Assembly (NCBI RefSeq): GCF_030219325.1 | Contig: NZ_CP126625.1 | Coordinates: forward strand, 496,001 to 560,000 | Source: Geothrix sp. | Lineage (GTDB): Bacteria > Acidobacteriota > Holophagae > Holophagales > Holophagaceae | Reading direction: 5' to 3' | Length of the DNA stretch: 64,000 nucleotides | Shown here: piece by piece, positions 1 through 64,000 of the stretch | How positions within the stretch are numbered: the first letter of the stretch is position 1 | Layout of the letters: each line of letters begins with the position of its first letter | Made by a program: the position numbers and the translations under genes | The notes under the pieces: model-generated | Told to the model about the DNA's origin: nothing | The model's input: the letters and a program-made list of their open reading frames with translations, nothing else | Databases searched by the model: none

Positions 1-2
1 GG

Positions 3-1073
3 CCCCTGTTCCCGGACGTGGCGGCCTCCCCGGCCACGGAGCTGCTGGGCGGGCTCGGCGTGGTGGTGCTGATGTTCGCCGTGGGCCTGGAGTCCACGGT
101 GCCGCAGATGCTGAAGGTGGGCGTGGCCTCCCTGCGGGTCGCGCTGATCGGCGTGGTGGTGCCCATGGCCGCGGGCCTCGCCGGGGCCTGGCTGCTGCTG
201 CCCCAGCGCTCGCCCTTCGTGCTGGACCTCTTCATCGGCGCCTGCCTCTGCGCCACCAGCATCGGCATCTCCGCCCAGGTGCTGCGGGAGAAGGGCGCCT
301 CGGATTCCCTGGAGGGCCGCATCATCGTGGGCGCCGCCGTGGTGGACGACGTTCTGGGCCTGCTCGTGCTGGTGGCCGTGTCCGGCCTGGTGGGCGCGGC
401 CGCTGGTGGCGGCGCCGTGGGGCCGGATCTGGCGAAGACCCTGGCCCTGGCCCTGGGTTTCCTGGCAGCGGCGCTGACGCTCGGCCGCCTGCTCACGCCG
501 AGGCTCTTCCAGCTGGCCAGCCGCTTCCGGGGCGAGCAGGTGCTGCTGCCGCTGGGACTGGGCTTTGCCTTCCTGCTCGCCTGGCTGGGCAACCTCGCGG
601 GGCTGGCCTCCATCGTGGGGGCCTACGCCGCCGGGCTCATCCTCGAGCCGGCGCACATCGTGGATCTGGAGCACCGCGAGCGGCACACGCTGGAGGAACT
701 GGTGCATCCGCTGGTGACGGTGCTCTCGCCCCTCTTCTTCGTGCTCATGGGCGCCAAGGTGGATCCCGGCGCGCTCTTCAAGCCCGCGACCCTGGGCTTC
801 GCCCTGGTGCTGGCCCTGCTCGGCGTGGTGGGGAAATACGTCGCCGGCTACGGCGGGGGTCGGGGTATCCGCGCCGCCGTGGTGGGCTGGGGCATGGTCC
901 CCCGGGGCGAAGTGGGCCTCATCTTCGTGGCCGCTGGCGCCCAGCTCCATCTGAACGGCGTGCCCCTGCTCAGCGCCGAGGTCCAGGCCGGCATCATCGG
1001 CGCCCTGCTGCTCACCACCGTGGCCGGGCCCGTGGGGCTGGGGTGGGTGCTGCGATCGTCCCCTTCCGCCTAA
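3..1073 (+). CDS. Kef-type cation/proton antiporter, 5' end outside window
   Basis: Monovalent cation:proton antiporter of the CPA2/KefB family, an inner-membrane exchanger. About 356 residues are visible, almost all hydrophobic helices. The frame is open to the window edge (a GTG at 18 is internal: the preceding codons PLFPD continue the family pattern), so the N-terminus is missing. Seen: an FAVGLES helix near the start, a VDDVLGLLVL helix typical of the CPA2 ion-binding core, and a late WGMVPRGEVGLIF segment matching the conserved PRGE motif of this family. No cytosolic TrkA-N domain follows; the protein stops after the last helix. The next gene starts 13 bases downstream. The ion transported cannot be told from sequence. 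Confidence 0.88.
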   Translation, partial: PLFPDVAASPATELLGGLGVVVLMFAVGLESTVPQMLKVGVASLRVALIGVVVPMAAGLAGAWLLLPQRSPFVLDLFIGACLCATSIGISAQVLREKGASDSLEGRIIVGAAVVDDVLGLLVLVAVSGLVGAAAGGGAVGPDLAKTLALALGFLAAALTLGRLLTPRLFQLASRFRGEQVLLPLGLGFAFLLAWLGNLAGLASIVGAYAAGLILEPAHIVDLEHRERHTLEELVHPLVTVLSPLFFVLMGAKVDPGALFKPATLGFALVLALLGVVGKYVAGYGGGRGIRAAVVGWGMVPRGEVGLIFVAAGAQLHLNGVPLLSAEVQAGIIGALLLTTVAGPVGLGWVLRSSPSA

Positions 1074-1086
1074 AGGAGTCGCTGCG

Positions 1087-2283
1087 ATGACCACCATCTC
1101 CTCGAGCCTCAGAACGGTCGTCGTGGCCCTCCTCTGGACCGGAATCCTGGCTGCCCAGCCCACCCTGCAGCAGGTGTGGGCGCGCCATGACCAGCTAGCG
1201 CTCCAACTCACCGAGAACCCTGCTCCTTTTGATCCGGGATGGGCCCATGTATTCACAGGACGGCGGGGTCGGACTGTCCGGGGCTGGGATGTGGGGGCAC
1301 CGACAGCCCCGGTGGTATTGCACTGGGGCGGAGGCCCTGGGTTGGAACTGCGACCCGACCACTACCTCTCCGGGCATAGCGTGGGGGTGGCCCTGCGGCA
1401 CGTGTCTGTGGACCAGCCAGGAACCGGCGGCTCCGCCTGGATACCCGGCTGGAAACCTGAGGACACGGTGGATGACGCCGCCGAGTTTCTCCGCCTGCGG
1501 GGCATCACGGAGCCGGTACTGCTGGAGGGATGGAGCTGGGGTTCCACCATGGCCCTGCTTTTCGCGCAGCGGCATCCGCGCCTGGTGCGGGGGATCGTCA
1601 TCGGTGGTATGTGGACCAACACAAGGAAGGAAGTCCGGGCCTACCTTGATGCCGATGGTGCCCGAGCCTGGATGCCCGGCTGGACGGAGCAGTTCAGTGT
1701 CTTCACGAATGGACACGGCTCCGCCTGCGACCTGCATCGGGCCATCCGCGAAGGTGCGGGCGGCGGGACCCTGGCGGAAGCCTACGACGCGGCGGAGTCC
1801 GAACAGGCTGGTTCTGGCCAGATTCCCCGCCAGCCCCTGCCAGGGCCAATTCCGCGCGTTTCATCGCCGACCCCAGTGGACATGGAGACCGAATCCGACG
1901 AGACCATTCGATTCGCCTACATCGAGTCCGAGATGATGTGCCGCGGCCAGAGAGGGATATGGCGCCTTCGGCTGCAGTTTCCTAGGCGCCTGGCCTCCGT
2001 TCCCTTGGTCGTGATTCAGGGCCGCTACGACCAAGTGTGTCTGCCTGAAACCGCCCAGCGGGTTGTGCGAGCCTGGCCAGGGAGTCGCAAACTCTTGGTG
2101 CCGATGAACGGGGGTCACGGCTCCTTTCGTAGTCCACGACGCGAGGATCTGGAGCGGGCTGGGGTTAGCCTCCCAGCTGAGCAGCAATGGGCTCTGGAGA
2201 AGGCGGCGATGCTGAGCTACGGCAATGGGGGCCTGCTAAAGAGGGCAGCCCTGGAGTGTCTGGCCGGGGCAGGACAGCAGTAG
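1087..2283 (+). CDS. Exported alpha/beta hydrolase, proline iminopeptidase-like
   Basis: 398-residue alpha/beta-hydrolase of the S33 (prolyl aminopeptidase-like) type. An N-terminal hydrophobic stretch (residues 8-23, ending ILAAQ) looks like a signal peptide, unlike the usual cytosolic iminopeptidase. Seen: the oxyanion motif HWGGGPG (79-85), the DQPGTGGS turn (109-116), and nucleophile elbow GWSWGS with Ser150; a GRYDQVC segment carries the likely catalytic Asp and NGGHGS the His. A cap-domain insertion lies between the elbow and the Asp. Starts at ATG 1087 after an AAAGGAGTC ribosome site, 13 bases after the antiporter. Substrate is unproven; a secreted dipeptidase or esterase role is possible. 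Confidence 0.85.
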   Translation: MTTISSSLRTVVVALLWTGILAAQPTLQQVWARHDQLALQLTENPAPFDPGWAHVFTGRRGRTVRGWDVGAPTAPVVLHWGGGPGLELRPDHYLSGHSVGVALRHVSVDQPGTGGSAWIPGWKPEDTVDDAAEFLRLRGITEPVLLEGWSWGSTMALLFAQRHPRLVRGIVIGGMWTNTRKEVRAYLDADGARAWMPGWTEQFSVFTNGHGSACDLHRAIREGAGGGTLAEAYDAAESEQAGSGQIPRQPLPGPIPRVSSPTPVDMETESDETIRFAYIESEMMCRGQRGIWRLRLQFPRRLASVPLVVIQGRYDQVCLPETAQRVVRAWPGSRKLLVPMNGGHGSFRSPRREDLERAGVSLPAEQQWALEKAAMLSYGNGGLLKRAALECLAGAGQQ

Positions 2284-2321
2284 GAAAGGTTCCCAGATCG
2301 GCCATGAGGCTAGGGAGCCGG

Positions 2322-2520
2322 AAAGCAAAGGACGCAGAGAAAAGCAAAATGGATTTAGCCACCGATGAACACCGATGAACACCGATGAAAAGCTGATGAA
2401 GAAAACGGGCGATGAAGGTGGACATGCCCGTGCCCATCAACGGCACCAAGCGATTCGCCTAAATCTGACTGTCCTTCTCATTCTTTTATCGGTGTGCATC
2501 GGTGTTTATCGGTGGTTCCA
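2322..2520. repeat. Dispersed inverted-repeat element with CACCGATGAA arms
   Basis: The 380-base gap after 2283 has no convincing gene. It holds three head-to-tail CACCGATGAA units (2359-2389) and, about 96 bases on, their near-exact inverse (2486-2515, units of ATCGGTGT). The left flank (AAAGGACGCAGAGAAAAGC, 2328-2346) is the kind of sequence that accompanies similar CCACNGATGAACAC elements I recall from intergenic regions of many unrelated bacteria. The two arms would fold into a long hairpin in RNA. Family membership is from memory, not a search. Confidence 0.6.
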
Positions 2521-2661
2521 AGTTCTTTCGCACCAAAACCCGCCGTGCCACGGAACAGGCGCGGCTCCGCTAGGCTGAGTTCACGTTCTGACGCTTCCGG
2601 AAGGCACGTTCCCTTCCGTGGGAACCAGCAGTTGCAGTGATTCAGACGGTGGCCAAGTCCC

Positions 2662-3342
2662 TCAGACGAACCGCAGCACCGTGATGAAGTGGCTGGCGGT
2701 TCCGCCCAGCACGAAGAGGTGCCAGATGCCATGGGCATGCCGCACCCGGCGGCCCAGGAGGTAGAAGGCCACGCCGATGCTGTAGAGCAGGCAGCCGGCC
2801 AGGAGCCACTTCAGGCCCTGGCCCTGGAGGCGGCGCGCCAGGGGCAGGCCCGCGGCGAGGCCGCACCAGCCCATCAGCAGGTAGAGGGGGACGGCGGGCA
2901 GGGAACTGCGGTCCCACCACAGCTCCTTGGCGATGCCCAGGGCCGCCAGGGCCCAGACGAAGGCGAACAGTCCCCAGCCCAGGGGTCCGCGCAGGGTGAC
3001 CAGGGCGAAGGGCGTGTAGGTGCCCGCGATCAGCAGGTAGATGGCGCAGTGGTCGGCCTTGGCCCAGCGTTCCTTGGCGGGGCCCTGGGCGCTGTGGAAG
3101 AGCGTCGAGGCCGCATAGAGCGCGATCATGGAAAGGCCGAAGATGCCGAAGCTGACCAGCTTGAGGGCGTCGCCACCCATGACCGCACGGCCGATCAGGA
3201 AGGCGGTACCCGGGAGGGCCAGGAGCAGGCCCAGGAGGTGGGTCAGGCTGTTCAGCCACTCATCCTGGGAGAGGTGCCACCAGGCGGGTCGGGGGGCCGG
3301 GAGCGCCGGCACAAAGGGGTCGGTCGACAGCTGCAGGGCCAT
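2662..3342 (-). CDS. Hemolysin III family (PAQR-like) membrane protein
   Basis: 226-residue integral membrane protein of the hemolysin III/YqfA family, related to PAQR receptors. Start taken at ATG 3342; the open frame extends further upstream, but the extension is Arg/Gly-rich and unlike the family. Seen: seven hydrophobic segments, the early motif LTHLLGLLLALPG, STLFHSAQG, DHCAIYLLIAGTYTPF (the hallmark helix) and the terminal HAHGIWHLFVLGG with the conserved His residues thought to bind a metal in the family. Biological role in bacteria is not settled; haemolysis is not implied. It stands alone, with large gaps on both sides. Confidence 0.9.
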   Translation of the reverse strand: MALQLSTDPFVPALPAPRPAWWHLSQDEWLNSLTHLLGLLLALPGTAFLIGRAVMGGDALKLVSFGIFGLSMIALYAASTLFHSAQGPAKERWAKADHCAIYLLIAGTYTPFALVTLRGPLGWGLFAFVWALAALGIAKELWWDRSSLPAVPLYLLMGWCGLAAGLPLARRLQGQGLKWLLAGCLLYSIGVAFYLLGRRVRHAHGIWHLFVLGGTASHFITVLRFV

Positions 3343-3580
3343 GGGTCTCCACCCGGGTTGGAATCCATTCCACCCCAAGGGTGGGTGCCGGGGATGACGG
3401 CCCTGTGAAAGGGTTGCACCTTCCGAAAGCCGCGCGCCGTCCCTCAGCCGTGCACCTGCCCGCGCAGGCACCTGGCGGTATCCAGGCGGACGGGCCCTTC
3501 ATGCATGATGGTCCGACCCCGGTGATGTCGGATTCGGTGATGTGGGGGTTCCAGGTCCAGCCATGCTCGGCCAGCAGGAC

Positions 3581-3772
3581 CTAGCGGCTCAAGCCGGACA
3601 TGTGCTCTCGCTTGTCCTCGTGGTCCTTGTCGCGGCGGTCATCGCGACGATCATCGCGTCGCTCATCCCTCCGTCCAGGTCCGCGTCCGCGGTCATGGTC
3701 CGGATAGAGGCAGCCCAGGGTCAGGCCAAGGGCGGCCACAGCAGTTGCCATGCAGATGAAGCGACGGTTCAT
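3581..3772 (-). CDS. Small Asp/Arg-rich lipoprotein
   Basis: 63-residue putative lipoprotein. The start at ATG 3772 (MNRRFIC) gives a short signal peptide ending in lipobox LTLGC, so Cys21 would be lipidated. A Met 17 codons upstream exists but would destroy the signal. The mature part is a charged low-complexity tail of repeated RRDD/RRDERRDD units and no fold is recognisable. It probably sits on the periplasmic face of a membrane. Such tails occur in many small envelope proteins and give no function. Monocistronic. Confidence 0.6.
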   Translation of the reverse strand: MNRRFICMATAVAALGLTLGCLYPDHDRGRGPGRRDERRDDRRDDRRDKDHEDKREHMSGLSR

Positions 3773-4081
3773 GTCGATCTCCTTTGGTGATGCAGGACGG
3801 GGAGGTTGCCGGACCGGCGCCACGGTCCTGGCGGCCGAGGACAGGCAGGGCGAGGGGGCCCAGCTGCCGGGTGATGTCGGTCTGGATCATGCGCGAGTCG
3901 GCGAGCCCAAGAAACGGGGCCGAGGATGGAACAGCCATGAAACCTGCATGATCTGAGCCAGCCAGCAATTGATTGAGCCTTGGCATCTTGGATCCGTCGG
4001 GAGCAGGCGAACCCCGGTGCGGCAGATCAATTTGAATGGGCCGGGGCTTCAAATAGAAGCAATGACAACCGCCCGGGGGAA
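3773..4081. other. Intergenic gap, nothing recognised
   Basis: About 310 bases between the small lipoprotein and the end of the B12 transporter operon. No coding frame stands out. At 4070-4097 an imperfect inverted repeat (CCCGGGGGA ... TCCCCGGGG) spans the stop codon of the ABC ATPase and could stop minus-strand transcription, but no T tract follows. Confidence 0.4.
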
Positions 4082-4804
4082 TCATCCCCGGGGCAGCTCC
4101 GGCACGAGGCTCTCCACGAAGGTGGCTTCCACGCGGAAGACCTCGCGGATGAGGTCCGCCGTGAGCACGTCGTGGGGCCTGCCGTTGCCCACCAGGCGGC
4201 CGCGGTCCAGCACCAGCACGCGGTCGAAGCGGTAGGCGGCGCGCAGGTCGTGGAGGCTCACCAGCACGGTGCCGCCGCCATCCGCCAGGCGCCGCGCCAG
4301 ACGCATCACCTCCAGCGCGTGGCGCACGTCGAGCTGGGCCACGGGCTCGTCCCAGAGCTGGATGGGCGCGCCCGTGGCCAGGGCCCGGGCCAGTCCCACG
4401 CGGTGGCGCTCGCCGCCGGAGAGCCGCGTGACCGGGCGTTCCGCCAAGTGGGTGAGGTCCAGCTCCGCCAGGGCCTCCGCCACGCCGGAAAGGTCGTCGC
4501 CCCAGGCGTAGCGGCCCTGGGCCACCACTTCGCGCACGGGGAAGGCGAACTCGAAGTGGGCCTCCTGGCCCACCCAGGCCAGGCGCCGGCCCCGCTCCGG
4601 CATGGTGATGCGGGACAGCGGCTGTCCATACCACTGGACGAGCCCTTCCGCGGGAAGCAGCCCCGCCAGGGCCTGGACCAGCGTGGACTTGCCGGCCCCG
4701 TTGGGGCCCACCAGGGCGACGAGTTCGCCCGGGCCGAGGTCCAGCGACACCGCCTCCAGACGGCCGGGTACCGCGAGACTGGAAGCGTGCAGGGCCGCGG
4801 TCAT
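4082..4804 (-). CDS. btuD: ABC transporter ATPase, vitamin B12/corrinoid uptake
   Basis: 240-residue ATPase that would power the BtuC permease encoded just upstream. Seen: Walker A GPNGAGKST near residue 33, Q-loop region, signature LSGGERHRVGLARAL, Walker B-type LWDEP and a switch His in LVSLHD. The FecCD-associated subfamily (FhuC/BtuD/HmuV) shares this layout. It is the last gene of a minus-strand unit preceded by a cobalamin riboswitch, which is the main reason for assigning B12 over siderophore or heme. A 46-base spacer with a GGCCTGA triple repeat separates it from btuC. Confidence 0.88.
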   Translation of the reverse strand: MTAALHASSLAVPGRLEAVSLDLGPGELVALVGPNGAGKSTLVQALAGLLPAEGLVQWYGQPLSRITMPERGRRLAWVGQEAHFEFAFPVREVVAQGRYAWGDDLSGVAEALAELDLTHLAERPVTRLSGGERHRVGLARALATGAPIQLWDEPVAQLDVRHALEVMRLARRLADGGGTVLVSLHDLRAAYRFDRVLVLDRGRLVGNGRPHDVLTADLIREVFRVEATFVESLVPELPRG

Positions 4805-4817
4805 GGCGCGGCCTCAC

Positions 4818-4848
4818 TGGGGCCTGAGGCCTGAGGCCTGAAGCCTCC
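4818..4848. repeat. Short GGCCTGA tandem repeat
   Basis: In the spacer between btuC and btuD the sequence GGCCTGA occurs three times in a row, followed by a variant (AGCCT). It is the only non-coding gap inside the transporter operon. Similar CCTGAG/CAGTCC words occur in the spacer at 21893-21965. Confidence 0.5.
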
Positions 4849-4850
4849 CC

Positions 4851-5837
4851 TCATCGCGGCCTCCGCAGCAGCCACAGGAAGAAGGGGCCGCCGATGAGGG
4901 CCGTGACCACGCCCAGGCGCAGGCCCAGGGGGAAGGTGCGGGTGACGAGGTCGCAGGCCAGCAGGAAGCTGGCGCCGCCCAGCATGGAATACGGCAGCAG
5001 GCGCCGGTGGTCGGGGCCGAAGGCCAGGCGCAGCACGTGGGGCACCACCAGGCCCACGAAGCCCACGATGCCCGCCACGGCGGTGGCCAGGGCCGTGAGG
5101 ACGGTGGACAGCACGATGAGCTGGCGGCGCAGGCGGCGCACGTCCACGCCCAGGCTCTGGGCGCTCTGCTCTCCCAGGCTCAGCAGGTCCATGGCGCGGC
5201 CCAGGGGCAGCAGGAGCAGGCAAGCCACGAGGATGGCGGGCACGCCCATCCACACGTGCTCCCAGCTGCGGCTCTCCAGACCCCCCATGAGCCAGAACAG
5301 GATCTGGGCGTTCACCTCGAAGTGGCCCGCCGTGGTGGTGAGCAGGAAGCTGGTGCCCGCGCCCAGCAGGGCGTTGAGGGCCACGCCCGAGAGCAGCAGC
5401 CGCTCCGTGCCCGCGCCCCTTTGCGCCAGCATGAGTACCATCCCCGTGGCGGCGAAGGCCCCCACCACAGAAGCCAGAGGCAGGGCCCACATCGTGGCGG
5501 CCGCAAAACCGAAGATCGGTCCCGTGGCCAGCACTGCCACGGCGCCCAGAGCCCCACCGCTGCTGACGCCCAACAGGCCGGGGCTGGCCAGGGGGTTGCG
5601 GAAGAAGGCCTGCATCACCACGCCGCTGGCGCCCAAGGCGGCACCCACGGCCAGGCCCACCAGGGCCCGGGGCAGGCGGAAGTCCCGCACCACGGTACGC
5701 GCCACCTCATCCGTGCCGTTCGTGAGGGCGCCCAGCACCTGCCCGAAGCTCAGCCGCAGCTCCCCGAAGGCCAGCGAGGCCAGGAAGGTCAGGGCCAGGA
5801 GCGCCAGCAGGAGCGGGACGGCGAGGCGGGGCTTCAC
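4851..5837 (-). CDS. btuC: FecCD-family permease, vitamin B12 importer
   Basis: 328-residue inner-membrane permease, with about ten hydrophobic helices. Family motifs seen: an N-terminal LRLPRALVGLAVGAALG-like segment (DFRLPRALVGL here), GVVMQAFFRNPLASPGLLG with the conserved NPLA(S/A)P, and C-terminal GLVVPHVLRL. The ATG lies 4 bases inside the upstream btuF gene, so the two are probably translationally coupled. With BtuD it would form the membrane part of a type II ABC importer. The riboswitch upstream of the unit supports a corrinoid substrate. Confidence 0.9.
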   Translation of the reverse strand: MKPRLAVPLLLALLALTFLASLAFGELRLSFGQVLGALTNGTDEVARTVVRDFRLPRALVGLAVGAALGASGVVMQAFFRNPLASPGLLGVSSGGALGAVAVLATGPIFGFAAATMWALPLASVVGAFAATGMVLMLAQRGAGTERLLLSGVALNALLGAGTSFLLTTTAGHFEVNAQILFWLMGGLESRSWEHVWMGVPAILVACLLLLPLGRAMDLLSLGEQSAQSLGVDVRRLRRQLIVLSTVLTALATAVAGIVGFVGLVVPHVLRLAFGPDHRRLLPYSMLGGASFLLACDLVTRTFPLGLRLGVVTALIGGPFFLWLLRRPR

Positions 5838-6673
5838 CGGAAGCGCTCCGGATGCAGGGCGCGGGCCAGGGCCTCGTAGGCGGCGATGCGGTGGTGTGAC
5901 ACGCTGGACATCATGGGCCCTGGGAGCAGCACCAGGCGTCCGGCCTTGAAGGCGGGCAGGGCCCGGTAGTGGGGGATGGCTGCGAGCTGGGCGCGGGTGC
6001 TCTCACCGCCGGAGGCCACGAGCACCTCGACGTTCCAGACCAGCAGCTTCTCGGAGGGCGTCGGCGCGTGGCCCTTCAGGCCCACCTCTGTCGCCACGTT
6101 CAGGGCCCCGGCGTGGTCGCAGAGATCCTGGAAGGTGGTGCCGCTGCCTGAGGTGAAGGGATAGATCCCCGCGCTGAGCACGCGCACGGGTTTCACCCCC
6201 TTCAGCTTCGCGGCGAGGGCCCCCACGCGGCTCTGGCACTGGGCGATCACCGCTTCGGCGCGGGCCTCCTGGCCCAGCTCGCGCCCGAGGAGGCGCAGGC
6301 TCCCGTAGATGTCCTCCAGCGTGTCGAAGCGGTCCAGCACCACCAGCCGGACCCCGGCCCGCCGGAGCAGGGCCAGGGTCTCGGGGCGGGTGAAGCTGGC
6401 GGCCAGCACCAGGTCGGGGCGGAAACGCAGCACGCTTTCGGCGTCGCTGTCCTTGATGGCGGGGAAGCGCCCCGCCTCGGCGGCCACGGGGCTGAACTGC
6501 GCGTCGTGGCTGATGTGGCTGAGGGCCGCGATCTGGCCCGGATCCGCCAGGGCCAGCAGCAGCTCGTCCGTGCCCACCGTCTGGCTCACCACCCGCTGGG
6601 GGTGCGCGGCCAGAAGCGGCAGCGCGAGCATCAGGAGAAAAGCGAAGAGGCGGGTCACAGACGAACGGGCCAT
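5834..6673 (-). CDS. btuF: Periplasmic corrinoid-binding protein
   Basis: 279-residue solute-binding protein of the BtuF/FepB (cluster A-II) type. Start at ATG 6673 is preferred over 6685 because GGAGG sits five bases upstream and the ATG overlaps the btuB stop as TGATG. Residues 1-24 form a signal peptide (RLFAFLLMLALPLLAAHP). Seen: RVVSQTVGTDELLLAL at the start of the mature protein, VLRFRPDLVLAASF in lobe 1 and the long linker helix LEDIYGSLRLLGRELG. It would hand B12 from the outer-membrane receptor to BtuCD. Confidence 0.87.
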   Translation of the reverse strand: MARSSVTRLFAFLLMLALPLLAAHPQRVVSQTVGTDELLLALADPGQIAALSHISHDAQFSPVAAEAGRFPAIKDSDAESVLRFRPDLVLAASFTRPETLALLRRAGVRLVVLDRFDTLEDIYGSLRLLGRELGQEARAEAVIAQCQSRVGALAAKLKGVKPVRVLSAGIYPFTSGSGTTFQDLCDHAGALNVATEVGLKGHAPTPSEKLLVWNVEVLVASGGESTRAQLAAIPHYRALPAFKAGRLVLLPGPMMSSVSHHRIAAYEALARALHPERFR

Positions 6674-8742
6674 CACCACCTCCACGTGGCGCTGAGAGTC
6701 CAGCGGGGGCCGGGGGCGGGGAAGCCGTAGACCAGCGCGGCATCGCCGTTCTGGTCGTAGCGGCCGCTGAGCCAGTCTTGGACGCTCTGGCGGGGCTGCA
6801 GGAGGTGCTCGCCCCGCAGGGCCAGCGTGAAGTTCTTCACGGGTTCGAAGGAGCCGCCCACGCTGAGGTCGCGGTAGGGCCTGCCGGTGGAGATCACCTG
6901 GTAGGTGGTGTCGTGGATGTCGTAGCGGGCACCGACGCGATCGAAACGGACATCGGCCCGCCAGCGCTTCGCCTGGACGAAGGCGGCCACGGCGCCCGTG
7001 AAGAAGGGATGGCGCACGATGGCGGTGTTCTGCTGGCCGAATTCCTGGCCCTCGACGTTGTGGTCCAGGTCCCGGGTCTCCTGGCTGCGCAGGATCAGGT
7101 CCCAGCCGTAGGCCAGGTCGGCGCCGCCCCGCCAGCCCAGGGCGCCTTCGAGGCTCTGCGCGCGGATGCTGCCCTGGTTGGCGTAGTGCGAGGTGAAGAG
7201 GGGCGGGAAGGAGAAGCTGGTGTCGTAGACATAGGCCAGCAGGTTGCTGATGTGGGTGCGCTGGGCCTCCAGGCGGTACTCCCAGTGGCCCGCCAGCAGG
7301 CCCGTGGCGCCGATCTGGATGGTGCGGCTGCGCTCGGGGGCGATGGGATAGGTCTTCCCATCCTGGCTCTCTGCCTGGGCGTTGAGGGCGAACTCCGTGG
7401 TGTTGGGCATGCGGAAGCCCTGGCCCGCGCTGGCGTAGAGGCGCAGTTCCGGCGCCACCACCCAGTTGAGGCCCGAGCGCCAGGTGCCGGCCTCGGCGCT
7501 GCCCGCGCGGCTGCGCTGGCCGGTGTCCTGGCGGGTCAGATCGCGATGCCCGGCGTCGTGGCGCAGGCCCGCCACCCAGTCGAGGCCCTCGAGGAGCGTC
7601 CAGCGGGCTTCGATGGCCCCGGCCAGGTCGCGCCCCTCGCCGCGGTAGGACACGGCGGCGAAGGTGGACGGGTCGTAGTAGTTCTTCGCGTGGGCGACAT
7701 CCTCCCGGCCTTCGAGACGGCCCGAGAGGCGGAAGGCCTTCGACGGCGTCCAGTGCAGGGTGAGCTGGTCCTCCACGCGGCGGAAGCTGCGGTCGGTCTG
7801 CTGGCGCAGGGGACCGCTGGGATCGCCGGTGCTGCCGGACAGCCCCTGCAGGGTGTCTTCCAGCACCAGGTCGGCGGCCAGGGTCCAGCGGACCGAGACG
7901 CCCAAGCTCTCCTGCCGGGCGTGGGTTTCGCGCTGCGGCTCATAGCTGCGCCCGAACCCCGGCCAGGCCAGCGTGGTGAAGGGCACGGAGGCCGTCTGGC
8001 CGCTGTTGCGGTAGAAGCCCGTGAGGTCCACGGGGCCGAGGGTGGTGCCCAGGCGCAGGAACCCACCCGCCTGGCGGAAGGAATCCTCCGGAAAACCGCT
8101 GGCCTGCTTCTGCGCTTCGGCCCCGGCGGCCACCCAGCCCAGGGCACTGGCGAGCTGCACCCGCGCCGTGCCCCCGAGCTGGCCATCGCCGCCGAGCTTG
8201 AAGCCCGTCTGGCCATCCGTGCCCACCTTCAGGCCCGCCTGCCCGTGGCAGCCGTCGGCGCCCCGGCCCACGCTGGTGAGCGCGATGACGCCGCCGATGG
8301 CGTCGCTGCCATAGAGGACGGAGGAGGGGCCCAGCACCAGCTCCACGCGGCCGATGCCCACGAGGCTGAGGGTGCCCAGGTCGGGGCTGGTGGCGGTGGG
8401 ATCGTTGAGGCGCAGGCCGTCCAGCAGCACCACCACGTTGCGGCTGAGGGTGCCGTTGAGGAAGGCCGAGGCGGTGGCGCCGGGGCCACCGCTGGCCATC
8501 ACGGCGCCGGGCTGGAGCACCTCCAGCAACTCGGCCAGGGTGCGGCTGCCCAGGCGGGCCAGCTCCTCGGCTTCCACGATGCGCACGGGGCCCGGGGTGC
8601 GGGTGACTTCCACGGGCTGGGCCTCGGCGCTGACCGTGACCGTGGCCTCGCCGGGCTTGCGCTCGGGCTCGGCGCCCGAGGCCGCCGCCAGGGAAAGGGC
8701 GGACACGGCCGCCAACAGGGATGAGATCCGGGAAATGCCCAT
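6673..8742 (-). CDS. btuB: TonB-dependent vitamin B12 receptor
   Basis: About 689-residue outer-membrane receptor with a plug domain (PVRIVEAEELARLG, VLLDGLRLNDP, GPSSVLYGSDAIGGVI) and a long beta-barrel ending in an aromatic residue (SATWRW), as required for barrel assembly. A signal peptide (SLLAAVSALSLAAASGAE) follows the chosen start. GGAGG lies four bases before ATG 8742; ATGs at 8745 and 8757 are alternatives. It is the first gene of the btuBFCD unit, directly below the cobalamin riboswitch, so B12 is the likely ligand rather than a siderophore. Confidence 0.88.
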   Translation of the reverse strand: MGISRISSLLAAVSALSLAAASGAEPERKPGEATVTVSAEAQPVEVTRTPGPVRIVEAEELARLGSRTLAELLEVLQPGAVMASGGPGATASAFLNGTLSRNVVVLLDGLRLNDPTATSPDLGTLSLVGIGRVELVLGPSSVLYGSDAIGGVIALTSVGRGADGCHGQAGLKVGTDGQTGFKLGGDGQLGGTARVQLASALGWVAAGAEAQKQASGFPEDSFRQAGGFLRLGTTLGPVDLTGFYRNSGQTASVPFTTLAWPGFGRSYEPQRETHARQESLGVSVRWTLAADLVLEDTLQGLSGSTGDPSGPLRQQTDRSFRRVEDQLTLHWTPSKAFRLSGRLEGREDVAHAKNYYDPSTFAAVSYRGEGRDLAGAIEARWTLLEGLDWVAGLRHDAGHRDLTRQDTGQRSRAGSAEAGTWRSGLNWVVAPELRLYASAGQGFRMPNTTEFALNAQAESQDGKTYPIAPERSRTIQIGATGLLAGHWEYRLEAQRTHISNLLAYVYDTSFSFPPLFTSHYANQGSIRAQSLEGALGWRGGADLAYGWDLILRSQETRDLDHNVEGQEFGQQNTAIVRHPFFTGAVAAFVQAKRWRADVRFDRVGARYDIHDTTYQVISTGRPYRDLSVGGSFEPVKNFTLALRGEHLLQPRQSVQDWLSGRYDQNGDAALVYGFPAPGPRWTLSATWRW

Positions 8743-8828
8743 CATGCCTCCACGCATGAGGTCGCGGCGGCGGGGCGGATTCCCCTGGTGGGAACCATGG
8801 CCCGGCCCGTTCCCGCGACGGGGGGTGA

Positions 8829-9036
8829 GGTGCAGGACCGGTCTCCGGACTCGCACGCGACAGGGGCTTTTCGGCTCCCCTCAGACCTTCCCAGGACGAT
8901 TCCCAGTGGTCTGAGCTTGAGGTCTCACGCCCCTGATCCCGGAAATGGGGGGCCGTGGTGCTTACCGTTGCGGGGCAGTGCAGGAATCTCACCTGCTTCC
9001 CGAACATCCAACACTGAATTGTCAGGACCACCAGAG
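8829..9036 (-). promoter_or_regulatory. Cobalamin riboswitch upstream of btuB
   Basis: Read on the minus strand, the leader of btuB shows the conserved blocks of the adenosylcobalamin aptamer in order: AAGCAGGTGAGATTCCTGC, CTGCCCCGCAACGGTAA, CCACTGGGAA, CTGGGAAGGTCTGAGG, and the 3' GCGAGTCCGGAGACC (B12 box). The order and spacing match the Rfam-type cobalamin element I know. Binding of B12 would be expected to lower btuB-F-C-D expression. Exact ends are approximate. The mechanism, transcription stop or ribosome-site occlusion, is not clear because no T-tract hairpin lies between the aptamer and btuB. Confidence 0.92.
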
Positions 9037-9076
9037 AAGCACGGCCAGTGCGCCCGGCGCAAGTAGAATGGGAAGC

Positions 9077-9952
9077 ATGAACGCACCCATCGGCATCATC
9101 GGCGGCAGTGGCCTCTACCGGATGGAGGGCCTGGCCCTCGACCGGGCGCAGGAGGTGAAGACACCCTTCGGCGAGCCCTCGGGCCCCGTGCATCTGGGCA
9201 CGCTGGATGGCGCCCCCGTGGCCTTCCTGGCGCGCCATGGCGAGGGCCACCGCTTCACGCCCAGCGAGGTGAACTACCGGGCCAACCTCTGGGCCCTCAA
9301 GTCCGTGGGCGTCGAGCGGCTGATCTGCGTATCCGCCGTGGGCAGCCTGCAGGCCCGCCACAAGCCGGGTGAGCTGCGCCTGGTGAGCCAGTTCATCGAC
9401 AAGACGAAGCACCGCAAGGACACCTATTTCGGCGAAGGGATGGTGGCCCACGTGAGCTTCGCCGAGCCCACCTGCGCCCACGTCACGGAGGCCCTGCTCA
9501 CCTCGGGCCGCGCCCTGGACCTGCCCATCGAAGGCGACGCGCTCTATGTGTGCATGGAGGGCCCGGCCTTCTCCACCCGCGCCGAAAGCAGACTCCACCA
9601 GGGCTGGGGCGCGGACCTCATCGGCATGACCCAGGTGACCGAGGCCCGCCTCGCCCGCGAAGCGGAGCTCTGCTACGCCTGCATCGCCCTGGTGACGGAC
9701 TACGATGCCTGGCGCGAGGAGGAGGAGGGCGTTGACGCCGCCTCGGTGCTGGAGGTCATGCACGCCAACGTGGACAAGGCCCAGCGGCTGCTGCGCCAGG
9801 TGGTGCCCCAGCTCTCGGGCGCGCCGCGGTCCTGCGCCTGCGGCGAGGCCCTGAGGACGGCGCTGTTCACCGCGCCCGAGGCCGTCACGCCGGAGGCCCG
9901 CCAGCGGCTGGACCTGCTGGTGGCCCGGTACGGCTACGGCGCGGTGCGCTGA
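9077..9952 (+). CDS. mtnP: S-methyl-5'-thioadenosine phosphorylase
   Basis: 291-residue phosphorylase that splits methylthioadenosine into adenine and methylthioribose-1-phosphate, part of methionine salvage. Start at ATG 9077 gives the family N-terminus (IGIIGGSGLY). Seen: phosphate-site ARHGEGHRFTPSEVNYRAN, CVSAVGSL, and the base-site CMEGPAFSTRAES followed by GMTQVTEARLAREAELCYA, close to the MTAP consensus MTxxPE but with Thr for Pro. VTDYDAW also matches MTAP rather than guanosine/inosine phosphorylases. Divergent from the btu operon. The next gene overlaps by one base (TGATG). Confidence 0.9.
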   Translation: MNAPIGIIGGSGLYRMEGLALDRAQEVKTPFGEPSGPVHLGTLDGAPVAFLARHGEGHRFTPSEVNYRANLWALKSVGVERLICVSAVGSLQARHKPGELRLVSQFIDKTKHRKDTYFGEGMVAHVSFAEPTCAHVTEALLTSGRALDLPIEGDALYVCMEGPAFSTRAESRLHQGWGADLIGMTQVTEARLAREAELCYACIALVTDYDAWREEEEGVDAASVLEVMHANVDKAQRLLRQVVPQLSGAPRSCACGEALRTALFTAPEAVTPEARQRLDLLVARYGYGAVR

Positions 9953-10461
9953 TGGCCGTCGCCGCGCCCAGCCCCAAGCTGCAGGCCCTGCTGAAGGACT
10001 TCCAGCAGATCGCCAGCATGTCGGGCTACCTGAACCATTCCTTCGACCCGCCCCAGCTGCGCCTCTTCTTCACGCTGTACGGCCGCGTGATGGTGGCCTC
10101 GCCGGAGCAGGGGCTGGCCCTCACGCCCCAGCTGCAGGCCTGGTGCGAGGCCGTGTCCATCCGCCTGCGGGAGGGCAGCTCCGGCACCATCATGGCGCCC
10201 CAGGTGCAGGTGAGCACCCCCCAGACCATGCCCGATGGCCGCGACTACCTGGTGGCCACCCTCACCTTCAACACCAAGGTCACCGAGACCTCGTACCTCC
10301 GCATCCGCACCGCCATCCTCGCCGCCTACCAGGACGCCGTGAAGATGCGGGAGGTCGGGTTCAGCGAAGCGGCGCTGGGGGAAGGACCCATTCCAGAGAA
10401 TGCGCAGGCCACGGCAACCGAAGCGATTCCATCTGCGGGTGGGATGGATAAACCTGGTTAG
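9952..10461 (+). CDS. Unknown cytosolic protein coupled to mtnP
   Basis: 169-residue protein with no recognised domain. The ATG overlaps the mtnP stop (TGATG), so it is probably co-translated. Residues 1-125 look like a compact soluble alpha/beta domain (KDFQQIASMSGYLNHSFDPP, DYLVATLTFNTKVTETSYLRIR). The last 35 residues are Ala/Glu/Pro-rich and poorly ordered. Its TAG stop lies exactly on the junction G-TTAG where the cassette-like insertion begins (10457/10458); the same TTAG follows the insertion at 12240, so a clean excision would keep the same C-terminus. Confidence 0.7.
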   Translation: MAVAAPSPKLQALLKDFQQIASMSGYLNHSFDPPQLRLFFTLYGRVMVASPEQGLALTPQLQAWCEAVSIRLREGSSGTIMAPQVQVSTPQTMPDGRDYLVATLTFNTKVTETSYLRIRTAILAAYQDAVKMREVGFSEAALGEGPIPENAQATATEAIPSAGGMDKPG

Positions 10462-10482
10462 GCCGCTCACCGAGGATTAACC

Positions 10483-11079
10483 ATGAGTCGTGACTACAAG
10501 ACGAACGATCTCTTCTCGGTTGGCTCGAATTACCACCTAAACGCCTGTGTCGGTACGAATGGCGGTCCCTACGACTTCCGAGACTATGCGCACGGTTACT
10601 TTCTTGCCGGGAAACGGCTTCTTGAAAGCCTTCGGCAGGACTACTCGTATGTTGATACGCTTGTATATCCCTTAACATTTTTACTTCGTCATGCTATCGA
10701 ACTATCTCTGAAGGGGCTGGCGAGAGATCTGTCGACACTCCACAAAACCGAAGGCCAAATCAAGCTCACTCATAGACTCGCGGATAATTGGGCGATTGTT
10801 CGCGACATGCTTCAACTCGATCAGGATGTATTCGACGAAGACAGAAAGCTGATTCCATTTTTAGATAAGGTTCTCAAGGACTATTTGGAATTTGATCCAA
10901 GCGGAGAGGTGTTTCGCTTCCCCGAGGATCGTAATGGAGCGCTCTTCCTTCAGGATGCCAGCATTATCAATGTCGAAGTCTTCGGTAGTATTCTTGAGGA
11001 GGTGGCCGAAATTATCGAATATTGGTTCTATCAGGTGGAAGATCTTAGGCGTCAATCAGAAATGAAAAATGAATACTGA
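10483..11079 (+). CDS. Cassette gene 1: HEPN-like protein
   Basis: 198-residue soluble protein, all-helical by eye, preceded by GAGGATTAACC and beginning 25 bases into the cassette. The segment LVYPLTFLLRHAIELSLKGLAR (residues about 60-81) resembles the helix typical of HEPN-type nucleotide-binding or RNase proteins found in defence and toxin systems. The classical RxxxxxH catalytic pair is not obvious, so activity cannot be claimed. Codon use (many A/T-ending codons, ATA, TTA) is unlike the high-GC neighbours, pointing to recent transfer. Its attC-like site starts six bases after the stop. Confidence 0.7.
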   Translation: MSRDYKTNDLFSVGSNYHLNACVGTNGGPYDFRDYAHGYFLAGKRLLESLRQDYSYVDTLVYPLTFLLRHAIELSLKGLARDLSTLHKTEGQIKLTHRLADNWAIVRDMLQLDQDVFDEDRKLIPFLDKVLKDYLEFDPSGEVFRFPEDRNGALFLQDASIINVEVFGSILEEVAEIIEYWFYQVEDLRRQSEMKNEY

Positions 11080-11084
11080 CGGCG

Positions 11085-11206
11085 ACCTAACGCTTCGCTC
11101 AAGTTTCACCCCGCCTGCATTGCCTTTCGTTCTCCCTCATCATTTCGCTATCCAGGCCTACTCATCATCTCGGAGCAGGCGTGGCCGCCTTGCTTCCTCG
11201 TTAGGT
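11085..11206 (+). repeat. attC-like recombination site 1
   Basis: 122 bases bounded by ACCTAAC (R'', 11085-11091) and its exact complement GTTAGGT (R', 11200-11206), both fitting the integron consensus RYYYAAC / GTTRRRY. Inside lie GCTCAAG (11096-11102) against CTTGC (11189-11193), giving a second stem with an unpaired centre, and CGCCTGC (11112-11118) against GCAGGCG (11175-11181). The length is within the known attC range (about 57-141 bases). The word GCCTGCATTGCCT (11113-11125) recurs in site 2. Confidence 0.75.
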
Positions 11207-11241
11207 ATAGAGCGATGAGTCGACAAAACCTGAGGAAACCA

Positions 11242-12114
11242 ATGTGGATTCTCACCTTGAGCCTTGTCGTCATTGCTGCATTCCCGATCCGTGCCAAGGC
11301 TCCGTATGGCGAACCCTCCATTATTGATTTGGTCTCGAGACAAGACGGCCCCCCTTCTGTTCCAAGGGACCTTCAAAAACCATGTATCGGCTGGCTATTC
11401 GGCTACGACGTCAAAACAGTGCTTCAGCTTGGTCGTGGAAAATCCGTTGAAGTCGAATCAATGGACTCTTCGGGATTAGATATCTTCCCTTTCCCAGGAG
11501 CGGGTGCTGAATCAGGCGACGCTGGAATGATCGCTGTCTACGAAAAGAAGGGCCCCTGGCTTCTATTGAAGTACAAAGGCCGGTTTTGTTGGTTCGACTT
11601 GCGACCCTACAAAGAGAGGCCCGACATTCGATTCACGCCAATCGAGGAATGGTTTGACGAAATTCGGCACTACTCACCCAACGCCAAAACCAATGGTTGG
11701 AGCTTCGAAGGTTTGGTGCTTCAAGTAGATCCACGTCTTTCCCAAATACATGAATCTCCATCTGAGGACGCTCCATCCCAGCACATCCCTATTACCCTGC
11801 TGGGGAAATGCAAGTGGAAAACCACTTCGCTTTCTGAAAGGCCAATTTCAAATCCTAAATACACAAATGTCGTTCGGGAGCCCATACGAATCGAATGCGC
11901 CTTTATCAAAGTCCTCCAGAGAAAGGGTGAATGGCTTAAAGTCTCACTATCAACGAATCCCACTTGGGAGGTAGGTGTGCCGGCCGGCGGGGACGTAACT
12001 GCTGGCAGCGGCCTCTTGGTTCATTGGGATCCCAAGGCCGTAGGTTGGATTCGTTGGAGGACAACAACCCGGGTGATGATTACCTCTCGCAGTTTCTCAA
12101 AATACGGCGGCTGA
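11242..12114 (+). CDS. Cassette gene 2: secreted protein of unknown function
   Basis: 290-residue protein. ATG 11242 is preferred to 11215 because GAGGAAACCA precedes it and it begins a clean signal peptide (MWILTLSLVVIAAFPIRAKA). The mature protein is beta-rich with many Trp/Lys. Two segments, AVYEKKGPWLLLKYKGRFCWFDL and RKGEWLKVSL...VGWIRWR near the C-terminus, resemble the strand pattern of bacterial SH3-like domains (x-W-x-K-V ... G-W-I), suggesting cell-wall or surface binding. That reading is tentative. GC is clearly below the surroundings. It occupies the second cassette and ends 20 bases before the attC-like site. Confidence 0.65.
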   Translation: MWILTLSLVVIAAFPIRAKAPYGEPSIIDLVSRQDGPPSVPRDLQKPCIGWLFGYDVKTVLQLGRGKSVEVESMDSSGLDIFPFPGAGAESGDAGMIAVYEKKGPWLLLKYKGRFCWFDLRPYKERPDIRFTPIEEWFDEIRHYSPNAKTNGWSFEGLVLQVDPRLSQIHESPSEDAPSQHIPITLLGKCKWKTTSLSERPISNPKYTNVVREPIRIECAFIKVLQRKGEWLKVSLSTNPTWEVGVPAGGDVTAGSGLLVHWDPKAVGWIRWRTTTRVMITSRSFSKYGG

Positions 12115-12134
12115 TCATTGGATGCGCCGCTGCG

Positions 12135-12245
12135 GTCTGACCCTCTGCTCAACTCGGCCCCAGCCTGCATTGCCTACCGCCCTTTCTTGTCTCCTTGCTT
12201 ACTCGGGTTCGCTCGGAGCCTCGGTACAGGCAGGGCTGGTTAGCG
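12135..12245 (+). repeat. attC-like recombination site 2
   Basis: 111 bases from GTCTGAC (12135-12141, one mismatch to RYYYAAC) to GTTAGCG (12239-12245). It aligns base for base with site 1 over the left half: R'', then GCTCAA (12147-12152), a C-run, then the shared 13-mer GCCTGCATTGCCT (12163-12175). CCAGCCTGC pairs with GCAGGGCTGG at 12231-12239, leaving one bulged base. The right R' box is not a perfect match to GTTRRRY, as expected if its last bases belong to the original chromosome. Confidence 0.62.
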
Positions 12246-12304
12246 CACCTTAAGCGATGCGGATAGGCTGTACATCTAGGCATTCCCTAACTGGAGACAT
12301 CACC

Positions 12305-12820
12305 TTGCGCATCTCAAACTTCCTGTTCCTGGCTCCGCTGCTTCTTGTCTCATGCATGCGCATGCCGGAGGTGACGCGGCGGGGCGAGCTGCCGGCGGGG
12401 TCGGAGCTTGGGGTGATCCTCTTCCAGGACTGCCTGATCCCGGATCAGGAGGACTGCACGGGCTCGGGCAACCTGGCGGCGAATGTGTTCGCCAAGGTCT
12501 TCTCCCAGTCGGCCAAGTTCCGCGCGGTGCCCCTGTCCCGGCCCGTGGGCCCCAAGGCGCCGCTGTCCGATGACGCGGCCGTGGCCCTGGCCAAGGAGAA
12601 GGGCTTCAAGTACGTCATCAACGGCGAAGTGATCGATTTCTACGATGTGGCCCCCATGACCTTCCGCGTGGACCGGGCGGGCGTCTCCATCCGGATCCTC
12701 CGGGTGGCGGACGGCTCCGTCATCGCCTTCTTCACCCACAAGAAGAACGCCAAAAGCAATTTCGCCACGCCCAGTGACGTCGTCCAGGAAATGGCCGAGC
12801 ACGTGCGGGACAGCCTGTGA
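12305..12820 (+). CDS. Secreted lipoprotein of unknown function
   Basis: About 171-residue lipoprotein. A TTG start at 12305, eight bases after GGAGA, gives a lipoprotein signal ending LLLVSC; the in-frame ATG 12257 lies in the foreign-looking leader and would bury the signal. The mature domain (ELPAGSELGVILFQDC, FAKVFSQSAKFRAVPLS, DDAAVALAKEKGFKYVINGEVIDF) resembles small envelope proteins of the curli-secretion CsgG/LpoB/GNA1162-like fold, with a conserved nucleotide-like alpha/beta layout; this is a weak match. The stop overlaps the start of the M23 peptidase gene (GTGA), so both are probably one operon acting in the cell envelope. Confidence 0.7.
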   Translation: MRISNFLFLAPLLLVSCMRMPEVTRRGELPAGSELGVILFQDCLIPDQEDCTGSGNLAANVFAKVFSQSAKFRAVPLSRPVGPKAPLSDDAAVALAKEKGFKYVINGEVIDFYDVAPMTFRVDRAGVSIRILRVADGSVIAFFTHKKNAKSNFATPSDVVQEMAEHVRDSL

Positions 12821-13647
12821 GGTTGCGCCTCGGCACGCTGGTCCTGTCGCTCGCCGCGCTGGCGGGGTCGCCCGGCCACGGCGCCGAGCCGCAGAGCCTC
12901 CCCTTCAAGCCCTCGCCCGTGCCCGGTGGGGTGGCGGTCGTCGCCCTGCCTGCCAAGGCCACGGCGCCCGCGGTGACCTACCGCGGCGAGCCCGTGATCA
13001 CCCGGCGCAGCAGCCAGGGCTGGGTGGCGGTGGTGGGCATTCCCCTGAGCGCCAAGCCGGGTGAGCAGGCCCTCGAAGTGGATGGTCGTGGGGTGCCCTT
13101 TGCCATCAAGGCGAAGCACTACCCCGAACAGAGGGTGCATGTGGAGGATCAACGGAAGGTGACGCCCAACGCCGAGGACGAGGCCCGCATCGCCAGGGAG
13201 CAGGTGCTGATGGCGCCGGTCTGGAAGGCCTGGCCGGAGGCGCTGATTCCTTCGCTGAGCTTCCGCCAGCCCACGCCGGGGGCCCTCACCGCCTCCTTCG
13301 GCATGCGCCGCATCTTCAACGGCGTGCCCCGCTCGCCCCACTCGGGCCTGGACATCCGGTCTCCCCAGGGCCAGGCGGTACGAGCCCCGGCGCCGGGCCG
13401 GGTGGTGCTCACGGGCGACTTCTTCTACAGCGGCAACGCCGTGTTCATCGCCCACGGCGAGGGGGTGGTGAGCCTGCTCTGCCACCTGTCGAAGATCACG
13501 GTGAAGGAGGGCCAGGTGCTCCAGGCCGGCGACGTGGTGGGCGAGGTGGGCAAGACGGGCCGCGCCACGGGGCCGCACCTGCACTGGTCGCTGAGCCTCA
13601 ACAACGCCCGGGTGGATCCCCGGATCTTCCTGGGAGGCCACCCATGA
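12817..13647 (+). CDS. M23 family (LytM-type) peptidoglycan endopeptidase
   Basis: 276-residue secreted metallopeptidase. Signal peptide at residues 1-22 (LGTLVLSLAALAGSPGHG). The C-terminal LytM domain starts near TASFGMRRIFNG and carries the zinc ligands HSGLD (His and Asp) and the HLHW pair; the loop GKTGRATGPHLHW is the family signature. All expected catalytic residues are present, so an active D,D-endopeptidase cutting peptidoglycan cross-links is likely. An N-terminal beta domain precedes it. GTG start overlaps the upstream lipoprotein gene by four bases. Confidence 0.92.
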   Translation: MRLRLGTLVLSLAALAGSPGHGAEPQSLPFKPSPVPGGVAVVALPAKATAPAVTYRGEPVITRRSSQGWVAVVGIPLSAKPGEQALEVDGRGVPFAIKAKHYPEQRVHVEDQRKVTPNAEDEARIAREQVLMAPVWKAWPEALIPSLSFRQPTPGALTASFGMRRIFNGVPRSPHSGLDIRSPQGQAVRAPAPGRVVLTGDFFYSGNAVFIAHGEGVVSLLCHLSKITVKEGQVLQAGDVVGEVGKTGRATGPHLHWSLSLNNARVDPRIFLGGHP

Positions 13648-14000
13648 TCCGGAGGCTGAGCGACCTGCCGGCGGAAGCCAAGGCGAACATCCGCGGCGGC
13701 AAGGGCCGGGCCCTCGATGTGAGCCTGCTGAAGCTGGGCGACATGGCGGGCGTGCTCAGCCTGGGCCGCATCACGCTGGAGCCAGGCGCCAGCATCGGCG
13801 AGCACGCCCACCCCAATACCGAGGACCTCTACCTGATCGTGGAGGGCCGGGGCACCGGCCTCCTGGATGGCGAGCGCTTCCCCGTGGGGCCCGGCGACCT
13901 CTTCCTGGTGAAGGCGGGCGGCAGCCACGGCCTCATCAACGATTCGGAAGAACCCCTGACCTTCATCGGCCTGCTCACGCGGAGCGAGGAGAAGGCCTAG
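13644..14000 (+). CDS. Single-domain cupin protein
   Basis: 118-residue cupin. Seen: cupin motif 1 GASIGEHAHPNTEDLYLIVEGRG with the metal ligands H-x-H...E, and motif 2 GDLFLVKAGGSHGLIND with the third His. The start overlaps the M23 gene stop (ATGA), making it the third gene of a lipoprotein-peptidase-cupin unit. Small cupins of this type bind a metal and a small acid or sugar; a specific substrate cannot be named. It ends four bases inside the convergent EamA gene. Confidence 0.85.
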   Translation: MIRRLSDLPAEAKANIRGGKGRALDVSLLKLGDMAGVLSLGRITLEPGASIGEHAHPNTEDLYLIVEGRGTGLLDGERFPVGPGDLFLVKAGGSHGLINDSEEPLTFIGLLTRSEEKA

Positions 14001-14911
14001 CCCTCGGCCCTGGCATAGCCCTTCGTCTGCACCAGGATCACGCCGAGGATGGCGATGGCGCCGCCCACGAGGGTGAGCAGGGCGGGGAGCTCGCCCAGCC
14101 ACACCCAGGCGATGAGGCTGGCGAGCACCGGCGACAGATATAGGAAGCTCGACAGCAGCGAGGCGGGCATCCGGGCCAGGGCGTAGTTCCACAGCACGTA
14201 GGCGATGGCCGCCGGGAAGATGCCGAGGTAGATCACGGCGAAGGTCGCCGGGGGCGCGGCCACGGGCAGGCGGCGGAGCAGGCCCGGCAGGAAGACCAGC
14301 AAGGGCAGAGTGCCCGCCCAGATGGAGTAGCAGGTGAACTCCAGGGCGGCGTGGCGGCGCAGCAGCTTCTTGGACAGGATCGAGTAGACGGCTGCCACCG
14401 TGGCCGCCAGCAGGATGAGCAGGGCCCCGGGCGTGAAGTGCAGGCCCCGGCCGCCGCTGAGGGCGATGAGCGCGACGCCGGCGAAGGCCAGCAGGATGCC
14501 CAGCCAGCCGAGCCTGGTCAGGCGCTCCTTCAGCACGGCCACGGACAGCAGCGCGGTGAACACCGGGGCCGCGGAGATGAGCAACGAAGCGGCACCGGCC
14601 TGCACCGTCATCTCGCCGAAGTTCAGGGCCACGTGGTAGACGCTGATGCCCAGGAAGCCCGTGAGGCCGATCAGCGGCAGCTCCGAGCGCTCCGGCAGCC
14701 GCATCCGCTTGGCCAGGGCGTACAGGGCCAGCACCGTGGAGGCCGTCCCGAAGCGCAGCAGGGCCAGCTCGCCGGGGCCGTAGCCATCGGGGCCCACGGC
14801 GCCCGCCGGGCTGAGCCGCATGCCCGCCCGGATGCCCGCGAAGGCCGAAGCCCACAGCAGCAGCAGGCCGGCGATGGCCAGCCAGGTACGGGGTTCGCGC
14901 TTCCAAGTCAT
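13997..14911 (-). CDS. EamA/DMT-family transporter
   Basis: 304-residue inner-membrane protein with ten hydrophobic helices arranged as two EamA repeats (WASAFAGIRAG near the start; YLSPVLASLIAWVWLGE in the second). The latter is the typical P-x-x-A-x-L-x-x-W-x-x-L-G-E helix. Members export amino acids or small metabolites (RhaT/YdcZ relatives); the substrate is unknown. ATG 14911 follows AAGGTAAG on the minus strand; an upstream in-frame ATG (14941) adds charged residues and looks less likely. Confidence 0.88.
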   Translation of the reverse strand: MTWKREPRTWLAIAGLLLLWASAFAGIRAGMRLSPAGAVGPDGYGPGELALLRFGTASTVLALYALAKRMRLPERSELPLIGLTGFLGISVYHVALNFGEMTVQAGAASLLISAAPVFTALLSVAVLKERLTRLGWLGILLAFAGVALIALSGGRGLHFTPGALLILLAATVAAVYSILSKKLLRRHAALEFTCYSIWAGTLPLLVFLPGLLRRLPVAAPPATFAVIYLGIFPAAIAYVLWNYALARMPASLLSSFLYLSPVLASLIAWVWLGELPALLTLVGGAIAILGVILVQTKGYARAEG

Positions 14912-15033
14912 GGTTCTTACCTTATCCTCGCGAGCACACACGGGTGAAATTTGGGTGATTTTTCGAAACGTATTGACCTACCCATGTGTGTGTGTGAAAG
15001 AATTTTTCCGAATCTCAGCCAAAGGAGAAAATC

Positions 15034-15231
15034 ATGAAGAGGGTTTTTCGTTTTCTTGCAGCGTCTGCACTGGGGTTGGCCCCCGCAAACCTCCCAGCGG
15101 AGTGCGTGACGGTAAACTGTGTGAGTTCGTCCTTCTGCACGGTTTGCACGAGTTCCGGCGGTGGAATCTGGAATTGTGAAAATGTCTCGCCGGCACAAGC
15201 CAAGAAAATCCAACAAAAATCAGACTGCTGA
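15034..15231 (+). CDS. Small secreted Cys-rich peptide
   Basis: 65-residue peptide with a strong ribosome site (AAAGGAG, eight bases before ATG). Residues 1-22 form a signal peptide; the mature part of about 43 residues holds six Cys (24, 29, 35, 38, 48, 65), including a CTVC pair, enough for three disulphides or metal binding. No family recognised. The following gene starts eight bases after the stop, so the two are likely co-expressed. Secreted Cys-rich peptides can be toxins, bacteriocins or metal carriers; nothing here decides among these. Confidence 0.7.
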   Translation: MKRVFRFLAASALGLAPANLPAECVTVNCVSSSFCTVCTSSGGGIWNCENVSPAQAKKIQQKSDC

Positions 15232-15238
15232 GCGTCCG

Positions 15239-16339
15239 ATGATTTTGTGGAGGCGTATCCAGGCACTCGCAGTCGTGACGATTCTGGCGCCAGTCGCCCT
15301 GCTGGGGCAAATCATGCCAAGGCCCCAGCAAATCATGTATTGGCACAAAGACGGTGTGGTCTACCAGGAATGGGACAGGGCCGAATACACCTTCCAGGGG
15401 CCTGGCAAGGGCGGGAAGGTGATCCACAAGGTTCCCGATTACTTGCTTCCCGACAGTCTGGATTGTTTTGACGGAGTGTACTGGGCCACTGCAAAGCGGG
15501 AACGGGGCGATGGGGGACGAATCCTGGATGTTTTCTGGAGTCCTTCAGGGTCCCAGTGGTTTCTCTCTGCAGTTCTCGATGCACCCAAAGATAGTGTGCC
15601 GTGCCGCATCATGCCACTGGATACGGGCCTATTCCTGGTGGAATCGTTGCACGGCTTCCATCAAGGGAGACAGCACTCCTTCCTTGCCACGGCCACACTC
15701 TCGAAGGATCAGAAACTATCCATTAAGGACATACTTGATCCGAACCTGAAGAAGCCTCTATTTCAGCGAGATCGCCTGGGTGCCTGGGAGGTCCACCCAG
15801 GATGTGCGGCGCTCTCCACGGGTTTTGGCTATCTTGTCGCACGATCTGAAGACGCCATCCTGATGGCCGATGGGAAACTAGGGTGGATTTGGATTGTGGA
15901 AACACGAAAACAGAGTCCAAGCCTGCGATTGGTCCGCCTATACCCGGGCATTGATGAAAGCTATCTCGATCGACCCTTTGGGAGGGGGCTGGAAATGGGG
16001 ATTCTGGGCATCCAACCCAGAAAGAATGGGCATTTCCTCATCGCTGCGCGTTCAGAGCAGGCCGTCCTGCATGGGCGAGACTTCGAAAAGCAGGTCGAAC
16101 CCATCCGAAATGTCCATGACCGCGGAACCCTCGCAAAGAATGCCTCCCTGGCGGAGGGGCGAAGGATGAGTGTCTCGACCTACCCAGAACTGGAATGGTG
16201 GGATCTTGATCCCGTCGGTGGCCAAGTAACCCGGGAGCCCACTCCCGCAGGTCTACCCAGGAAATTCAGTTCACCCGGCGAAATCGAGGGCTTCCGGTTC
16301 CGAATTGATATCAATGACCGCGTCATTGGAGGGGACTGA
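15239..16339 (+). CDS. Secreted protein of unknown function, partner of Cys-rich peptide
   Basis: 366-residue exported protein. ATG 15239 begins a signal peptide (RRIQALAVVTILAPVALLGQ); in-frame ATGs at 15161 and 15182 lie inside the upstream peptide gene. The mature protein has repeating short beta-strand blocks with W and G (VLDAPKDSVPCRIMPLDTG, LGWIWIVETRKQ, LEWWDLDPVGG) that suggest a beta-propeller. The motif YPGIDES resembles FLPTGLDES in the secreted protein at 24152-25051, hinting at a shared family. GC content is lower than in flanking operons. No enzymatic motif found. Confidence 0.7.
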   Translation: MILWRRIQALAVVTILAPVALLGQIMPRPQQIMYWHKDGVVYQEWDRAEYTFQGPGKGGKVIHKVPDYLLPDSLDCFDGVYWATAKRERGDGGRILDVFWSPSGSQWFLSAVLDAPKDSVPCRIMPLDTGLFLVESLHGFHQGRQHSFLATATLSKDQKLSIKDILDPNLKKPLFQRDRLGAWEVHPGCAALSTGFGYLVARSEDAILMADGKLGWIWIVETRKQSPSLRLVRLYPGIDESYLDRPFGRGLEMGILGIQPRKNGHFLIAARSEQAVLHGRDFEKQVEPIRNVHDRGTLAKNASLAEGRRMSVSTYPELEWWDLDPVGGQVTREPTPAGLPRKFSSPGEIEGFRFRIDINDRVIGGD

Positions 16340-16435
16340 ACCAGATACGGGGTCCCCGCTTCCAGGTCATTCCTTCACCCTACCGGAGAGGGCCACGCCT
16401 CCGCCTCCGGATTCCGTCGCGGGCATTCGTCCGCT

Positions 16436-17131
16436 TCACGCCTCGCAGGCCCGGCCGTCGCGCATCTCGATGTGGCGACTGCCGAGCCGGGCCAGGTCGG
16501 GGTTGTGGGTGACCATGAGGATGGTCAGCCCCGTGGTGCGGTTCAGCTGCTGGAGGATCTCGCCGATCTCGCCGGTGCGCGTGGTGTCCAGGTTGCCCGT
16601 GGGCTCGTCGGCCAGCAGGATCCCGGGCCGGTTCACCAGGGCCCGGGCGATGGCCACCCGCTGCATCTCGCCGCCGGAGATCTGCCCTGGCAGGTGGTTC
16701 ATCCGGTGCTCCATGCCCAGCATGCCCAGCAGGTGTTCCACTTCCCCCTCCACGCCCGGCTTGCGGTAGAAGGCCAGGGGCAGGGCCACGTTCTCCCGCA
16801 CCGTGAGGGTGGGGATCAGGTAGAAGTTCTGGAAGATGTAGCCGAAGATCTCGCGGCGGATCCGCGTGAGATCGCGTTCCCCGAGGACGTCGCCGTTGCC
16901 GAAGATGCGCCGGCCCGCCAGATCCAGCTCGCCCGAGGTGGGGTTCTCCAGGCAGCCCAGCAGGTTCACGAGGGTGGTCTTCCCGGAGCCGGAGGGCCCC
17001 ATGAAGGACACGAACTCACCCTGGCGGATCTGCAGGGACACGCCGTCCAGGGCGCGCACCTCCTCGCTGCCGCGGCCGTAGATCCGTGTGAGCCCCCGGG
17101 CTTCCAGCGCGATGCCGCTTCCGGCGCTCAT
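16436..17131 (-). CDS. ABC transporter ATPase, LolD/MacB type
   Basis: 231-residue ATPase of the MacB/LolD (exporter and lipoprotein-release) family. Seen: Walker A GPSGSGKTTL, the family LLGCLENPTSGE stretch, signature ISGGEMQRVAIARAL, Walker B LLADEPTGNLD and switch-region MVTHNPDLARLG. It overlaps the FtsX-type permease by four bases and would act with it as a mechanotransmission ABC system. It is the last gene of a five-gene minus-strand unit starting with a LuxR-type regulator. Confidence 0.9.
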   Translation of the reverse strand: MSAGSGIALEARGLTRIYGRGSEEVRALDGVSLQIRQGEFVSFMGPSGSGKTTLVNLLGCLENPTSGELDLAGRRIFGNGDVLGERDLTRIRREIFGYIFQNFYLIPTLTVRENVALPLAFYRKPGVEGEVEHLLGMLGMEHRMNHLPGQISGGEMQRVAIARALVNRPGILLADEPTGNLDTTRTGEIGEILQQLNRTTGLTILMVTHNPDLARLGSRHIEMRDGRACEA

Positions 17132-18312
17132 GCTTCACCCCGGATCGAATCCAGGGGCCGGATGCGGCCCGCCTTCCAGGCCGGATACATGCCACTGAGC
17201 AGACCCACGGCCACGATGGTCAGCAGGGTGAGGAGCGACAGCCGGAGGTCGATGGCCACCAGCTCCCCGCCCGGCGCGTAGGGCAGGGCCCGGCGGACCA
17301 GGAGGTCCGAGAGCCGGGCGAAGGCGAGCGCCAGCCCGATGCCCAGGACCCCGCCGCAGGCGCAGAGGATGAGGGTCTCGGTCCAGACCAGGCGGAAGAT
17401 GTCGCCGGGCATGGCGCCCATGGTCTTCAGGATGCCGATCTCGTGCTTGCGCTCCAGCACCGACATGAGCACGGTGTTCACCACGCCCACCATGGCGATG
17501 AGCAGGGCGATGACGGCGATGGAGAGCACCATCACCCGCGCCGTGGCGATGAGCTTCATGATGGTCTGCTTCACCTGGCTGAAGCTCACCACCTGCATGT
17601 CCGGCAGCTGGTACAGCGAGGCCTCCAGGCCGGTGAGATCCGCGTCCTTCCTGGCCTTGATGCCGATGGTGGTGATCTTGTCGAGGCCGGAGATCTTCTG
17701 CAGGGTGCGCAGGGGCACGAAGATGGTGCCGTCGTCCTGGGTGCCGGTGCGCTGGAGAATCCCCACGACCTTGAGCTGCACGTTCTTCTGGGGGACCAGG
17801 ATCAGGTCCCCCACTTCGCGCTGCTCCAGCTCCGCCGCCTCGTAGCCCATGACCGCCTCGGCGGCGTTGGCATCGGCGAACCAGCCGCCCTTGTGGAAGC
17901 GCAGGAAGGGCTTCATGGCCGGGAAGGTGGCGAGGTCCACGCCGAAGTAGCCCGCGATGCCGCCGCCGTCTCCCTTGTTGGGATCGAAGAAGGCCTGCAT
18001 GAGGATGGGCGTCACCTTGTCCACCTCCGGTCTGGATTCGATGGACTTCACCACGCTCTCTTCGATGTAGCGGAGCCCGGCCCCGCCCTGCAGCATCATG
18101 GTGGCGGCCTCGTAGGGGCAGCCCTTGGCCATGACCATGATCTGGTAGCCCATGTTGTCGATGTCGCGGTTCAGCGCCTTCTCATAGCCGCGGTTGAACC
18201 CCAGCAGGCTCACGAGCACCCAGGACGAGAGGATGATGCCCACCAGGGTGAGGCCGGTGCGGGTCTTCTTGCGCAGCAGGTTCTTGGAGGCGATCTGGAA
18301 CTTGCTAATCAT
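17128..18312 (-). CDS. FtsX/MacB-type ABC permease
   Basis: 394-residue permease with four transmembrane helices: one at the N-terminus (LTLVGIILSSWVLVSLLGF), a large periplasmic MacB-core domain (about 50-250), and three at the C-terminus. LERKHEIGILKTMGAMPGDIF is the cytosolic coupling motif of the FtsX superfamily. The periplasmic part holds GCPYEAATMMLQGG, a Cys-containing loop not present in classical MacB. Partner of the ATPase at 16436-17131. The substrate is unknown; the neighbouring secreted proteins are candidates for functional partners. Confidence 0.9.
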   Translation of the reverse strand: MISKFQIASKNLLRKKTRTGLTLVGIILSSWVLVSLLGFNRGYEKALNRDIDNMGYQIMVMAKGCPYEAATMMLQGGAGLRYIEESVVKSIESRPEVDKVTPILMQAFFDPNKGDGGGIAGYFGVDLATFPAMKPFLRFHKGGWFADANAAEAVMGYEAAELEQREVGDLILVPQKNVQLKVVGILQRTGTQDDGTIFVPLRTLQKISGLDKITTIGIKARKDADLTGLEASLYQLPDMQVVSFSQVKQTIMKLIATARVMVLSIAVIALLIAMVGVVNTVLMSVLERKHEIGILKTMGAMPGDIFRLVWTETLILCACGGVLGIGLALAFARLSDLLVRRALPYAPGGELVAIDLRLSLLTLLTIVAVGLLSGMYPAWKAGRIRPLDSIRGEA

Positions 18313-18950
18313 GGCTTCTGCTTCTCGACGGCGTAGAAGAACTCGTCCATCAGGATGAGGTTCTTGTTCAGGGCCCGCAGGACGCCCAGGAAGTCGGTGA
18401 GGGCCTCGGGCACCGGGTTGACGACGGCGGCCAGGCGGCCGCTGCCCTTGCCGGCAATGAAGTCGAAGGCCGCGAAATCCTTGAGGGTCATGCCCACGAA
18501 CTGGGTGCCGAACTTGCGGGCGGTGAACTTGTTCGCCCAGGAACCGGCCACCCGCTGCAGGTAGAAGGCCTTGATGCGGCCCTCGAGATCCAGGGACACG
18601 AAGACCTCCAGCACCCCGAACTGCCCCTTCTGGTTCACGCCGTGGATGTAGCCGATCTTCTCCTTGCCCTTGTAGATCTCGTAGAGGACATAGGGCACGT
18701 CGAGGGGCGCGTAGAGCGCGGGCACGCCGCCGAGCCTTCCCACGACCCGCTTGAATACGGGTTCGCCGCCCCGGCTCGAGAAGGAGAAGGCGATGGTCTT
18801 GAAGCTGGTGGACTCCGGGAAGAGCCGGGGCACGTCGGCGGCGGGGTTGTTCAGCTCGCAGCTGACGGCCGCGGGCAGGGGGGCTGCCACGAGCGCCATG
18901 GGGAGGAGCAGCAGGAGGCGCTTCGACGGGAGGCCGGGCTGGCGGTGCAT
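18309..18950 (-). CDS. Secreted FMN-binding-domain-like protein
   Basis: 213-residue exported protein (signal peptide LLLLLPMALVAAPLPAAVSC). The central segment GYIHGVNQKGQFGVLEVFVSLDLEGRIKAFYL, followed by FTARKFGTQFVGMTLKDFAAFD, has the strand-turn pattern of periplasmic FMN-binding domains (RnfG/NosR type: vgv d.eGkI...F..qF.G). The usual S(T)GAT flavinylation motif near the C-terminus is not clear, so covalent FMN is doubtful. It overlaps the permease gene by four bases and sits in the same exporter operon. Confidence 0.6.
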   Translation of the reverse strand: MHRQPGLPSKRLLLLLPMALVAAPLPAAVSCELNNPAADVPRLFPESTSFKTIAFSFSSRGGEPVFKRVVGRLGGVPALYAPLDVPYVLYEIYKGKEKIGYIHGVNQKGQFGVLEVFVSLDLEGRIKAFYLQRVAGSWANKFTARKFGTQFVGMTLKDFAAFDFIAGKGSGRLAAVVNPVPEALTDFLGVLRALNKNLILMDEFFYAVEKQKP

Positions 18951-18960
18951 GGGGCGTCCC

Positions 18961-19389
18961 CTAGAGATCGAACAGGTAGAGGCCGCGGAGGACCGCCTGG
19001 TTGTTTTTCAGGAAGGAGAACCGGATCTCCCAGTCCCCGGGCATCACCAGCTGCACGGGCAGCAGGTAGACCCCCTTGTTTGAGAGGACGAAGGCCTTCG
19101 GGCCGCTGCTGTGGGCCCCCCGCATGGAGGGCATGTCCGCATCGCCCTGGATGGCGAAGGTCGTGTCCCGCTTCCCATCCAGGGTGAAGATCTCCACCCG
19201 CATGATCGCCGTCCCCAGCTTGGGCTGCTGGGTGAAGCCGTAGGTGAAGTAGTGGTCCTTGCCCAGGGGCACCTTGCGGCCGGGTTGAGGCAGGGAGACG
19301 AAGGTGCCCGGGCCGGGAGCGGGGGCCGCAGCGACGATGGGCGCCACGAGCACCATCCCGAGGAACGACGCGACCAGTGCCTTGGACAT
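18961..19389 (-). CDS. Small secreted protein, YtkA/FixH-like
   Basis: 142-residue exported protein with signal peptide VASFLGMVLVAPIVAAAP. The mature domain is beta-rich and ends with VMPGDWEIRFSFLKNNQAV, a pattern common to YtkA/FixH-like immunoglobulin-type domains (G-x-W-x-L/I). The match is weak. It is encoded 53 bases after the regulator gene and 10 bases before the FMN-binding-like gene, so it belongs to the exporter operon and probably acts in the periplasm with the permease's large outer domain. Confidence 0.6.
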   Translation of the reverse strand: MSKALVASFLGMVLVAPIVAAAPAPGPGTFVSLPQPGRKVPLGKDHYFTYGFTQQPKLGTAIMRVEIFTLDGKRDTTFAIQGDADMPSMRGAHSSGPKAFVLSNKGVYLLPVQLVMPGDWEIRFSFLKNNQAVLRGLYLFDL

Positions 19390-19441
19390 GACCTTGCTCC
19401 TGTGGACTTCCAGCGGTTTGGACGGAGGGGAGAGGTCGATC

Positions 19442-20167
19442 CTACCCCGACAGGGTGGCCATGGGATCGGGGCATCCGAGGGAACCCGCCTCGAGGCCGG
19501 GACGGTGGCCTTGCGCCACCAGGCCCTTCTTGATGGCCAGGGCCGTCAGGGCCTGGATCGTGTGCAGATCGAGCTTCTTCATGAGGCTCGCCCGGTGCTT
19601 CTCCACGGTCTTGGGGCTGATGCCGAGGAACTCGGCGATGGCCTTCGAGCGGTGGCCCTCGGCGACCAGCTTCAGGACCTCGCGTTCCCGGTCCGAGAGG
19701 TCTCCGGTGGCCGCATGGACGGGCCGCAGCTTCCGGTCCCCCAGGAAGTGCGCCACCACGGTGGTGGCGATGGCCGGGGACAGGTACTTCTCGCCGGCCA
19801 GGACGCTTTCGATGGCCTGGAACAGCTCCTCTCCTGAAGAATCCTTCATCACGTAGCCGCAGGCCCCGGCCTGGAGGGCCGAGCAAATGGATTCCTCGGC
19901 GCGGTCGACGGCCAGGGCCAGGATCCGCGTCCCGGGACTGACCCGCCGCACGGCCATGAGCGAATCCGGGCCCTCGAAGCCGGGCAGGGAGAGCGACAGC
20001 ACCATGAGCTCGGGCCGCAGCTGCCCGGCGAGGTGGACCGCCTCCCGCCCATCCACGCCCTCGCCCACGATCTCCAGGTGCGCCTGCGTCGAAAGCAGCA
20101 TGCGCAGGCCCTCCCGCATGAGGGTCTGATCCTCCACGATAACAACGCGGCGCCGACCTTCAGCCAT
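19442..20167 (-). CDS. NarL/LuxR-type response regulator lacking the phosphoacceptor Asp
   Basis: 241-residue regulator: receiver domain (about 6-120) and C-terminal GerE helix-turn-helix (LSDREREVLKLVAEGHRSKAIAEFLGISPKTVEKHRASLMKKL-type, 175-220). The acidic pair E12-D13 and the late Lys (GYVMKDSS) are present, but the acceptor position, usually Asp in LxDLxxPG, is Ser58 (VLSLSLPG). Classical Asp phosphorylation is therefore unlikely. No histidine kinase is encoded nearby. It heads the exporter operon and probably controls it. Confidence 0.88.
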   Translation of the reverse strand: MAEGRRRVVIVEDQTLMREGLRMLLSTQAHLEIVGEGVDGREAVHLAGQLRPELMVLSLSLPGFEGPDSLMAVRRVSPGTRILALAVDRAEESICSALQAGACGYVMKDSSGEELFQAIESVLAGEKYLSPAIATTVVAHFLGDRKLRPVHAATGDLSDREREVLKLVAEGHRSKAIAEFLGISPKTVEKHRASLMKKLDLHTIQALTALAIKKGLVAQGHRPGLEAGSLGCPDPMATLSG

Positions 20168-20290
20168 GCCCTACTCCCCAAGGAGCGTCGGGAAGAACCC
20201 CCATGGCTGGTTTAATGATAACCCACGGGTTGTCTTTACCTCGCCCAGGGAAAGATTACTCCCCCATCCGTTGAATGAGAAGGCTTCATA

Positions 20291-20887
20291 TCACTTCATG
20301 GCCGCCAGCTGGTTCCGGAGGGCGGCGCAGGCCCGGGCCCGGTGGCTGAGGCCATGCTTGAGGTCGCTGGGCAGCTCGCCGAAGGTCCGGTCGTGGCCTT
20401 CCGGGAGGAAGATGGGGTCGTAGCCGAAGCCACCCTCGCCGCGGGGCTCGAAGGCCAGGCTGCCCTCCACGCTGCCGCTGACGGTGAAGGGCCCGCCCTG
20501 CATCCCCGTGAAGGCCAGCACGCACACGAACCGGGCCCTGCGCGCCGCGCCCTCGGGCAGCATGGCCAGCAGGCGGCGGTTCCTGTCGCGGTAGGCGGGC
20601 AGGTCCGGGGCGAAGCGGGCGCTCAGCACGCCGGGCCCGCCCCAGAGGGCATCCACGCAGAGGCCCGAATCATCGGCCAGCACACCGTCCACGGGCTCGG
20701 TGCCGTGTTCGAGCCACCAGGCCCGGGCCCCCTCGGCCTTCTGCAGGGCGTTGTCCTGAAAAAAGGCGCCAGTCTCCGGAAGCTCTGGGGCGTCCACAGG
20801 CCAGGGCACGAACTGCAGATCAGGAAGCAGCTCCGCGAACTCGCGCAGCTTGCCGGCGTTGCGGGAGGCTAGGAGGACTTTCAGCAC
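20291..20887 (-). CDS. rdgB: XTP/dITP diphosphatase (RdgB/HAM1)
   Basis: 198-residue house-cleaning pyrophosphatase that hydrolyses inosine, xanthosine and related non-canonical triphosphates. Seen: N-terminal LLASRNAGKLREFAELL (the S/T-x-N-x-x-K signature), FQDNALQKAEGA, VLADDSGLCVDAL with the metal-binding DDSGL, and GEGGFGYDPIFLPEG. Length matches the family (about 195). It overlaps the E1-like gene upstream by seven bases. Cytosolic, constitutive role. Confidence 0.93.
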   Translation of the reverse strand: MLKVLLASRNAGKLREFAELLPDLQFVPWPVDAPELPETGAFFQDNALQKAEGARAWWLEHGTEPVDGVLADDSGLCVDALWGGPGVLSARFAPDLPAYRDRNRRLLAMLPEGAARRARFVCVLAFTGMQGGPFTVSGSVEGSLAFEPRGEGGFGYDPIFLPEGHDRTFGELPSDLKHGLSHRARACAALRNQLAAMK

Positions 20888-21882
20888 CCCACCACCTCGG
20901 TGTACCAGCTGCGCGCCCGCTCGGGGGTCATGGGGCCGTGGACGAGGGCGCGGCCGTCGGCGAAGAGGGTGATCTCGTCGGCGCCATCGCGGCCCTTGAG
21001 CATCAGGCCCGCCTGCTTCCAGGGGCTGCGGGTGCGGGTCTCCAGACGGCCCTTCAGGGCTTCGAGGTCGAGCTTGCCGGGCGGGTTCACGCGGATCTGC
21101 ACGCCCTCCAGACCGCAGAGGGCGCTGGCCCTCAGGCTCCAGCGCGCATCCAGGAACTCGGTGACCTTGTCCGTGCAGAAGCGGCAGCGGGTCTTCGGGG
21201 GCGTCAGGAACTGCCGCTCGTCATGCCAGAAGTCGAAGCGGGCCAGGTCGGCGTGGGGCGCTTTCCCCGCGAGGACCTTCATGGCCTCCAGGGCCGCCCA
21301 GCTGCCGATGACGCCCACGGTGGGGCCCAGCACGCCGGCGCTGTCGCAGGTATCCACGTCGCCGCCGGTCGGAGGCTCCTCGATGAGGCACCGCAGGCAG
21401 GGCGTGTGGGGCGGGTTCAGGGGCCACACGACCCCCTCGCCGCCGATGGCCCCGGCGTAAATCCAGGGGGTGCCCGTGAGGAGGGCCACGTCGTTGATGA
21501 GGAAGCGGGCCTCGAAGTTGTCGGTGCCATCGCAGATGAGGTCGAAACCCGACAGCAGCTCGCGGGCGTTGCCGCTGGTGAGGTCGGCCACCACGGGCCT
21601 CAGGTCGATGCTGGAGTTGGCCTCGGCCAACCGCTCGGCCGCCACCTCGGCCTTGGGCCGCCCCAGATCCGATTCGCCGTAGAGGAGCTGCCGCTGGAGG
21701 TTGGAGGCCTCCACCAGGTCCCGGTCGATGAGGGTGAGATGCCCCACGCCGGCCCGCGCCAGCCAGGGCGCGATGACCGAGCCCGTGGCGCCCAGGCCGA
21801 GGACCGCCACCCGCTTGGCGCGCAGCGCATCATCGGCTTCGCGGCCGAGAAAAATGCGCTGCTTGGCGTAGCGATCGCTCAT
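20881..21882 (-). CDS. ThiF/MoeB-type E1-like adenylyltransferase
   Basis: 333-residue protein of the ThiF/MoeB/HesA family, which adenylates the C-terminal Gly of a ubiquitin-like sulfur carrier. Seen: nucleotide motif GLGATGSVIAPWLARAGVG, DRDxVExSNLQRQ (IDRDLVEASNLQRQ), DGTDNFEARFLIND, zinc pairs CLRC and CRFC, and the Cys in DTCDSAGVLGPTVGVIG that aligns with the MoeB crossover loop. The rhodanese domain common in MoeZ is absent; instead about 90 residues of unknown C-terminal sequence follow. No ThiS/MoaD-like gene lies next to it, so thiamin, molybdopterin or cysteine supply are all possible. Confidence 0.88.
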   Translation of the reverse strand: MSDRYAKQRIFLGREADDALRAKRVAVLGLGATGSVIAPWLARAGVGHLTLIDRDLVEASNLQRQLLYGESDLGRPKAEVAAERLAEANSSIDLRPVVADLTSGNARELLSGFDLICDGTDNFEARFLINDVALLTGTPWIYAGAIGGEGVVWPLNPPHTPCLRCLIEEPPTGGDVDTCDSAGVLGPTVGVIGSWAALEAMKVLAGKAPHADLARFDFWHDERQFLTPPKTRCRFCTDKVTEFLDARWSLRASALCGLEGVQIRVNPPGKLDLEALKGRLETRTRSPWKQAGLMLKGRDGADEITLFADGRALVHGPMTPERARSWYTEVVGC

Positions 21883-21910
21883 TTGGAGTCCTCAGTCCTC
21901 AGGCTTCAGT

Positions 21911-21941
21911 CTAAAAGCAACGGCGCCCCGACGGGGCGCCG
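21911..21941 (-). terminator. Rho-independent terminator
   Basis: Perfect hairpin GGCGCCCC-GTC-GGGGCGCC on the minus strand (21922-21940) followed by GTTGCTTTTAG. It lies between the unknown gene at 21972-22436 and the E1-like gene, so it ends the former's transcript. The T tract is short but the stem is strong. Confidence 0.75.
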
Positions 21942-21971
21942 CACTCAGGATTGAGGACTCAGTCCTAAAAG

Positions 21972-22436
21972 TTAGTTGCCCGCCTGGCCGGCCTCGGCCA
22001 TGGCCTTCTCGTACTCGGCCTGGAGGCGGCTGGCGTCGGAGATGGCGAACTTGTAGACATATTCAAAGCGGTCGCCGCCCTTGGTGAGGGCGATGATCAC
22101 TTCGTAGACGCCCTCGCTGCCCACTTCGAAGGGGCTGGCGATGACGTTGAAGGTGCCTTCCTTGGCGCCATCGGGGATCTGCACGTCGCTGTCGCGAATC
22201 ACGTCCTTGCGGTCGCCGGTGGGGCTCACGATGGAGAAGCCGAACTTGAACTGGCCGTCCATGCGGGAGAAGCGGGTGTAGAAGCACACCTTGGGCAGGG
22301 TGAAGGGCACCTGGGGCACCACGATGTGGTGGTCGTACAGGCCCATCAGCGATGTCTTGCCGCCCATCTCCTGGCGGATGTCGTCGCAAAGCAGCGTAAA
22401 TTCGTGCTTGGGGGCCTTGATCTGGACTTCTTGCAT
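21972..22436 (-). CDS. Conserved unknown protein (DUF6941-like)
   Basis: 154-residue soluble protein. ATG 22436 follows GGAG at proper distance; the longer upstream frame is unlikely. The N-terminal pattern LLCDDIRQEMGGKTSLMGLYDHHIVVPQVPFTLPK resembles a family of short bacterial proteins that begin with L-C-D-D-x-R...GK.S.xGxY (I recall it as DUF6941; not verified). The body is beta-rich, the last 30 residues helical. No transmembrane or catalytic motif. Divergent from the nucleotidase gene; followed by a strong terminator, so monocistronic. Confidence 0.72.
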   Translation of the reverse strand: MQEVQIKAPKHEFTLLCDDIRQEMGGKTSLMGLYDHHIVVPQVPFTLPKVCFYTRFSRMDGQFKFGFSIVSPTGDRKDVIRDSDVQIPDGAKEGTFNVIASPFEVGSEGVYEVIIALTKGGDRFEYVYKFAISDASRLQAEYEKAMAEAGQAGN

Positions 22437-22537
22437 GGGGGGCTCCGAAAGAGGGGGCATCCTTGGGTGAGGGGAAAGTTTACCCTTGAAGTCGGCCCCA
22501 TCCAACCCTGGGTTGCCGGAGTCACCGTGGAGCGCGC

Positions 22538-24145
22538 ATGCGTCATTGGTTCTGGATCCTGCTGATCACCTTGGGCCTCCAGGCTCAAGAGGCCCGGATT
22601 CAGATTCTTGGGACCACCGACATGCACGGCCACGTGCTGGCCGAGGACACCTTCAGCCTGCAGGCGGCGAACCAAGGATGGGCAAAGGTCACAACTCTGA
22701 TCCGGCGCCAGCAGGCGCTGAACCCCAACACGATCCTGGTGGACTGCGGCGACACGATCCAGGGCGAGCCGGTCAACTACGTGCGGAACGCGCTCCGCCG
22801 CGACCTGCCCGAACCCAGCGTGGCCATCATGAACGCCCTGGGGTTCTCCGCCATGGCGGTGGGGAACCACGACTACGATTTCGGTCTTCCCGTCCTCCGC
22901 GAGGTGGAGAAGCAGGCGAAGTTCCCCTTCCTGTCCGCCAACACCGTGGACGCCAAGGGGCGGCCGGGCTTCCAGTCCCATGCCCTGGTGACGGTGGCGG
23001 GCGTTCGGGTGGCCCTGGTGGGCTTCACCACGCCCGGGGTGCCGGCCATGACCGAGCCTGCCAATTTCGCCGGCCTGGCCTTCCAGGACATCGTCGCCAC
23101 GGCACGGCGTCTGGTCCCCTACCTGCGCGACAAGGAGAAGGCCGACGTGGTCATCGTCCTGATGCACTCCGGGCTGGGCGCGCTGCAGGGAGCGGAGGGC
23201 GACGAGAACGCCGCGCTCCGGCTGGCAGATCAGGTGCCGGGTCTGGACGCCATCTTCACGGGCCACACCCACCAGGCGCTCCAGACTGGGCACAAGGGTG
23301 TACCCATCGTCCAGGCAGGCTGCTTCGGCCGCGCCCTGGCGGTGGTGGACCTGGACCTGCGGCAGGAGAAGGGCCGCTGGCGGGTGGTGGCGAGCGCCGG
23401 CCGGATCATGAAACCCGATGACCAGACGCCCACCGATCCGGACGTTCTCAGCCTGACGGCGGAACTTCGCGCCGCCACGGACCGCTACCTCGACACGGCC
23501 GCCACCAACCTGCTGGTGGACCTCGACAGCCGCTGGTCGCGGATGGAGGATACGCCGCTCATGCAGCTCATCCACCAAGTGCAACGGCAGGCGACGGGCG
23601 CCCAGCTGTCGGCGGCGGCGAGCCCCGGGCCGAGGCTCTTCATCCCCAAGGGACCGACGAGCGTGCGCCAGTTCTACGCCCTGGCGCCCTTCGAAAGCCA
23701 GGTCGCGCGGATCCGCATCACGGGCGATCAGCTGAAGCGCTACCTGGAGCACGGGGCACGGCACTACGTCTTGAGCTGGCAGCCGGAGCTGTACAACCGC
23801 GAGGTCCCCTTCTACAACTACGACATGGTGGACGGCGTGAGCTATGCGCTGGACCTCGGCAAGCCCGTGGGCAGCCGCGTGCGGAACCTCAGCTACCAGG
23901 GCCAGCCCGTGAAGCCGGACCAGGTCTTCACCCTGGCGCTCTCCACCTACCGCCTGCGCGGAGGTGGAGGCTACATGGACGCCATCCGGTTCACGGGCGC
24001 GCCCGACCTGATCACGCCGGCCTCCCAGCGGAACCTCCTCCTCGAGCATGTCCTGGGCCGTCCCACGCTGAATCCCGTCCCCACGAACACCTGGCGGACG
24101 ATCCCCTTCCTGGATCGGGAGCGGGTGCTGAGCCTGGCGGGCTGA
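22538..24145 (+). CDS. Periplasmic 5'-nucleotidase / 2',3'-cyclic phosphodiesterase family
   Basis: 535-residue secreted two-metal phosphoesterase. Signal peptide at 1-16 (FWILLITLGLQAQ). Metallophosphatase motifs: TTDMHGHV, CGDTIQGEP, GFSAMAVGNHDYDFG, HSGLG and GHTHQ. The C-terminal 5'-nucleotidase domain (from about residue 330) contains NYDMVDGVSYALDL and STYRLRGGGGYMDAI, closer to CpdB/YfkN proteins than to UshA. It probably salvages phosphate and nucleosides from nucleotides outside the inner membrane. Convergent with the next gene, six bases apart. Confidence 0.9.
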   Translation: MRHWFWILLITLGLQAQEARIQILGTTDMHGHVLAEDTFSLQAANQGWAKVTTLIRRQQALNPNTILVDCGDTIQGEPVNYVRNALRRDLPEPSVAIMNALGFSAMAVGNHDYDFGLPVLREVEKQAKFPFLSANTVDAKGRPGFQSHALVTVAGVRVALVGFTTPGVPAMTEPANFAGLAFQDIVATARRLVPYLRDKEKADVVIVLMHSGLGALQGAEGDENAALRLADQVPGLDAIFTGHTHQALQTGHKGVPIVQAGCFGRALAVVDLDLRQEKGRWRVVASAGRIMKPDDQTPTDPDVLSLTAELRAATDRYLDTAATNLLVDLDSRWSRMEDTPLMQLIHQVQRQATGAQLSAAASPGPRLFIPKGPTSVRQFYALAPFESQVARIRITGDQLKRYLEHGARHYVLSWQPELYNREVPFYNYDMVDGVSYALDLGKPVGSRVRNLSYQGQPVKPDQVFTLALSTYRLRGGGGYMDAIRFTGAPDLITPASQRNLLLEHVLGRPTLNPVPTNTWRTIPFLDRERVLSLAG

Positions 24146-24151
24146 CGCGGC

Positions 24152-25051
24152 CTACTTCACCTTCACCAGCATCAACCCGCCCCTGGGGTTGACGAAGACG
24201 GCATCGGAATCCAGGAGGCCCACCAGGATGTGGGACTCATCCAGTCCCGTGGGGAGGAATTCCAGGCGGGACTGGGCGAAGTCGAGGCGCGCGAGGGCCA
24301 GGCCCTGGAGCTGGGCGCGCAGGGAGGTGGGGATCTGGGAGGCCCGGACCGCGGCGAAGACCACGCCCTTGCCGGGCCAGATCGCCAGGGGACCGCGCTC
24401 CACCACGTAGCCCTCGAGGGCGGGCGCGGCCTGGCCCGGGCCCAGCAGGAGGTTGGTCTCCCCGAGCTTCCTGCCGGTGGCGCCTTCCAGGATGGCGAGG
24501 TTCAGGGCATTCCCGTCGGCCATCAGCACATTGCCCGAATCATCCAGGACGACCGGGCGGCGGTTCTGGGGCGCGGGACCATCGCCCTTGCTGGGCTTGG
24601 CGCCGAAGGACCACATCAGGCCCCCCTTGAAGTCGCGCTTCTCGAGGTACGGCTCCGGGGCCTTGAAGGACAGCACGAAACCCTTGGCATCCCAGCAGAC
24701 ATCGCCCACTTCGGCGGGGAGCCTGAGGTTGAGGATGACGCGCCCCGTCTTGTCGATCTGGGTGATCGTGGTGCCCCGGGCGATCCAGGCGTTGTTGCGG
24801 GGGTCCATCACCCAGCGTTCGGGCGGCTCGTCGGACTTGCCCGTGGGCACGCTGCCGAGCACGCCCCCGTCGCGCAGCCAGGTGTAGAGCATCCGGCTGG
24901 CGGGGTCGAAGAAGGTGAAGGAGTCGTCCTTGTCCTGCTTGGCCCAGCTGCGGGCCTGGGTGGCGGCATCCCAGGACTGGGCGCGCAGGGCCGGGACGGA
25001 CAGGCCGATCATGGCGCTCAGGATGGATAAGCGGATGCAGCTATTCCTCAC
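24152..25051 (-). CDS. Secreted protein of unknown function, possible beta-propeller
   Basis: 299-residue exported protein with signal peptide (LSILSAMIGLSVPALRAQS). Repeated strand units with W and G-D motifs (FFDPASRMLYTWLRDGG, RWVMDPRNNAWIARG, VVLDDSGNVLMADGN) suggest a beta-propeller of NHL type. No catalytic residues recognised. The C-terminal FLPTGLDESHILVGL echoes YPGIDESYLD in the protein at 15239-16339, so the two may be distant relatives. Single gene. Confidence 0.7.
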   Translation of the reverse strand: MRNSCIRLSILSAMIGLSVPALRAQSWDAATQARSWAKQDKDDSFTFFDPASRMLYTWLRDGGVLGSVPTGKSDEPPERWVMDPRNNAWIARGTTITQIDKTGRVILNLRLPAEVGDVCWDAKGFVLSFKAPEPYLEKRDFKGGLMWSFGAKPSKGDGPAPQNRRPVVLDDSGNVLMADGNALNLAILEGATGRKLGETNLLLGPGQAAPALEGYVVERGPLAIWPGKGVVFAAVRASQIPTSLRAQLQGLALARLDFAQSRLEFLPTGLDESHILVGLLDSDAVFVNPRGGLMLVKVK

Positions 25052-25132
25052 GAAGATCCTCGGGGTTGATCAATCACCTGGGTGGGTTGATTCCAACCAT
25101 AGGAAATCCCTGGGGCCTTCGCAAGTTTTTAC

Positions 25133-27058
25133 TTAGATTTGACTGGAAAAGGCCTGAATCCGTTCCAACAGCTTCTTCGGGCTGAGGCCCTCGTCTTCGA
25201 GGAGGCGTTTGGGGTCCCCGTGGTGGACCAGGTGGTCAGGAACGGCACAGCGCAGCAGGGGGCGGAGGATCCCGGCGTCCGCCAGGGACTCCGCGACCGC
25301 CCCGCTGAAGCCCCCGGGGGCGCAGCCCTCCTCGAGCGTCACCACGCCCCGGCAGCGCTGGGCCCAGGCATGGAGGAGGGGCGCGTCGAGCGGCTTCACG
25401 AAGCGGGCGTTGATGACCGCGCAGGACCGTCCCTCCGCGGCCAGGGTCTCGGCCAGGGCCAGGGCCGGGGCCACCATGGCACCGATGGCGCACAGCAGCA
25501 GGTCGTCCCCCTCCCGCAGCAGCTCCCCCTTGCCGATGGGCAGGGCGCTGATGGGGTCTTCGAGTGCCACGCCCAGGCCATTTCCGCGGGGGTAGCGGAT
25601 GGCCGCGGGGTGGCCGCAGTAGAGCGCGGTCATGAGCATGCGCCGCAGCTCGTTCTCGTCCTTGGGGGCCATGAGGATGATGTTCGGCAGGCAGCGGAGG
25701 TAGGCCAGGTCGTACAGGCCGTGGTGGGTGGGGCCATCCGCGCCGACGATGCCGGCCCGGTCCAGGGCGAAGGTCACGGGCAGGTCCTGGATGCAGACGT
25801 CGTGGGCCACCTGGTCGAAGCCGCGCTGCAGGAAGGTGCTGTAGATGGCCGCCACGGGCCGCATGCCCTGGGCCGCGAGGCCCGCGGCGAAGGTGACCGC
25901 GTGCTGCTCGGCGATGCCCACGTCGAAGCAGCGCTCGGGAAAGGCCTTCTGGAAGAGGTTCATGCCCGTGCCGTCCAGCATGGCCGCCGTGATGCCGACG
26001 ATCTTCCCGTCGGTCTTCGCCAGCTCGACCAGGGCCTTGCCGAAGACGCTGGTGTAGCTGGGCGGAGCGGGCTTCGCCGGATCAGTGGTGACCTTGATGA
26101 TCTCCCCGGCCTCGGCGTCGAAGGCGGTGACGCCATGCCACTTGAGGGGATCCTGCACGGCGGGCTCGTAGCCATAGCCCTTCTTGGTCTGCACGTGCAG
26201 GAGCACGGGACCGTCCTTCATCTTCTCGCGGGCCTCGGCCAGGGCCTTCGACGTGGCGTTCACGTCGTGGCCGTTGACGGGTCCCAGGTAGCGGAAGCCC
26301 AGATCCTCGAAGAGCAGGCCCGGCACCATGAGGCGCTTGAAGCTCTCCTCGCTCCACTTGGCCGCCTTCGCCACGCCCTTGCTGAGGCCCTCGAGCGGGA
26401 TGGCCTTGATGGCGTGCTCGATGCGGTCGCGCCAGCGGTGGTAGTACTGGCCCGACATGATCTGGTTCAGGTAGCCCTGCAGCGACCCCACGTTGGGGTT
26501 GATGCTCATGTCGTTGTCGTTGAGGATCACCAGGAAGTTCTTCGTCTCCAGGTAGCCGGCCTGGTTCAGGGCCTCGAAGGCCATGCCGGCGGTCATGGAG
26601 CCATCGCCGATGACGGCGATGCAGGTGTGGTCCTGCTTCTGCAGGTCCCGGGCCTTGGCCATGCCCAGTGCCGCGGAGATGCTGGTGCTGGCGTGGCCCG
26701 CGCCGAAGTGGTCGTAGGGGCTCTCGTCCCGCTTCAGGAAGCCCGAGAGGCCGTGGTGCTGGCGCAGGGTGGGGAAGCGGTCCTTGCGGCCCGTGAGGAT
26801 CTTGTGGGGGTAGGCTTGGTGCCCCACATCCCAGACGATGCGGTCCTGCAGGAAGTCGAAGTGGTGGAAGAGGGCGACCGTCAATTCCACGGTGCCGAGG
26901 TTCGAGCTGAAGTGGCCGCCGGTTTCCGACACGGAGGCGATGAGGAAGGCGCGGACTTCCGCGGCCAGCTGCTCCAGCTGGGGCGGCGTGAAGTGCCGCA
27001 CCTGCTGGGGCGCGGCCAGGGAATCGAGCAGGGGGTAGGGGCTGCTGGGGGTCGGCAC
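25133..27058 (-). CDS. dxs: 1-deoxy-D-xylulose-5-phosphate synthase
   Basis: 641-residue thiamin-diphosphate enzyme joining pyruvate and glyceraldehyde-3-phosphate, first step of the MEP isoprenoid route. A GTG start at 27058, eight bases after the ispA stop, gives the family N-terminus (YPLLDSLAAPQQVRHF); the longer frame would overlap ispA. Seen: GHFSSNLGTVELTVAL, DVGHQAYPHKILTGR, TPP-binding GDGSMTAGMAFEALN...NDN, and in the C-terminal half DVGIAEQHAVTFAAG and DRAGIVGADGPTHHG. All key residues are present. Third gene of xseB-ispA-dxs. Confidence 0.95.
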   Translation of the reverse strand: MPTPSSPYPLLDSLAAPQQVRHFTPPQLEQLAAEVRAFLIASVSETGGHFSSNLGTVELTVALFHHFDFLQDRIVWDVGHQAYPHKILTGRKDRFPTLRQHHGLSGFLKRDESPYDHFGAGHASTSISAALGMAKARDLQKQDHTCIAVIGDGSMTAGMAFEALNQAGYLETKNFLVILNDNDMSINPNVGSLQGYLNQIMSGQYYHRWRDRIEHAIKAIPLEGLSKGVAKAAKWSEESFKRLMVPGLLFEDLGFRYLGPVNGHDVNATSKALAEAREKMKDGPVLLHVQTKKGYGYEPAVQDPLKWHGVTAFDAEAGEIIKVTTDPAKPAPPSYTSVFGKALVELAKTDGKIVGITAAMLDGTGMNLFQKAFPERCFDVGIAEQHAVTFAAGLAAQGMRPVAAIYSTFLQRGFDQVAHDVCIQDLPVTFALDRAGIVGADGPTHHGLYDLAYLRCLPNIILMAPKDENELRRMLMTALYCGHPAAIRYPRGNGLGVALEDPISALPIGKGELLREGDDLLLCAIGAMVAPALALAETLAAEGRSCAVINARFVKPLDAPLLHAWAQRCRGVVTLEEGCAPGGFSGAVAESLADAGILRPLLRCAVPDHLVHHGDPKRLLEDEGLSPKKLLERIQAFSSQI

Positions 27059-27066
27059 GGCCCGGC

Positions 27067-27954
27067 CTACCTGGCCCGCAGCGCCAGGTACCGTGCCCAG
27101 GCTGCCAAGGAATTCCGGTTGGGTAGGGAGGCTAGATGACATAGGGCGGTCTCGGTGGCTTCACTCAGGGCGTTGCGGGCACCATCCAGGCCCAGCAGGG
27201 AAGGGTAGGTGATCTTACCCCTGCCTGCATCCTTTCCGGCCCGCTTGCCCAGATCGGCATCGGTGGCAGTGGCGTCGAGGATGTCGTCCTGGATCTGGAA
27301 GGCCAGGCCGATGGTCTCGCCGTAGGCCCGCAGGGCGGCGCGCCCGGCCGGGGTCGCGCCGCCCAGGACGGCGCCGATCTCCAGAGAGGCGCGCAGCAGG
27401 GCGCCGGTTTTTAGGCGGTGGATGAGGCGGAGGTGGTCCAGGTCGTAGGCCTCGATGTTCTCACCCTCCAAGTCGAGGGCCTGGCCACCGGCCATGCCCT
27501 TCCAGCCGGCGCCCTCCGCGAGCAGGCCCAGGGCCTCGGCGCGGCGGACGGGGTCCAGGTCCGCGGTGGCCAGCACGCCGAAAGCCTCGGTCAAGAGGGC
27601 GTCGCCCGCGAGGATGGCGTGCCCTTCGCCGAACACCTTGTGATTGGTGGGCCGGCCCCGCCGCAGGTCGTCGTCGTCCATGGCGGGGAGGTCATCGTGG
27701 ATCAGCGAGTAGGTGTGGACATACTCCACCGCCAGGGCGCCGGGCAGGGCCTGGGCGGGGGTGCCGCCCACCGCTTCACAAGCGAGCATGCAGAGCACGG
27801 GCCGCACGCGCTTGCCGCCGGCCTCGAGGCTGTAGCGCACCGCTTCGGCCAGCCGCAGGGCCTCGCCCTGGCGGAACGGGGTCGTGAGGGCGGCGTCAAG
27901 CAGAGGCAGCAGGCGGTCGAGATCGGCGCGAACCTGGGTGGAGGCTTCACTCAT
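27067..27954 (-). CDS. ispA: Short-chain polyprenyl (farnesyl) diphosphate synthase
   Basis: 295-residue prenyltransferase that condenses isopentenyl diphosphate with allylic diphosphates. Seen: [15 protein letters not shown], the first Asp-rich motif [14 protein letters not shown] (DDxxxxD type), and the second [12 protein letters not shown]. Residues before the first motif ([15 protein letters not shown]) fit farnesyl/geranylgeranyl synthases of bacteria. It overlaps xseB by four bases and is followed by dxs, the standard arrangement in many bacteria. Confidence 0.94.
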
Positions 27955-28190
27955 CGGGACCCTTTGGCGTCATCCAGGGGCTCGGCGCGGTACTCACCTC
28001 CGAGACCCGCCTTCAGCACCTCCACCCTGCGCTGGGCCTCGGCCAACTGCTTCTGGAGGGCCTGGCTCAGCTGCACGCCCTCTTCGAAGCGCGTCAGGGC
28101 TTCTTCCAGGCCCAGGCTGCCGGATTCGAGCTGCTGCACCAGGGCCTCCAGCCGGTCCAGGCCATCGTCGAAGGAGGGTTGGGCGCTCAT
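27951..28190 (-). CDS. xseB: Exodeoxyribonuclease VII small subunit
   Basis: 79-residue helical protein. [33 protein letters not shown] is the conserved XseB segment. It binds in several copies to the large subunit XseA, which is not encoded here. First gene of the xseB-ispA-dxs unit, with the ATG overlapped downstream by ispA. Length is normal. Confidence 0.93.
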
Positions 28191-28240
28191 GGGGAATCCA
28201 AGGGAAGGGGCCCGCGAGGGCCCCGACCAGTCTAGCGCCT

Positions 28241-28975
28241 TCAGCCCTTGTCCTTCAGGCCGCGCTTCATCTCCTTCCCACCGTCCTTCAGCGTGTAGTC
28301 CGCGGGCAGGGCCCAGGTGGATTCGGGGATGGCGGCGGTGGAGATCGCCGTGGCCACGGTGGTGACGTCCATGCCCATGAGGCCGGTGACGTGGGTGCGG
28401 AGGGGGACGCCCTTGAGACGCGCGGTCTCCTCGTAGATCCGCTTGAAGAGCAGGCCGGCCTGGCCGGGCATCCGGTTCAGCATGGACATGGCCTTGGCGT
28501 AGTCCTTGATGGGCATCTGGAGAGACGGATCCACGCTCATCTCCTGAACCATCTTGCCCAGGGTGATCCGCACCTTCTTGCAGGGATGGCCGAGGACCGT
28601 GTCCGGGCCCAGCTGCTCGACCTTCACGTCGGAGACATCGCCGAACATCATCTTCGTCACCATCTCAGGCATGCCGGCCGCCTGGTCTTCCAGGGACTGC
28701 ATCGCGGCCTGCAGGTCCTTGAAGGTCACCTTGGTGACGACCTTCTTGTCGTGGTCGATCGTGTACATGACCTCCTGGCCATAGTCGATGAAGGTGTCGG
28801 TCCGGGCCCCGGCATGGTTGAGGCGCATCCGGCTCGCGTTGAAGTACTGCACCTGGACGCCGTCCTTGGCGAAGGCGCCCTTCCCGGTGACCTGGCTGGT
28901 GATGGTGAGGTCACCCGCCAGGAGGCAGGCCGTGGAGAGGATGGCCGAGCAGACAGCTGCCACAACGGTTCGCAT
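28241..28975 (-). CDS. Secreted DUF4412-like protein
   Basis: 244-residue exported protein; ATG 28975 follows GGAG. Signal peptide [18 protein letters not shown]. The pattern [22 protein letters not shown], Met-rich middle ([21 protein letters not shown]) and [14 protein letters not shown] resemble DUF4412-type periplasmic proteins, which have a LolA-like beta-sheet core. No enzymatic role is known. Minus strand, upstream of xseB but 50 bases from it; divergent from the sigma-54 regulator, 93 bases away. Confidence 0.7.
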
Positions 28976-29068
28976 GGGAATTCTCCGGTGGATTGGAAAT
29001 CCGAGCATACGCCGCCATCCCCTCCGGGGCCAGGGCACTTTGGGATACCTTCATGGGTGGGGGTGGTC

Positions 29069-30439
29069 ATGGCCCGTGTGCTCGTGGTGGATGACAGCAA
29101 GGAGACCTGCGAGTTCCTGGAGGAACTCCTGGGGACCATGGGCCTGGAGGTTGCGAAGGCCACCCACCCGGATCGGGCCATCGAGCTGCTGCACAAGGAG
29201 GCCTTCGATCTGCTGCTCTCGGACATCAACCTCGAGGCCAAGAAGGACGGGCTGGACCTGCTGCGCGAGGCCAAGCCCCTGGGGGTGGACACCATCCTGC
29301 TGTCCGGATTCGGCACCCTGGAGACGGCCATCGAGGCGGTGCGCGAAGGCGCCTTCGACTTCCTGAGCAAGCCCTGGAACAACGAGGAGCTGAAGGCCCT
29401 GGTGAGCCGGGCCCTCGCCCGGCGGCAGTCCAGTGGGCAAGGCGCCACCCAGGGGGCCTCGCCCAAGGCGAAGCGGAGCCTGATGATCGGCTCGAGCCCG
29501 AAGATGATGGCGGTCTACAAGACCATCGCGAGCCTGCAGAACAGCCGGGCGACAGTCCTGATCACGGGCGAGAGCGGCACGGGCAAGGAGCTGGTGGCGC
29601 GGAGCATCCATCTCTCCAGCGACCGGCGGGACCGGGCCTTCGTGGCGGTGAACTGCGGGGCCCTCACGGAGACGCTCCTGGAATCCGAGCTCTTCGGCCA
29701 CGTGAAGGGCTCCTTCACCGGCGCCATCGGGGAGAAGCCCGGACTCTTCGAGGAAGCCTCGGGCGGCACCATCTTCCTGGACGAGATCGGCGAGACCAGC
29801 CCCAGCTTCCAGGTGCGCCTGCTGCGGGTCCTGCAGGAGCAGGAGATCCGCCGGGTGGGCGGCAACAAGACCATCAAGGTGGACGCCCGGGTCATCGCCG
29901 CCACCAACCGGGACCTGCAGGTCATGGTCAAGGCCGGGACCTTCCGGGAGGATCTCTACTACCGGCTCGGCGTGGTGGAACTGGCGGTGCCGGCACTGCG
30001 GGAACGGCGGGAGGACATCCCGGCCCTGATCGACCATTTCCTGTCCGAGTTCGGCCGCAAGGATGATCACGCCTACCAGCTGCATCCCGAGGCCCGCAGG
30101 GTCCTGGAGGCCTATTCCTGGCCGGGGAACGTGCGGGAGCTGAGCAATGCCATCGAGAACCTCACCCAGCTCAGCCGGGGTCTGGAGATCGCCGTGGACG
30201 ACCTGCCGGCCAAGATCCAGGCCGATGTGCTGAAAAAGGCGCTCCGAAGGCCGGAGTCGGGGGAGGGAATCCCGGCCCTGATCGAGGACTGGCCCACGTT
30301 GGATGAGCTGGAGCGCCGCTACATCCAGGTTCTGATTGGCCGGCACAAGGAAAAACAGCGCATCGCGGAGATTCTGGGCGTCGACCGGACCACCCTCTAC
30401 CGCAAGCTCAAGCGCTACGGGTTCCACGACGGCGAGTAG
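29069..30439 (+). CDS. Sigma-54-dependent response regulator (NtrC family)
   Basis: 456-residue regulator in three parts. Receiver (1-120): acidic pocket D8-D9, acceptor D52 (LLLSDINL), Lys in FLSKPWN. AAA+ domain (about 147-380): Walker [16 protein letters not shown], the sigma-54-contact loop GSFTGA (usually GAFTGA), Walker [12 protein letters not shown], and [14 protein letters not shown]. Fis-type helix-turn-helix at the end ([21 protein letters not shown]). It is fully equipped for phosphorylation-controlled activation of sigma-54 promoters. No kinase gene adjoins it. A sigma-54-like promoter lies 107 bases downstream, before the repeat-protein gene. Confidence 0.94.
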
Positions 30440-30545
30440 TGGACCTCCGGGGTCGGAATCGTCGCACCCTGCTACAGGTTGCAGAATGCGACGAATGTTG
30501 AGGGTTTCAAATTGAGCCAAGTCGTTGTTTTGCTTTACATATGAT

Positions 30546-30563
30546 TTGGCCCAAAGCCTGCTT
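30546..30563 (+). promoter_or_regulatory. Possible sigma-54 promoter
   Basis: TTGGCCC-AAAGCC-TGCTT places GG (30548-30549) and GC (30560-30561) with exactly ten bases between them, as in the consensus TGGCAC-N5-TTGC. It lies 49 bases before the ATG of the Lys-rich repeat protein and just after a sigma-54 activator gene. The -12 element is degenerate, so this is tentative. Confidence 0.35.
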
Positions 30564-30611
30564 GGGGTTATGCACTTCCGGCCGTGCCGGATCACCCCAG
30601 GGAGCACCCCC

Positions 30612-31727
30612 ATGAAGAAGCTTGCTGCGCTGCTCGTCGCCGCCGCTCTGATCAGCCCCGTCTTCGCCGAAGAGGCCAAGAAGCCCGAAGCCAAGAAGAC
30701 CGAGAAGGTTGAGACCAAGAAGGCCGAGAAGAAGGCCGAGCCCAAGAAGGAAGAGGCCAAGAAGGCCCTGACCGCCGAGGAGAAGAAGGCCGAGCCCAAG
30801 AAGGAAGAGAAGAAGGCCGAGAAGAAGGCTGAGAAGAAGGCCGAGCCCAAGAAGGAAGAGGCCAAGAAGGCCCTGACCGCCGAGGAGAAGAAGGCCGAGC
30901 CCAAGAAGGAAGAGAAGAAGGCCGAGAAGAAGGCTGAGAAGAAGGCCGAGCCCAAGAAGGAAGAGGCCAAGAAGGCCCTGACCGCCGAAGAGAAGAAGGC
31001 TGAAGCCGCCCCCAAGGCCGAGAAGAAGGCCAAGAAGGCGAAGAAGGCCAAGGCTGAGCCCAAGAAGGAAGAGGCCAAGAAGGCCCTGACCGCCGAAGAG
31101 AAGAAGGCCGAAGCCGCCCCCAAGGCCGAGAAGAAGGCCAAGAAGGCGAAGAAGGCCAAGGCTGAGCCCAAGAAGGAAGAGGCCAAGAAGGCCCTGACCG
31201 CCGAAGAGAAGAAGGCTGAAGCCGCCCCCAAGGCCGAGAAGAAGGCCAAGAAGGCGAAGAAGGCCAAGGCTGAGCCCAAGAAGGAAGAGGCCAAGAAGGC
31301 CCTGACCGCCGAAGAGAAGAAGGCCGAAGCCGCCCCCAAGGCCGAGAAGAAGGCCAAGAAGGCGAAGAAGGCCAAGGCTGAGCCCAAGAAGGAAGAGGCC
31401 AAGAAGGCCCTGACCGCCGAAGAGAAGAAGGCTGAAGCCGCCCCCAAGGCCGAGAAGAAGGCCAAGAAGGCGAAGAAGGCCAAGGCCGAGCCCAAGAAGG
31501 AAGAGGCCAAGAAGGCCCTGACCGCCGAGGAGAAGAAGGCCGAGAAGAAGGCCGCCTGCCCCAAGGACTGCCAGAAGGAGTGCTGCAAGAAGGCTGAGAA
31601 GAAGGCCGAGGCCAAGAAGGCCCTGACCGCCGAAGAGAAGAAGGCCGAGCCCAAGAAGGAAGAGAAGAAGGCCGAGAAGAAGGCTGAGCCCAAGAAGGAT
31701 GAGAAGAAGGCTGAAGCCAAGAAGTAA
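30612..31727 (+). CDS. Secreted Lys/Ala/Glu-rich repeat protein
   Basis: 371 residues: a good signal peptide (MKKLAALLVAAALISPVFA), then an almost pure K/A/E/P chain. Five tandem 36-residue units of the type AEPKKEEAKKALTAEEKKAE... occupy residues about 112-291, preceded by two shorter related repeats. A Cys cluster CPKDCQKECC (Cys 316, 320, 324, 325) interrupts the pattern near the C-terminus. ALTAEEKK recurs about nine times. The chain should form long charged helices. Histone-H1/TolA-like composition, but no known family; the signal peptide argues for an envelope or extracellular role. A terminator follows, so it is monocistronic. Confidence 0.85.
   Translation: MKKLAALLVAAALISPVFAEEAKKPEAKKTEKVETKKAEKKAEPKKEEAKKALTAEEKKAEPKKEEKKAEKKAEKKAEPKKEEAKKALTAEEKKAEPKKEEKKAEKKAEKKAEPKKEEAKKALTAEEKKAEAAPKAEKKAKKAKKAKAEPKKEEAKKALTAEEKKAEAAPKAEKKAKKAKKAKAEPKKEEAKKALTAEEKKAEAAPKAEKKAKKAKKAKAEPKKEEAKKALTAEEKKAEAAPKAEKKAKKAKKAKAEPKKEEAKKALTAEEKKAEAAPKAEKKAKKAKKAKAEPKKEEAKKALTAEEKKAEKKAACPKDCQKECCKKAEKKAEAKKALTAEEKKAEPKKEEKKAEKKAEPKKDEKKAEAKK
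30945..31484 (+). repeat. Five tandem 108-bp coding repeats
   Basis: Copies start at 30945, 31053, 31161, 31269 and 31377, each 108 bases (36 codons) and nearly identical; differences are mostly GCC/GCT and GAA/GAG synonymous changes. A sixth partial copy begins at 31485. The near identity suggests recent expansion or gene conversion. Confidence 0.92.
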
Positions 31728-31750
31728 TCGTCCTCACGGATGCATCGGAA

Positions 31751-31775
31751 AAGCGGGCTTCGGCCCGCTTTTTCG
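31751..31775 (+). terminator. Rho-independent terminator
   Basis: Hairpin AGCGGGC-TTCG-GCCCGCT followed by TTTTC, 24 bases after the stop of the repeat protein. Stem and T tract are both good. Confidence 0.9.
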
Positions 31776-31818
31776 TGGGCGCCTTTCCCGGGATCGGCGG
31801 GCAGGCCATGATGGAGCC

Positions 31819-32655
31819 ATGATCGATCCCCTCCTCGACCTCACTGCTGAAATCCGGGCCCGGGTGCCGGCCCCGCCCCGCGGGGGCACCACGCAGCTCC
31901 TGGGTTGCGTGGAGGGATTCGGCCTGTTCCGGGACGCCAAGGGCCTCCATCACCGGTCCTTCGCACAAATCGCCCCTGCGGAGGGGCCCTGGGACCTGTC
32001 GCCGTTGATCGATCACACCCTCCTCAAGGCCGATGCCACCGGCGCCCAGATCGAGGTCCTCTGCCGCGAGGCCCTGGCCCATGGCTTTGCCTCCGTCTGC
32101 GTGAATCCCCTCTGGGTGCCCCTGGCGGCCTCGCTGCTCAAGGGCAGTCCCGTACGCACCTGCACCGTGGTGGGCTTCCCCCTCGGGGCCTCCGCCACCC
32201 GGGCCAAGGCCTTCGAAGCCGAGGTGGCGCTGGCGGATGGGGCCCAGGAGGTGGACATGGTACTGGCCATCGGGGCGGCCAAGGCAGGCGACTGGGCCAC
32301 CGTCCACCGGGACCTCGAGGCCCTGCGCTCTGCGGTGCCCGCCCCGGCCGTCCTCAAGGTGATCCTCGAGACCTGCCTGCTGGACGAGGCCGAGAAGGTC
32401 CGGGCCTGTGAATTGGCCGCGGAAGCAGGCCTCGACTTCGTGAAGACCTCCACCGGTTTCTCCACGGGCGGCGCCACCGAGGCGGACGTGGCGCTCATGC
32501 GGCAGACCGTGGGCCCAGGCCTGGGCGTGAAGGCCTCGGGCGGCATCCGGACCTATCCCGTGGCGCTCCAGATGGTCCGCGCCGGCGCCACCCGGCTGGG
32601 TCTGTCGGCGTCCGTGGCCGTGGTCCAGGGCGGCACTGGCGCCGGACCCTACTGA
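31819..32655 (+). CDS. deoC: Deoxyribose-phosphate aldolase
   Basis: 278-residue class I aldolase that splits deoxyribose-5-phosphate into acetaldehyde and glyceraldehyde-3-phosphate. Seen: LIDHTLLKADAT, CVNPLWVPLA, VGFPLGAS, DMVLAIG, the Schiff-base Lys in DFVKTSTGFS, and the second Lys in GVKASGGIRT. About 55 residues precede the DHTLLK motif, longer than the E. coli form; they contain Gly/Pro-rich sequence of no clear fold. Likely role: deoxynucleoside catabolism, feeding glycolysis. Confidence 0.94.
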   Translation: MIDPLLDLTAEIRARVPAPPRGGTTQLLGCVEGFGLFRDAKGLHHRSFAQIAPAEGPWDLSPLIDHTLLKADATGAQIEVLCREALAHGFASVCVNPLWVPLAASLLKGSPVRTCTVVGFPLGASATRAKAFEAEVALADGAQEVDMVLAIGAAKAGDWATVHRDLEALRSAVPAPAVLKVILETCLLDEAEKVRACELAAEAGLDFVKTSTGFSTGGATEADVALMRQTVGPGLGVKASGGIRTYPVALQMVRAGATRLGLSASVAVVQGGTGAGPY

Positions 32656-32698
32656 AAAGTGCGGTATCCTCCAACCATCAGTCCCCCCGGAGGCGGTC

Positions 32699-33196
32699 GT
32701 GGCGAAGCTTGATCTCATGTTGTACGAGGAGGAGTACAAGCTCCTCCAGGAGATCATCGGCCGCCTCGAGAAGGATGCCTCCGCCAAGGTGGTCTTCCTG
32801 GTGGACAAGAACGGCCAGCAGATCGCCGCGGCCGGGGACGTGAAGAGCATCGACGCCACCAGCCTGGCCTCCCTCACGGCCGGCAACGTGGCGGCCACGG
32901 ACGGGCTGGCCAAGCTCATCGGCGAGAAGGAGTTCAGCCTGCTCTTCCACGAGGGGGAGAAGGACAACCTGCACATTTCCATCGTGGGCAAGCGCGGGAT
33001 CCTGGTGGTGATCTTCGACCAGAACTCCAGCCTGGCTCTGGTGCGGCTGCGGGTGAAGAAGGCCAGCAAGGAACTCCAGGAGATCTTCGACCAGGTCGAG
33101 CAGCGGGCCCAGAAGGAATCCGACAGCGGCAGCCGCTTCGAGAGCCCCTTCTCGGAGATCACCGACGAAGACATCGATCGCCTCTTCGGCGACTAA
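32699..33196 (+). CDS. Roadblock/LC7-domain protein (MglB-like)
   Basis: 165-residue protein with a roadblock/LC7 fold (about 25-120: ASAKVVFLVDKNGQQIAAAG, SLTAGNVAATDGLAKLIGE, LHISIVGKRGILVVIFDQ). GTG start after GGAGG. Such proteins act as GTPase-activating or scaffold partners of MglA-type small GTPases, and an mglA gene follows. The last 40 residues are acidic. The stop codon TAA is the first base triplet of a 276-bp inverted-repeat element that now lies between it and mglA. Confidence 0.85.
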   Translation: MAKLDLMLYEEEYKLLQEIIGRLEKDASAKVVFLVDKNGQQIAAAGDVKSIDATSLASLTAGNVAATDGLAKLIGEKEFSLLFHEGEKDNLHISIVGKRGILVVIFDQNSSLALVRLRVKKASKELQEIFDQVEQRAQKESDSGSRFESPFSEITDEDIDRLFGD

Positions 33197-33469
33197 GAGT
33201 GCCTAACAAAACCCCGACGAGGCCGCGATGAAGCCAGGCTGGATGCACCGCAAGGAAGGGCCCGCAGGGCGATGCGGGACATCGTGCAAGGGCCGTGACG
33301 CCGCGGGGCGCCAGCCTGGCTCCATCCCTCCGGGCGAGGGCCGGCGGGCGTCGCGATGCAGCGTCACGCTCGTCGCGCGTAGTACCCGCTACGCATCTCC
33401 TCGCGCTCCTCGCCTCACTCGCCCGGCGGCCCTCGCGCGACCCCGTGGGGGTTTTGTTAGGCACTCTTA
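33194..33469. mobile_element. 276-bp MITE-like element with 22-bp perfect inverted ends
   Basis: The left end TAAGAGTGCCTAACAAAACC.. (33194-33215) is repeated as a perfect 22-base inverse at 33448-33469. The ends contain GCCTAAC and GTTAGGC, the same core words as integron attC sites. Inside are further inverted pairs: AGCCAGGCTGG (33232-33242) / CCAGCCTGGCT (33311-33321) and GCGTAG..CTACGC near 33376-33393. No gene inside. Arms plus internal stems imply a strongly folded RNA if transcribed. Non-autonomous mobile element is the likeliest class. Confidence 0.75.
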
Positions 33470-33481
33470 CCAGGGCGTTCC

Positions 33482-34066
33482 ATGACCTTCATCAACTACG
33501 CGTCGCGTGAGATCAACTGCAAGATCGTCTATTACGGGCCGGGCCTCTGCGGCAAGACCACGAACATCCAGTGGATCTTCGAGCAGGCCAACCCGGACAA
33601 GCGCGGCAAGCTCGTCAGCCTCGCCACCGAGACGGACCGCACCCTGTTCTTCGACTTCCTGCCCCTCGACATGGGCACCGTGAAGGGGTTCAAGGTCCGC
33701 TTCCACCTCTACACCGTGCCGGGCCAGGTCTTCTACGACGCCAGCCGCAAGCTGATCCTCCGCGGTTGCGACGGCATCATCTTCGTGGCTGACAGCCAGA
33801 AGGCCCGCATGGAGGCCAACATCGAGTCCATCGCGAACCTGGCCACCAACCTCAAGGAGAACGGGTTCGACATCCGCTCCATTCCCTACGTCCTGCAGCT
33901 GAACAAGCGGGACATGCCCTCGGCGGCCCAGGTGCCCGAGATGGAGCGCCTCCTCCGGTTCCGGAACGAGCCCATGATCGAGGCCGTGGCCAACAAGGGC
34001 ACGGGCGTCATCGAGACGCTCAAGGCCGCCGCCCGCCAGGTGCTCATGGAACTCCAGCGCGCCTAG
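33482..34066 (+). CDS. mglA: MglA-type small Ras-like GTPase
   Basis: 194-residue GTPase. Seen: P-loop YYGPGLCGKTTN, switch region DRTLFFDFLPLDMG, PGQVFYDASRKLILRG (G3-like, with the MglA-typical Q after G), and the base motif LNKRD. In Myxococcus and Thermus MglA sets cell polarity and motility with MglB; the roadblock gene just upstream is the likely partner. The start is 12 bases past the inverted-repeat element, and its ribosome site (AGGGCG) is weak. Confidence 0.93.
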   Translation: MTFINYASREINCKIVYYGPGLCGKTTNIQWIFEQANPDKRGKLVSLATETDRTLFFDFLPLDMGTVKGFKVRFHLYTVPGQVFYDASRKLILRGCDGIIFVADSQKARMEANIESIANLATNLKENGFDIRSIPYVLQLNKRDMPSAAQVPEMERLLRFRNEPMIEAVANKGTGVIETLKAAARQVLMELQRA

Positions 34067-34104
34067 GCCCGGCGACGCCGATCACAGGTCCCCGAGCCCT
34101 GCGC

Positions 34105-34132
34105 TTGAAACCCAGCCCCCATCCGGTAGAAT
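34105..34132 (+). promoter_or_regulatory. Sigma-70 promoter of tRNA-Asn
   Basis: TTGAAA (34105-34110), a 16-base spacer, then TAGAAT (34127-34132). Each box matches the consensus at five of six positions. The tRNA begins 17 bases after the -10 box. Confidence 0.7.
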
Positions 34133-34148
34133 GATCATTCGACCTTTT

Positions 34149-34224
34149 TCCGGAGTAGCTCAGGGGTCAGAGCGGGTGACTGTTAATCACTAGGTCGGGG
34201 GTTCAAATCCCTCCTCCGGAGCCA
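34149..34224 (+). tRNA. tRNA-Asn (GTT)
   Basis: 76-base cloverleaf: acceptor stem TCCGGAG/CTCCGGA, D-arm AGCTCAGGGGTCAGAGC, anticodon loop CTGTTAA with GTT at 34182-34184, T-arm with GGTTCAAATCC, discriminator G and encoded CCA. Confidence 0.96.
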
Positions 34225-34231
34225 GCAACAC

Positions 34232-34258
34232 CCGCCCCGCGTCAGCGGGGCGGTCCAT
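34232..34258 (+). terminator. Hairpin after tRNA-Asn
   Basis: CCGCCCCGC-GTCA-GCGGGGCGG, a perfect nine-base stem, followed by TCCATTT. It may end the tRNA transcript, though the T tract is poor; FKBP starts 19 bases later. Confidence 0.55.
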
Positions 34259-34276
34259 TTCAGAGGAGACGACCGG

Positions 34277-34765
34277 ATGAGATCAGCCCTTTGCGTGGCG
34301 ATTCTTGCAATCGCCCTCCCCCTGGCCGGCGCGGACACCGCGAAGCCCTCGGCCCCCGCCCAGTCAGCCAAGGCGAAGGCGGCCACGCCCGACAAGACGA
34401 AAGGACCCGCCATGATCACCACCGATTCCGGCCTGAAGTATGTCGACACCGTGGTGGGCACGGGCGCCTCGCCGGCTCGCGGCCAGCAGTGCCTGGTCCA
34501 CTACACCGGCTGGCTCAACGACGGCCGGAACGGTCGCGGCAAGAAGTTCGACAGCTCCGTGGACCGTGGGCAGCCCCTGGCCATTCCCATCGGCGTGGGT
34601 CGGGTCATCAAGGGCTGGGACGAGGGTGTCATCAGCATGAAGGTGGGCGGCAAGCGCACCCTCTACATTCCCTCCTACCTGGGCTACGGCCCCCGGGGCG
34701 CGGGCGGGGACATCCCCCCCAACGCCGACCTGATCTTCGACGTGGAGCTGGTCAGCGTTCAGTAG
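34277..34765 (+). CDS. Exported FKBP-type peptidyl-prolyl isomerase
   Basis: 162-residue protein with a signal peptide (ALCVAILAIALPLAGA), an Ala/Lys linker and one FKBP domain: VVGTGASPARGQQCLVHYTGWL, KKFDSSVDRGQPLAIPIG, VIKGWDEGVISMKVGGKRTLYIPSYLGYG, and IPPNADLIFDVELV. The active-site residues (Y, F, D, V-I, W, Y) of FKBP12 are all present. It would speed protein folding in the periplasm. Ribosome site AGAGGAG. Convergent with the metB-like gene, three bases apart. Confidence 0.93.
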   Translation: MRSALCVAILAIALPLAGADTAKPSAPAQSAKAKAATPDKTKGPAMITTDSGLKYVDTVVGTGASPARGQQCLVHYTGWLNDGRNGRGKKFDSSVDRGQPLAIPIGVGRVIKGWDEGVISMKVGGKRTLYIPSYLGYGPRGAGGDIPPNADLIFDVELVSVQ

Positions 34766-34768
34766 CCC

Positions 34769-36043
34769 TCAGGAGAAGGTCAGCGCGTACGCCAGGTCGG
34801 CCTGCAGATCCCGGACGTCCTCGAGCCCGATGGAGAGCCGGATGAGGTCATCGCTGATGCCCGCCCGCCGGCGGGCCTCGGGCGTCATGGAGGCGTGGGT
34901 CATGGAGGCGGGGTGGGCCACCAGCGACTCCACGCCGCCCAGGCTCTCGGCCAGCGTGAACCAGCGGAAGCGCCGCAGCACGTAGTTCAGGCGCTCGTTG
35001 CCGCCCTCCTTCAGCTCGAAGCTGAGCATGGCGCCGAAGCCGCGTTGCTGGCGTTTCGCCAGCTCATGCTGCGGGTGGCCGGGCAGGCCCGGGTAGTGGA
35101 CCTTGCCCACGGCGGGATGGGCCGCGAGGAACTCCGCCAGTACCTGGGCGGTGGCCTCGTGCTGGCGCATGCGCAGGGGCAGGGTCTTCAGGCCGCGCAG
35201 CACCAGGAAGCAGTCGTGCGGCGCCTGCGAGGTGCCCAGCAGGTTGTTCACGCTCTGGATCTGCTGGGTGAGGGCGAGCCGGCCGGGGGCTGAGACGACG
35301 ATGCCGCCCACCACGTCGCTGTGGCCGTTGAGGTACTTCGTGGTGGAGTGGATGACCAGGTCGGCGCCCAGGTCGAAGGGCCGCTGCAGGTAGGGGGACA
35401 GGAACGTGTTGTCCACGGCCACGAGGCAGTTCGGCTGGCGATGGCCGATGGCAGCCACGGCGGCGATGTCCGTGAGGCGGAGCAGGGGGTTCGACGGCGT
35501 CTCGATCCAGATCATGCGGGTGTTGGGCTGGATGGCGGCCTTCACGGCCTCGAGGTCCGCCAGGTCCAGGTAGGTGACCTCCAGGCCATAGGCCTTCTTG
35601 GCGTGCTCCAGCAGGCGGAAGGTGCCCCCGTAGCAGTCCACGGTGCTGATGAGGTGGCTGCCGTGCTCAAACAGGTTCAGGGCCACCAGGATGGCGCTCA
35701 TGCCGGTGCTGGTGCAGGTGGCGCCGTGGCCGCCCTCCAGCAGGGCGATGGCCTCCTCCAGGACCGCGCGGGTGGGGTTGCCGCTGCGGGTGTAGTCGTA
35801 GCCCGCGTTGGTGCAGATGTCCTTGAAGGCGAAGGTGGACGAGAGGTACAGGGGCGGCATCACGGCACCATAGGCGGGATCCGGCTGCACGCCGCCATGG
35901 ACGCACTGCGTGGCCACACCCGCGTCGGGCACGAGGCCCGGCCGGTGGATCCAGCCCGCATTGCCCTCCCGCCCGGGGGGCTGGATGGTGAAGTGGTAGG
36001 CCGGGTTGCCGGGCACGTTGGTATCGAGGAACTGCTCGCTCAC
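34769..36043 (-). CDS. Cystathionine gamma-synthase/lyase family PLP enzyme
   Basis: 424-residue PLP enzyme of the Cys/Met-metabolism family. Seen: YDYTRSGNPTRAVLE, CTSTGMSAILVAL, WIETPSNPLLRLTD, VDNTFLSPYLQRPF, the PLP-Lys in HSTTKYLNGHSDVVGG, and LAESLGGVESLVAHPASMTH. About 40 extra residues precede the usual N-terminus. The SAM-I riboswitch upstream ties it to methionine or cysteine synthesis, so cystathionine gamma-synthase (metB) or O-acetylhomoserine sulfhydrylase are more likely than a degradative lyase; sequence alone does not separate these. Confidence 0.9.
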   Translation of the reverse strand: MSEQFLDTNVPGNPAYHFTIQPPGREGNAGWIHRPGLVPDAGVATQCVHGGVQPDPAYGAVMPPLYLSSTFAFKDICTNAGYDYTRSGNPTRAVLEEAIALLEGGHGATCTSTGMSAILVALNLFEHGSHLISTVDCYGGTFRLLEHAKKAYGLEVTYLDLADLEAVKAAIQPNTRMIWIETPSNPLLRLTDIAAVAAIGHRQPNCLVAVDNTFLSPYLQRPFDLGADLVIHSTTKYLNGHSDVVGGIVVSAPGRLALTQQIQSVNNLLGTSQAPHDCFLVLRGLKTLPLRMRQHEATAQVLAEFLAAHPAVGKVHYPGLPGHPQHELAKRQQRGFGAMLSFELKEGGNERLNYVLRRFRWFTLAESLGGVESLVAHPASMTHASMTPEARRRAGISDDLIRLSIGLEDVRDLQADLAYALTFS

Positions 36044-36085
36044 AAGAACCTCCAGGGAAGGAGGATCCTCATCGTTTCATCGCGA

Positions 36086-36122
36086 TCCAAAACGCAAAGG
36101 GGCCCGATTGCTCGGGCCCCTT
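36086..36122 (-). terminator. Riboswitch expression-platform terminator
   Basis: On the minus strand, AAGGGGCCCGAGCAATCGGGCCCCTT forms a ten-base-pair stem followed by TGCGTTTTGG, directly after the SAM aptamer and 43 bases before the enzyme gene. It is placed as the SAM-dependent stop. Confidence 0.8.
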
Positions 36123-36138
36123 CGCATGTCAGCTTCCG

Positions 36139-36248
36139 ACACGTCAGCATCTCTCCGCGAGGACTCGCGGCAGGAATTGGCACCTTGCTTTCGCAGGTTG
36201 CCAAGGTTTCACAGGGCCCGTCCCTCCACCTTTCTGGATATCACGTGA
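36139..36248 (-). promoter_or_regulatory. SAM-I riboswitch
   Basis: Minus-strand leader of the PLP-enzyme gene. Signature blocks in order: AGAAAGGTGGAGGGACGGGC, CTGTGAAACCTTGGCAACC, AAGGTGCCAATTCCTGC, GCGGAGAGATG. These are the conserved cores of the S-adenosylmethionine (S-box) aptamer. P1 is closed by ACGTGAT / ATGCTGACGT. The terminator at 36086-36122 follows. High SAM should turn the gene off. Confidence 0.93.
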
Positions 36249-36349
36249 TGAAACTGACAAAGATCCTGTGGAACGACAGTATCCGACAGGGCCATTGAAT
36301 CGCCAAGAAAATTCAATGAAGCACGAGAGCCAGAATTCCCGGTCCCCTC

Positions 36350-37210
36350 TCAGGCCTTCCAGTCACCGTGCAGCTGCCCCTCGAAGACGGGCTGCACGGG
36401 GCCGGACATGAGGATGTGGCCCTCGGGTGCGAACTCGATGTCGAGGGTGCCGCCGGGCATCTGGACCGTGACGCGATCCTCCACCAGGTTCAGGCGCCGG
36501 CAGGCGGCGGCGGCGGCGCAGCTGCTGCCCGAGGCGGGCGTGTAGCCGGCGCCCCGCTCCCAGATCTCGATGCGGATGCGCCTGCGGTCGACCACCTCCA
36601 CCAGCAGGACGTTCACCCGCTCGGGGAACTCCGGGTGTCGCTCGATCCTGGGCCCCAGGCGGCAGGCATTGGCCTGGGAGACCTCGCCCGGGAAGACCAC
36701 GCAGTGGGGGTTGCCCAGGCTGAGGGCCGTGATGGTGACTGGGCCCGTGGGGAGGAAGAGCGGGGTTTCCAGGACTTCGAGCTGGGAGGAGATGCCCGTG
36801 AACGGAATGTCGCCCGCCTTGAAGCTGGGTACGCCCATATCCACCTGGACGAGGCTGCCATCCGGCGCCAGGAAGCGCGCAGCGGAGAGGCCACCCAGGG
36901 TGTGGATCTGGCACTCGGTGCCATGCGCGTGGCCCGCCTCGAACAGGTAGCGGGCGAAGATGCGGAGGCCGTCGCCGCTGGTCTCCGCCTCACTGCCGTC
37001 CGGGTTGAAGATGCGCAGCCCGAAGGCGCCCGGATGCTCCGGCACCTCCAGCGGACCCAGCAGGAGCCCATCGGAGCCGATGCCCAGCCGGCGATCGCAG
37101 AGCGCCTGGATGAGCGGGGGCGCCGGCTCGAAGGCGGTCCGGGTCGGATCCACCACGAGGTAGTCGTTTCCGAGCACGTGGAATTTGGAGAAGCGGAGCG
37201 TGTTCGACAT
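36350..37210 (-). CDS. DapF-family epimerase paralogue with Ser in place of both catalytic Cys
   Basis: 286-residue protein of the diaminopimelate-epimerase fold: two similar halves, FSKFHVLGNDYLVVD at the start, GSDGLLLG, NPDGSEAE, SLGNPHCVVF. Catalytic Cys73 and Cys217 of DapF (in MCGNG and ACGTG) correspond here to Ser78 (ETSGDGLR) and Ser227 (YTPASGSS). Two-base DAP epimerase chemistry needs both Cys, so its activity may differ. I recall related sequences with SGNGLRIFA in other bacteria, usually annotated DapF. It neighbours the DJ-1-like gene (13 bases away). Confidence 0.85.
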   Translation of the reverse strand: MSNTLRFSKFHVLGNDYLVVDPTRTAFEPAPPLIQALCDRRLGIGSDGLLLGPLEVPEHPGAFGLRIFNPDGSEAETSGDGLRIFARYLFEAGHAHGTECQIHTLGGLSAARFLAPDGSLVQVDMGVPSFKAGDIPFTGISSQLEVLETPLFLPTGPVTITALSLGNPHCVVFPGEVSQANACRLGPRIERHPEFPERVNVLLVEVVDRRRIRIEIWERGAGYTPASGSSCAAAAACRRLNLVEDRVTVQMPGGTLDIEFAPEGHILMSGPVQPVFEGQLHGDWKA

Positions 37211-37223
37211 GGTCAGGGGCGGC

Positions 37224-37805
37224 TCACAGGGTGATGCGGGTTCCGAGCACCTGGAGGAACTGGGCGAGCCAGGCCGGGTGCGCGGGCCAGGCGGGGGCGG
37301 TGACCAGGTTCCCGTCGGTGACGGCGCCGTCGATGGCGATCTCGGCATACTTCCCCTTGGCCACCTCCACCTCGGCCCGGCAGGCGGGATAGGCGGAGCA
37401 GGTGCGCCCCTCCAGCACGCCGGCTGCGGCCAGCAGCTGGGCGCCATGGCAGATGGCCGCCACCGGCTTCTTGGCCGTGAAGAAGTGCCGCACGAGGTCC
37501 AGCACCTTCGGGTTGAGCCGCAGGTACTCGGGAGCCCGGCCGCCGGGGATCACCAGGGCGTCATAGGCTTCAGGCTTCACATCCGCGAAGCTGGTGTTGA
37601 GGGTGAACCGGTGGCCCGGTTTCTCCGAGTAGGTCTGGTGACCCTCGAAGTCGTGGATGGCCGTGGCCACGGAGTCGCCGGCCTTCTTGTCGGGGCAGAC
37701 TGCATGCACGGTGTGCCCCACGGCCAGCAGGGCCTGGAAGGGCACCATGATCTCGTAGTCCTCGCCGAAGTCACCGACGAGCATGAGGATCTTCTTCGCG
37801 GCCAT
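37224..37805 (-). CDS. DJ-1/PfpI family protein
   Basis: 193-residue DJ-1/PfpI domain protein. Seen: [23 protein letters not shown] (with the conserved Glu), [17 protein letters not shown], and the nucleophile elbow [14 protein letters not shown] with Cys. Ribosome site AAGGAG at the chosen ATG. The family includes glyoxalases, deglycase-like and protease-like members; the pattern here (ICHGAQ) is closest to the PfpI/YhbO stress-protein branch. Probably transcribed with the DapF paralogue downstream. Confidence 0.9.
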
Positions 37806-37914
37806 GGGAGTCTCCTTGGGGTGGTGGAACCGCCCCGATGATACGCGTATCCAGGGCTGAGCAGGGCCCGATCGGGCAAGTCCGGGACCCCCGGACCTGC
37901 GGGCCGGGACCGGG

Positions 37915-39831
<1,917 letters not shown>

Positions 39832-39879
39832 TCAAAGATTATTGAGGGGTGGCCGATACGGGGGGCATGGAGCCCTCCC

Positions 39880-40407
39880 ATGCAGGATAAGCCCCAAGAA
39901 AACCAGGCCATCCCTGATCAGCTCATGCAGATTGCCCGTGAGCAGGAGGGGGGCGCTGAGCGTGTGCTCGACCAGATCGAGGTGGTCCAGAACAGCTTCG
40001 AGGAGATCCAGACCCTCTCCAGGGAATGCCAGGAGATCCTGCGGAACCTGGTCCCTCCCTCCGACGAGCTGGAGACGCTGACCGCCAAGCTCGAGCAGAT
40101 CGGCTTCCATGCGGACAACGGGGCCTACAACATCCAGGGCGCCTTCGACCTCTACCAGTACCAGGACGTGGTGCGGCAGAAGCTGGAAAAGGTGGGACGA
40201 AGCCTCATCGAGGTGGCCCACTACGTGCTGGGGCGCCTGCAACCCTCGGACGATCACCTGCCCAAGATGGCCCCTTCGGGCCGGGACATCCTGCAGCGCG
40301 AGCCCCAGATGGCCGACGTGACCAAGGTGGATGCGGATTCCGTGGTGGCGGAATTTTTCGCCAAGGCCCTCAAGGAGAAGGCCGCCGCCAAGAAGGCCGA
40401 GGGCTGA
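39880..40407 (+). CDS. CheZ-like putative CheY phosphatase
   Basis: 175-residue helical protein. Two long helices with LTAKLEQIGFHADNGAYNIQGAFDLYQYQDVVRQKLEKVG include D96-V-V-R-Q100, the D-x-x-x-Q arrangement that in CheZ inserts into the CheY active site. The C-terminal DADSVVAEFFAKAL resembles the CheZ tail that binds CheY. Length (175) is shorter than E. coli CheZ (214). No chemotaxis operon here, but motAB lie 4 kb away. Assignment is by motif only and could be coincidence. Confidence 0.5.
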   Translation: MQDKPQENQAIPDQLMQIAREQEGGAERVLDQIEVVQNSFEEIQTLSRECQEILRNLVPPSDELETLTAKLEQIGFHADNGAYNIQGAFDLYQYQDVVRQKLEKVGRSLIEVAHYVLGRLQPSDDHLPKMAPSGRDILQREPQMADVTKVDADSVVAEFFAKALKEKAAAKKAEG

Positions 40408-40446
40408 ACCAGCCAGATGCGGGATAATCTGATCCCTGGAGGGATC

Positions 40447-40758
40447 ATGCCGCGTCGTGTCCTGTTCATCAGCAGCCTGGCCCTGAGCCTGGTTGCCTCG
40501 ACTGCGCCTCAGGAGGATCCGGTCCTCCGCGCCCGCGCGCAGCGGGCTGCGGCCCAGGGGGTCTCGGAAGGGGACCTGCCGCCGGTGCCCCGGGGCATCG
40601 TAGAACCTCCCCCGCTGCCACCGCCGGAAGCCCATGTGAAGGACAGCCGGAAGGGCCGAAAGGCCAAGGGCAAGGTGAAGAAGGGGAAGACCAGCGCCAA
40701 GAAGGGCAAGGGGGCTGCATCCAGCGCCAAGCCTGCAGCCAAGGGGAAGAACCAATGA
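40447..40758 (+). CDS. Small secreted Lys-rich protein
   Basis: 103-residue protein with a signal peptide (VLFISSLALSLVASTAP) followed by a Pro-rich hinge (IVEPPPLPPPEAH) and a basic low-complexity tail of K/G/A (GRKAKGKVKKGKTSAKKGK). ATG 40447 follows GGAGG. The tail might bind polyanions such as nucleic acid or peptidoglycan acid groups. It overlaps pfkA by four bases. No known family. Confidence 0.65.
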   Translation: MPRRVLFISSLALSLVASTAPQEDPVLRARAQRAAAQGVSEGDLPPVPRGIVEPPPLPPPEAHVKDSRKGRKAKGKVKKGKTSAKKGKGAASSAKPAAKGKNQ

Positions 40759-41723
40759 AGATCGGTGTACTGACCTCCGGGGGGGACGCCCCCGGCATGA
40801 ATGCGGCCATCCGGGCCGCGGTGCGCCAGGCCGATGCGCTGGGCCATGAGGCCTGGGGCATCCACCGGGGCTACCAGGGGCTGCTCGAGGGCGACATGGC
40901 CCCGCTGCCCAGCCGGGCCTGCGCCAACATCCTGCAGCGGGGCGGCACCATGCTGCAGACAGCCCGCTGTCCCGAATTCCACGAACCCGCCACCCGTGCC
41001 AAGGCCGCCGGGAATCTGAAGGCCGCGGGCATCGAGGCGCTCGTCGTCATCGGTGGCGACGGCAGCTTCCGGGCCGCGGAGGCCCTGCAGCGGGAGCACG
41101 GCGTGGCCTGCGCCGGGATACCGGGCACCATCGACAACGATCTGGCCGGGACGGAGCGGACCCTGGGTTTCGACACGGCCCTCAACACGGCCGTCGAGGC
41201 CATCGACCGCATCCGGGACACGGCCTCCAGCCATGGCCGCCTCTTCCTGGTCGAGGTCATGGGCCGGAGCTCGGGCATGCTGGCGGTCCATACCGCCCTG
41301 GCCTGCGGGGCCGAGGCCGTGCTCTATCCGGAGTCTCCGGATGACAGCTATGAAGTCCTGGTCTCCCAGCTGGAGGCCAGCTGGCTGCGCGGCAAGCGGA
41401 GCTCCATCGTGGTGGTGGCCGAAGGCGACACAGTCGGCCGGGCCATGGCCGTGGGCGAGCGCCTGAAGCGGGATCACCCCCTGGACCTCCGGGTGGTGGT
41501 GCTGGGCCACGTTCAGCGCGGGGGCAGCCCCTCGGCCATGGATCGCATCTGGGGCAGCCGCTGGGGCGCCGAGGCCGTGCGCCGCCTGGACCGTGGCGAG
41601 AGCGGCTTCTACCTCGGCGAAGTAGGTGGCGCCCTCGTGGCCCAGCCCATCGCCATGGTCCTGGAGCCCCAGCCGGTGCCTCCGGGCGATCTCGGCCGGC
41701 TGGTCGCGACCCTGGCGCGGTAG
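40755..41723 (+). CDS. pfkA: 6-phosphofructokinase (ATP type)
   Basis: 322-residue glycolytic kinase. Seen: ILTSGGDAPGMNAAI-like N-terminus (VLTSGGDAPGMNAAI), IGGDGSF with Gly after GGD (ATP-specific, where PPi-dependent enzymes have Asp), PGTIDND with the catalytic Asp, MGRSSGMLA, AEGD, and VVLGHVQRGGSPS. Length and motifs are canonical for the A-type family. Its start overlaps the Lys-rich small gene, and manC follows 40 bases later. Confidence 0.95.
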   Translation: MKIGVLTSGGDAPGMNAAIRAAVRQADALGHEAWGIHRGYQGLLEGDMAPLPSRACANILQRGGTMLQTARCPEFHEPATRAKAAGNLKAAGIEALVVIGGDGSFRAAEALQREHGVACAGIPGTIDNDLAGTERTLGFDTALNTAVEAIDRIRDTASSHGRLFLVEVMGRSSGMLAVHTALACGAEAVLYPESPDDSYEVLVSQLEASWLRGKRSSIVVVAEGDTVGRAMAVGERLKRDHPLDLRVVVLGHVQRGGSPSAMDRIWGSRWGAEAVRRLDRGESGFYLGEVGGALVAQPIAMVLEPQPVPPGDLGRLVATLAR

Positions 41724-41736
41724 GTTGTGGGTATCC

Positions 41737-41910
41737 GCTTGGGTGGATGGGAAGGAGATCTGATGTCGGGCACGAATGGTCATCAATCCTTGGTCGCGGT
41801 CGTCTTCTCGGCATCGCCTGCGGCGATGCGCGAGACCTCCCGCGCTTGGGCGGATGGGGAGGAGATCTGATGTCGGGCACGAATGGTCATCAATCCTTGG
41901 TCGCGGTCGT
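41737..41910 (+). repeat. 107-bp offset duplication of the manC start region
   Basis: 67 bases at 41737-41803 recur at 41844-41910 with two mismatches; the period is 107. Each copy holds the ribosome site (AAGGAGATC / GAGGAGATC), the ATG and the first 14 codons of manC. The first copy therefore starts a 35-codon reading frame (41763-41870) that ends in TGA overlapping the ATG of the true gene (TGATG). Confidence 0.92.
41763..41870 (+). CDS. Short leader ORF duplicated from manC
   Basis: 35 codons beginning MSGTNGHQSLVAVV, identical to the manC N-terminus, then diverging (FSASPAAMRETS...) and stopping at TGA on the manC start (41868-41870). It has a good ribosome site. It is either a by-product of the duplication or a coupled leader; there is no sign of independent function. 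Confidence 0.5.
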   Translation: MSGTNGHQSLVAVVFSASPAAMRETSRAWADGEEI

Positions 41911-42940
41911 TATGGCCGGTGGGCGGGGCACGCGGTTCTGGCCCCGCAGCCGCAACGCACGGCCCAAGCAGTTCCTGGCCATCGTGGGGACGGAGACCCT
42001 GCTGCACCAGACCGTGCGCCGCCTGGATGGCCACGTCAGCCCCGAGCGCATCTTCGTGGTCACCACGGAGGACCTGGCGGAGGAGACCCGGCGCATGCTG
42101 CCGGAGCTGCCCCCGGAAAACGTCCTCGTCGAGCCCGAGGGTCGCAACACCGCCCCCTGCCTGGCCCTGGCCCTGGTGGAGATCGAGAAGAAATTCCCGG
42201 ACGGCGTCATGGCGGTGCTGTCGGCGGACCACTGGATCGGGGACCGGGAGCTCTTCCTGGAGGATCTCGACCTCGCCGTGAAGCACGCGGCCTGGGAGCG
42301 GGAGCTGGTCACCTTCGGCATCAAACCCACCTATCCCGAGACCGGCTACGGCTACATCGAATCCGAAGGCCACGGTCCCGTGCTGAAGGTACGGGCCTTC
42401 CGTGAGAAGCCGCCCGTCGAAGTGGCCGTGCAGTACCTCGAATCCGGCCGCCACTACTGGAATGCCGGGATGTTCGTCTGGACCCTGGCGGATTTCCGCG
42501 AAGGCCTGCAGAAGCACGCGCCGGAGGTGCTGGCGCCCCTCGACGCCTGGATGAAGGCCGGGGCCGATCCCGCCACCCTGGCTGCGGCCTATCGCCAGCT
42601 GCCCAAGCTGGCCATCGACGTGGCCCTGATGGAAAAGGCGGAGACGGTCGCCGTGGTGCCCACGCGCTTCCGCTGGTCCGACGTGGGCTCCTGGCCGGCG
42701 GCCATCGAATTCCAGGACACCGATGCCGAGGGCAACGTCAGCGTGGGCGAGACCCTGCTGCTCGACACCCGGAACAGCGCCTTCTTCGGCGGGAGCCGGC
42801 TCATCGCCGCCAGCGGCGTGGACGACCTCATCGTGGTGGATGCCGAGGATGCCCTCCTCATCTGCCGCCGGGACCGCGCCCAGACCGTCAAGCAGATCGT
42901 GGAGCGGCTCAAGGCCGAAGGCCGCGAGGATCTGCTTTAG
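41870..42940 (+). CDS. manC: Mannose-1-phosphate guanylyltransferase
   Basis: 356-residue nucleotidyltransferase making GDP-mannose. Seen: VVMAGGRGTRFWPRSRNARPKQFL (the nucleotide motif GxGxRxxP...PKQ), EPEGRNTAPCLALAL, VLSADHWIG, TYPETGYGYIES, YWNAGMFVWTL and RWSDVGSW. The C-terminal phosphomannose-isomerase cupin usually fused in ManC/AlgA is missing and is encoded by the next gene. Start at ATG 41870 is the second copy of the duplicated 5' end. Provides precursors for polysaccharides. Confidence 0.94.
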   Translation: MSGTNGHQSLVAVVMAGGRGTRFWPRSRNARPKQFLAIVGTETLLHQTVRRLDGHVSPERIFVVTTEDLAEETRRMLPELPPENVLVEPEGRNTAPCLALALVEIEKKFPDGVMAVLSADHWIGDRELFLEDLDLAVKHAAWERELVTFGIKPTYPETGYGYIESEGHGPVLKVRAFREKPPVEVAVQYLESGRHYWNAGMFVWTLADFREGLQKHAPEVLAPLDAWMKAGADPATLAAAYRQLPKLAIDVALMEKAETVAVVPTRFRWSDVGSWPAAIEFQDTDAEGNVSVGETLLLDTRNSAFFGGSRLIAASGVDDLIVVDAEDALLICRRDRAQTVKQIVERLKAEGREDLL

Positions 42941-42960
42941 CTTTCCGATTGAGGACACCC

Positions 42961-43320
42961 ATGAACAAACCTGAAACCCTCCACGTCGACAAGCCCTGGG
43001 GCTGCTTCGACCAGTACGCCCTGAACACGCCCTGCACCGTGAAGATCCTCACCTGCAATCCCGGCCAGAAGCTGAGTCTCCAGCGGCACAGCCACCGCGG
43101 TGAGTTGTGGGTGGCCCTGGATCCGGGCGTGGTGGTGGACCTGGATGGCGAGGAGCTGCGGCCCGCCGTCGGCGACGAGATCTGGCTGCCCCTGGGAAGC
43201 ACCCACCGCCTGCGCTGTGACGCCGATGCACCTCACCCTGTGCGGGTGCTGGAGGTCAGCCTCGGCACCTTCGACGAGGCGGACATCGAGCGGCTGCAGG
43301 ACGACTACGGGCGCCGCTGA
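42961..43320 (+). CDS. Mannose-6-phosphate isomerase-type cupin
   Basis: 119-residue cupin equal to the C-terminal half of ManC/AlgA fusions: VDKPWGCFDQY, LTCNPGQKLSLQRHSHRGELWVAL with the zinc ligands (Q-x-H...E), VGDEIWLPLGSTHRL, and VRVLEVSLGTFDEADIERLQDDYGR, the latter identical in pattern to the fusion proteins. ATG 42961 follows TGAGGA, 20 bases after manC. It probably interconverts mannose-6-phosphate and fructose-6-phosphate beside ManC. Confidence 0.9.
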   Translation: MNKPETLHVDKPWGCFDQYALNTPCTVKILTCNPGQKLSLQRHSHRGELWVALDPGVVVDLDGEELRPAVGDEIWLPLGSTHRLRCDADAPHPVRVLEVSLGTFDEADIERLQDDYGRR

Positions 43321-44018
43321 TGCGCATTCTTCCACCTCCGACGCTCCTGCTGTTCGCCGCCCTGCCGGCCCTGGCCCAGAGCGGCGAGGAGATCCTGGCC
43401 CGGGTGGACCGCCTGCGCCACCCCTGGCCCGTCTTCACCATGGAGCTCACCCTGAAGGCCCCCGGGGTGTCCCAGCAGTGGAAGGTGTCGGCCAGGGAGA
43501 ATGGCGATGCCCGTCTGGACGGCCTCTCCAAGAAGGAGAAGGGGCGGGCGGTACTGCTCAAGGGCGACCAGATGTGGCTGCTGCTGCCCGGTACCAAGCG
43601 ACCCGTGAAGGTCACGCCCCAGCAGCGCATGATGGGGCCGGCGGCGGGCGGGGACGTGGCCCGCACGCGCTTCCGCGAGGACTACAGCGTGGAGGCCCTG
43701 GCCGAGGAGAGCCTGGAGGGACGGGACTGCTGGCGGCTGGAGCTGGCGGCCAAACGCCCCGCGCTGAGCGCCCGCAAGGTGCTGCTCTGGGTGGCCAGGG
43801 AGGGGACTCTGCCCCTCAAGGCAGAGTTCCGTCTGGCCTCCGGGAAGGTGCAGCGGACCGCGCTGTTCGGGGCGCCGGTGCAGAGCCACGGACAGGCGGT
43901 GCTCTCGAAGATGGTGATCGAGGAGCCTTCCGGCGCCCGGGCCGAGCTGCTGTTCGGAAACTGGGGGAAGGGCGGCGTGGACGCGGCCGCCTTCGAGCTG
44001 CCGGATCCGGATCGGTGA
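43320..44018 (+). CDS. Outer-membrane lipoprotein-sorting (LolA-like) protein
   Basis: 232-residue exported protein (signal peptide PPTLLLFAALPALAQS). EEILARVDRLRHPWPVFTMELTL, KGDQMWLLLPGTKRPVKVTPQQRMMG and FREDYSVEAL are typical of the LolA-related 'outer membrane lipoprotein-sorting protein' group. This group often goes with RND-type transporters; none is here. It overlaps the upstream cupin stop by one base, so it is in the manC unit, ended by the terminator at 44148. Confidence 0.8.
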   Translation: MRILPPPTLLLFAALPALAQSGEEILARVDRLRHPWPVFTMELTLKAPGVSQQWKVSARENGDARLDGLSKKEKGRAVLLKGDQMWLLLPGTKRPVKVTPQQRMMGPAAGGDVARTRFREDYSVEALAEESLEGRDCWRLELAAKRPALSARKVLLWVAREGTLPLKAEFRLASGKVQRTALFGAPVQSHGQAVLSKMVIEEPSGARAELLFGNWGKGGVDAAAFELPDPDR

Positions 44019-44147
44019 TAGACTCGCCAGCGAGGTGCCCGCAAGGGCTTCCCGCCACCAATCATCCCACCACTTGACACCAGTCCCGTCCGCGGGACTC
44101 CCGCTCAACCACCCCACCACTCGAAATCCCGCCAAACCTACCCTCTC

Positions 44148-44180
44148 GAAGCGCCCGCACCTCCGGGCGCTTCTTTGTTT
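44148..44180 (+). terminator. Rho-independent terminator
   Basis: GAAGCGCCCG-CACCTC-CGGGCGCTTC, a ten-base-pair stem, followed by TTTGTTT. It closes the manC-cupin-LolA-like unit. Confidence 0.88.
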
Positions 44181-44187
44181 GTGCCGT

Positions 44188-44262
44188 CCGGGGGTTCCGC
44201 GCTGCGCGCATACCCCCGGGCCCCCGCGCAGAGGCTCGGCAGAGCCGGGGCCTCTGCTTGTC
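44188..44262. repeat. Two adjacent palindromic stems
   Basis: CCGGGGGTTCCGCGC followed by GCGCGCATACCCCCGG (44190-44222), then GCAGAGGC...GCCTCTGC (44228-44257). Both are strong hairpins in the motAB-manC intergenic gap; the first is a perfect eight-base-pair stem. They may terminate motB on the minus strand, but without T tract. Confidence 0.5.
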
Positions 44263-44300
44263 TCCCTTCGCCGGGCGCGGCCCTGTTCCCGCTCGATCGG

Positions 44301-45215
44301 CTAGTGCTTGGCCGGTTCCGGTTTGGGGCTGGCGGCGGCCTTGCGGTCCGTCTCCCTGGGCTGGGCTTTCTGGTGCTTGGACTCGGCGGCCTCGTTGGCG
44401 GCGGAGACCACGATGATGGAGATTCGTCGGTTCTGGGGATCCTTGGGATCCTTGCCCTCGATGGGGATGGTGTCGGCATAGCCGGTGACGCGGCGGACCT
44501 GGCCCGGGCGGAGTCCCCCGGCGGCGCCTTCCATCACCCGCCGGGCGGCGTTGGCGCGCTCGGCGCTCAGCTCCCAGTTGGTGCGGTCCTTGTTGGAGTA
44601 CTGCTGGCTGTCCGTGTGGCCGCCGATCACCACGCGGTTGGGCAGCTTGCCCAGCTCCTTGGCGATCTCCTTGAGGATGGACAGGGTGTAGCTCTTGAGG
44701 GTGGCGCTGCCGGAATCGAAAAGCACCTGCGCGGCCTTGTCCTGGATCTGGATGCGCAGGCCCTCATCGGTGAAATCCATGCTGATCTGGTCCTGGAAGG
44801 CCTGGAGCAGTTCGTCCTGCTGGAAGGCCTTCTCGATGGCCTCAGCCGTGGCCTCCATGACCTTCTTCTCCTCCTCGGCAGCGCCAGGCGTCTCCGAGGC
44901 CGTGTCGGTGCCACCGTCGCCATCGGGGCCTGGGGCCATGCCCCGGCCACCGGGCAGGATGCCCTTGCCGTGGTTGGCCAGGATCTCCTTGCCCCGCTCG
45001 CTGTTGAAGAAGTTGGCGTCCTGGAACATCCCGGCGATGCCGGCCTTGGTGTTCTTGTCCGCGCTGTTCAGCAGCCACATCAGCAGGAAGAAGGCCATCA
45101 TCGCGGTCACCAGATCGGCGTAGGCCACCTTCCAGGCCCCGCCATGGGCGGCGGCGTGGCCACCCTTCTTCTTGACGAACTTGATTTTGACTTCGGGTTG
45201 CTGTTGATCAGCCAT
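44301..45215 (-). CDS. motB: Flagellar stator protein MotB
   Basis: 304-residue stator subunit. A short cytosolic N-terminus (KIKFVKKKGG), a single transmembrane helix with the proton-binding Asp34 (YADLVTAMMAFFLLMWLL), a linker, and a peptidoglycan-binding OmpA-like domain (VLFDSGSATLK, VVIGGHTDSQQY, NWELSAERANAARRVM, GYADTIPIEGKDPKDPQNRRI). A 30-residue Lys/Ala/Pro tail ends the protein. Six bases after motA. Confidence 0.94.
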   Translation of the reverse strand: MADQQQPEVKIKFVKKKGGHAAAHGGAWKVAYADLVTAMMAFFLLMWLLNSADKNTKAGIAGMFQDANFFNSERGKEILANHGKGILPGGRGMAPGPDGDGGTDTASETPGAAEEEKKVMEATAEAIEKAFQQDELLQAFQDQISMDFTDEGLRIQIQDKAAQVLFDSGSATLKSYTLSILKEIAKELGKLPNRVVIGGHTDSQQYSNKDRTNWELSAERANAARRVMEGAAGGLRPGQVRRVTGYADTIPIEGKDPKDPQNRRISIIVVSAANEAAESKHQKAQPRETDRKAAASPKPEPAKH

Positions 45216-45221
45216 AGGTCA

Positions 45222-46088
45222 TCACCTCGGCTTGATCTGCCGCACCACTTCCTCCAACTCGCCGGAACCGGGCCGTTCGGTGGAGGGGATGTTGCGCCGG
45301 GCGAACTCCACGGCGGTGATGGGGGCGGCGCCATTGCCGAAGCTGGTGAGGCCGGACCGGATGCAGTTGAAGTAGTAGGCCTCGACGGCGTTCACGGCGT
45401 CGATGTTCTTGGCCAGGGGCTGGAACACGCCGTAGGCCAGCAGGATGCCCAGGAAGGTGCCCACCAGGGCCGCGCCCACCTTGCCGCCGATGATGTTGGG
45501 CGGCTGGTCCAGGAAACCCATGGTGATGACCACGCCCATGACGCAGGCCACGATGCCGAAGGCCGGGAAGGCGTCGGCCAGGGCACCCATGGCGGCACCG
45601 GGGGCGGCATTCTCCGCGTGGTGGACGTCCAGCTCGGCGTCCATGACCATGTCGATCTCGTCCATCTTGGCGCTGCCGTTGATGAGCAGCTTCATGGAGT
45701 CGCAGAAGAAATCCAGGGCGTGGTGATTGTGCGTGAAGGTCTCGTATTTCTTGAAGATGGCCGAATTGTGCGGGTCGTTGACATCCTGCTCCAGGGCCAG
45801 GAGGCCACCCTTCTTGATGTTCACGTAGACCTCGTACTGCATCATGAGGACTTCCATGTACACGGCCTTGGTATAGGGGCTCCCCTTGAGGGGCTTCATG
45901 ACGTCCGCCGCCACCCGCTTGATGACGTTCATGGGGTTGGCGGCCAGGAAGGCGCCCACGCCCGCGCCGAAGATGATCAGGCCCTCTGCTGGCAGCGGAT
46001 GCAGCAGCGTGGGGATGCTGCCGCCCTCCATCAGGTAGCCCCCGATGACCGCGCCAAAGACCACCACCAAGCCGATGATGAAAAACAT
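45222..46088 (-). CDS. motA: Flagellar stator protein MotA
   Basis: 288-residue four-helix membrane protein forming the proton channel with MotB. ATG 46088 follows AGGAG. Seen: IIGLVVVFGAVIGGYLMEGG, PLPAEGLIIFGAGVGAFLAANP, YEVYVNIKKGG in the cytosolic loop, ADAFPAFGIVACVMGVVITMGFL, VGAALVGTFLGILLAYGVFQPLA. Conserved Pro and charged loop residues are present. Standard motA-motB order. No flagellar structural genes in the window. Confidence 0.94.
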   Translation of the reverse strand: MFFIIGLVVVFGAVIGGYLMEGGSIPTLLHPLPAEGLIIFGAGVGAFLAANPMNVIKRVAADVMKPLKGSPYTKAVYMEVLMMQYEVYVNIKKGGLLALEQDVNDPHNSAIFKKYETFTHNHHALDFFCDSMKLLINGSAKMDEIDMVMDAELDVHHAENAAPGAAMGALADAFPAFGIVACVMGVVITMGFLDQPPNIIGGKVGAALVGTFLGILLAYGVFQPLAKNIDAVNAVEAYYFNCIRSGLTSFGNGAAPITAVEFARRNIPSTERPGSGELEEVVRQIKPR

Positions 46089-46191
46089 GCTGCAGCTCCT
46101 GCCGTTTTCATCGGTCGGCAGGACCCGGGCCTGAATTCTGGACGGGAAATGCCCCCGATCCACTGGCACAATGAAAGGATTGGGAGGATTT

Positions 46192-47181
46192 ATGACCGCC
46201 ACGCCGGCCCTGGGGCCCGTTGGAAGCTACGTGAAACACCATTTCCGGCACTTCAACGCCGCGGCCCTGGTGGACGCCGCCGAGGGGTACCGGGTCTACC
46301 TGGCGCAGGGCGGCAAGATGATGGTGACCCTGGCCGGGGCCATGAGCACCGCCGAGCTGGGTCTCTCCTTCGCCGAGATGATCCGCCAGGACAAGGTGCA
46401 CCTCATCGTCTGCACCGGCGCCAACCTGGAAGAGGACATCTTCAACCTGGTGGCCCACGACTTCTATGAGCGGGTGCCCCACTACCGGGACCTCACCCCC
46501 CAGGACGAGGCGGGCCTCCTCAGCCGGCACATGAACCGGGTGACCGACACCTGCATCCCCGAGATGGAGGCCATGCGCCGCATGGAGAAGGCCATGCTCG
46601 AGGTCTGGATGGCCGCCGACGCCAAGGGCGAGCGCTACTTCCCCCACGAGTTCTTCCAGCAGGTGCTGAAGAGCGGGAAGTACGAGGAGTACTACCAGAT
46701 CGACCCCAAGCACTCCTGGATGCTGGCGGCCCTCGAGAAGGGCGTGCCCATCGTGGTGCCGGGCTGGGAGGACAGCACCCTGGGCAACATGTACGCCGCC
46801 GCCGTCATCCGGGGCGACGTGAAGAACGTCCACACCGTGCGCACGGGCATCGAGTACATGACCTGGCTGGCGAAGCACTACCAGGAAGTCACCAAGACCT
46901 CGACCCTGGGCATGTTCCAGATCGGCGGCGGCATCGCCGGCGACTTCCCCATCTGCGTGGTGCCCATGCTGCACCAGGATCTCGAACTGACCGAAGTGCC
47001 GCTCTGGGGCTACTTCTGCCAGATCAGCGATTCGACCACCAGCTACGGCTCGTATTCGGGCGCCGTGCCCAACGAGAAGATCACCTGGGGCAAGCTGGGC
47101 ATCGATACGCCCAAGTTCATCGTGGAAAGCGATGCCACCATCGTGGCCCCGCTGATCTTCGCCTACCTGCTGGGCTGGTAG
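46192..47181 (+). CDS. Deoxyhypusine synthase-like protein
   Basis: 329-residue protein of the deoxyhypusine-synthase family, a spermidine-dependent, NAD-using fold. ATG 46192 follows GGGAGGATTT. Seen: GGKMMVTLAGAMSTAELGL, VCTGANLEEDIFNLVAHDFYE, GWEDSTLGNMYAAAV, FQIGGGIAG and SGAVPNEKITWGKLG, where Lys301 aligns with the active-site Lys of eukaryotic DHS (AVSWGK). Bacteria lack eIF5A, so the target is not that protein; homospermidine formation or modification of another protein are the main options. Monocistronic. Confidence 0.88.
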   Translation: MTATPALGPVGSYVKHHFRHFNAAALVDAAEGYRVYLAQGGKMMVTLAGAMSTAELGLSFAEMIRQDKVHLIVCTGANLEEDIFNLVAHDFYERVPHYRDLTPQDEAGLLSRHMNRVTDTCIPEMEAMRRMEKAMLEVWMAADAKGERYFPHEFFQQVLKSGKYEEYYQIDPKHSWMLAALEKGVPIVVPGWEDSTLGNMYAAAVIRGDVKNVHTVRTGIEYMTWLAKHYQEVTKTSTLGMFQIGGGIAGDFPICVVPMLHQDLELTEVPLWGYFCQISDSTTSYGSYSGAVPNEKITWGKLGIDTPKFIVESDATIVAPLIFAYLLGW

Positions 47182-47934
47182 CTACAGCTCGAAGACCAGC
47201 AGCCGCGCCCCTTCGCGCCCCTTCACGGGGATCACGCGGTGGGGCGTTTCGTTGGGCACCTCGAAGCTGTGGCTGACGAGGCGGCTGCCTGGCCTCAGCT
47301 CCCGCTGGGCCTTGGCCCAGAGGGCGGGCATGGGCACCGGGGAAAGGAAGGCGTAGACCACGTCGAACCCGGTGAGATCCGTGCGCCAGAGGCTGCCCAG
47401 GCGGATGTGGGCGTTCCGGCGCGGCAGGCAGCGCAGCCAGGCCACCAGCCAGGTGGCGGGCGAGGCTTCGACACCCACGAAGACCGCATCAGGTCGGACC
47501 TTGGCGAGGTGTGCCACGGGACCACCGAAGCCGCAGCCCAGGTCCACGAAACGCGCCCCTGGGTGCCCGGGGAGCAGGCCCTCCAGCTTCTCCCAGGCGT
47601 CCTCGCTGGCGTGGTAGAGCGGCACGCGCGTGAGCAGCCCGCCGCCGAACACCAGGGCCAGCCCCAGGAACAGCAGGAGGTAGACCCAGGCGGGAATGGG
47701 CGCCCCCCACAGGGCCCGCACCAGGAAGGGCAGGGCCGCCTGCATGAAGACCCAGCGGGGGCCGAGGTCCAGCCACCGCGACAGGAACACCGCCAGCACG
47801 GACTGCAGCAGCACCCACACCAGGGGCGGGAAGCGCACGCCCAGCCGCACCAGGGCCACCAGCGCCCCGAAGGCCAGGGCCTGGGCCAGGAGGGCGCGGA
47901 GCACCGGGGGCAGGCGGCGGAGCAGGGACATCAC
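47182..47934 (-). CDS. Membrane-anchored class I methyltransferase-like protein
   Basis: 250-residue protein: four N-terminal transmembrane helices (about 1-105), then a cytosolic SAM-dependent methyltransferase domain with motif I FVDLGCGFGGPVAHLAKVRPDAVFVGVEASP, DVVYAFLSPVPMPALWAKA and a C-terminal ELRPGSRLVSHSFEVP. Similar four-helix plus methyltransferase proteins are common and substrates are unknown. It converges with the DHS-like gene, with stop codons adjacent. Confidence 0.8.
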   Translation of the reverse strand: MMSLLRRLPPVLRALLAQALAFGALVALVRLGVRFPPLVWVLLQSVLAVFLSRWLDLGPRWVFMQAALPFLVRALWGAPIPAWVYLLLFLGLALVFGGGLLTRVPLYHASEDAWEKLEGLLPGHPGARFVDLGCGFGGPVAHLAKVRPDAVFVGVEASPATWLVAWLRCLPRRNAHIRLGSLWRTDLTGFDVVYAFLSPVPMPALWAKAQRELRPGSRLVSHSFEVPNETPHRVIPVKGREGARLLVFEL

Positions 47935-47948
47935 CCTATGCTAATCGG

Positions 47949-48848
47949 ATGACCCTCGGCCGCTTCGCCCCTTCGCCCACCGGCGTCCTCCACCTGGGCA
48001 ACCTGCGCACGGCCCTGGCCTCCTGGTTGTCCGCACGGAAGGCGGGTGGACGCTGGATCGTGCGCATGGAGGACGTGGATGGCCCCCGCTGCCGCCGGGA
48101 CCTGGGCGAAGCCCAGCTGCGGGACTTGGCCGCCCTGGGACTTGAATCGGATGCGCCCGTGCTCTGGCAATCCGATCGCTCGGCGGTCTACCGGGAGACC
48201 CTGACCGCCCTGCACCGCGCGAACCGCCTGTATTCCTGTCTCTGCACCCGGAAGGACCTGCAGCTGCTGGCTTCGGCGCCGCATACGGAAGATGGCCTGC
48301 GTGCCTATCCGGGCCGCTGTCGTGGGCGGGCCTGGGAGGGTTTCGACCGCGCCCTGCGCCTGCGGCTTTCCGACGGTCCGCTGACCTGGGAGGACCGCTT
48401 GCTGGGAGCCCAGGTCGATGATCCTGTCGCCCTCACCGGCGATCCGCTGCTGTTCCGGCGGGATGGCTGCTTCGCCTACCACCTGGCCGTGGTCGTGGAC
48501 GATGGTGCCCAGGGCGTGACCGAGGTGGTGCGCGGCGCCGATCTCCGCTCCGTCACCGCCACCCAGATCCGCCTCCAGGAGGCCCTGAGCCTGCCGCGCC
48601 CGACCTACGCCCACCTCGGCATGGTGGCGGCCCCCGATGGCACCCGCCTGGGCAAGCGGGCGGGCGCCCTGGGACTGGAGGCCCTGGCTGCCAGGGGCGT
48701 TTCCCCTGCAGAGGCCCTCGGTTGGCTGGGCTGGAGCCTGGGCTGCCTGGACCGGCCGGAGCCATGCACAGCGTCCGACCTCATCGGGGCCTTCGACTGG
48801 ACCAAGGTGCCGAAGGACGAGTCGCGAGTGCCGACGGCCTGGACCTAG
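47949..48848 (+). CDS. gluQ: Glutamyl-Q tRNA(Asp) synthetase
   Basis: 299-residue truncated GluRS paralogue lacking the anticodon-binding domain; it attaches glutamate to the queuosine base of tRNA-Asp. Seen: RFAPSPTGVLHLGNLRTAL (HIGH class), Zn site YSCLCTRKD...YPGRC, DHPL-type catalytic segments VVDDGAQGVTEVVRGADL, and the KMSKS-like RLGKRAGAL. The length matches YadB (about 298). The last four bases overlap the convergent DUF5329-like gene. Confidence 0.92.
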   Translation: MTLGRFAPSPTGVLHLGNLRTALASWLSARKAGGRWIVRMEDVDGPRCRRDLGEAQLRDLAALGLESDAPVLWQSDRSAVYRETLTALHRANRLYSCLCTRKDLQLLASAPHTEDGLRAYPGRCRGRAWEGFDRALRLRLSDGPLTWEDRLLGAQVDDPVALTGDPLLFRRDGCFAYHLAVVVDDGAQGVTEVVRGADLRSVTATQIRLQEALSLPRPTYAHLGMVAAPDGTRLGKRAGALGLEALAARGVSPAEALGWLGWSLGCLDRPEPCTASDLIGAFDWTKVPKDESRVPTAWT

Positions 48849-49174
48849 TGTCCTGACTCCATCCGCTTCAACTCGGTCCACAGCCAGTCCCGGGCCGGGA
48901 CCGTGCGGCCGTCCTGGAGCCGGATCTCATAGGGCTTGCCGCTCAGGCTGCTGCCGCTGGCGCAGTACTGGATGAACTCCGGGGCCGTCTTCACCCGGCG
49001 GCCGGCATTCTTCCACTTCAGGCGGAGGTGGTCCGCCGCCTCCTTCGGTGAGTGCTCGGTCCCATTGCGGATGAAGACCGCACCCTGGAGGTCGGCCACG
49101 GCCTGGATCAGGGCCTCGATCTTCTGGGCCTCGGGGGTCGGGGCAGGGGCAGCGAGGAGGAGAACCGGGATCAT
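48845..49174 (-). CDS. Small YfeK/DUF5329-like protein
   Basis: 109-residue exported protein with a short signal peptide (VLLLAAPAPTPEA). KIEALIQAVADLQGAVFIRNGTEHSPKEAADHLRLKW, FIQYCASGSSLSGKPYEIRLQDG are the pattern of YfeK-type proteins. Role unknown. The match is recalled, not searched. Length is normal for the family. Confidence 0.75.
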   Translation of the reverse strand: MIPVLLLAAPAPTPEAQKIEALIQAVADLQGAVFIRNGTEHSPKEAADHLRLKWKNAGRRVKTAPEFIQYCASGSSLSGKPYEIRLQDGRTVPARDWLWTELKRMESGH

Positions 49175-49253
49175 GCCTCAAGCATGGCAGGGGAGGTGTG
49201 GACGAAAGAAAGAGGGAAGCGGAGGCCTCTGCTTATTTCAGCTTTTGGAACGC

Positions 49254-49281
49254 AAAAAGGACCCGGCTCTCCGGGTCCTTT
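49254..49281 (-). terminator. Terminator of rpsT
   Basis: Minus-strand AAAGGACCCGGAGAGCCGGGTCCTTTTTGCG: GGACCCGG / CCGGGTCC stem and TTTTT. It lies 20 bases after the rpsT stop. Confidence 0.9.
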
Positions 49282-49300
49282 GAGATGGCTTGATGGCTAC

Positions 49301-49564
49301 TTAGGCCAGCTTGTTGACCTTGGCAGCCAGGCGGGACTTGGTGCGGTCGGCGGCGTTCTTGTGCATGACGCCCTTGCGGCAGGCCTTGTCGACCAGGCCC
49401 TGGGTCGAGGGCAGCAGCTTGGCGGCCTCGTCCTTCTTGCCCCCGGCGATGAGGGCCAGGAAGCTCTTGACGGCGGTCTTCAGGGTCGAGCGGTTGCTGC
49501 GGTTACGGAGTCGGGCCTCGGCATCGCGACGGGCCTTCTTGGCAGCAGACTTGTGATTGGCCAT
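49301..49564 (-). CDS. rpsT: 30S ribosomal protein S20
   Basis: 87-residue basic helical ribosomal protein: ANHKSAAKKARRDAEARLRNRSNRSTLKTAVK is the S20 N-terminal signature, and MHKNAADRTKSRLAAKVN the C-terminal one. ATG 49564. Binds 16S rRNA during early 30S assembly. A single-gene transcript framed by a promoter and a terminator. Confidence 0.97.
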   Translation of the reverse strand: MANHKSAAKKARRDAEARLRNRSNRSTLKTAVKSFLALIAGGKKDEAAKLLPSTQGLVDKACRKGVMHKNAADRTKSRLAAKVNKLA

Positions 49565-49626
49565 GTTCAGATCTCCAGCTTCCGGGGCAGTCCCCCGTAC
49601 AGGGGCTTGGGGAAGCGCGAAAGACC

Positions 49627-49654
49627 ATCCTATCGCAAACAGCCCATGGGTCAA
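49627..49654 (-). promoter_or_regulatory. Sigma-70 promoter of rpsT
   Basis: Minus-strand TTGACC (49654-49649), 16-base spacer, TAGGAT (49632-49627), 63 bases upstream of the ATG. Confidence 0.6.
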
Positions 49655-49755
49655 GGGCAAAAGGCGGGTCCCAGGGGTCATTCGACCCCTTCCGGAGGGG
49701 GCCTCCCTCGGCCATCCTAATCGGAGGCGAATGGCCTCCCGGGAAGGATGGGGTC

Positions 49756-50586
49756 ATGCCGCAGCAGAAACTGGAGTCCGTCGTGGATATGGCGGCGAAG
49801 GCGAAAGCCCTTCGCAGGGATATCCTGCTGCAGGTCTACAAGGCCCAGAGCGGCCATCCCGGGGGCAGCCTCAGCTGGATCGACATCGGCGTGGTGCTCT
49901 ACTACCACGAGATGACGGTGTTCCCGGAGAACCCCGCGAACCCCGCCCGGGATCGCTTCGTGCTCTCCAAGGGGCACGCCTGCCCGGCCCAGTACGCGCT
50001 GCTGGCGGACCAGGGCTTCTTCCCCAAAGCCTGGCTGGAGACCTTCCGCCAGTACCCCACCAAGCTCCAGGGCCATGCCGAGAACCACTACACGCCGGGC
50101 GTGGAGGTGACCACGGGCAGCCTGGGCCAGGGACTGCCCCAGGCGGTGGGCATCGCCATCGGCCTGAAGGTCCAGAACTCCGCCAGCCGCGTCTACTGCG
50201 TGGTGGGCGACGGGGAGAGCCAGGAGGGCGTGATCTGGGAGGCGGCGATGGCGGCGCCCCACCACAAGCTCGACAACCTCTGCGTCTTCCACGACCTCAA
50301 CGGCCTGCAGATCGATGGCGACGTGAAGAAGGTGATGAACATCAACCCGGTCCCCGACAAGTGGCGCGCCTTCGGGTGGGCCGTGAAGGAGATCGACGGT
50401 CACGACTTCACCCAGATCCTGGAGGCCCTGGCCTGGGCCCGCACCATCCAGGGTCAGCCCGCGATGGTCTGCGCCCGCACCGTGAAGGGCAAGGGCGTGA
50501 GCTTCATGGAGAACAACGCTGGCTGGCACGGCGTGGCCCCCAAGCCCGAAGAGTACGAAAAGGCCCTGGCCGAGCTGGCCGACTGA
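49756..50586 (+). CDS. Transketolase, N-terminal (ThDP-binding) subunit
   Basis: 276-residue N-terminal half of transketolase. Seen: SGHPGGSLSWIDIG, SKGHACPAQYALLADQGFF, TGSLGQGLPQAVGIAIG, and the ThDP motif GDGESQEGVIWEAAMAAPHHKLDNL...DLNGLQ. The pyrimidine-binding C-terminal half normally encoded next as a separate gene in split transketolases is not adjacent; argS follows after seven bases. Function needs that partner elsewhere. Part of the non-oxidative pentose phosphate route. Confidence 0.9.
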   Translation: MPQQKLESVVDMAAKAKALRRDILLQVYKAQSGHPGGSLSWIDIGVVLYYHEMTVFPENPANPARDRFVLSKGHACPAQYALLADQGFFPKAWLETFRQYPTKLQGHAENHYTPGVEVTTGSLGQGLPQAVGIAIGLKVQNSASRVYCVVGDGESQEGVIWEAAMAAPHHKLDNLCVFHDLNGLQIDGDVKKVMNINPVPDKWRAFGWAVKEIDGHDFTQILEALAWARTIQGQPAMVCARTVKGKGVSFMENNAGWHGVAPKPEEYEKALAELAD

Positions 50587-50593
50587 GGACTGA

Positions 50594-52393
50594 ATGGAAA
50601 CCCTGCGGCACACCTTCGAACAGCAGCTGGCGGCGGCCCTGCCTGGCGTGGACATCGCGCTGGAACGGCCCAAGTCCGGCGAGGTGGGCGACCTGGCCTT
50701 CCCCTGCTTCCGCGCTGCCAAGCAGCTGGGGAAGAACCCCGTGCAGCTATCGCAGGAGCTGGCCGGATCCCTGTCCATCGAAGGCGGGATCCTCGTGGCC
50801 GCAGGCCCCTATCTGAACCTGAAGCTGGCCCCGGAAGCCCGCGCCAAGGCCGTGCTGGGCGCCATCCTGGAAGCCCCGGCCGGCAGGCCCTATGGCTCCC
50901 GCCGGGCCAACGGCAAGAAGGTGATCGTCGAGTACAGCTCGCCCAACATCGCCAAGCTCTTCACCATCGGCCACCTGCGATCCACCATGATCGGCCATGC
51001 CCTGGCCCAGACCCATCAGTTCCTGGGCTACGAGGTGACCCGCCTCAACCACCTGGGCGACTGGGGCACCCAGTTCGGCACGCTGCTGGCGGCCTACACC
51101 CGCTGGGCCCAGGCGGACAACGCCGATCTGGAGAAGGATTTCGACTGGGCCGAGCCCGCCCCCGACAAGCGCCGCACGCCGCTGTTCCGCCTCTTCCAGC
51201 TGTATGTCCGCTTCCACGCCGAAGAGGAGAACGATCCGGCCATGCGCGACGAGGCCCGGGGCTGGTTCAAGCGGCTGGAGGCTGGAGATGCCGAGGCCCG
51301 GCGCCTCTGGAGCTGGTTCCGGAAGATCTCGCTGAAGGAATTCCAGCGCATCTACGATCGTCTGGGCGTGAGCTTCGACACCCTGGAGCAGGGCGAGGCC
51401 TTCTACGAAGACCAGCTGGTTCCCACCATGGATCGCCTGGAGCAGGCCGGCCTCCTGGTGGAGGGCGACAAGGGCGCCCGCATCATCAACCTGGAGGACG
51501 TGGGCATCAGCACGCCCTGCCTCGTGCAGAAGGGCGATGGCACCAGCATCTATGCCACCCGTGACCTGGCGGCGGCGCTGTACCGGAAGGAGGCCTACGC
51601 CTTCGACCGCTGCCTCTATGTGGTGGGCACGGACCAGGTGCTGCACTTCCAGCAGATCTTCGCCGTGCTCGACAAGCTGGATCCCTGGTTCAAGGGCCGC
51701 ATGCTGCACACGCCCTTTGGCATGGTGAAGCTGCCCGAGGGCAAGATGAGCACCCGCAAGGGCAATGTCATCTTCCTGGAGGACGTGCTGGATGAGGCCC
51801 GCGAGCGCGTGGCCGCCATCATCGACGAGAAGAATCCCGACCTGAAGGACAAGGCCGAGGTGGCCGAAATGCTGGGCATGGGCGCCGTGGTGTTCTTCGA
51901 TGCCATGAACGACCGCGTGAAGCCCATCACCTTCACCTGGGACCGCGTCATCGCGCTGGATGGCGACACGGGTCCCTACGTGCAGTACGCCCACGCCCGC
52001 ATCATGAGCGTGCTGCGCAAGGCCACCGGCGATTGGGCGGCCCGAGCCCAGGCCGGGGACCCGCTCGGCCCCGTGCTGCCCTTCGAAGAGATGGCCCTGC
52101 CCACCGATCTCTCCGGCCTGCAGGCCCCGGAGGCGCAGGCCCTGCTCTTCGAGCTGGCCGGCCTGCCCCAGGCGGTCTCCGCCGTGGCTGAGGGCTGCAT
52201 GGCCACCCCCCTGGCGCGCCAGCTGGTGGCCGTGGCCCGCTCCTTCAGCGGCTACTACACGAACTGCCCCATCCTGGCCCCCGAGAACACCCCGGAAGTC
52301 CGCGAGGCCCGCCTCGCCCTGTGCGTGGCCACGGCCCGCGCGCTGCGCCAGGGCCTGTTCCTCATGGGCATCCAGGCCCCCGACGAGATGTAG
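50594..52393 (+). CDS. argS: Arginyl-tRNA synthetase
   Basis: 599-residue class I synthetase. N-terminal Add-1 tRNA-binding domain (1-110), catalytic HIGH-type [29 protein letters not shown], and KMSTRKGN as the KMSKS loop; DALON-type anticodon domain at the C-terminus (VDRAQ region YTNCPILA...). Seven bases after the transketolase half and nine before pyrG, so probably one transcription unit. Confidence 0.96.
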
Positions 52394-52401
52394 GAGATTC
52401 C

Positions 52402-54012
52402 ATGACCAAGTATGTGTTCGTGACCGGTGGCGTGCTTTCAAGCCTGGGCAAGGGCATCGCCGCGGCGAGCCTCGGTGCGCTGCTGGAGGCCCGCGGCCTC
52501 AAGGTCACGCTCATGAAGATGGATCCCTACCTCAACGTGGATCCGGGCACCATGTCGCCCTTCCAGCACGGCGAGGTCTTCGTCACCGACGATGGCGCCG
52601 AGACCGACCTCGACCTGGGCCACTACGAGCGCTTCACCTCCGTGCCCACCACCCAGAACCACACCATCACCACGGGCCGCATCTACAACACGGTGATCCA
52701 GAAGGAGCGCCGTGGCGACTACCTGGGCAAGACCGTGCAGGTGATCCCGCACATCACGGACGAGATCAAGGGCGTGATGAAGAAGGTCGCCAAGGACATG
52801 GACGTGGTGATCGTGGAGATCGGCGGCACCGTGGGCGACATCGAGAGCCAGCCGTTCCTGGAGGCCATCCGCCAGTTCAAGCTGGAGGCGGGCCTTGACT
52901 CGCAGATGAAGGCCAACGCCATCAACATGCACCTGACCTACGTGCCCTACATCAAGACCGCGGGCGAGCTGAAATCGAAGCCCACCCAGCACAGCGTGAA
53001 GGAGCTGCGGGCCCTGGGCATCCAGCCCGACGTGCTGCTCTGCCGCGCCGACGTGGACATCCCCCGGGACCTGAAGGACAAGATCGCCCTGTTCTGCTCC
53101 GTGACGCCCGATGCCGTGTTCAGTGGCCGCGATGCCCACTCCATCTACGAGGTGCCCCTGAACCTGCACCTCGAGGGCCTGGACACCAAGGTCGCCGCGC
53201 TGCTGGGCCTGGGCGAAAAGACGCCGGACCTCAGCGCCTGGCAGAACCTGCTGCACCGCATCCGCAACCCCAAGGGCAGCGTGCGCATCGCCGTGGTGGG
53301 CAAGTACGTGGAGTTCAAGGAGAGCTACAAGAGCCTCATCGAGGCCCTGCATCACGCGGGCTACGGGCTGGAGACCCAGGTCGACCTCAAGTGGATCGAG
53401 GCCGAGGAGCTGGAGGACCAGGATCCGGCCGGCTTCCTCCAGGACTGCCACGGCATCCTGGTGCCCGGCGGCTTCGGCGTGCGTGGCACCCGCGGCATGA
53501 TCAAGTCCATCCAGTACGCCCGCGAGCAGCGCATCCCCTTCTTCGGCATCTGCCTCGGCATGCAGATGGCCTCCGTGGAGTTCGCCCGGAACGTGGTGGG
53601 CCTCGAGGGGGCCGATTCCACGGAGTTCGACGACGCGCCCAAGCACCGCGTCATCTTCAAGCTGCGCGAACTCGTGGACGTGGAGGAGCTGGGCGGGACC
53701 ATGCGCCTGGGGGCCTACCCCTGCCGCCTCACCGCCGGCAGCCAGGGCGCCAGGGCCTACGGCGCCACCGAGATCAGCGAGCGCCACCGCCACCGCTACG
53801 AGTTCAACCACGAGTACCGGAAGGCCCTGGAGGACAAGGGCCTGTCGTTCACCGGCATGAGCCCGGATGGCGTCTTCGTGGAGATCGTGGAGCTGAAGGA
53901 CCATCCCTACTTCCTGGCCTGCCAGTTCCACCCCGAGTTCAAGAGCCGCCCCCTGAGCCCCCACCCCCTCTTCACGGCCTTCGTGAAGGCCAGCACCGAC
54001 ACCCGGGGCTGA
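52402..54012 (+). CDS. pyrG: CTP synthase
   Basis: 536-residue amidoligase. Synthase part: [88 protein letters not shown]. Glutamine amidotransferase part: [13 protein letters not shown], the Cys nucleophile in [18 protein letters not shown], and the final HPEFKSRP His-Glu. All catalytic residues present. Makes CTP from UTP and glutamine. Confidence 0.97.
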
Positions 54013-54272
54013 ACTGGACCGGGATCAGCTGTCGCGACAGGGGGCCAGCCTCTGTCACGACGGCGGTTGCAAGGAATCTGAAAGGTTGACGGTGGTCCAA
54101 TGGGATCGCCGCGAAGATTATCCATGGGTAATCAAAAGAGGCATCGTATTACGACTCAAGAGTCATCTTTGCTCTTGCCATCAAAAACGATCTAAATATC
54201 ATTTATATGGACCCGGGCCCTCCAGGTGGACCGGCACTCCAGTTCATTGCCATCGTCGACGGAGGAAGGATC
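54013..54272 (+). promoter_or_regulatory. AT-rich leader of the ATP-citrate lyase genes with three palindromes
   Basis: 260 bases without a gene. CTGTCGCGACAG (54029-54040) is a perfect 12-base palindrome; GATTATCCATGGGTAATC (54114-54131) and GACTCAAGAGTC (54153-54164) are inverted repeats. The 3' third is unusually AT-rich for this genome. Operators or promoter elements for aclB-aclA are likely here, but none can be assigned to a regulator. Confidence 0.4.
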
Positions 54273-55550
54273 ATGCAACTTTCGGGCTTGCGACACGGCT
54301 CCAGGCTTCTGCAGCTGGTCGAGTTCCCCACGGCGGAGTTCATCGATGGCTCCGCGACCAACCAGGACATCCAGCAGTTCCTCGAGAAGCACAGGAAGCT
54401 GGTGGTGAAGCCGGCCTTCTACGGCGGCGTGGGCAAGAAGGGGAAGGCCGGCCTGGTGCGGGTGGTGAGCACCCTCCAGGAAGCCCTCCAGGCCAAGCGG
54501 GACCTGTTCTTCGCCCAGCACGTCTACGGGAACAAGACGGTCACGGCCAATGGCGTGACCATGGAGGCCTTCGTCCCGTCGGATCTGGAGGTCTACTTCA
54601 GCATCTCCAGCTCCAGCGTGCACCGCGGTCCGGTGTTCACCATCACACCCTGGGGTGGGGTGGACATCGAGGAGCTGCCGGCTGAAAAGAAGGCCGTGGT
54701 GGAGATCGATCCGTTCATCGGGATCAACGCCTTCGAGATCACCAACGCCCTCACGGATACCGGCTGCCCCGAGGCCTTCATCTCGGCCCTGGTCCAGCAC
54801 CTGCCCAAGCTGTGGGAGCTCTACGACGGCTACGGCCTGACCACCATCGAGCTCAACCCCATCCGCGTGCAGCGCAAGGGCAACCAGGTGCTGCCCGTGG
54901 CCTGCGACGTGAAGGCCAGCTTCGACCAGGACAACCCGGCCTGGAAGCGCATCGGCCTGCCGGATGCCCTCTTCCAGACGGAGACCACGGCCTTCGAGGC
55001 GGACATCAACGAGCTGCGCACCTACCAGGGCCAGAGCGACGTGCTGGAGATGAACCCGAACGGCAGCATCATCCCCTTCATGTTCGGCGGCGGGGCCAAC
55101 AGCGCCGGCACCGAGACCCTGGGCGAGGCGGCCATCTTCTCGTCTGACTTTGGCGGAAACCCCCCCTACGAGAAGATCTACGAGATCAGCCGCATCGCCT
55201 TCGAGCACTGGTATGACAAGGCCAGCATGCTGCTGCTCATCGGGGGCAAGGCCAACAACACGGACATCTACGTGACCTTCAAAGGCGTGTTCGACGCCCT
55301 GCGCGATCACGTGTCCAAGGCTGGCTGGAAGCCGCTCTACGTGGTGATCGGGCGGGGCGGTCCCAACGTCGTGAAGGGCATGTTCTACGCCAAGGACATC
55401 CTCGACCGGCTGCGCTTCCCCTACAAGGTGTTCGGGCACGACACCTCGATGATCCTCACGCTCGAATACGCGAAGAAGGTGGACGAGTGGTGGCGGGCCG
55501 AAGGCGCAGAGGCCTACCGCAAGCAGATTGAAACCCAGGTCCGGGCCTAG
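54273..55550 (+). CDS. aclB: ATP-citrate lyase, ATP-grasp subunit
   Basis: 425-residue subunit equivalent to the N-terminal ATP-grasp/citrate-binding half of eukaryotic ACLY (AclB of Chlorobium). ATG 54273 follows GGAGGAAGG. Seen: KLVVKPAFYGGVGKKGKAGLVR (ATP-grasp lysines), VTMEAFVPSDLEVYFSISSSSVHRG, TTIELNPIRV, FMFGGGANSAGTETLGE, and IGGKANNTDIYVTFKG of the citrate-binding part. With AclA it would cleave citrate with ATP and CoA into acetyl-CoA and oxaloacetate. Ten bases separate the two genes. Confidence 0.88.
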   Translation: MQLSGLRHGSRLLQLVEFPTAEFIDGSATNQDIQQFLEKHRKLVVKPAFYGGVGKKGKAGLVRVVSTLQEALQAKRDLFFAQHVYGNKTVTANGVTMEAFVPSDLEVYFSISSSSVHRGPVFTITPWGGVDIEELPAEKKAVVEIDPFIGINAFEITNALTDTGCPEAFISALVQHLPKLWELYDGYGLTTIELNPIRVQRKGNQVLPVACDVKASFDQDNPAWKRIGLPDALFQTETTAFEADINELRTYQGQSDVLEMNPNGSIIPFMFGGGANSAGTETLGEAAIFSSDFGGNPPYEKIYEISRIAFEHWYDKASMLLLIGGKANNTDIYVTFKGVFDALRDHVSKAGWKPLYVVIGRGGPNVVKGMFYAKDILDRLRFPYKVFGHDTSMILTLEYAKKVDEWWRAEGAEAYRKQIETQVRA

Positions 55551-55559
55551 GAGACAGCC

Positions 55560-58286
55560 ATGCGACGACTGAAGACGAAGCCTTTCCCCTACTACGTGGG
55601 CCTGCACTCCCTCGAAGAGCTGGTCACCCGCGAGCACCGCGTCTGCGTCATGAACATCCTGGGCAGCGAAAGCCGCAAGGTGACGCCCGTGTCCCACGAG
55701 TACAGCGGTGGCAACATCGTGGCCGGCGTGCAGTATGGCCGCCGGGGCAGCCTGGAGACGAAGCTGGGGCCCATTCCCGTCTACCGCAGCATCCGCGAGG
55801 TCATGGAGAAGGGCATCGCCTTCGACATGGGCGTGGTCTACATTCCGCCCCAGGGCGTGTGCAAGGCGGTCTCCGAGCTGGTGACGCACAACGAGGCGCT
55901 CAAGCGCATCGTGATCGTCACCGAGAAGGTGCCGGCCCGGGACTCCCGCAACATCCGGGCCCTCTGCCAGGAAGCCGGCGTGGACGTCATCGGCGCCAAC
56001 TGCCTGGGCATGGCCAACGCCTGGGACCGGGTCCGCATCGGCGGCAGCCTGGGCGGCGATCACCCCGATGAGACGCTCGTGAAGGGCTCCATCGCCATCC
56101 ACTCCAACTCCGGCAACTTCACCACCACCATGGCGGAGTACCTCCGCACCGCGGGCTTCGGCATCAGCACGGCCGTGTCCAGCGGCAAGGACGTCTACAT
56201 CCACTTCGCCCTGCCCGAGTTCCTCTACGCGGCGCAGAACGATCCCCGCACCAAGGCCGTGGTGATCTACGTCGAGCCCGGCGGCTACTACGAGAAGATG
56301 GCGCTGGACTGGATCAAGGACCGCACCTTCGGTTTCACCAAGCCGATCATCGCCTGCGTCACCGGGCGCTGGAAGAAGAACATCACCCGGGCCTGCGGCC
56401 ATGCGGGGGCGCTGTCGGGAAGCGGCGACGACGCCGAGAGCAAGGAACGCTGGTTCGACGAGTACTTCGGGGTGGACGTCTTCGACCCGAAGACCTGCCA
56501 GGTCAGCAAGCGGGGCGTGCGCGTCTCCAGCATTCAGTACATCCCGGACGCCGTGCGGGCCGTCTACGAGAAGATCGACGAGAAGCCCGATTTCCCCACC
56601 ACGGGCGACCTGTCCCTGAAACTGTGGCTGGGCGATGCCCTGGTGAAGCTGCCCTCGTCGCTGGACCTTCCCATCAGCCAGGCTCCAGCGCCCTATGACC
56701 ACCAGATCATCGAAGTGAACAAGCAGGTGGGCGCCCACTACCTGCGGCAGAACATGGCCGACAAGTCCGGCGCCTCCCGGATGAGCCCGGAGACCCAGGT
56801 GGCGGAGCTGCACGGGAAGACGGTGCTGGACCTGTCCCTGAACACCCTGGAGGAGAACCTCTTCTTCTCGCTGGCCAAGGTGCTGCCGGAGAAGGCGGAC
56901 ATCCCCACGCTCAACCTCATCCTGAACCTGTTCATGAAGATCGACGAGCGGCGCATGGAGCTCATCGACGTGGGCCGGGCCAACGGGTGCCTTCCGAATG
57001 CCTGCCTGGCCTCCCAGATCGCCCTGGTGGGCGACAAGGAGCTGCTGGCGAAATCCCGGGACCACTCTCGGTTCATCATCGACCTCATCCGCGAGTTCGG
57101 TCTGGATGAGCACACGAAGACCTTCCCCCCGGAGCTGGACGCCTTCGTGGAGAAGCACCTGCTGCGGCCGGAGCCCTCCAGGAAGACGGACGTGTCCGAG
57201 CTGCTGTTCAAGGAGGTCAAGAAGTCCAAGAAGTCCTGCGTGGCCCTGAAGGTCTGCCAGCACATCATCGACCTGGCCGAGAAGCGGGGCCTCGAGATCC
57301 GGGATACCTACGAGTTCCTGCTGGCCACCATCGCCGTGTGCATCCTCTGGAACCCCATGCTGGAGAAGCGCATCAGCCGGCAGCTCGTGGAGGACGCGGT
57401 CACCTACTTCTACCTCATGTCCCGCGTGGTGGCCTATTCCGTGGTGAACCGGGAGCACAACCCCCACTGGAAGAAGCTGGTGGACCAGAAGCTGTCCAAC
57501 CTCAACCACAGCTTCACGGAGAACGCGTTCAAGGTGCTCTTCGGCCACGTCCCGAGCCCCCTGGAGCTGCTGGAATTCCAGACGATGCTGGGGCTCACGC
57601 TCACCAACGGCCCCGGTACCCTCTCCTCGAAGGGGGCCAAGGAGAGCGTCAGCGCCCGCAACGACATCTCCATGGCCTTCGTGGGCTTCCTGGCGAACAC
57701 CGGCCGCGCGCACGGCGGCAACGGCTATGAGGCCATCGAATTCCTGCTGGAGCAGTTCCGCGGCGTGGAGCTGGCGGATCCCGGCGATCCGGCCCATGGC
57801 CTGGACCTGAAGGGGATGGCGAACCGGGCCGCCCGGGCCTATGGCGCCTACAAGAAGCAGGCCCAGGAAGTGGAGGATGTCGTCGTCAAGCCCATCCCCT
57901 GCATCAACCATCCGGTCTTCCGCGGCAACAAGATCAACGTGGATCCGCGGGAGCAGTTCGTGTCGGGGATGCTCGCCGAGAAGGGGGTCTACAACGCCTT
58001 CTGGGAGTTCTACCGCCTGCTGGTGAAGGAGCTCTATGCGGAAGGCGTGACCAAGAACGTCTTCTGCGTGAACGTGGACGCCGTCCTGGCGGTGATCACC
58101 CTGAAGCTGGTGTGGAAGGACTACCAGGCCGGCCGGATCTCCCTCCGCCAGGTCCAGGAGCTGGCCTTCACGCTCTTCCTGTTCGGCCGCACCATCGGCG
58201 CCACCGCCGAGATCGCCGACCACCGGGACCGCGGGCTGGACATGGACTGCCGCACGCAGGAGCGTGACCTGACCTACGTTCTTTAG
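55560..58286 (+). CDS. aclA: ATP-citrate lyase, large (CoA-binding plus citrate-synthase-like) subunit
   Basis: 908 residues. Part 1 (about 1-350) is succinyl-CoA-synthetase alpha-like, with the phosphohistidine H281 (CGHAGALSGSGDD) and SNSGNFTTTMAEY. Part 2 (about 570-908) is a citrate-synthase-like domain: LTNGPGTLSSKGAKESVSARND, GRAHGGNGYEAIEFLLEQF, and NVDAVLAVITLKL with Asp840, aligning to the catalytic Asp of human ACLY. The middle (about 350-570) is longer than in the 610-residue Chlorobium AclA and has no counterpart I know. Ribosome site GGAG before ATG. Confidence 0.85.
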   Translation: MRRLKTKPFPYYVGLHSLEELVTREHRVCVMNILGSESRKVTPVSHEYSGGNIVAGVQYGRRGSLETKLGPIPVYRSIREVMEKGIAFDMGVVYIPPQGVCKAVSELVTHNEALKRIVIVTEKVPARDSRNIRALCQEAGVDVIGANCLGMANAWDRVRIGGSLGGDHPDETLVKGSIAIHSNSGNFTTTMAEYLRTAGFGISTAVSSGKDVYIHFALPEFLYAAQNDPRTKAVVIYVEPGGYYEKMALDWIKDRTFGFTKPIIACVTGRWKKNITRACGHAGALSGSGDDAESKERWFDEYFGVDVFDPKTCQVSKRGVRVSSIQYIPDAVRAVYEKIDEKPDFPTTGDLSLKLWLGDALVKLPSSLDLPISQAPAPYDHQIIEVNKQVGAHYLRQNMADKSGASRMSPETQVAELHGKTVLDLSLNTLEENLFFSLAKVLPEKADIPTLNLILNLFMKIDERRMELIDVGRANGCLPNACLASQIALVGDKELLAKSRDHSRFIIDLIREFGLDEHTKTFPPELDAFVEKHLLRPEPSRKTDVSELLFKEVKKSKKSCVALKVCQHIIDLAEKRGLEIRDTYEFLLATIAVCILWNPMLEKRISRQLVEDAVTYFYLMSRVVAYSVVNREHNPHWKKLVDQKLSNLNHSFTENAFKVLFGHVPSPLELLEFQTMLGLTLTNGPGTLSSKGAKESVSARNDISMAFVGFLANTGRAHGGNGYEAIEFLLEQFRGVELADPGDPAHGLDLKGMANRAARAYGAYKKQAQEVEDVVVKPIPCINHPVFRGNKINVDPREQFVSGMLAEKGVYNAFWEFYRLLVKELYAEGVTKNVFCVNVDAVLAVITLKLVWKDYQAGRISLRQVQELAFTLFLFGRTIGATAEIADHRDRGLDMDCRTQERDLTYVL

Positions 58287-58301
58287 CCTCGTTGGGTATA
58301 G

Positions 58302-58333
58302 AAAAAGGGCGGGCCAGATGGCCCGCCCTTTTT
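58302..58333. terminator. Bidirectional terminator between aclA and gltA
   Basis: AAAAAGGGCGGGCC-AGAT-GGCCCGCCCTTTTT: ten-base-pair stem with A and T tracts on both sides, so it can stop both convergent transcripts. Confidence 0.93.
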
Positions 58334-58350
58334 GTGCAGGGGAAGAACGT

Positions 58351-59658
58351 CTATCGCCCGCCCTTGGTGGCCCACTCTTCGAGCATGGCGGTGGTGACGG
58401 ACTTGGGGCGCTCCAGGGCATAGCCCAGGGCGCGGTCCCAGGTGATGTTGGCCAGCACGCCGATGGCGCGGCCCACGCCGAAGAGCACGGTGTAGAAGTC
58501 GTAGTCGGTGAGGCCGTAGTACCACTGAATGACGCCGCTCTGGGCATCCACGTTGGGCCAGGGGTTCTTGGTCTTGCCCTGCTCGGTGAGCACGCCCGGG
58601 GCCACGCGGTAGATCATGTTGACCAGCTTGAAGAGCGGATCGTTGGGCAGGTGCTTCTGGCAGAACTCCATCTGGGCGGTGTAGCGGGGATCGGTCTTGC
58701 GCAGCACGGCGTGGCCGTAGCCGGGAATGACGTGGCCGGAGTTCAGCGTGTCCCAGAGGGCCTGCTTGACGTTCTCCTCGGTGGGTTCGGCGCCGTTGAG
58801 CTTCTTCTGGAAGTCCTTGATCCAGTCCAGCACTTCCTGGTTGGCCAGGCCGTGGAGGGGGCCGGCCAGGCCGTTGAGGCCGGCGCTGAAGCTGTAGTAG
58901 GCATCGGACAGGGCGGAGGCCACCAGGTGCGTGGTGTGGGCGCTGACGTTGCCGCTCTCGTGGTCGCTGTGGAGGATGAAGTACATCCGGGACACATCGT
59001 CATAGGGTTTGGCGATGCCCATCATGTGGGCGAAGTTGGCGCCGAAGTCGAGCTCGTAGTTGCCGGGGATGATGTCCCCGTTCTTGTACTTGTAGCGGTA
59101 GATGAAGGCGGCGATCTCGGGCAGCTTGGCCAGCAGGTCGCAGGCATCCTCGTACATTGAGTCCCAGTAGTCGTTCTTCTTCAGGCTGTGGTACAGCTTG
59201 TTGAACTTGCTCTCCTTCTGCATGGCGAGCACCGCCGTGGAGAGCATCACCATCGGGTGGCTGTCCTTGGGCAGGGCGCGCAGCACGTCGAAGACGTAGG
59301 CGGGCACCTTGGCGCGGGACTTGAAGTCCTGGTGGATCTCCTCGGCTTCGGCCGCCGTGGGGATCTCGCCGGTGAGCATGAAGTACCAGAAGGACTCCAC
59401 CGTCGGGTACTCGGCGCCCGGCAGCTTGGGCAGGGCCGCGAAGGTCTCGGGGATGTTCTTGCCGCGGAAGCGGATGCCCTCCTGGGAATCGAGGTAGGAG
59501 AGGTCGGTCACCAGGCACTTGATGTCCCGGGCGCCGCCGATGCACTGGTCGATGGTGACCTCGTCGATGACGACCTTGCCGAACTCCTTCAGGAGCCGGG
59601 TGGTGCGGGGCCGGTGCTCCTCGATCATTTCCTTCAGACGGGTTTTGAGGCGGGTCAT
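58351..59658 (-). CDS. gltA: Citrate synthase, eukaryotic-like type
   Basis: 435-residue citrate synthase closest by motif to mitochondrial and Geobacter-type enzymes: LPKLPGAEYPTVESFWYFMLTGE, FILHSDHESGNVSAHTTHLVASAL, SFSAGLNGLAGPLHGLANQ, GYGHAVLRKTDPRY, and NVDAQSGVIQWYYGL. Catalytic His (HSDHE, LHG) and Asp (NVDAQ) are present. ATG 59658 follows AGGAG. It lies back to back with the ATP-citrate lyase genes, so synthesis and cleavage of citrate are encoded side by side. Confidence 0.94.
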   Translation of the reverse strand: MTRLKTRLKEMIEEHRPRTTRLLKEFGKVVIDEVTIDQCIGGARDIKCLVTDLSYLDSQEGIRFRGKNIPETFAALPKLPGAEYPTVESFWYFMLTGEIPTAAEAEEIHQDFKSRAKVPAYVFDVLRALPKDSHPMVMLSTAVLAMQKESKFNKLYHSLKKNDYWDSMYEDACDLLAKLPEIAAFIYRYKYKNGDIIPGNYELDFGANFAHMMGIAKPYDDVSRMYFILHSDHESGNVSAHTTHLVASALSDAYYSFSAGLNGLAGPLHGLANQEVLDWIKDFQKKLNGAEPTEENVKQALWDTLNSGHVIPGYGHAVLRKTDPRYTAQMEFCQKHLPNDPLFKLVNMIYRVAPGVLTEQGKTKNPWPNVDAQSGVIQWYYGLTDYDFYTVLFGVGRAIGVLANITWDRALGYALERPKSVTTAMLEEWATKGGR

Positions 59659-59830
59659 GGGGCGGCTCCTGTAAAAAAGGGATGGGAAGGAATGGGTGCG
59701 ACGGGAGAGACTGAAAGGCAGAGAGCGCTCTTTTGATGATGTATCAATCATTTATGAGCGTTCAAAAATCGAGTTGGGCGTTCCGGGGAATCGTCAGGGC
59801 AGAGTATTACCTTTGAGCAAAGGATGTTCC

Positions 59831-60832
59831 GTGACCTTGGTCAATCTATCCTTGCGGGTCCTTAAAGGGGGTGCAGGTCCCCTGGTCAGCATGATCTTGG
59901 GGTTGGCAACCTTCGGGCTCGCGGCCCAGGAGACCCCCCGCCCCAACCGGCTGGCCTGGTTCGAGGGATTTCCGGAGCCCCTGCCTGAGGGCGTCAATGA
60001 GCTGGTCCTCGAAGCCACGAGCCAGATGCTGCGTCCGGATCTGGAGCGGAGCGCCGATGGCCGCACCTTCGCGCGGCTGGACGGTGAGGCCTGGCAGCTG
60101 ACTGGAGACTGGGCCCTGAAGGCCGGCTCCTCCCGGATCAACGTCCGGGCCCGGGTGGCCTACCGCTCCGGTGGCATCGCCGATCAGGCCATCTGGAACT
60201 GGCACCAGCTGTTCAACATGCCCCAGGGGGGCCGGGAGGACGCACCGAAGAACCGGCTCGTCTACCACCTGGAGCGGGATGGCCGCGTCATCGGGGATCT
60301 CACCCGCCCCGGCTGGGCGCTCATGGATCTGGATGTGGCCTGGGTCCGCCCCTTCGGCACGGCCGAGGCCGGCGGGAGGGTCGGAGCCTCCATCCAGCTG
60401 CCCACCGGTCGACAGGCCGACTTTTCTGGCAGCGGCGGCACCGATGGTCTGGTGGGAGCCGCCCTGTGGCGACGGTACGGGCGTTGGCGCTTCTTCGGAC
60501 AGGTGGAGCGCGTGTGGTTGGGCCTTCCCGAACACAGCCCCCTGCGCGCCGTCATGGACCAGACCTCCTTCAGCCGGGCCTGGGGCAGCCTGGGCTGGGT
60601 GGGCGAGGGGCCGGGACTGCTCTCCGGCCTCGGGATCGAAGTCAGCCTGGGCTATGCCGGCAGCCCCTATCGCACCGGCCTGTCCCGCCTCGACCGCGCC
60701 GGCTGGCAGCAGCACTGGACCCTCCGCCACACGCGGCTCCCCCGGTGGCGCTTCGGGTTCAGCGAGGAGGCGGGCACCTTCACCGCCCCGGACCTGTCGG
60801 CCTTCGTGGCCTATCGCTTCGGGGAGCGCTGA
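59831..60832 (+). CDS. DUF3187-like outer-membrane protein
   Basis: 333-residue exported protein. A GTG start at 59831 follows AAAGGA; signal peptide SMILGLATFGLAAQE. The mature protein is beta-rich with aromatic-girdle pattern (IWNWHQLFNMPQGGREDAPKN, FGTAEAGGRVGASIQLPTG, FSRAWGSLGWVG) and ends VAYRFGER. The motif W-H-x-L-F-x-M-P-x-G-G-R matches DUF3187 proteins as I know them. Divergent from gltA. Function unknown; 37 bases before lysS. Confidence 0.75.
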   Translation: MTLVNLSLRVLKGGAGPLVSMILGLATFGLAAQETPRPNRLAWFEGFPEPLPEGVNELVLEATSQMLRPDLERSADGRTFARLDGEAWQLTGDWALKAGSSRINVRARVAYRSGGIADQAIWNWHQLFNMPQGGREDAPKNRLVYHLERDGRVIGDLTRPGWALMDLDVAWVRPFGTAEAGGRVGASIQLPTGRQADFSGSGGTDGLVGAALWRRYGRWRFFGQVERVWLGLPEHSPLRAVMDQTSFSRAWGSLGWVGEGPGLLSGLGIEVSLGYAGSPYRTGLSRLDRAGWQQHWTLRHTRLPRWRFGFSEEAGTFTAPDLSAFVAYRFGER

Positions 60833-60869
60833 TCGTCCGGTACACTACATGGTTCGTGTCGGAGTCTCC

Positions 60870-62381
60870 ATGCAGCCCAACCAGTACCGCGATGTGCGCC
60901 TTGAGAAGCTCGAGAAGCTGAAGGCTCTCGGCATCGAAGCCTGGCCCCGGAAGGCCAAGCGCACCCACGGCCTCGCCGAGCTGGCCACGATCTACGCCGA
61001 TGCCGAAGCCTGGCCCAACGAGAAGCTGGAAGGCCTTGAGCTCAGCGTGTCGGTCATGGGCCGCATCCTCACCATCCGCGAGATGGGCAAGAGCGTCTTC
61101 GCGCATCTCACCGAGAACGGCGAGAAGATCCAGGGCTTCTTCCGCATGAACGACCTGTCCGAGACCAGCTGGGAGACCATCAAGCTCCTGGACATGGGCG
61201 ACTTCATCAGCGTCACGGGCCCGCTCATGCGCACCAAGACCGGCGAGCTGAGCGTGCGGGTGAAGGAGATCCAGTTCCTCAGCAAGGCCCTGCTGCCCCT
61301 GCCCGAGAAGTGGCACGGCCTGCAGGACAAGGAGCAGCGCTACCGCCAGCGCTACCTGGACCTCGTCTCCAACGGCGACGTGCTGAAGACCTTCCAGACC
61401 CGGTCGCGCATCGTGAGCGCCGTGCGCCGCTTCATGGAGGACCAGGGCTACCTCGAGGTCGAGACGCCCATGATGCAGCCCATTCCGGGCGGCGCCACGG
61501 CCCGGCCCTTCATCACGCACCACAACGCCCTGGACATGGCCCTCTACCTGCGCATTGCGCCGGAGCTGTATCTCAAGCGGCTCATCGTGGGCGGCTTCGA
61601 GAAGGTCTTCGAGATCAACCGGAACTTCCGCAACGAGGGCCTCAGCGTCCGGCACAATCCCGAGTTCACCATGATGGAGTTCTACGCGGCCGGCCAGGAC
61701 CTGCGGGACATGATGGCGCTGACCGAAGGCCTGATCTCCACGGTGGCCCGGTCCGTGGTGGGCTCCGAGGCCCTGCCTTGGGGCGAGCAGGTGATCTCCT
61801 ACGCCGCGCCCTTCCGCCGCCTGACCATGAAGGACGCCATTGCCGAGTACGGCGGCATCGACCGCCACCTGCTGGAGGACGGCGACAGCGTGCGGGCCCT
61901 GGCCAGGACCGTGCACGTCGAGGACGTGGACAAGAAGACCGTGGGCTTCCTGCTGGGCGACCTCTTCGAGTACCATGTCGAGAAGCAGCTCGTCCAGCCC
62001 ACCTTCATCACGGACTATCCCATCGAGCTGTCACCCCTCACCAAGACTCTGGAGGGCGATGACCGCTTCGTGGACCGCTTCGAGCTGTTCATCGGCGGCA
62101 TGGAGATTGCGAACGCCTACTCCGAGCTGAACGATCCCATCGACCAGATGGGCCGCTTCCAGGCCCAGATGGATGAGCGGGAAGCGGGCAACGATGAGGC
62201 CATGCTGCTGGACCAGGACTTCATCACCAGCCTCGAGCACGGCTTCCCGCCCTGCGGCGGCGAAGGCATCGGCATCGACCGCCTGGTCATGCTGCTCACC
62301 AACAGCGCCAGCATCCGCGACGTCATCCTCTTCCCCCTCATGCGCCCGACGAAACCCCAGGAAGGCGGGGAGACCGAGTAG
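60870..62381 (+). CDS. lysS: Lysyl-tRNA synthetase (class II)
   Basis: 503-residue class IIb synthetase. OB-fold anticodon domain (VMGRILTIREMGKSVFAHL), then motif 1 (FMEDQGYLEVETPMMQPIPGGATARPF), motif 2 (RNFRNEGLSVRHNPEFTMMEFY) and motif 3 (GIGIDRLVMLLTNSASIRDVILFP). ATG 60870 follows GGAG; an ATG at 60849 is an alternative. All substrate-binding residues are present. Confidence 0.96.
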   Translation: MQPNQYRDVRLEKLEKLKALGIEAWPRKAKRTHGLAELATIYADAEAWPNEKLEGLELSVSVMGRILTIREMGKSVFAHLTENGEKIQGFFRMNDLSETSWETIKLLDMGDFISVTGPLMRTKTGELSVRVKEIQFLSKALLPLPEKWHGLQDKEQRYRQRYLDLVSNGDVLKTFQTRSRIVSAVRRFMEDQGYLEVETPMMQPIPGGATARPFITHHNALDMALYLRIAPELYLKRLIVGGFEKVFEINRNFRNEGLSVRHNPEFTMMEFYAAGQDLRDMMALTEGLISTVARSVVGSEALPWGEQVISYAAPFRRLTMKDAIAEYGGIDRHLLEDGDSVRALARTVHVEDVDKKTVGFLLGDLFEYHVEKQLVQPTFITDYPIELSPLTKTLEGDDRFVDRFELFIGGMEIANAYSELNDPIDQMGRFQAQMDEREAGNDEAMLLDQDFITSLEHGFPPCGGEGIGIDRLVMLLTNSASIRDVILFPLMRPTKPQEGGETE

Positions 62382-62448
62382 CCGCCCGATGTGACGGAAT
62401 CTCGCTTGACCCGCTGCCATACTGGAACCCTTGATCTTTGGAGGCCCC

Positions 62449-63576
62449 ATGCCCGTCCCGATGCTTGAACTCGCGCCGCAGAATGCCGCCGTCAAGACCA
62501 AGGTGCTGGAGGGGCTTTCGGGCCTCATCGACCGCTCCGCCTTCATCCTGGGCGAGAACGTGAAGGGGCTGGAGGCCGAGATCTCCGCCTACGCCGGCGC
62601 CGCCCATGCCGTGGCCATGTCCAGCGGCACGGACGCCCAGCTGGCGGCCCTCATGGCCCTCGGCATCGGCCACGGCGACGAGGTCATCGTGCCCAGCTTC
62701 ACCTTCTTCGCCACCGCGGGCGTGGTCTCGCGCCTGGGCGCCAAGCCGGTCTTCATCGATCTGGAGCCCGCCACCTTCAACGCCACCGGCGCCCTGGTGG
62801 AAGCGGCCATCACGCCCCGCACCAAGGCCATCATGCCCGTGCACCTCTTCGGCCAGCTGGCGGACATGCCCGGCATCATGGCGGTGGCCGCGAAGCACGG
62901 CATCCCGGTCATCGAAGATGCCTGTCAGAGCCTGGGCGCCAAGGGCTGGGGCAAGTCCGCCGGCCAGTTTGGCGACATGACCGCCTACAGCTTCTACCCC
63001 ACCAAGAACCTCGGGGCCTTCGGCGATGCCGGCATGACCGCGATCCGGGATGATGCGACGCTGGCGGCCCGCGTCCGCCGCATCCGCGTGCATGGCATGG
63101 AGCCGGTCTACATGCACCACGAGGTGGGCATGAACGGACGCATGGACGAGTTCCAGGCCCTGGTGCTGCGGGCCAAGCTGCCCATGCTGGACGGCTGGCA
63201 CGAAGGGCGCCGCAAGCACGCCGCCTGGTACCTGGAGCGCATGAAGGGACTGACGGCGGAGGAGGCGGTGCTGCCCCTGGAAGTGGTGCCGGATGGCCGC
63301 CACATCTACAACCAGTTCACCATCCGCGTGAAGGGCGGCAAGCGGGATGCCCTCCAGGCCCACCTGAAGGAGCGCGGCATCGGCAGCGCCATCTACTACC
63401 CCATCTGCCTCCACGAGCAGCCCTGTTTCAAGGACCTTGGGTACAAGGTGGGCCAGCTGCCGGAATCCGAGCGCGCAGCCAAGGAAGTGCTCAGCCTGCC
63501 CGTCTATCCCGAGATGACCGAAGCCATGCGGGAAGAGGTGGCCACGGCCATCCTCGGCTTTTTCGGCCAGAAGTAG
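62449..63576 (+). CDS. DegT/DnrJ/EryC1/StrS-family aminotransferase
   Basis: 375-residue PLP sugar aminotransferase. ATG 62449 follows GGAGG. Seen: MSSGTDAQLAALMALGIGHGDEVIVPSFTFFATAGVVSRLGAKPVF, IMPVHLFGQLADM, IEDACQSLGA, the PLP-Lys in SFYPTKNLGAFGDAG, and NGRMDEFQALVL. Such enzymes make amino-sugars for O-antigen, capsule or glycans from keto-nucleotide sugars. It is alone here, with no glycosyltransferase genes in the remaining 0.4 kb. Confidence 0.93.
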   Translation: MPVPMLELAPQNAAVKTKVLEGLSGLIDRSAFILGENVKGLEAEISAYAGAAHAVAMSSGTDAQLAALMALGIGHGDEVIVPSFTFFATAGVVSRLGAKPVFIDLEPATFNATGALVEAAITPRTKAIMPVHLFGQLADMPGIMAVAAKHGIPVIEDACQSLGAKGWGKSAGQFGDMTAYSFYPTKNLGAFGDAGMTAIRDDATLAARVRRIRVHGMEPVYMHHEVGMNGRMDEFQALVLRAKLPMLDGWHEGRRKHAAWYLERMKGLTAEEAVLPLEVVPDGRHIYNQFTIRVKGGKRDALQAHLKERGIGSAIYYPICLHEQPCFKDLGYKVGQLPESERAAKEVLSLPVYPEMTEAMREEVATAILGFFGQK

Positions 63577-63592
63577 GTCCCTCCGGACAGGA

Positions 63593-63970
63593 CTACTGCT
63601 GCGACGCCGTGGAGGCGTCCACCCAGACATTCAGGGCCCCCTGGGCGGCATCCTCGACGCCCAGGAACTGGATGCCGATGCCGACCATTTCCATGGGATC
63701 AGCCCCCGGACGGCCGCCCAGCACGTAGGACACGGCCGCGATGATGGGGGCCTTGGGTAGTTCGGGGTGCAACAGCACCAGGTTCTCCAGGACGGCGCCC
63801 CGCTCGAAGAGCCGGGCATCCCGGGCGCCCACAAGGGCGAAACACCCCCCGGGGCTCAGATTGGTGATGCGGACGTCCCTGTAGTCGTGCCCCTTCAGCA
63901 GGAAGGAGATGCTGAACTCCGGGCCGACGATGATGCGTCGTGTATCGCGTCGATCGGCGTAGGTGCTCAT
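63593..63970 (-). CDS. PilZ-domain protein
   Basis: 125-residue PilZ protein, a likely cyclic-di-GMP receptor. The RRDTRR segment near residue 7 gives the RxxxR half of the binding site and TNLSPGGCFAL the (D/N)xSxxG half. The rest (VLENLVLLHPELPKAPIIAAVSYVLGG, MVGIGIQFLGVE) fits the six-stranded barrel. No second domain. It may control motility or polysaccharide output in this organism. Only 30 bases remain upstream. Confidence 0.85.
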   Translation of the reverse strand: MSTYADRRDTRRIIVGPEFSISFLLKGHDYRDVRITNLSPGGCFALVGARDARLFERGAVLENLVLLHPELPKAPIIAAVSYVLGGRPGADPMEMVGIGIQFLGVEDAAQGALNVWVDASTASQQ

Positions 63971-64000
63971 CCAGGCTCCACGGAACGGGAAATCCTTGCT

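Follow-up and report, generated by a model that had tools for sequence, protein, structure and literature searches.

An inserted element between the roadblock and mglA-like genes

The window, i.e. the whole stretch of 64,000 nucleotides of Geothrix sp. DNA analysed here, contains an intact roadblock/LC7 (MglB-like) gene (32699–33196, plus strand) and an intact gene for an MglA-like small GTPase (33482–34066, plus strand), and between the two lies a non-autonomous element of 270 bp with IS5-type ends (33197–33466, no strand assigned). The borders of the element were set by comparison with other copies, which have exactly the same borders. Its left terminal inverted repeat, GAGTGCCTAACAAAACCCC (33197–33215, plus strand), is perfectly complementary to the right one (33448–33466, minus strand), and an IS5-family insertion sequence of related genomes has ends much like these. 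The outermost three base pairs on each side are target bases of the form TNA: TAA on the left (33194–33196, plus strand), which doubles as the roadblock stop codon, and TTA on the right (33467–33469, no strand assigned), with a middle base unlike that of the left copy. An earlier note, made from the sequence alone, had described perfect inverted ends of 22 bp with the roadblock stop codon inside the left end. These are present at 33194–33215 and 33448–33469, the 22 bp including the target bases and the terminal repeat alone being 19 bp, so that the stop codon lies just outside the element proper. The strong folding claimed at the same time is borne out as well: the z score against shuffles is about −10.5 on both strands (−10.4 on the plus and −10.7 on the minus strand), and none of 200 shuffles folded as well. 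ORFs of 71–101 amino acids overlap the element on both strands, in DNA that is GC-rich and palindromic. Elsewhere in the window, an ORF at 30525–31727 (plus strand) contains long tandem repeats rich in Lys, Ala and Glu (KAEPKKEEAKKALTAEEKKAE), whose mirror frames give rise to spurious long ORFs on the opposite strand.

In 24 relatives, including named Geothrix species, the roadblock and mglA-like genes also occur together. The gap between the stop of the first gene and the start of the second is only 10–29 bp in all 24 of these genomes, and every one of them is without the element at this place. In the window, the element directly follows the roadblock TAA, and the mglA-like gene starts 15 bp past its right end, the distance from the roadblock stop to the mglA-like gene being 285 bp compared with <20 bp in those relatives that are named Geothrix species. 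The element at the roadblock/mglA site is an insertion, seen there in this genome alone when compared with the 24 relatives. Because it lies at the TAA stop codon, the roadblock protein was spared; the longer intergenic region could uncouple the two genes. Far from being conserved at this position in all relatives with no other copy in the genome, the element is missing from the 24 relatives and has many copies elsewhere. The suggestion in the earlier note of a structured RNA controlling mglA fares no better: nothing supports an RNA switch dedicated to this gene, since the insertion was found here in this genome only, copies reside at many unrelated loci, and the pairing has no significant strand bias.

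Copies, terminal repeats and target sites

A search for further copies in the genome and its relatives, proposed in the earlier note, revealed many. The present genome contains nine elements with window-type ends, one of the eight besides the window copy being enlarged by a nested insertion, and seven more elements with the same core and other ends, namely GAGCCTGTCCAAGTA (with CTAG flanks), GGGTCTGTTTTCAA, GAGGGTGTAGCCGAA and GGAGCGTGTCC, which brings the number of cores to 16. Matches to the window sequence were all within the genus Geothrix (60 genomes, 36 of them other Geothrix). In the genus, window-type ends also enclose interiors of about 17 to 440 bp. Core-less palindromes of 47–62 bp, consisting of two joined terminal repeats, were likewise observed, several of them with matching TNA flanks (loci L168, positions 301–347, L171, L173, L174, L176, L178, L188 and L190).

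Among 85 candidate end pairs, TNA is found on both sides in 44, and the two triplets are identical in 25 of these, compared with 11 expected; the middle base differs in 19 of the 44, the window copy (TAA/TTA) included. Conversion between copies and a relaxed target are possible reasons for the differing middle base. One and the same element occupies a common site in two Geothrix genomes (loci L261 and L266), with identical flanks (tgatctaa/tataggta), which indicates that some copies are vertically inherited or old. Judged by its ends, target and copy number, the element is a MITE. The earlier note had called it not a normal MITE, with no visible target duplication. Since its flanks agree with a TNA target in which the middle base differs, this description does not hold for the ends and the target, whereas it does hold for the interior.

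All 16 elements of the genome lie outside GC3-typical reading frames by a simple ORF test, and at least five of the 16 abut a stop codon. In Geothrix as a whole, the flank triplet is the in-frame stop of a high-GC3 open frame (≥90 codons) for 33 elements. Stop words are contained in the TNA and CTAG targets, and TAA or TGA restores the stop after insertion; the coincidence of these targets with stop codons may provide a safe harbour in GC-rich genomes.

Insertion sequences with similar ends

DDE transposases were searched for in 47 Geothrix genomes. One of these (G028) contains an 869-bp IS5-family element with ends GAACGGCTAACAAAACCC and GAGTGCCTAACAATA and TTA/TTA flanks, in which two overlapping frames match the IS5-family model NF033580 (NCBIfam); another (G061) retains a fragment whose GAGTGCCTAACAAAA end is perfect, and a third (G011) has a decayed copy. 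The transposase of the G028 element is split over its two frames at an A5G6 run (L198, 953–1755), which looks like a programmed frameshift. Since the MITE and the 869-bp element have only the outer ~18 bp in common, the former is not a simple internal deletion of the latter. Nothing indicates that the interior derives from the IS5 insertion sequence, with which it has no sequence in common beyond the ends. Two further end types match insertion sequences of the genus: an IS1182-family element of 1535 bp flanked by CTAG, and IS5-family elements of 861 bp. For some end types no insertion sequence is known. In the present genome, no IS5 transposase, no relative of the G028 enzyme and no autonomous element was detected, and the copies are probably stranded now that a matching transposase is undetectable.

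The words GCCTAAC and GTTAGGC, in which the earlier note saw integron core sites, sit within the transposon end GAGTGCCTAACAAAA. An integron attC site or cassette, for which these 7-bp words alone would speak, is a reading that we practically dismiss: the words vary between copies (GAGCTCATAAC, GAGGTCGTAAC), are absent from the homologous elements with other ends, and match the end of the IS5-family insertion sequence, lying as they do in a DDE-type terminal repeat, and the flanks examined showed no array of cassettes. What survives of the proposed new element class related to attC folding is that the element is mobile and its core apparently undescribed; the link to attC does not.

Architecture of the core

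The conserved core (33224–33438, plus strand) is about 215 bp long and consists of two inverted arms of about 95 nt around a CCCnnnnGGG hairpin. Arm A (33227–33326, plus strand) forms a hairpin in which AAGGAA (33252–33257) stands opposite TGAC (33296–33299), and arm B (33338–33432, minus strand) forms a hairpin inverted with respect to arm A, with its motif on the minus strand (33361–33413). The central mini-hairpin (33327–33334, no strand assigned) is invariant in 38 of 38 aligned cores. Two covariance models were used, R1 for single arms and R2 for both arms, the latter built from 38 cores. The window copy, which is among the sequences from which R2 was built, scores 186.2 bits on the plus strand (E 4.5e-34); because of the dyad symmetry of the core, R2 matches the minus strand too (71.6 bits, E 2.4e-12). 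An unpaired AGGA/GAC motif is retained in each arm, and the tandem G.A/A.G mismatch in arm A persists in 32 and 35 of the 38 sequences, the neighbouring pair varying between A-U and G-C. The relation between the arms is visible through the structure model only, simple local alignment of arm A with arm B doing no better than shuffles, of which 119 in 2000 scored as well. A hairpin of roughly 40 bp (GGTATCGCC..GGCGATACGCGAGAC) and a larger one are nested within the arms of some elements (L009, positions 1402–1713, L411, L159 and L161–L167).

R1 detects 32 strong arms in this genome, all of them in inverted pairs with a spacing of about 20 bp, which gives exactly 16 pairs and no solo arms. Such inverted doublets, present in all 16 cores, recall REPIN-like elements, in which paired inverted hairpins are moved by a tyrosine transposase (RAYT). 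We hold this relationship to be very unlikely, however, because the arms are about 95 nt long compared with 20–40 bp for REP sequences (PMC3733652), and because the TNA and CTAG flanks and the ends common to DDE insertion sequences explain the mobility.

Distribution across the Acidobacteriota

R1 also matched genomes of other Acidobacteriota families, and the loci there are complete elements with the same layout and new terminal repeats. Using R2, the core was found in 90 of 396 Acidobacteriota genomes, representing 24 families (E ≤ 1e-4); these E-values are rough and some of the matched genomes contributed to the model. If the calibration is sound, the false genomes expected at this threshold number well below one. 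The 69 elements with recognizable ends have a median length of 272 bp (10–90% range, 268–279 bp). Their ends form about 24 clusters, an approximate number as some may be diverged versions of each other, and include ends common to IS5 and IS1182 elements. A plasmid search gave no DNA match, and viral contigs did not contain the one 19-base core word that was searched for as an exact match.

Covariation and the level at which the structure acts

Of the cells in the alignment of 38 cores, 91.5% are paired, and double compensatory changes occur in 50 of the 56 predicted pairs compared with 37.7 in shuffles. The covariation score is 0.621 against 0.182, and no shuffle or slid control came close; as the structure came from this very alignment, it is somewhat favoured by the test, but the margin is large. 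G-U and A-C were then compared at pairs predicted on both strands, a G-U on one strand being an A-C on the other. The 59 Geothrix elements have 43 G-U and 54 A-C in about 4,070 cells, i.e. no strand preference and only about 1% G-U. For the phylum the counts are 64 and 32, respectively, a difference that is not significant (sign test over columns, P = 0.09); three pairs of arm A are mostly G-U. Real RNA families usually have more G-U. The lack of a significant strand preference, together with the very small number of G-U pairs in Geothrix, favours a structure at the level of DNA rather than RNA.

Two alternatives bear on this result. In the first, the core would be a structured RNA gene or an mRNA-stability element hitchhiking on the ends of insertion sequences, with selection acting on the transcript. 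We regard this as unlikely, even though the extensive covariation and the conserved internal-loop residues would suit it, as would the G-U excess in the phylum, the three arm A pairs, and the frequent position of elements just behind stop codons, where the 3' ends of mRNAs lie. Strand asymmetry is not significant and G-U is scarce in Geothrix, and since the arms are inverted relatives of each other, any transcript would contain one arm in the wrong sense; furthermore, the element matched none of the 4227 Rfam models, and a consensus scan found no promoter-like or terminator-like site. In the second alternative, the core would be without function, its pairing kept by template-switch correction between the hairpin arms, and the MITE would have spread passively. 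Covariation that is symmetric between strands with few G-U intermediates is the trace expected of hairpin-templated correction, and core-less palindromes with the same ends do exist. Such correction would, however, remove the AGGA/GAC mismatch together with the internal loops, both of which are nearly invariant in both arms throughout the phylum, and neither the constant length nor the retention through about 24 end types is expected of neutral filler; we consider a functionless core quite improbable.

Proposed mobilization in trans and exchange of ends

The explanation that we prefer, and think probable, is that the element is a MITE moved by an IS5 transposase in trans, and that its core has been kept across the phylum through exchange of ends while acting as DNA. 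Mobilization in trans by IS5 or IS1182 enzymes is inferred from sequence comparison, and exchange of ends from the pattern of end types. At the present site, a transposase of the IS5 family would have recognized the GAGTGCCTAACAAAA ends in trans and inserted the element at a TNA that was the TAA stop of the roadblock gene. The core would have persisted across the Acidobacteriota while its ends were swapped for those of other insertion sequences. It may work as DNA by forming, on either strand, an extruded branched hairpin or cruciform, each extruded strand then showing one AGGA/GAC tandem-mismatch motif to a putative protein partner, and the extruded core could help transposition or the survival of the palindrome. 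More tentatively, the core itself may be an evolving mobile unit, defined by its structure, as old as the phylum and fixed in size, that repeatedly changes its ends to parasitize new DDE transposases (IS5, IS1182), and whose arms present the AGGA/GAC mismatch to a putative protein.

The usual view of MITEs is that each is what remains, for a short time, of a single insertion sequence. In the present case the interior lasts longer than the ends: one structured core is found in many families with many unrelated terminal repeats. If this explanation is true, non-autonomous elements are able to change from one transposase to another and to last for as long as a phylum, and a concrete motif is available for finding the factor behind this switching and persistence.

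Comparison with known systems

A search of the literature, consisting mostly of papers outside subscription, found nothing relevant on MITEs of Geothrix or Acidobacteria and no report of a conserved interior with differing terminal repeats. Reviews of MITEs and REP sequences (PMC10969869, PMC3733652) describe related kinds, not this core. A structured core of this kind, spread through a phylum in MITEs whose ends seem exchangeable, is apparently undescribed.

The likeness to integron attC sites consists in folding and in 7-bp words resembling attC core sites, but the words here are part of a variable transposon end, and most relatives are without them. REP/REPIN and BIME repeats (PMC3116915, PMC3733652) are also paired inverted hairpins that are extragenic and symmetric on both strands; the arms here are much longer, contain an internal motif and are flanked by DDE-type terminal repeats. 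With the IS5 family (NF033580) and its non-autonomous derivatives the element has in common ends close to GAGTGCCTAAC and TNA flanks, as found on the 869-bp element of the genus, whereas its interior contains none of the sequence of that element beyond about 18 bp of the ends. The closest resemblance is to the prokaryotic MITEs, such as Correia/NEMIS, ERIC, RUP, Nezha, Chunjie and QMITE (reviewed in PMC10969869): like them, the present element is short and presumably non-coding, has terminal inverted repeats, target-derived flanks and many intergenic copies, is strongly folded, and is probably mobilized in trans. It differs from known MITEs in its interior, which is conserved through a phylum at a fixed length and shows compensatory changes, whereas the terminal repeats are entirely unlike one another.

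Follow-up and report, generated by a model that had tools for sequence, protein, structure and literature searches.

Can a diaminopimelate (DAP) epimerase work with serine in place of both of its catalytic cysteines? DapF, an enzyme of cell-wall and lysine synthesis, is a standard example of the cofactor-free removal of a very weakly acidic alpha-proton by a pair of cysteines, and it is a drug target through these two residues. The question is raised by P0001, a DapF-like protein encoded in a 64,000-nucleotide stretch of a Geothrix genome (hereafter the window, to which all coordinates without another label refer). From sequence comparisons, we conclude that P0001 belongs to a widespread natural DapF branch in which both cysteines are serine, and that the epimerisation of LL-DAP to meso-DAP is its most likely activity. 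For the branch as a whole, the Ser/Ser proteins are, on balance, likely to be DAP epimerases with a Ser/Ser acid-base pair; for P0001 itself our confidence in this is lower, because of the substitutions N80D and L225P and of its accessory status in the genome.

A DapF-like protein with serine at both catalytic positions

The open reading frame of P0001 lies on the minus strand, with its ATG at 37210, its stop codon at 36350-36352 and the N-terminal sequence MSNTLRFSKFHVLGNDY. Cys73, Cys217, N64, N157, N190, E208 and R209 are cited in H. influenzae DapF numbering. The relevant features are the following:

36350..37210, minus strand: P0001, Ser/Ser DapF-like protein, 286 aa (ORF, translation, PF01678, TIGR00652, AlphaFold2, Foldseek)
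36977..36979, minus strand: Ser78 codon (AGC), at the catalytic Cys73 position (alignment to solved DapFs and homologues)
36971..36973, minus strand: Asp80 codon, replacing the almost invariant Asn of the CGNG motif (alignments)
36563..36565, minus strand: Ile216 codon, candidate compensating residue (column comparison, ancestry not corrected for)
36554..36556, minus strand: Glu218 codon, member of the distal-DAP-binding set (invariant in 81/81; role of the equivalent residue from PMC12039745)
36530..36532, minus strand: Ser227 codon (TCG), at the catalytic Cys217 position (alignment to solved DapFs and homologues)

P0001 scored 218.4 bits against TIGR00652 (cut-off 114.65, which it passes) and 165 bits against PF01678 (cut-off 34.7) in profile searches. 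Its AlphaFold2 model (29 aligned relatives as input; mean pLDDT 94.7, pTM 0.91) shows two similar alpha/beta domains folded as in DapF, and the top solved matches found with Foldseek were all DapF, with a TM score of 0.90 to 9mro. The two catalytic cysteines characteristic of DapF are absent: the motifs ETSGDGLR and YTPASGSS align with CGNG and CGTG of solved DapFs, and the columns of Ser78 and Ser227 contain Cys in every Cys/Cys homologue aligned. Both serines are conserved in all 22 aligned Geothrix-type genes (P0001 included), the second one through synonymous TCN codons. The replacement of both cysteines, the central claim of the original prediction, is thereby confirmed. By their titles, the laboratory mutants 2q9h (C73S) and 2q9j (C217S) were the only solved relatives that could be recognised as Ser forms.

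The motif Asn is N in 78 and D in 3 of 81 aligned sequences, P0001 being N80D; among Geothrix-type genes this column is D in 15/22 and N in 7/22. With Ser78 and Asp80, P0001 does not match the PROSITE DapF signature containing C-[GI]-N, as quoted in PMC8225329. Leu225 is also replaced by Pro (L225P), and 15 of the 22 Geothrix-type genes carry both changes. In summary, P0001 resembles DapF (EC 5.1.1.7; TIGR00652, PF01678; 9mro, 3ejx, 5ha4, 1gqz) in its fold, domain pair and distal-DAP residues, and its type has the GNPHC and WERGAG motifs and, in some genomes, lysA/dapA linkage; it differs by Ser for both Cys, Tyr for Glu in GAGET, GSS for GTG, a bulkier residue 216 and, in P0001, N80D. The proline/hydroxyproline superfamily gave no match to P0001 in NCBIfam or Pfam, and its solved members listed among the structural matches are distant (13-19% identity). 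Likewise, the PLP family with an alanine-racemase-like fold ("DapF2") was absent from the NCBIfam and Pfam matches of P0001.

According to PMC12039745, Asn66, Asn164, Asn197, Glu215 and Arg216 of Anabaena DapF bind the distal end of DAP. The corresponding set in P0001 is Asn69, Asn167, Asn200, Glu218 and Arg219: N64, N157, N190, E208 and R209 are kept in P0001 and in 81/81 aligned sequences, and N64, N190, E208 and R209 in 92/92 acidobacterial Ser/Ser rows. It had been proposed that a Ser/Ser pair would shift chemistry or substrate. The question of chemistry stands; a change of substrate is unsupported, given these unchanged residues, the fusion or adjacency to lysA/dapA in several phyla, and the many genomes with lysA and without DAP dehydrogenase (Ddh) in which the Ser/Ser gene is the sole member of the DapF family.

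Ser/Ser forms across phyla

A scan of named genomes found at least 581 relatives, of which the best 80 were retained. Their catalytic positions are Ser/Ser in 79 and Cys/Cys in one (L079), in a sample tilted to Ser/Ser because the query is itself Ser/Ser. Verrucomicrobia, Planctomycetota, Spirochaetes, Cyanobacteria, Bacillota, Chloroflexi, Deltaproteobacteria, Pseudomonas and other taxa appear in the record titles of these 80 relatives.

Sole-copy occurrence was surveyed in 50 genomes that contain a Ser/Ser gene, drawn from the 78 loci L007-L084 (50 loci used). The Ser/Ser gene is the single TIGR00652 match in 28 of these 50 genomes of unrated completeness, one of the cases (L029) lying on a 5.57 Mb chromosome record (CP070652.1). 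A further gene could be read as Cys/Cys in 19 of the remaining 22; the further matches are fragments in two others (G258 and G281) and a broken Ser/Ser-type copy in the last (G283). A Burkholderiales genome contains, besides its intact Ser/Ser gene, a broken second Ser/Ser dapF (L084:1598-2104) some 4 kb away. The occurrence of Ser/Ser as the only copy in many genomes suggests that this form works. Ddh exceeded its cut-off in only one of 51 genomes (G262), where a Cys/Cys DapF is present as well, and in none of the 28 sole-Ser/Ser genomes. LysA exceeded the cut-off in 17 of these 28, gave a weaker match in 7 and no match in 4.

Some gene arrangements link the Ser/Ser form to DAP and lysine metabolism. 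In a Chloroflexi locus (L069), a LysA-type decarboxylase is followed by a Ser/Ser DapF within one ORF of 733 aa (open frame 739 aa); lysA adjoins Ser/Ser dapF upstream in L057 (TIGR01048, 463.8 bits) and in L023 (partial frame), and the gene directly downstream is dapA in L075, alr in L070 and an LD-carboxypeptidase family gene in L077. Beyond these few lysA, dapA, alr and LD-carboxypeptidase cases, no conserved operon partner was found across phyla, most neighbours being unrelated housekeeping genes.

Census of the Acidobacteriota

A TIGR00652 match was found in 193 of the 197 Acidobacteriota genomes with a completeness of 90% or more. When the class to which the window belongs is set aside, the match is present in 170/174 genomes and the gene was read in 135 of these 170; since the 35 unread genomes include the lowest-scoring rows, the proportions given here are valid for the genomes read. 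These 135 genomes comprise 91 Ser/Ser, 42 Cys/Cys and 2 Cys/Ser (136 loci, one gene twice). The TIGR00652 match is single in 90 of the 91 Ser/Ser genomes, the other one (G187) having two. The clearest individual case is G155, a one-contig, 100% complete genome with one Ser/Ser gene (L203), LysA over the cut-off and no Ddh.

Ddh exceeded its cut-off in 2/197 Acidobacteriota, both of them Cys/Cys genomes, and in 0/91 Ser/Ser genomes. As a general reason for sole-copy Ser/Ser genes, Ddh is therefore ruled out, its occurrences (2/197 and 1/51) all being accompanied by a Cys/Cys DapF. LysA was over the cut-off in 71/91 Ser/Ser versus 10/42 Cys/Cys genomes (Fisher p 3e-9, ancestry not corrected for), an imbalance that could stem from ancestry or from another route to lysine. 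LysA over the cut-off together with any DapB match was found in 59/91 Ser/Ser and 10/42 Cys/Cys genomes. Of the 91 Ser/Ser genomes, 20 have no LysA over the cut-off and 28 no DapB match at all, so that the pathway is not complete everywhere by these models.

Phylogeny and co-varying positions

The tree was built by a quick search on 126 rows (82 Ser/Ser, 42 Cys/Cys and 2 Cys/Ser), with SH-aLRT support only and with the catalytic columns included. The branch of P0001 forms one clade of 36 rows (support 100, starred), which groups (99, starred) with ordinary Cys/Cys DapFs including that of E. coli, the acidobacterial Ser/Ser rows falling outside. Judged from the sequences compared, the branch of P0001 would be the one most widely spread between phyla. 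A phylogeny of the Ser/Ser forms, suggested at the outset, thus does reveal a large and well-separated Ser/Ser clade. The accompanying idea of a widely misannotated separate family holds for the separate clade, which TIGR00652 calls DapF; that this name is a misannotation is unsupported.

The Ser/Ser label needs three changes on this tree, at least two of which are forced by starred branches; a single origin of Ser/Ser is consequently unsupported. Some Cys/Cys DapFs may have arisen from Ser/Ser ancestors, or the change may have gone the other way; the tree gives no direction. Two acidobacterial Cys/Ser DapFs (L131 and L212) were observed to group together (88), close to L137, a Ser/Ser line that stands apart.

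The two catalytic positions change together: the 277 aligned rows (31 of them under two names) contain 207 Ser/Ser, 68 Cys/Cys, 2 Cys/Ser and no Ser/Cys pairs. After the two serines themselves, the column that differs most is residue 216, which is Ile or Phe in Ser/Ser forms and Thr/Ser or Val/Thr in Cys/Cys forms; the separately placed Ser/Ser pair L137/L310 has Val here and the Cys/Ser pair Ile.

A second DapF in the host genome and the Geothrix genus

The host genome (3.73 Mb, one contig) contains one further PF01678 gene in profile searches:

C1:~119077-119931 (L004:4078-4932), beside parA/parB: divergent Cys/Cys DapF

A search for a canonical DapF elsewhere in the genome had been suggested as a check, and this single Cys/Cys copy answers to it, in a divergent form: it has the motifs CSNG and CCGTG, keeps E208/R209 and scores 91.3 bits against TIGR00652, under the 114.65 cut-off. 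It belongs to the same DapF family as P0001, from which it differs by its high divergence, its Cys pair and an Asp at the distal-DAP Asn64 position. CSNG, instead of CGNG, is common to the other genus genes of this type that were read. Being under the cut-off of the DapF model, the Cys/Cys copy may escape annotation; as it fails TIGR00652 while P0001 passes, annotation by this model would give the DapF name to the protein without the cysteines and withhold it from the one that has them. With a second DapF present, P0001 is not needed as the only epimerase of its host.

We considered 37 genomes of the genus, the window's own included. A Cys/Cys-type match is present in 34 of them, interrupted by stops in one more (G005) and absent from G028 (87% complete) and G034 (77% complete); the 12 genes of this type that were read (the host's own and 11 others, two from G003) are all Cys/Cys. 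The Ser/Ser gene occurs in 18/37 genomes, as 19 genes that were all read and are all Ser/Ser. In Geothrix, the Ser/Ser gene is thus accessory to a Cys/Cys DapF that nearly all genomes have. A Ser/Ser form peculiar to one genome is ruled out by this distribution (18/37), by 79 of the 80 best relatives and by 91/135 Acidobacteriota.

Pairwise dN/dS against P0001 ranges from 0.11 to 0.41 (21 comparisons among Geothrix-type genes), and the gene is under purifying selection. A pseudogene is excluded by these ratios, by the intact frame and by the invariance of both serines in the Geothrix-type genes. Two Ser/Ser sub-forms exist in Geothrix, SGDG/YTPASGSS (that of P0001) and SGNG/YTLASGSSSC; both were observed in tandem in one genome (L116:5791-7714).

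The genes around P0001 are the following:

34769..36043, minus strand: cystathionine gamma-synthase/lyase family gene, directly downstream (not implicated)
37224..37889, minus strand: DJ-1/PfpI family gene, directly upstream, true start probably further in (TIGR01382, 188.7 bits; not implicated)
37915..39801, minus strand: thiC (phosphomethylpyrimidine synthase), second gene upstream (not implicated)

Over 20 Geothrix-type loci, thiC is found in 19, an FKBP gene in 19, PfpI in 18 and cystathionine synthase in 11, several misses (including the one thiC miss) falling at contig ends. The locus is conserved but uninformative, no functional clue emerging from the neighbours in these 20 loci. Two further observations were made in the host genome. 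An ORF of the window (30525-31727, plus strand) opens with a signal-like segment; its body, rich in Lys, Glu and Ala, is built from 7-8 copies of a 108-base tandem repeat (92-96% matches). Near the Cys/Cys dapF, a TrpC (indole-3-glycerol-phosphate synthase) frame (L004:1036-2457) continues into a long Lys/Ala/Pro-rich, histone-H1-like tail; there is an internal Met ahead of the tail, so that two genes are possible.

Even if most of its Ser/Ser relatives are epimerases, P0001 itself might have taken on a new role, such as action on another amino acid or regulatory binding, as a paralogue that is specialised or has weak activity. Its accessory position beside a Cys/Cys DapF, the length of the branch to the Geothrix clade (0.65), the N80D and L225P pair in most Geothrix-type genes and the tandem of both sub-forms in L116 all speak for such a role, which we nevertheless hold to be unlikely in view of the unchanged distal-DAP residues, the retention of both serines and the low dN/dS. 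Given its accessory status, we see P0001 as probably a second epimerase, possibly a specialised one.

Can serine perform the chemistry?

In PMC12039745 and PMC8142540, DapF is described as closing on its substrate and expelling water; the alpha-proton is then passed between thiolate and thiol groups located at two helix ends. If P0001 is an epimerase, it would carry out the same 1,1-proton transfer on the alpha-carbon of DAP; Ser78 and Ser227, at the N-terminal ends of the helices, would be the base and acid in place of the thiolate and thiol. The setting for this pair would be a closed, dry active site re-tuned around hydroxyls, and tighter packing by the bulkier residue 216 perhaps helps it.

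Several facts count against this explanation: the host has another DapF, about half of the genus lacks the Ser/Ser gene, P0001 carries N80D and L225P, LysA or DapB is missing by these models from part of the Ser/Ser genomes, most neighbours are unrelated genes, and single Cys-to-Ser mutants of related enzymes are nearly inactive. Activity falls below 0.1% of wild type in PddB (PMC8225329) and is greatly reduced in HisR (PMC11602996); PMC8225329 explains such losses by the far higher pKa of the hydroxyl. PddB, HisR, CntK and O-ureidoserine racemase have a DapF-like fold and are often annotated DapF, as are the Ser/Ser forms, but they are described as using two Cys (PMC8225329, PMC11602996, PMC12039745), and the Ser/Ser DapFs keep the DAP-distal residues. 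Natural catalytic serines do exist in the same fold: a 4-hydroxyproline epimerase uses a Ser93/Cys pair for two-base catalysis (PMC4113996). Such Ser enzymes of the proline racemase superfamily share with the Ser/Ser DapFs the overall fold and a natural Cys-to-Ser change at a catalytic position; unlike them, they have Ser on one side only, the other being Cys or Thr, and act on other substrates. Our literature search, conducted mostly without subscription papers, returned no report of a natural Ser/Ser DapF and no measured activity of any Ser/Ser protein.

Alternatively, the Ser/Ser DapFs might bind DAP or a close relative and catalyse a one-base reaction, namely the beta-elimination or dehydration of a 3-substituted DAP. 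By analogy, trans-3-hydroxyproline dehydratase is a Ser/Thr enzyme with this fold (PMC4113996 and PMC4364671), and a review states that glutamate racemase retains the elimination of chloroglutamate after a Cys-to-Ser change (PMC8142540). Genomes with a sole Ser/Ser gene, LysA and no Ddh would still need an epimerase, however, and the neighbours include no conserved partner of a new pathway, which makes a one-base role distinctly improbable. That the Ser/Ser DapFs are inactive remnants or scaffolds, with meso-DAP made by an unrelated enzyme such as a PLP racemase (a replacement of this type, "DapF2", is proposed for staphylococci in PMC9026213), is very improbable in the face of the strict conservation of both serines across phyla, the purifying selection and the LysA fusion.

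Implications

Returning to epimerisation by a serine pair, we lean slightly towards the view that a large share of bacteria, among them about two in three of the Acidobacteriota genomes read, make meso-DAP by a cofactor-independent Ser/Ser epimerase devoid of catalytic cysteine. A conserved, sole-copy Ser/Ser form would mean either that serine does DapF chemistry or that another enzyme supplies meso-DAP widely, and both would be new. In the host genome it goes along with an inversion of annotation, the Cys-lacking protein passing the DapF model and the Cys-bearing one failing it. If the serine reading is true, DapF chemistry can do without the thiolate/thiol pair, and inhibitors aimed at the cysteines of DapF would be ineffective in Ser/Ser organisms.
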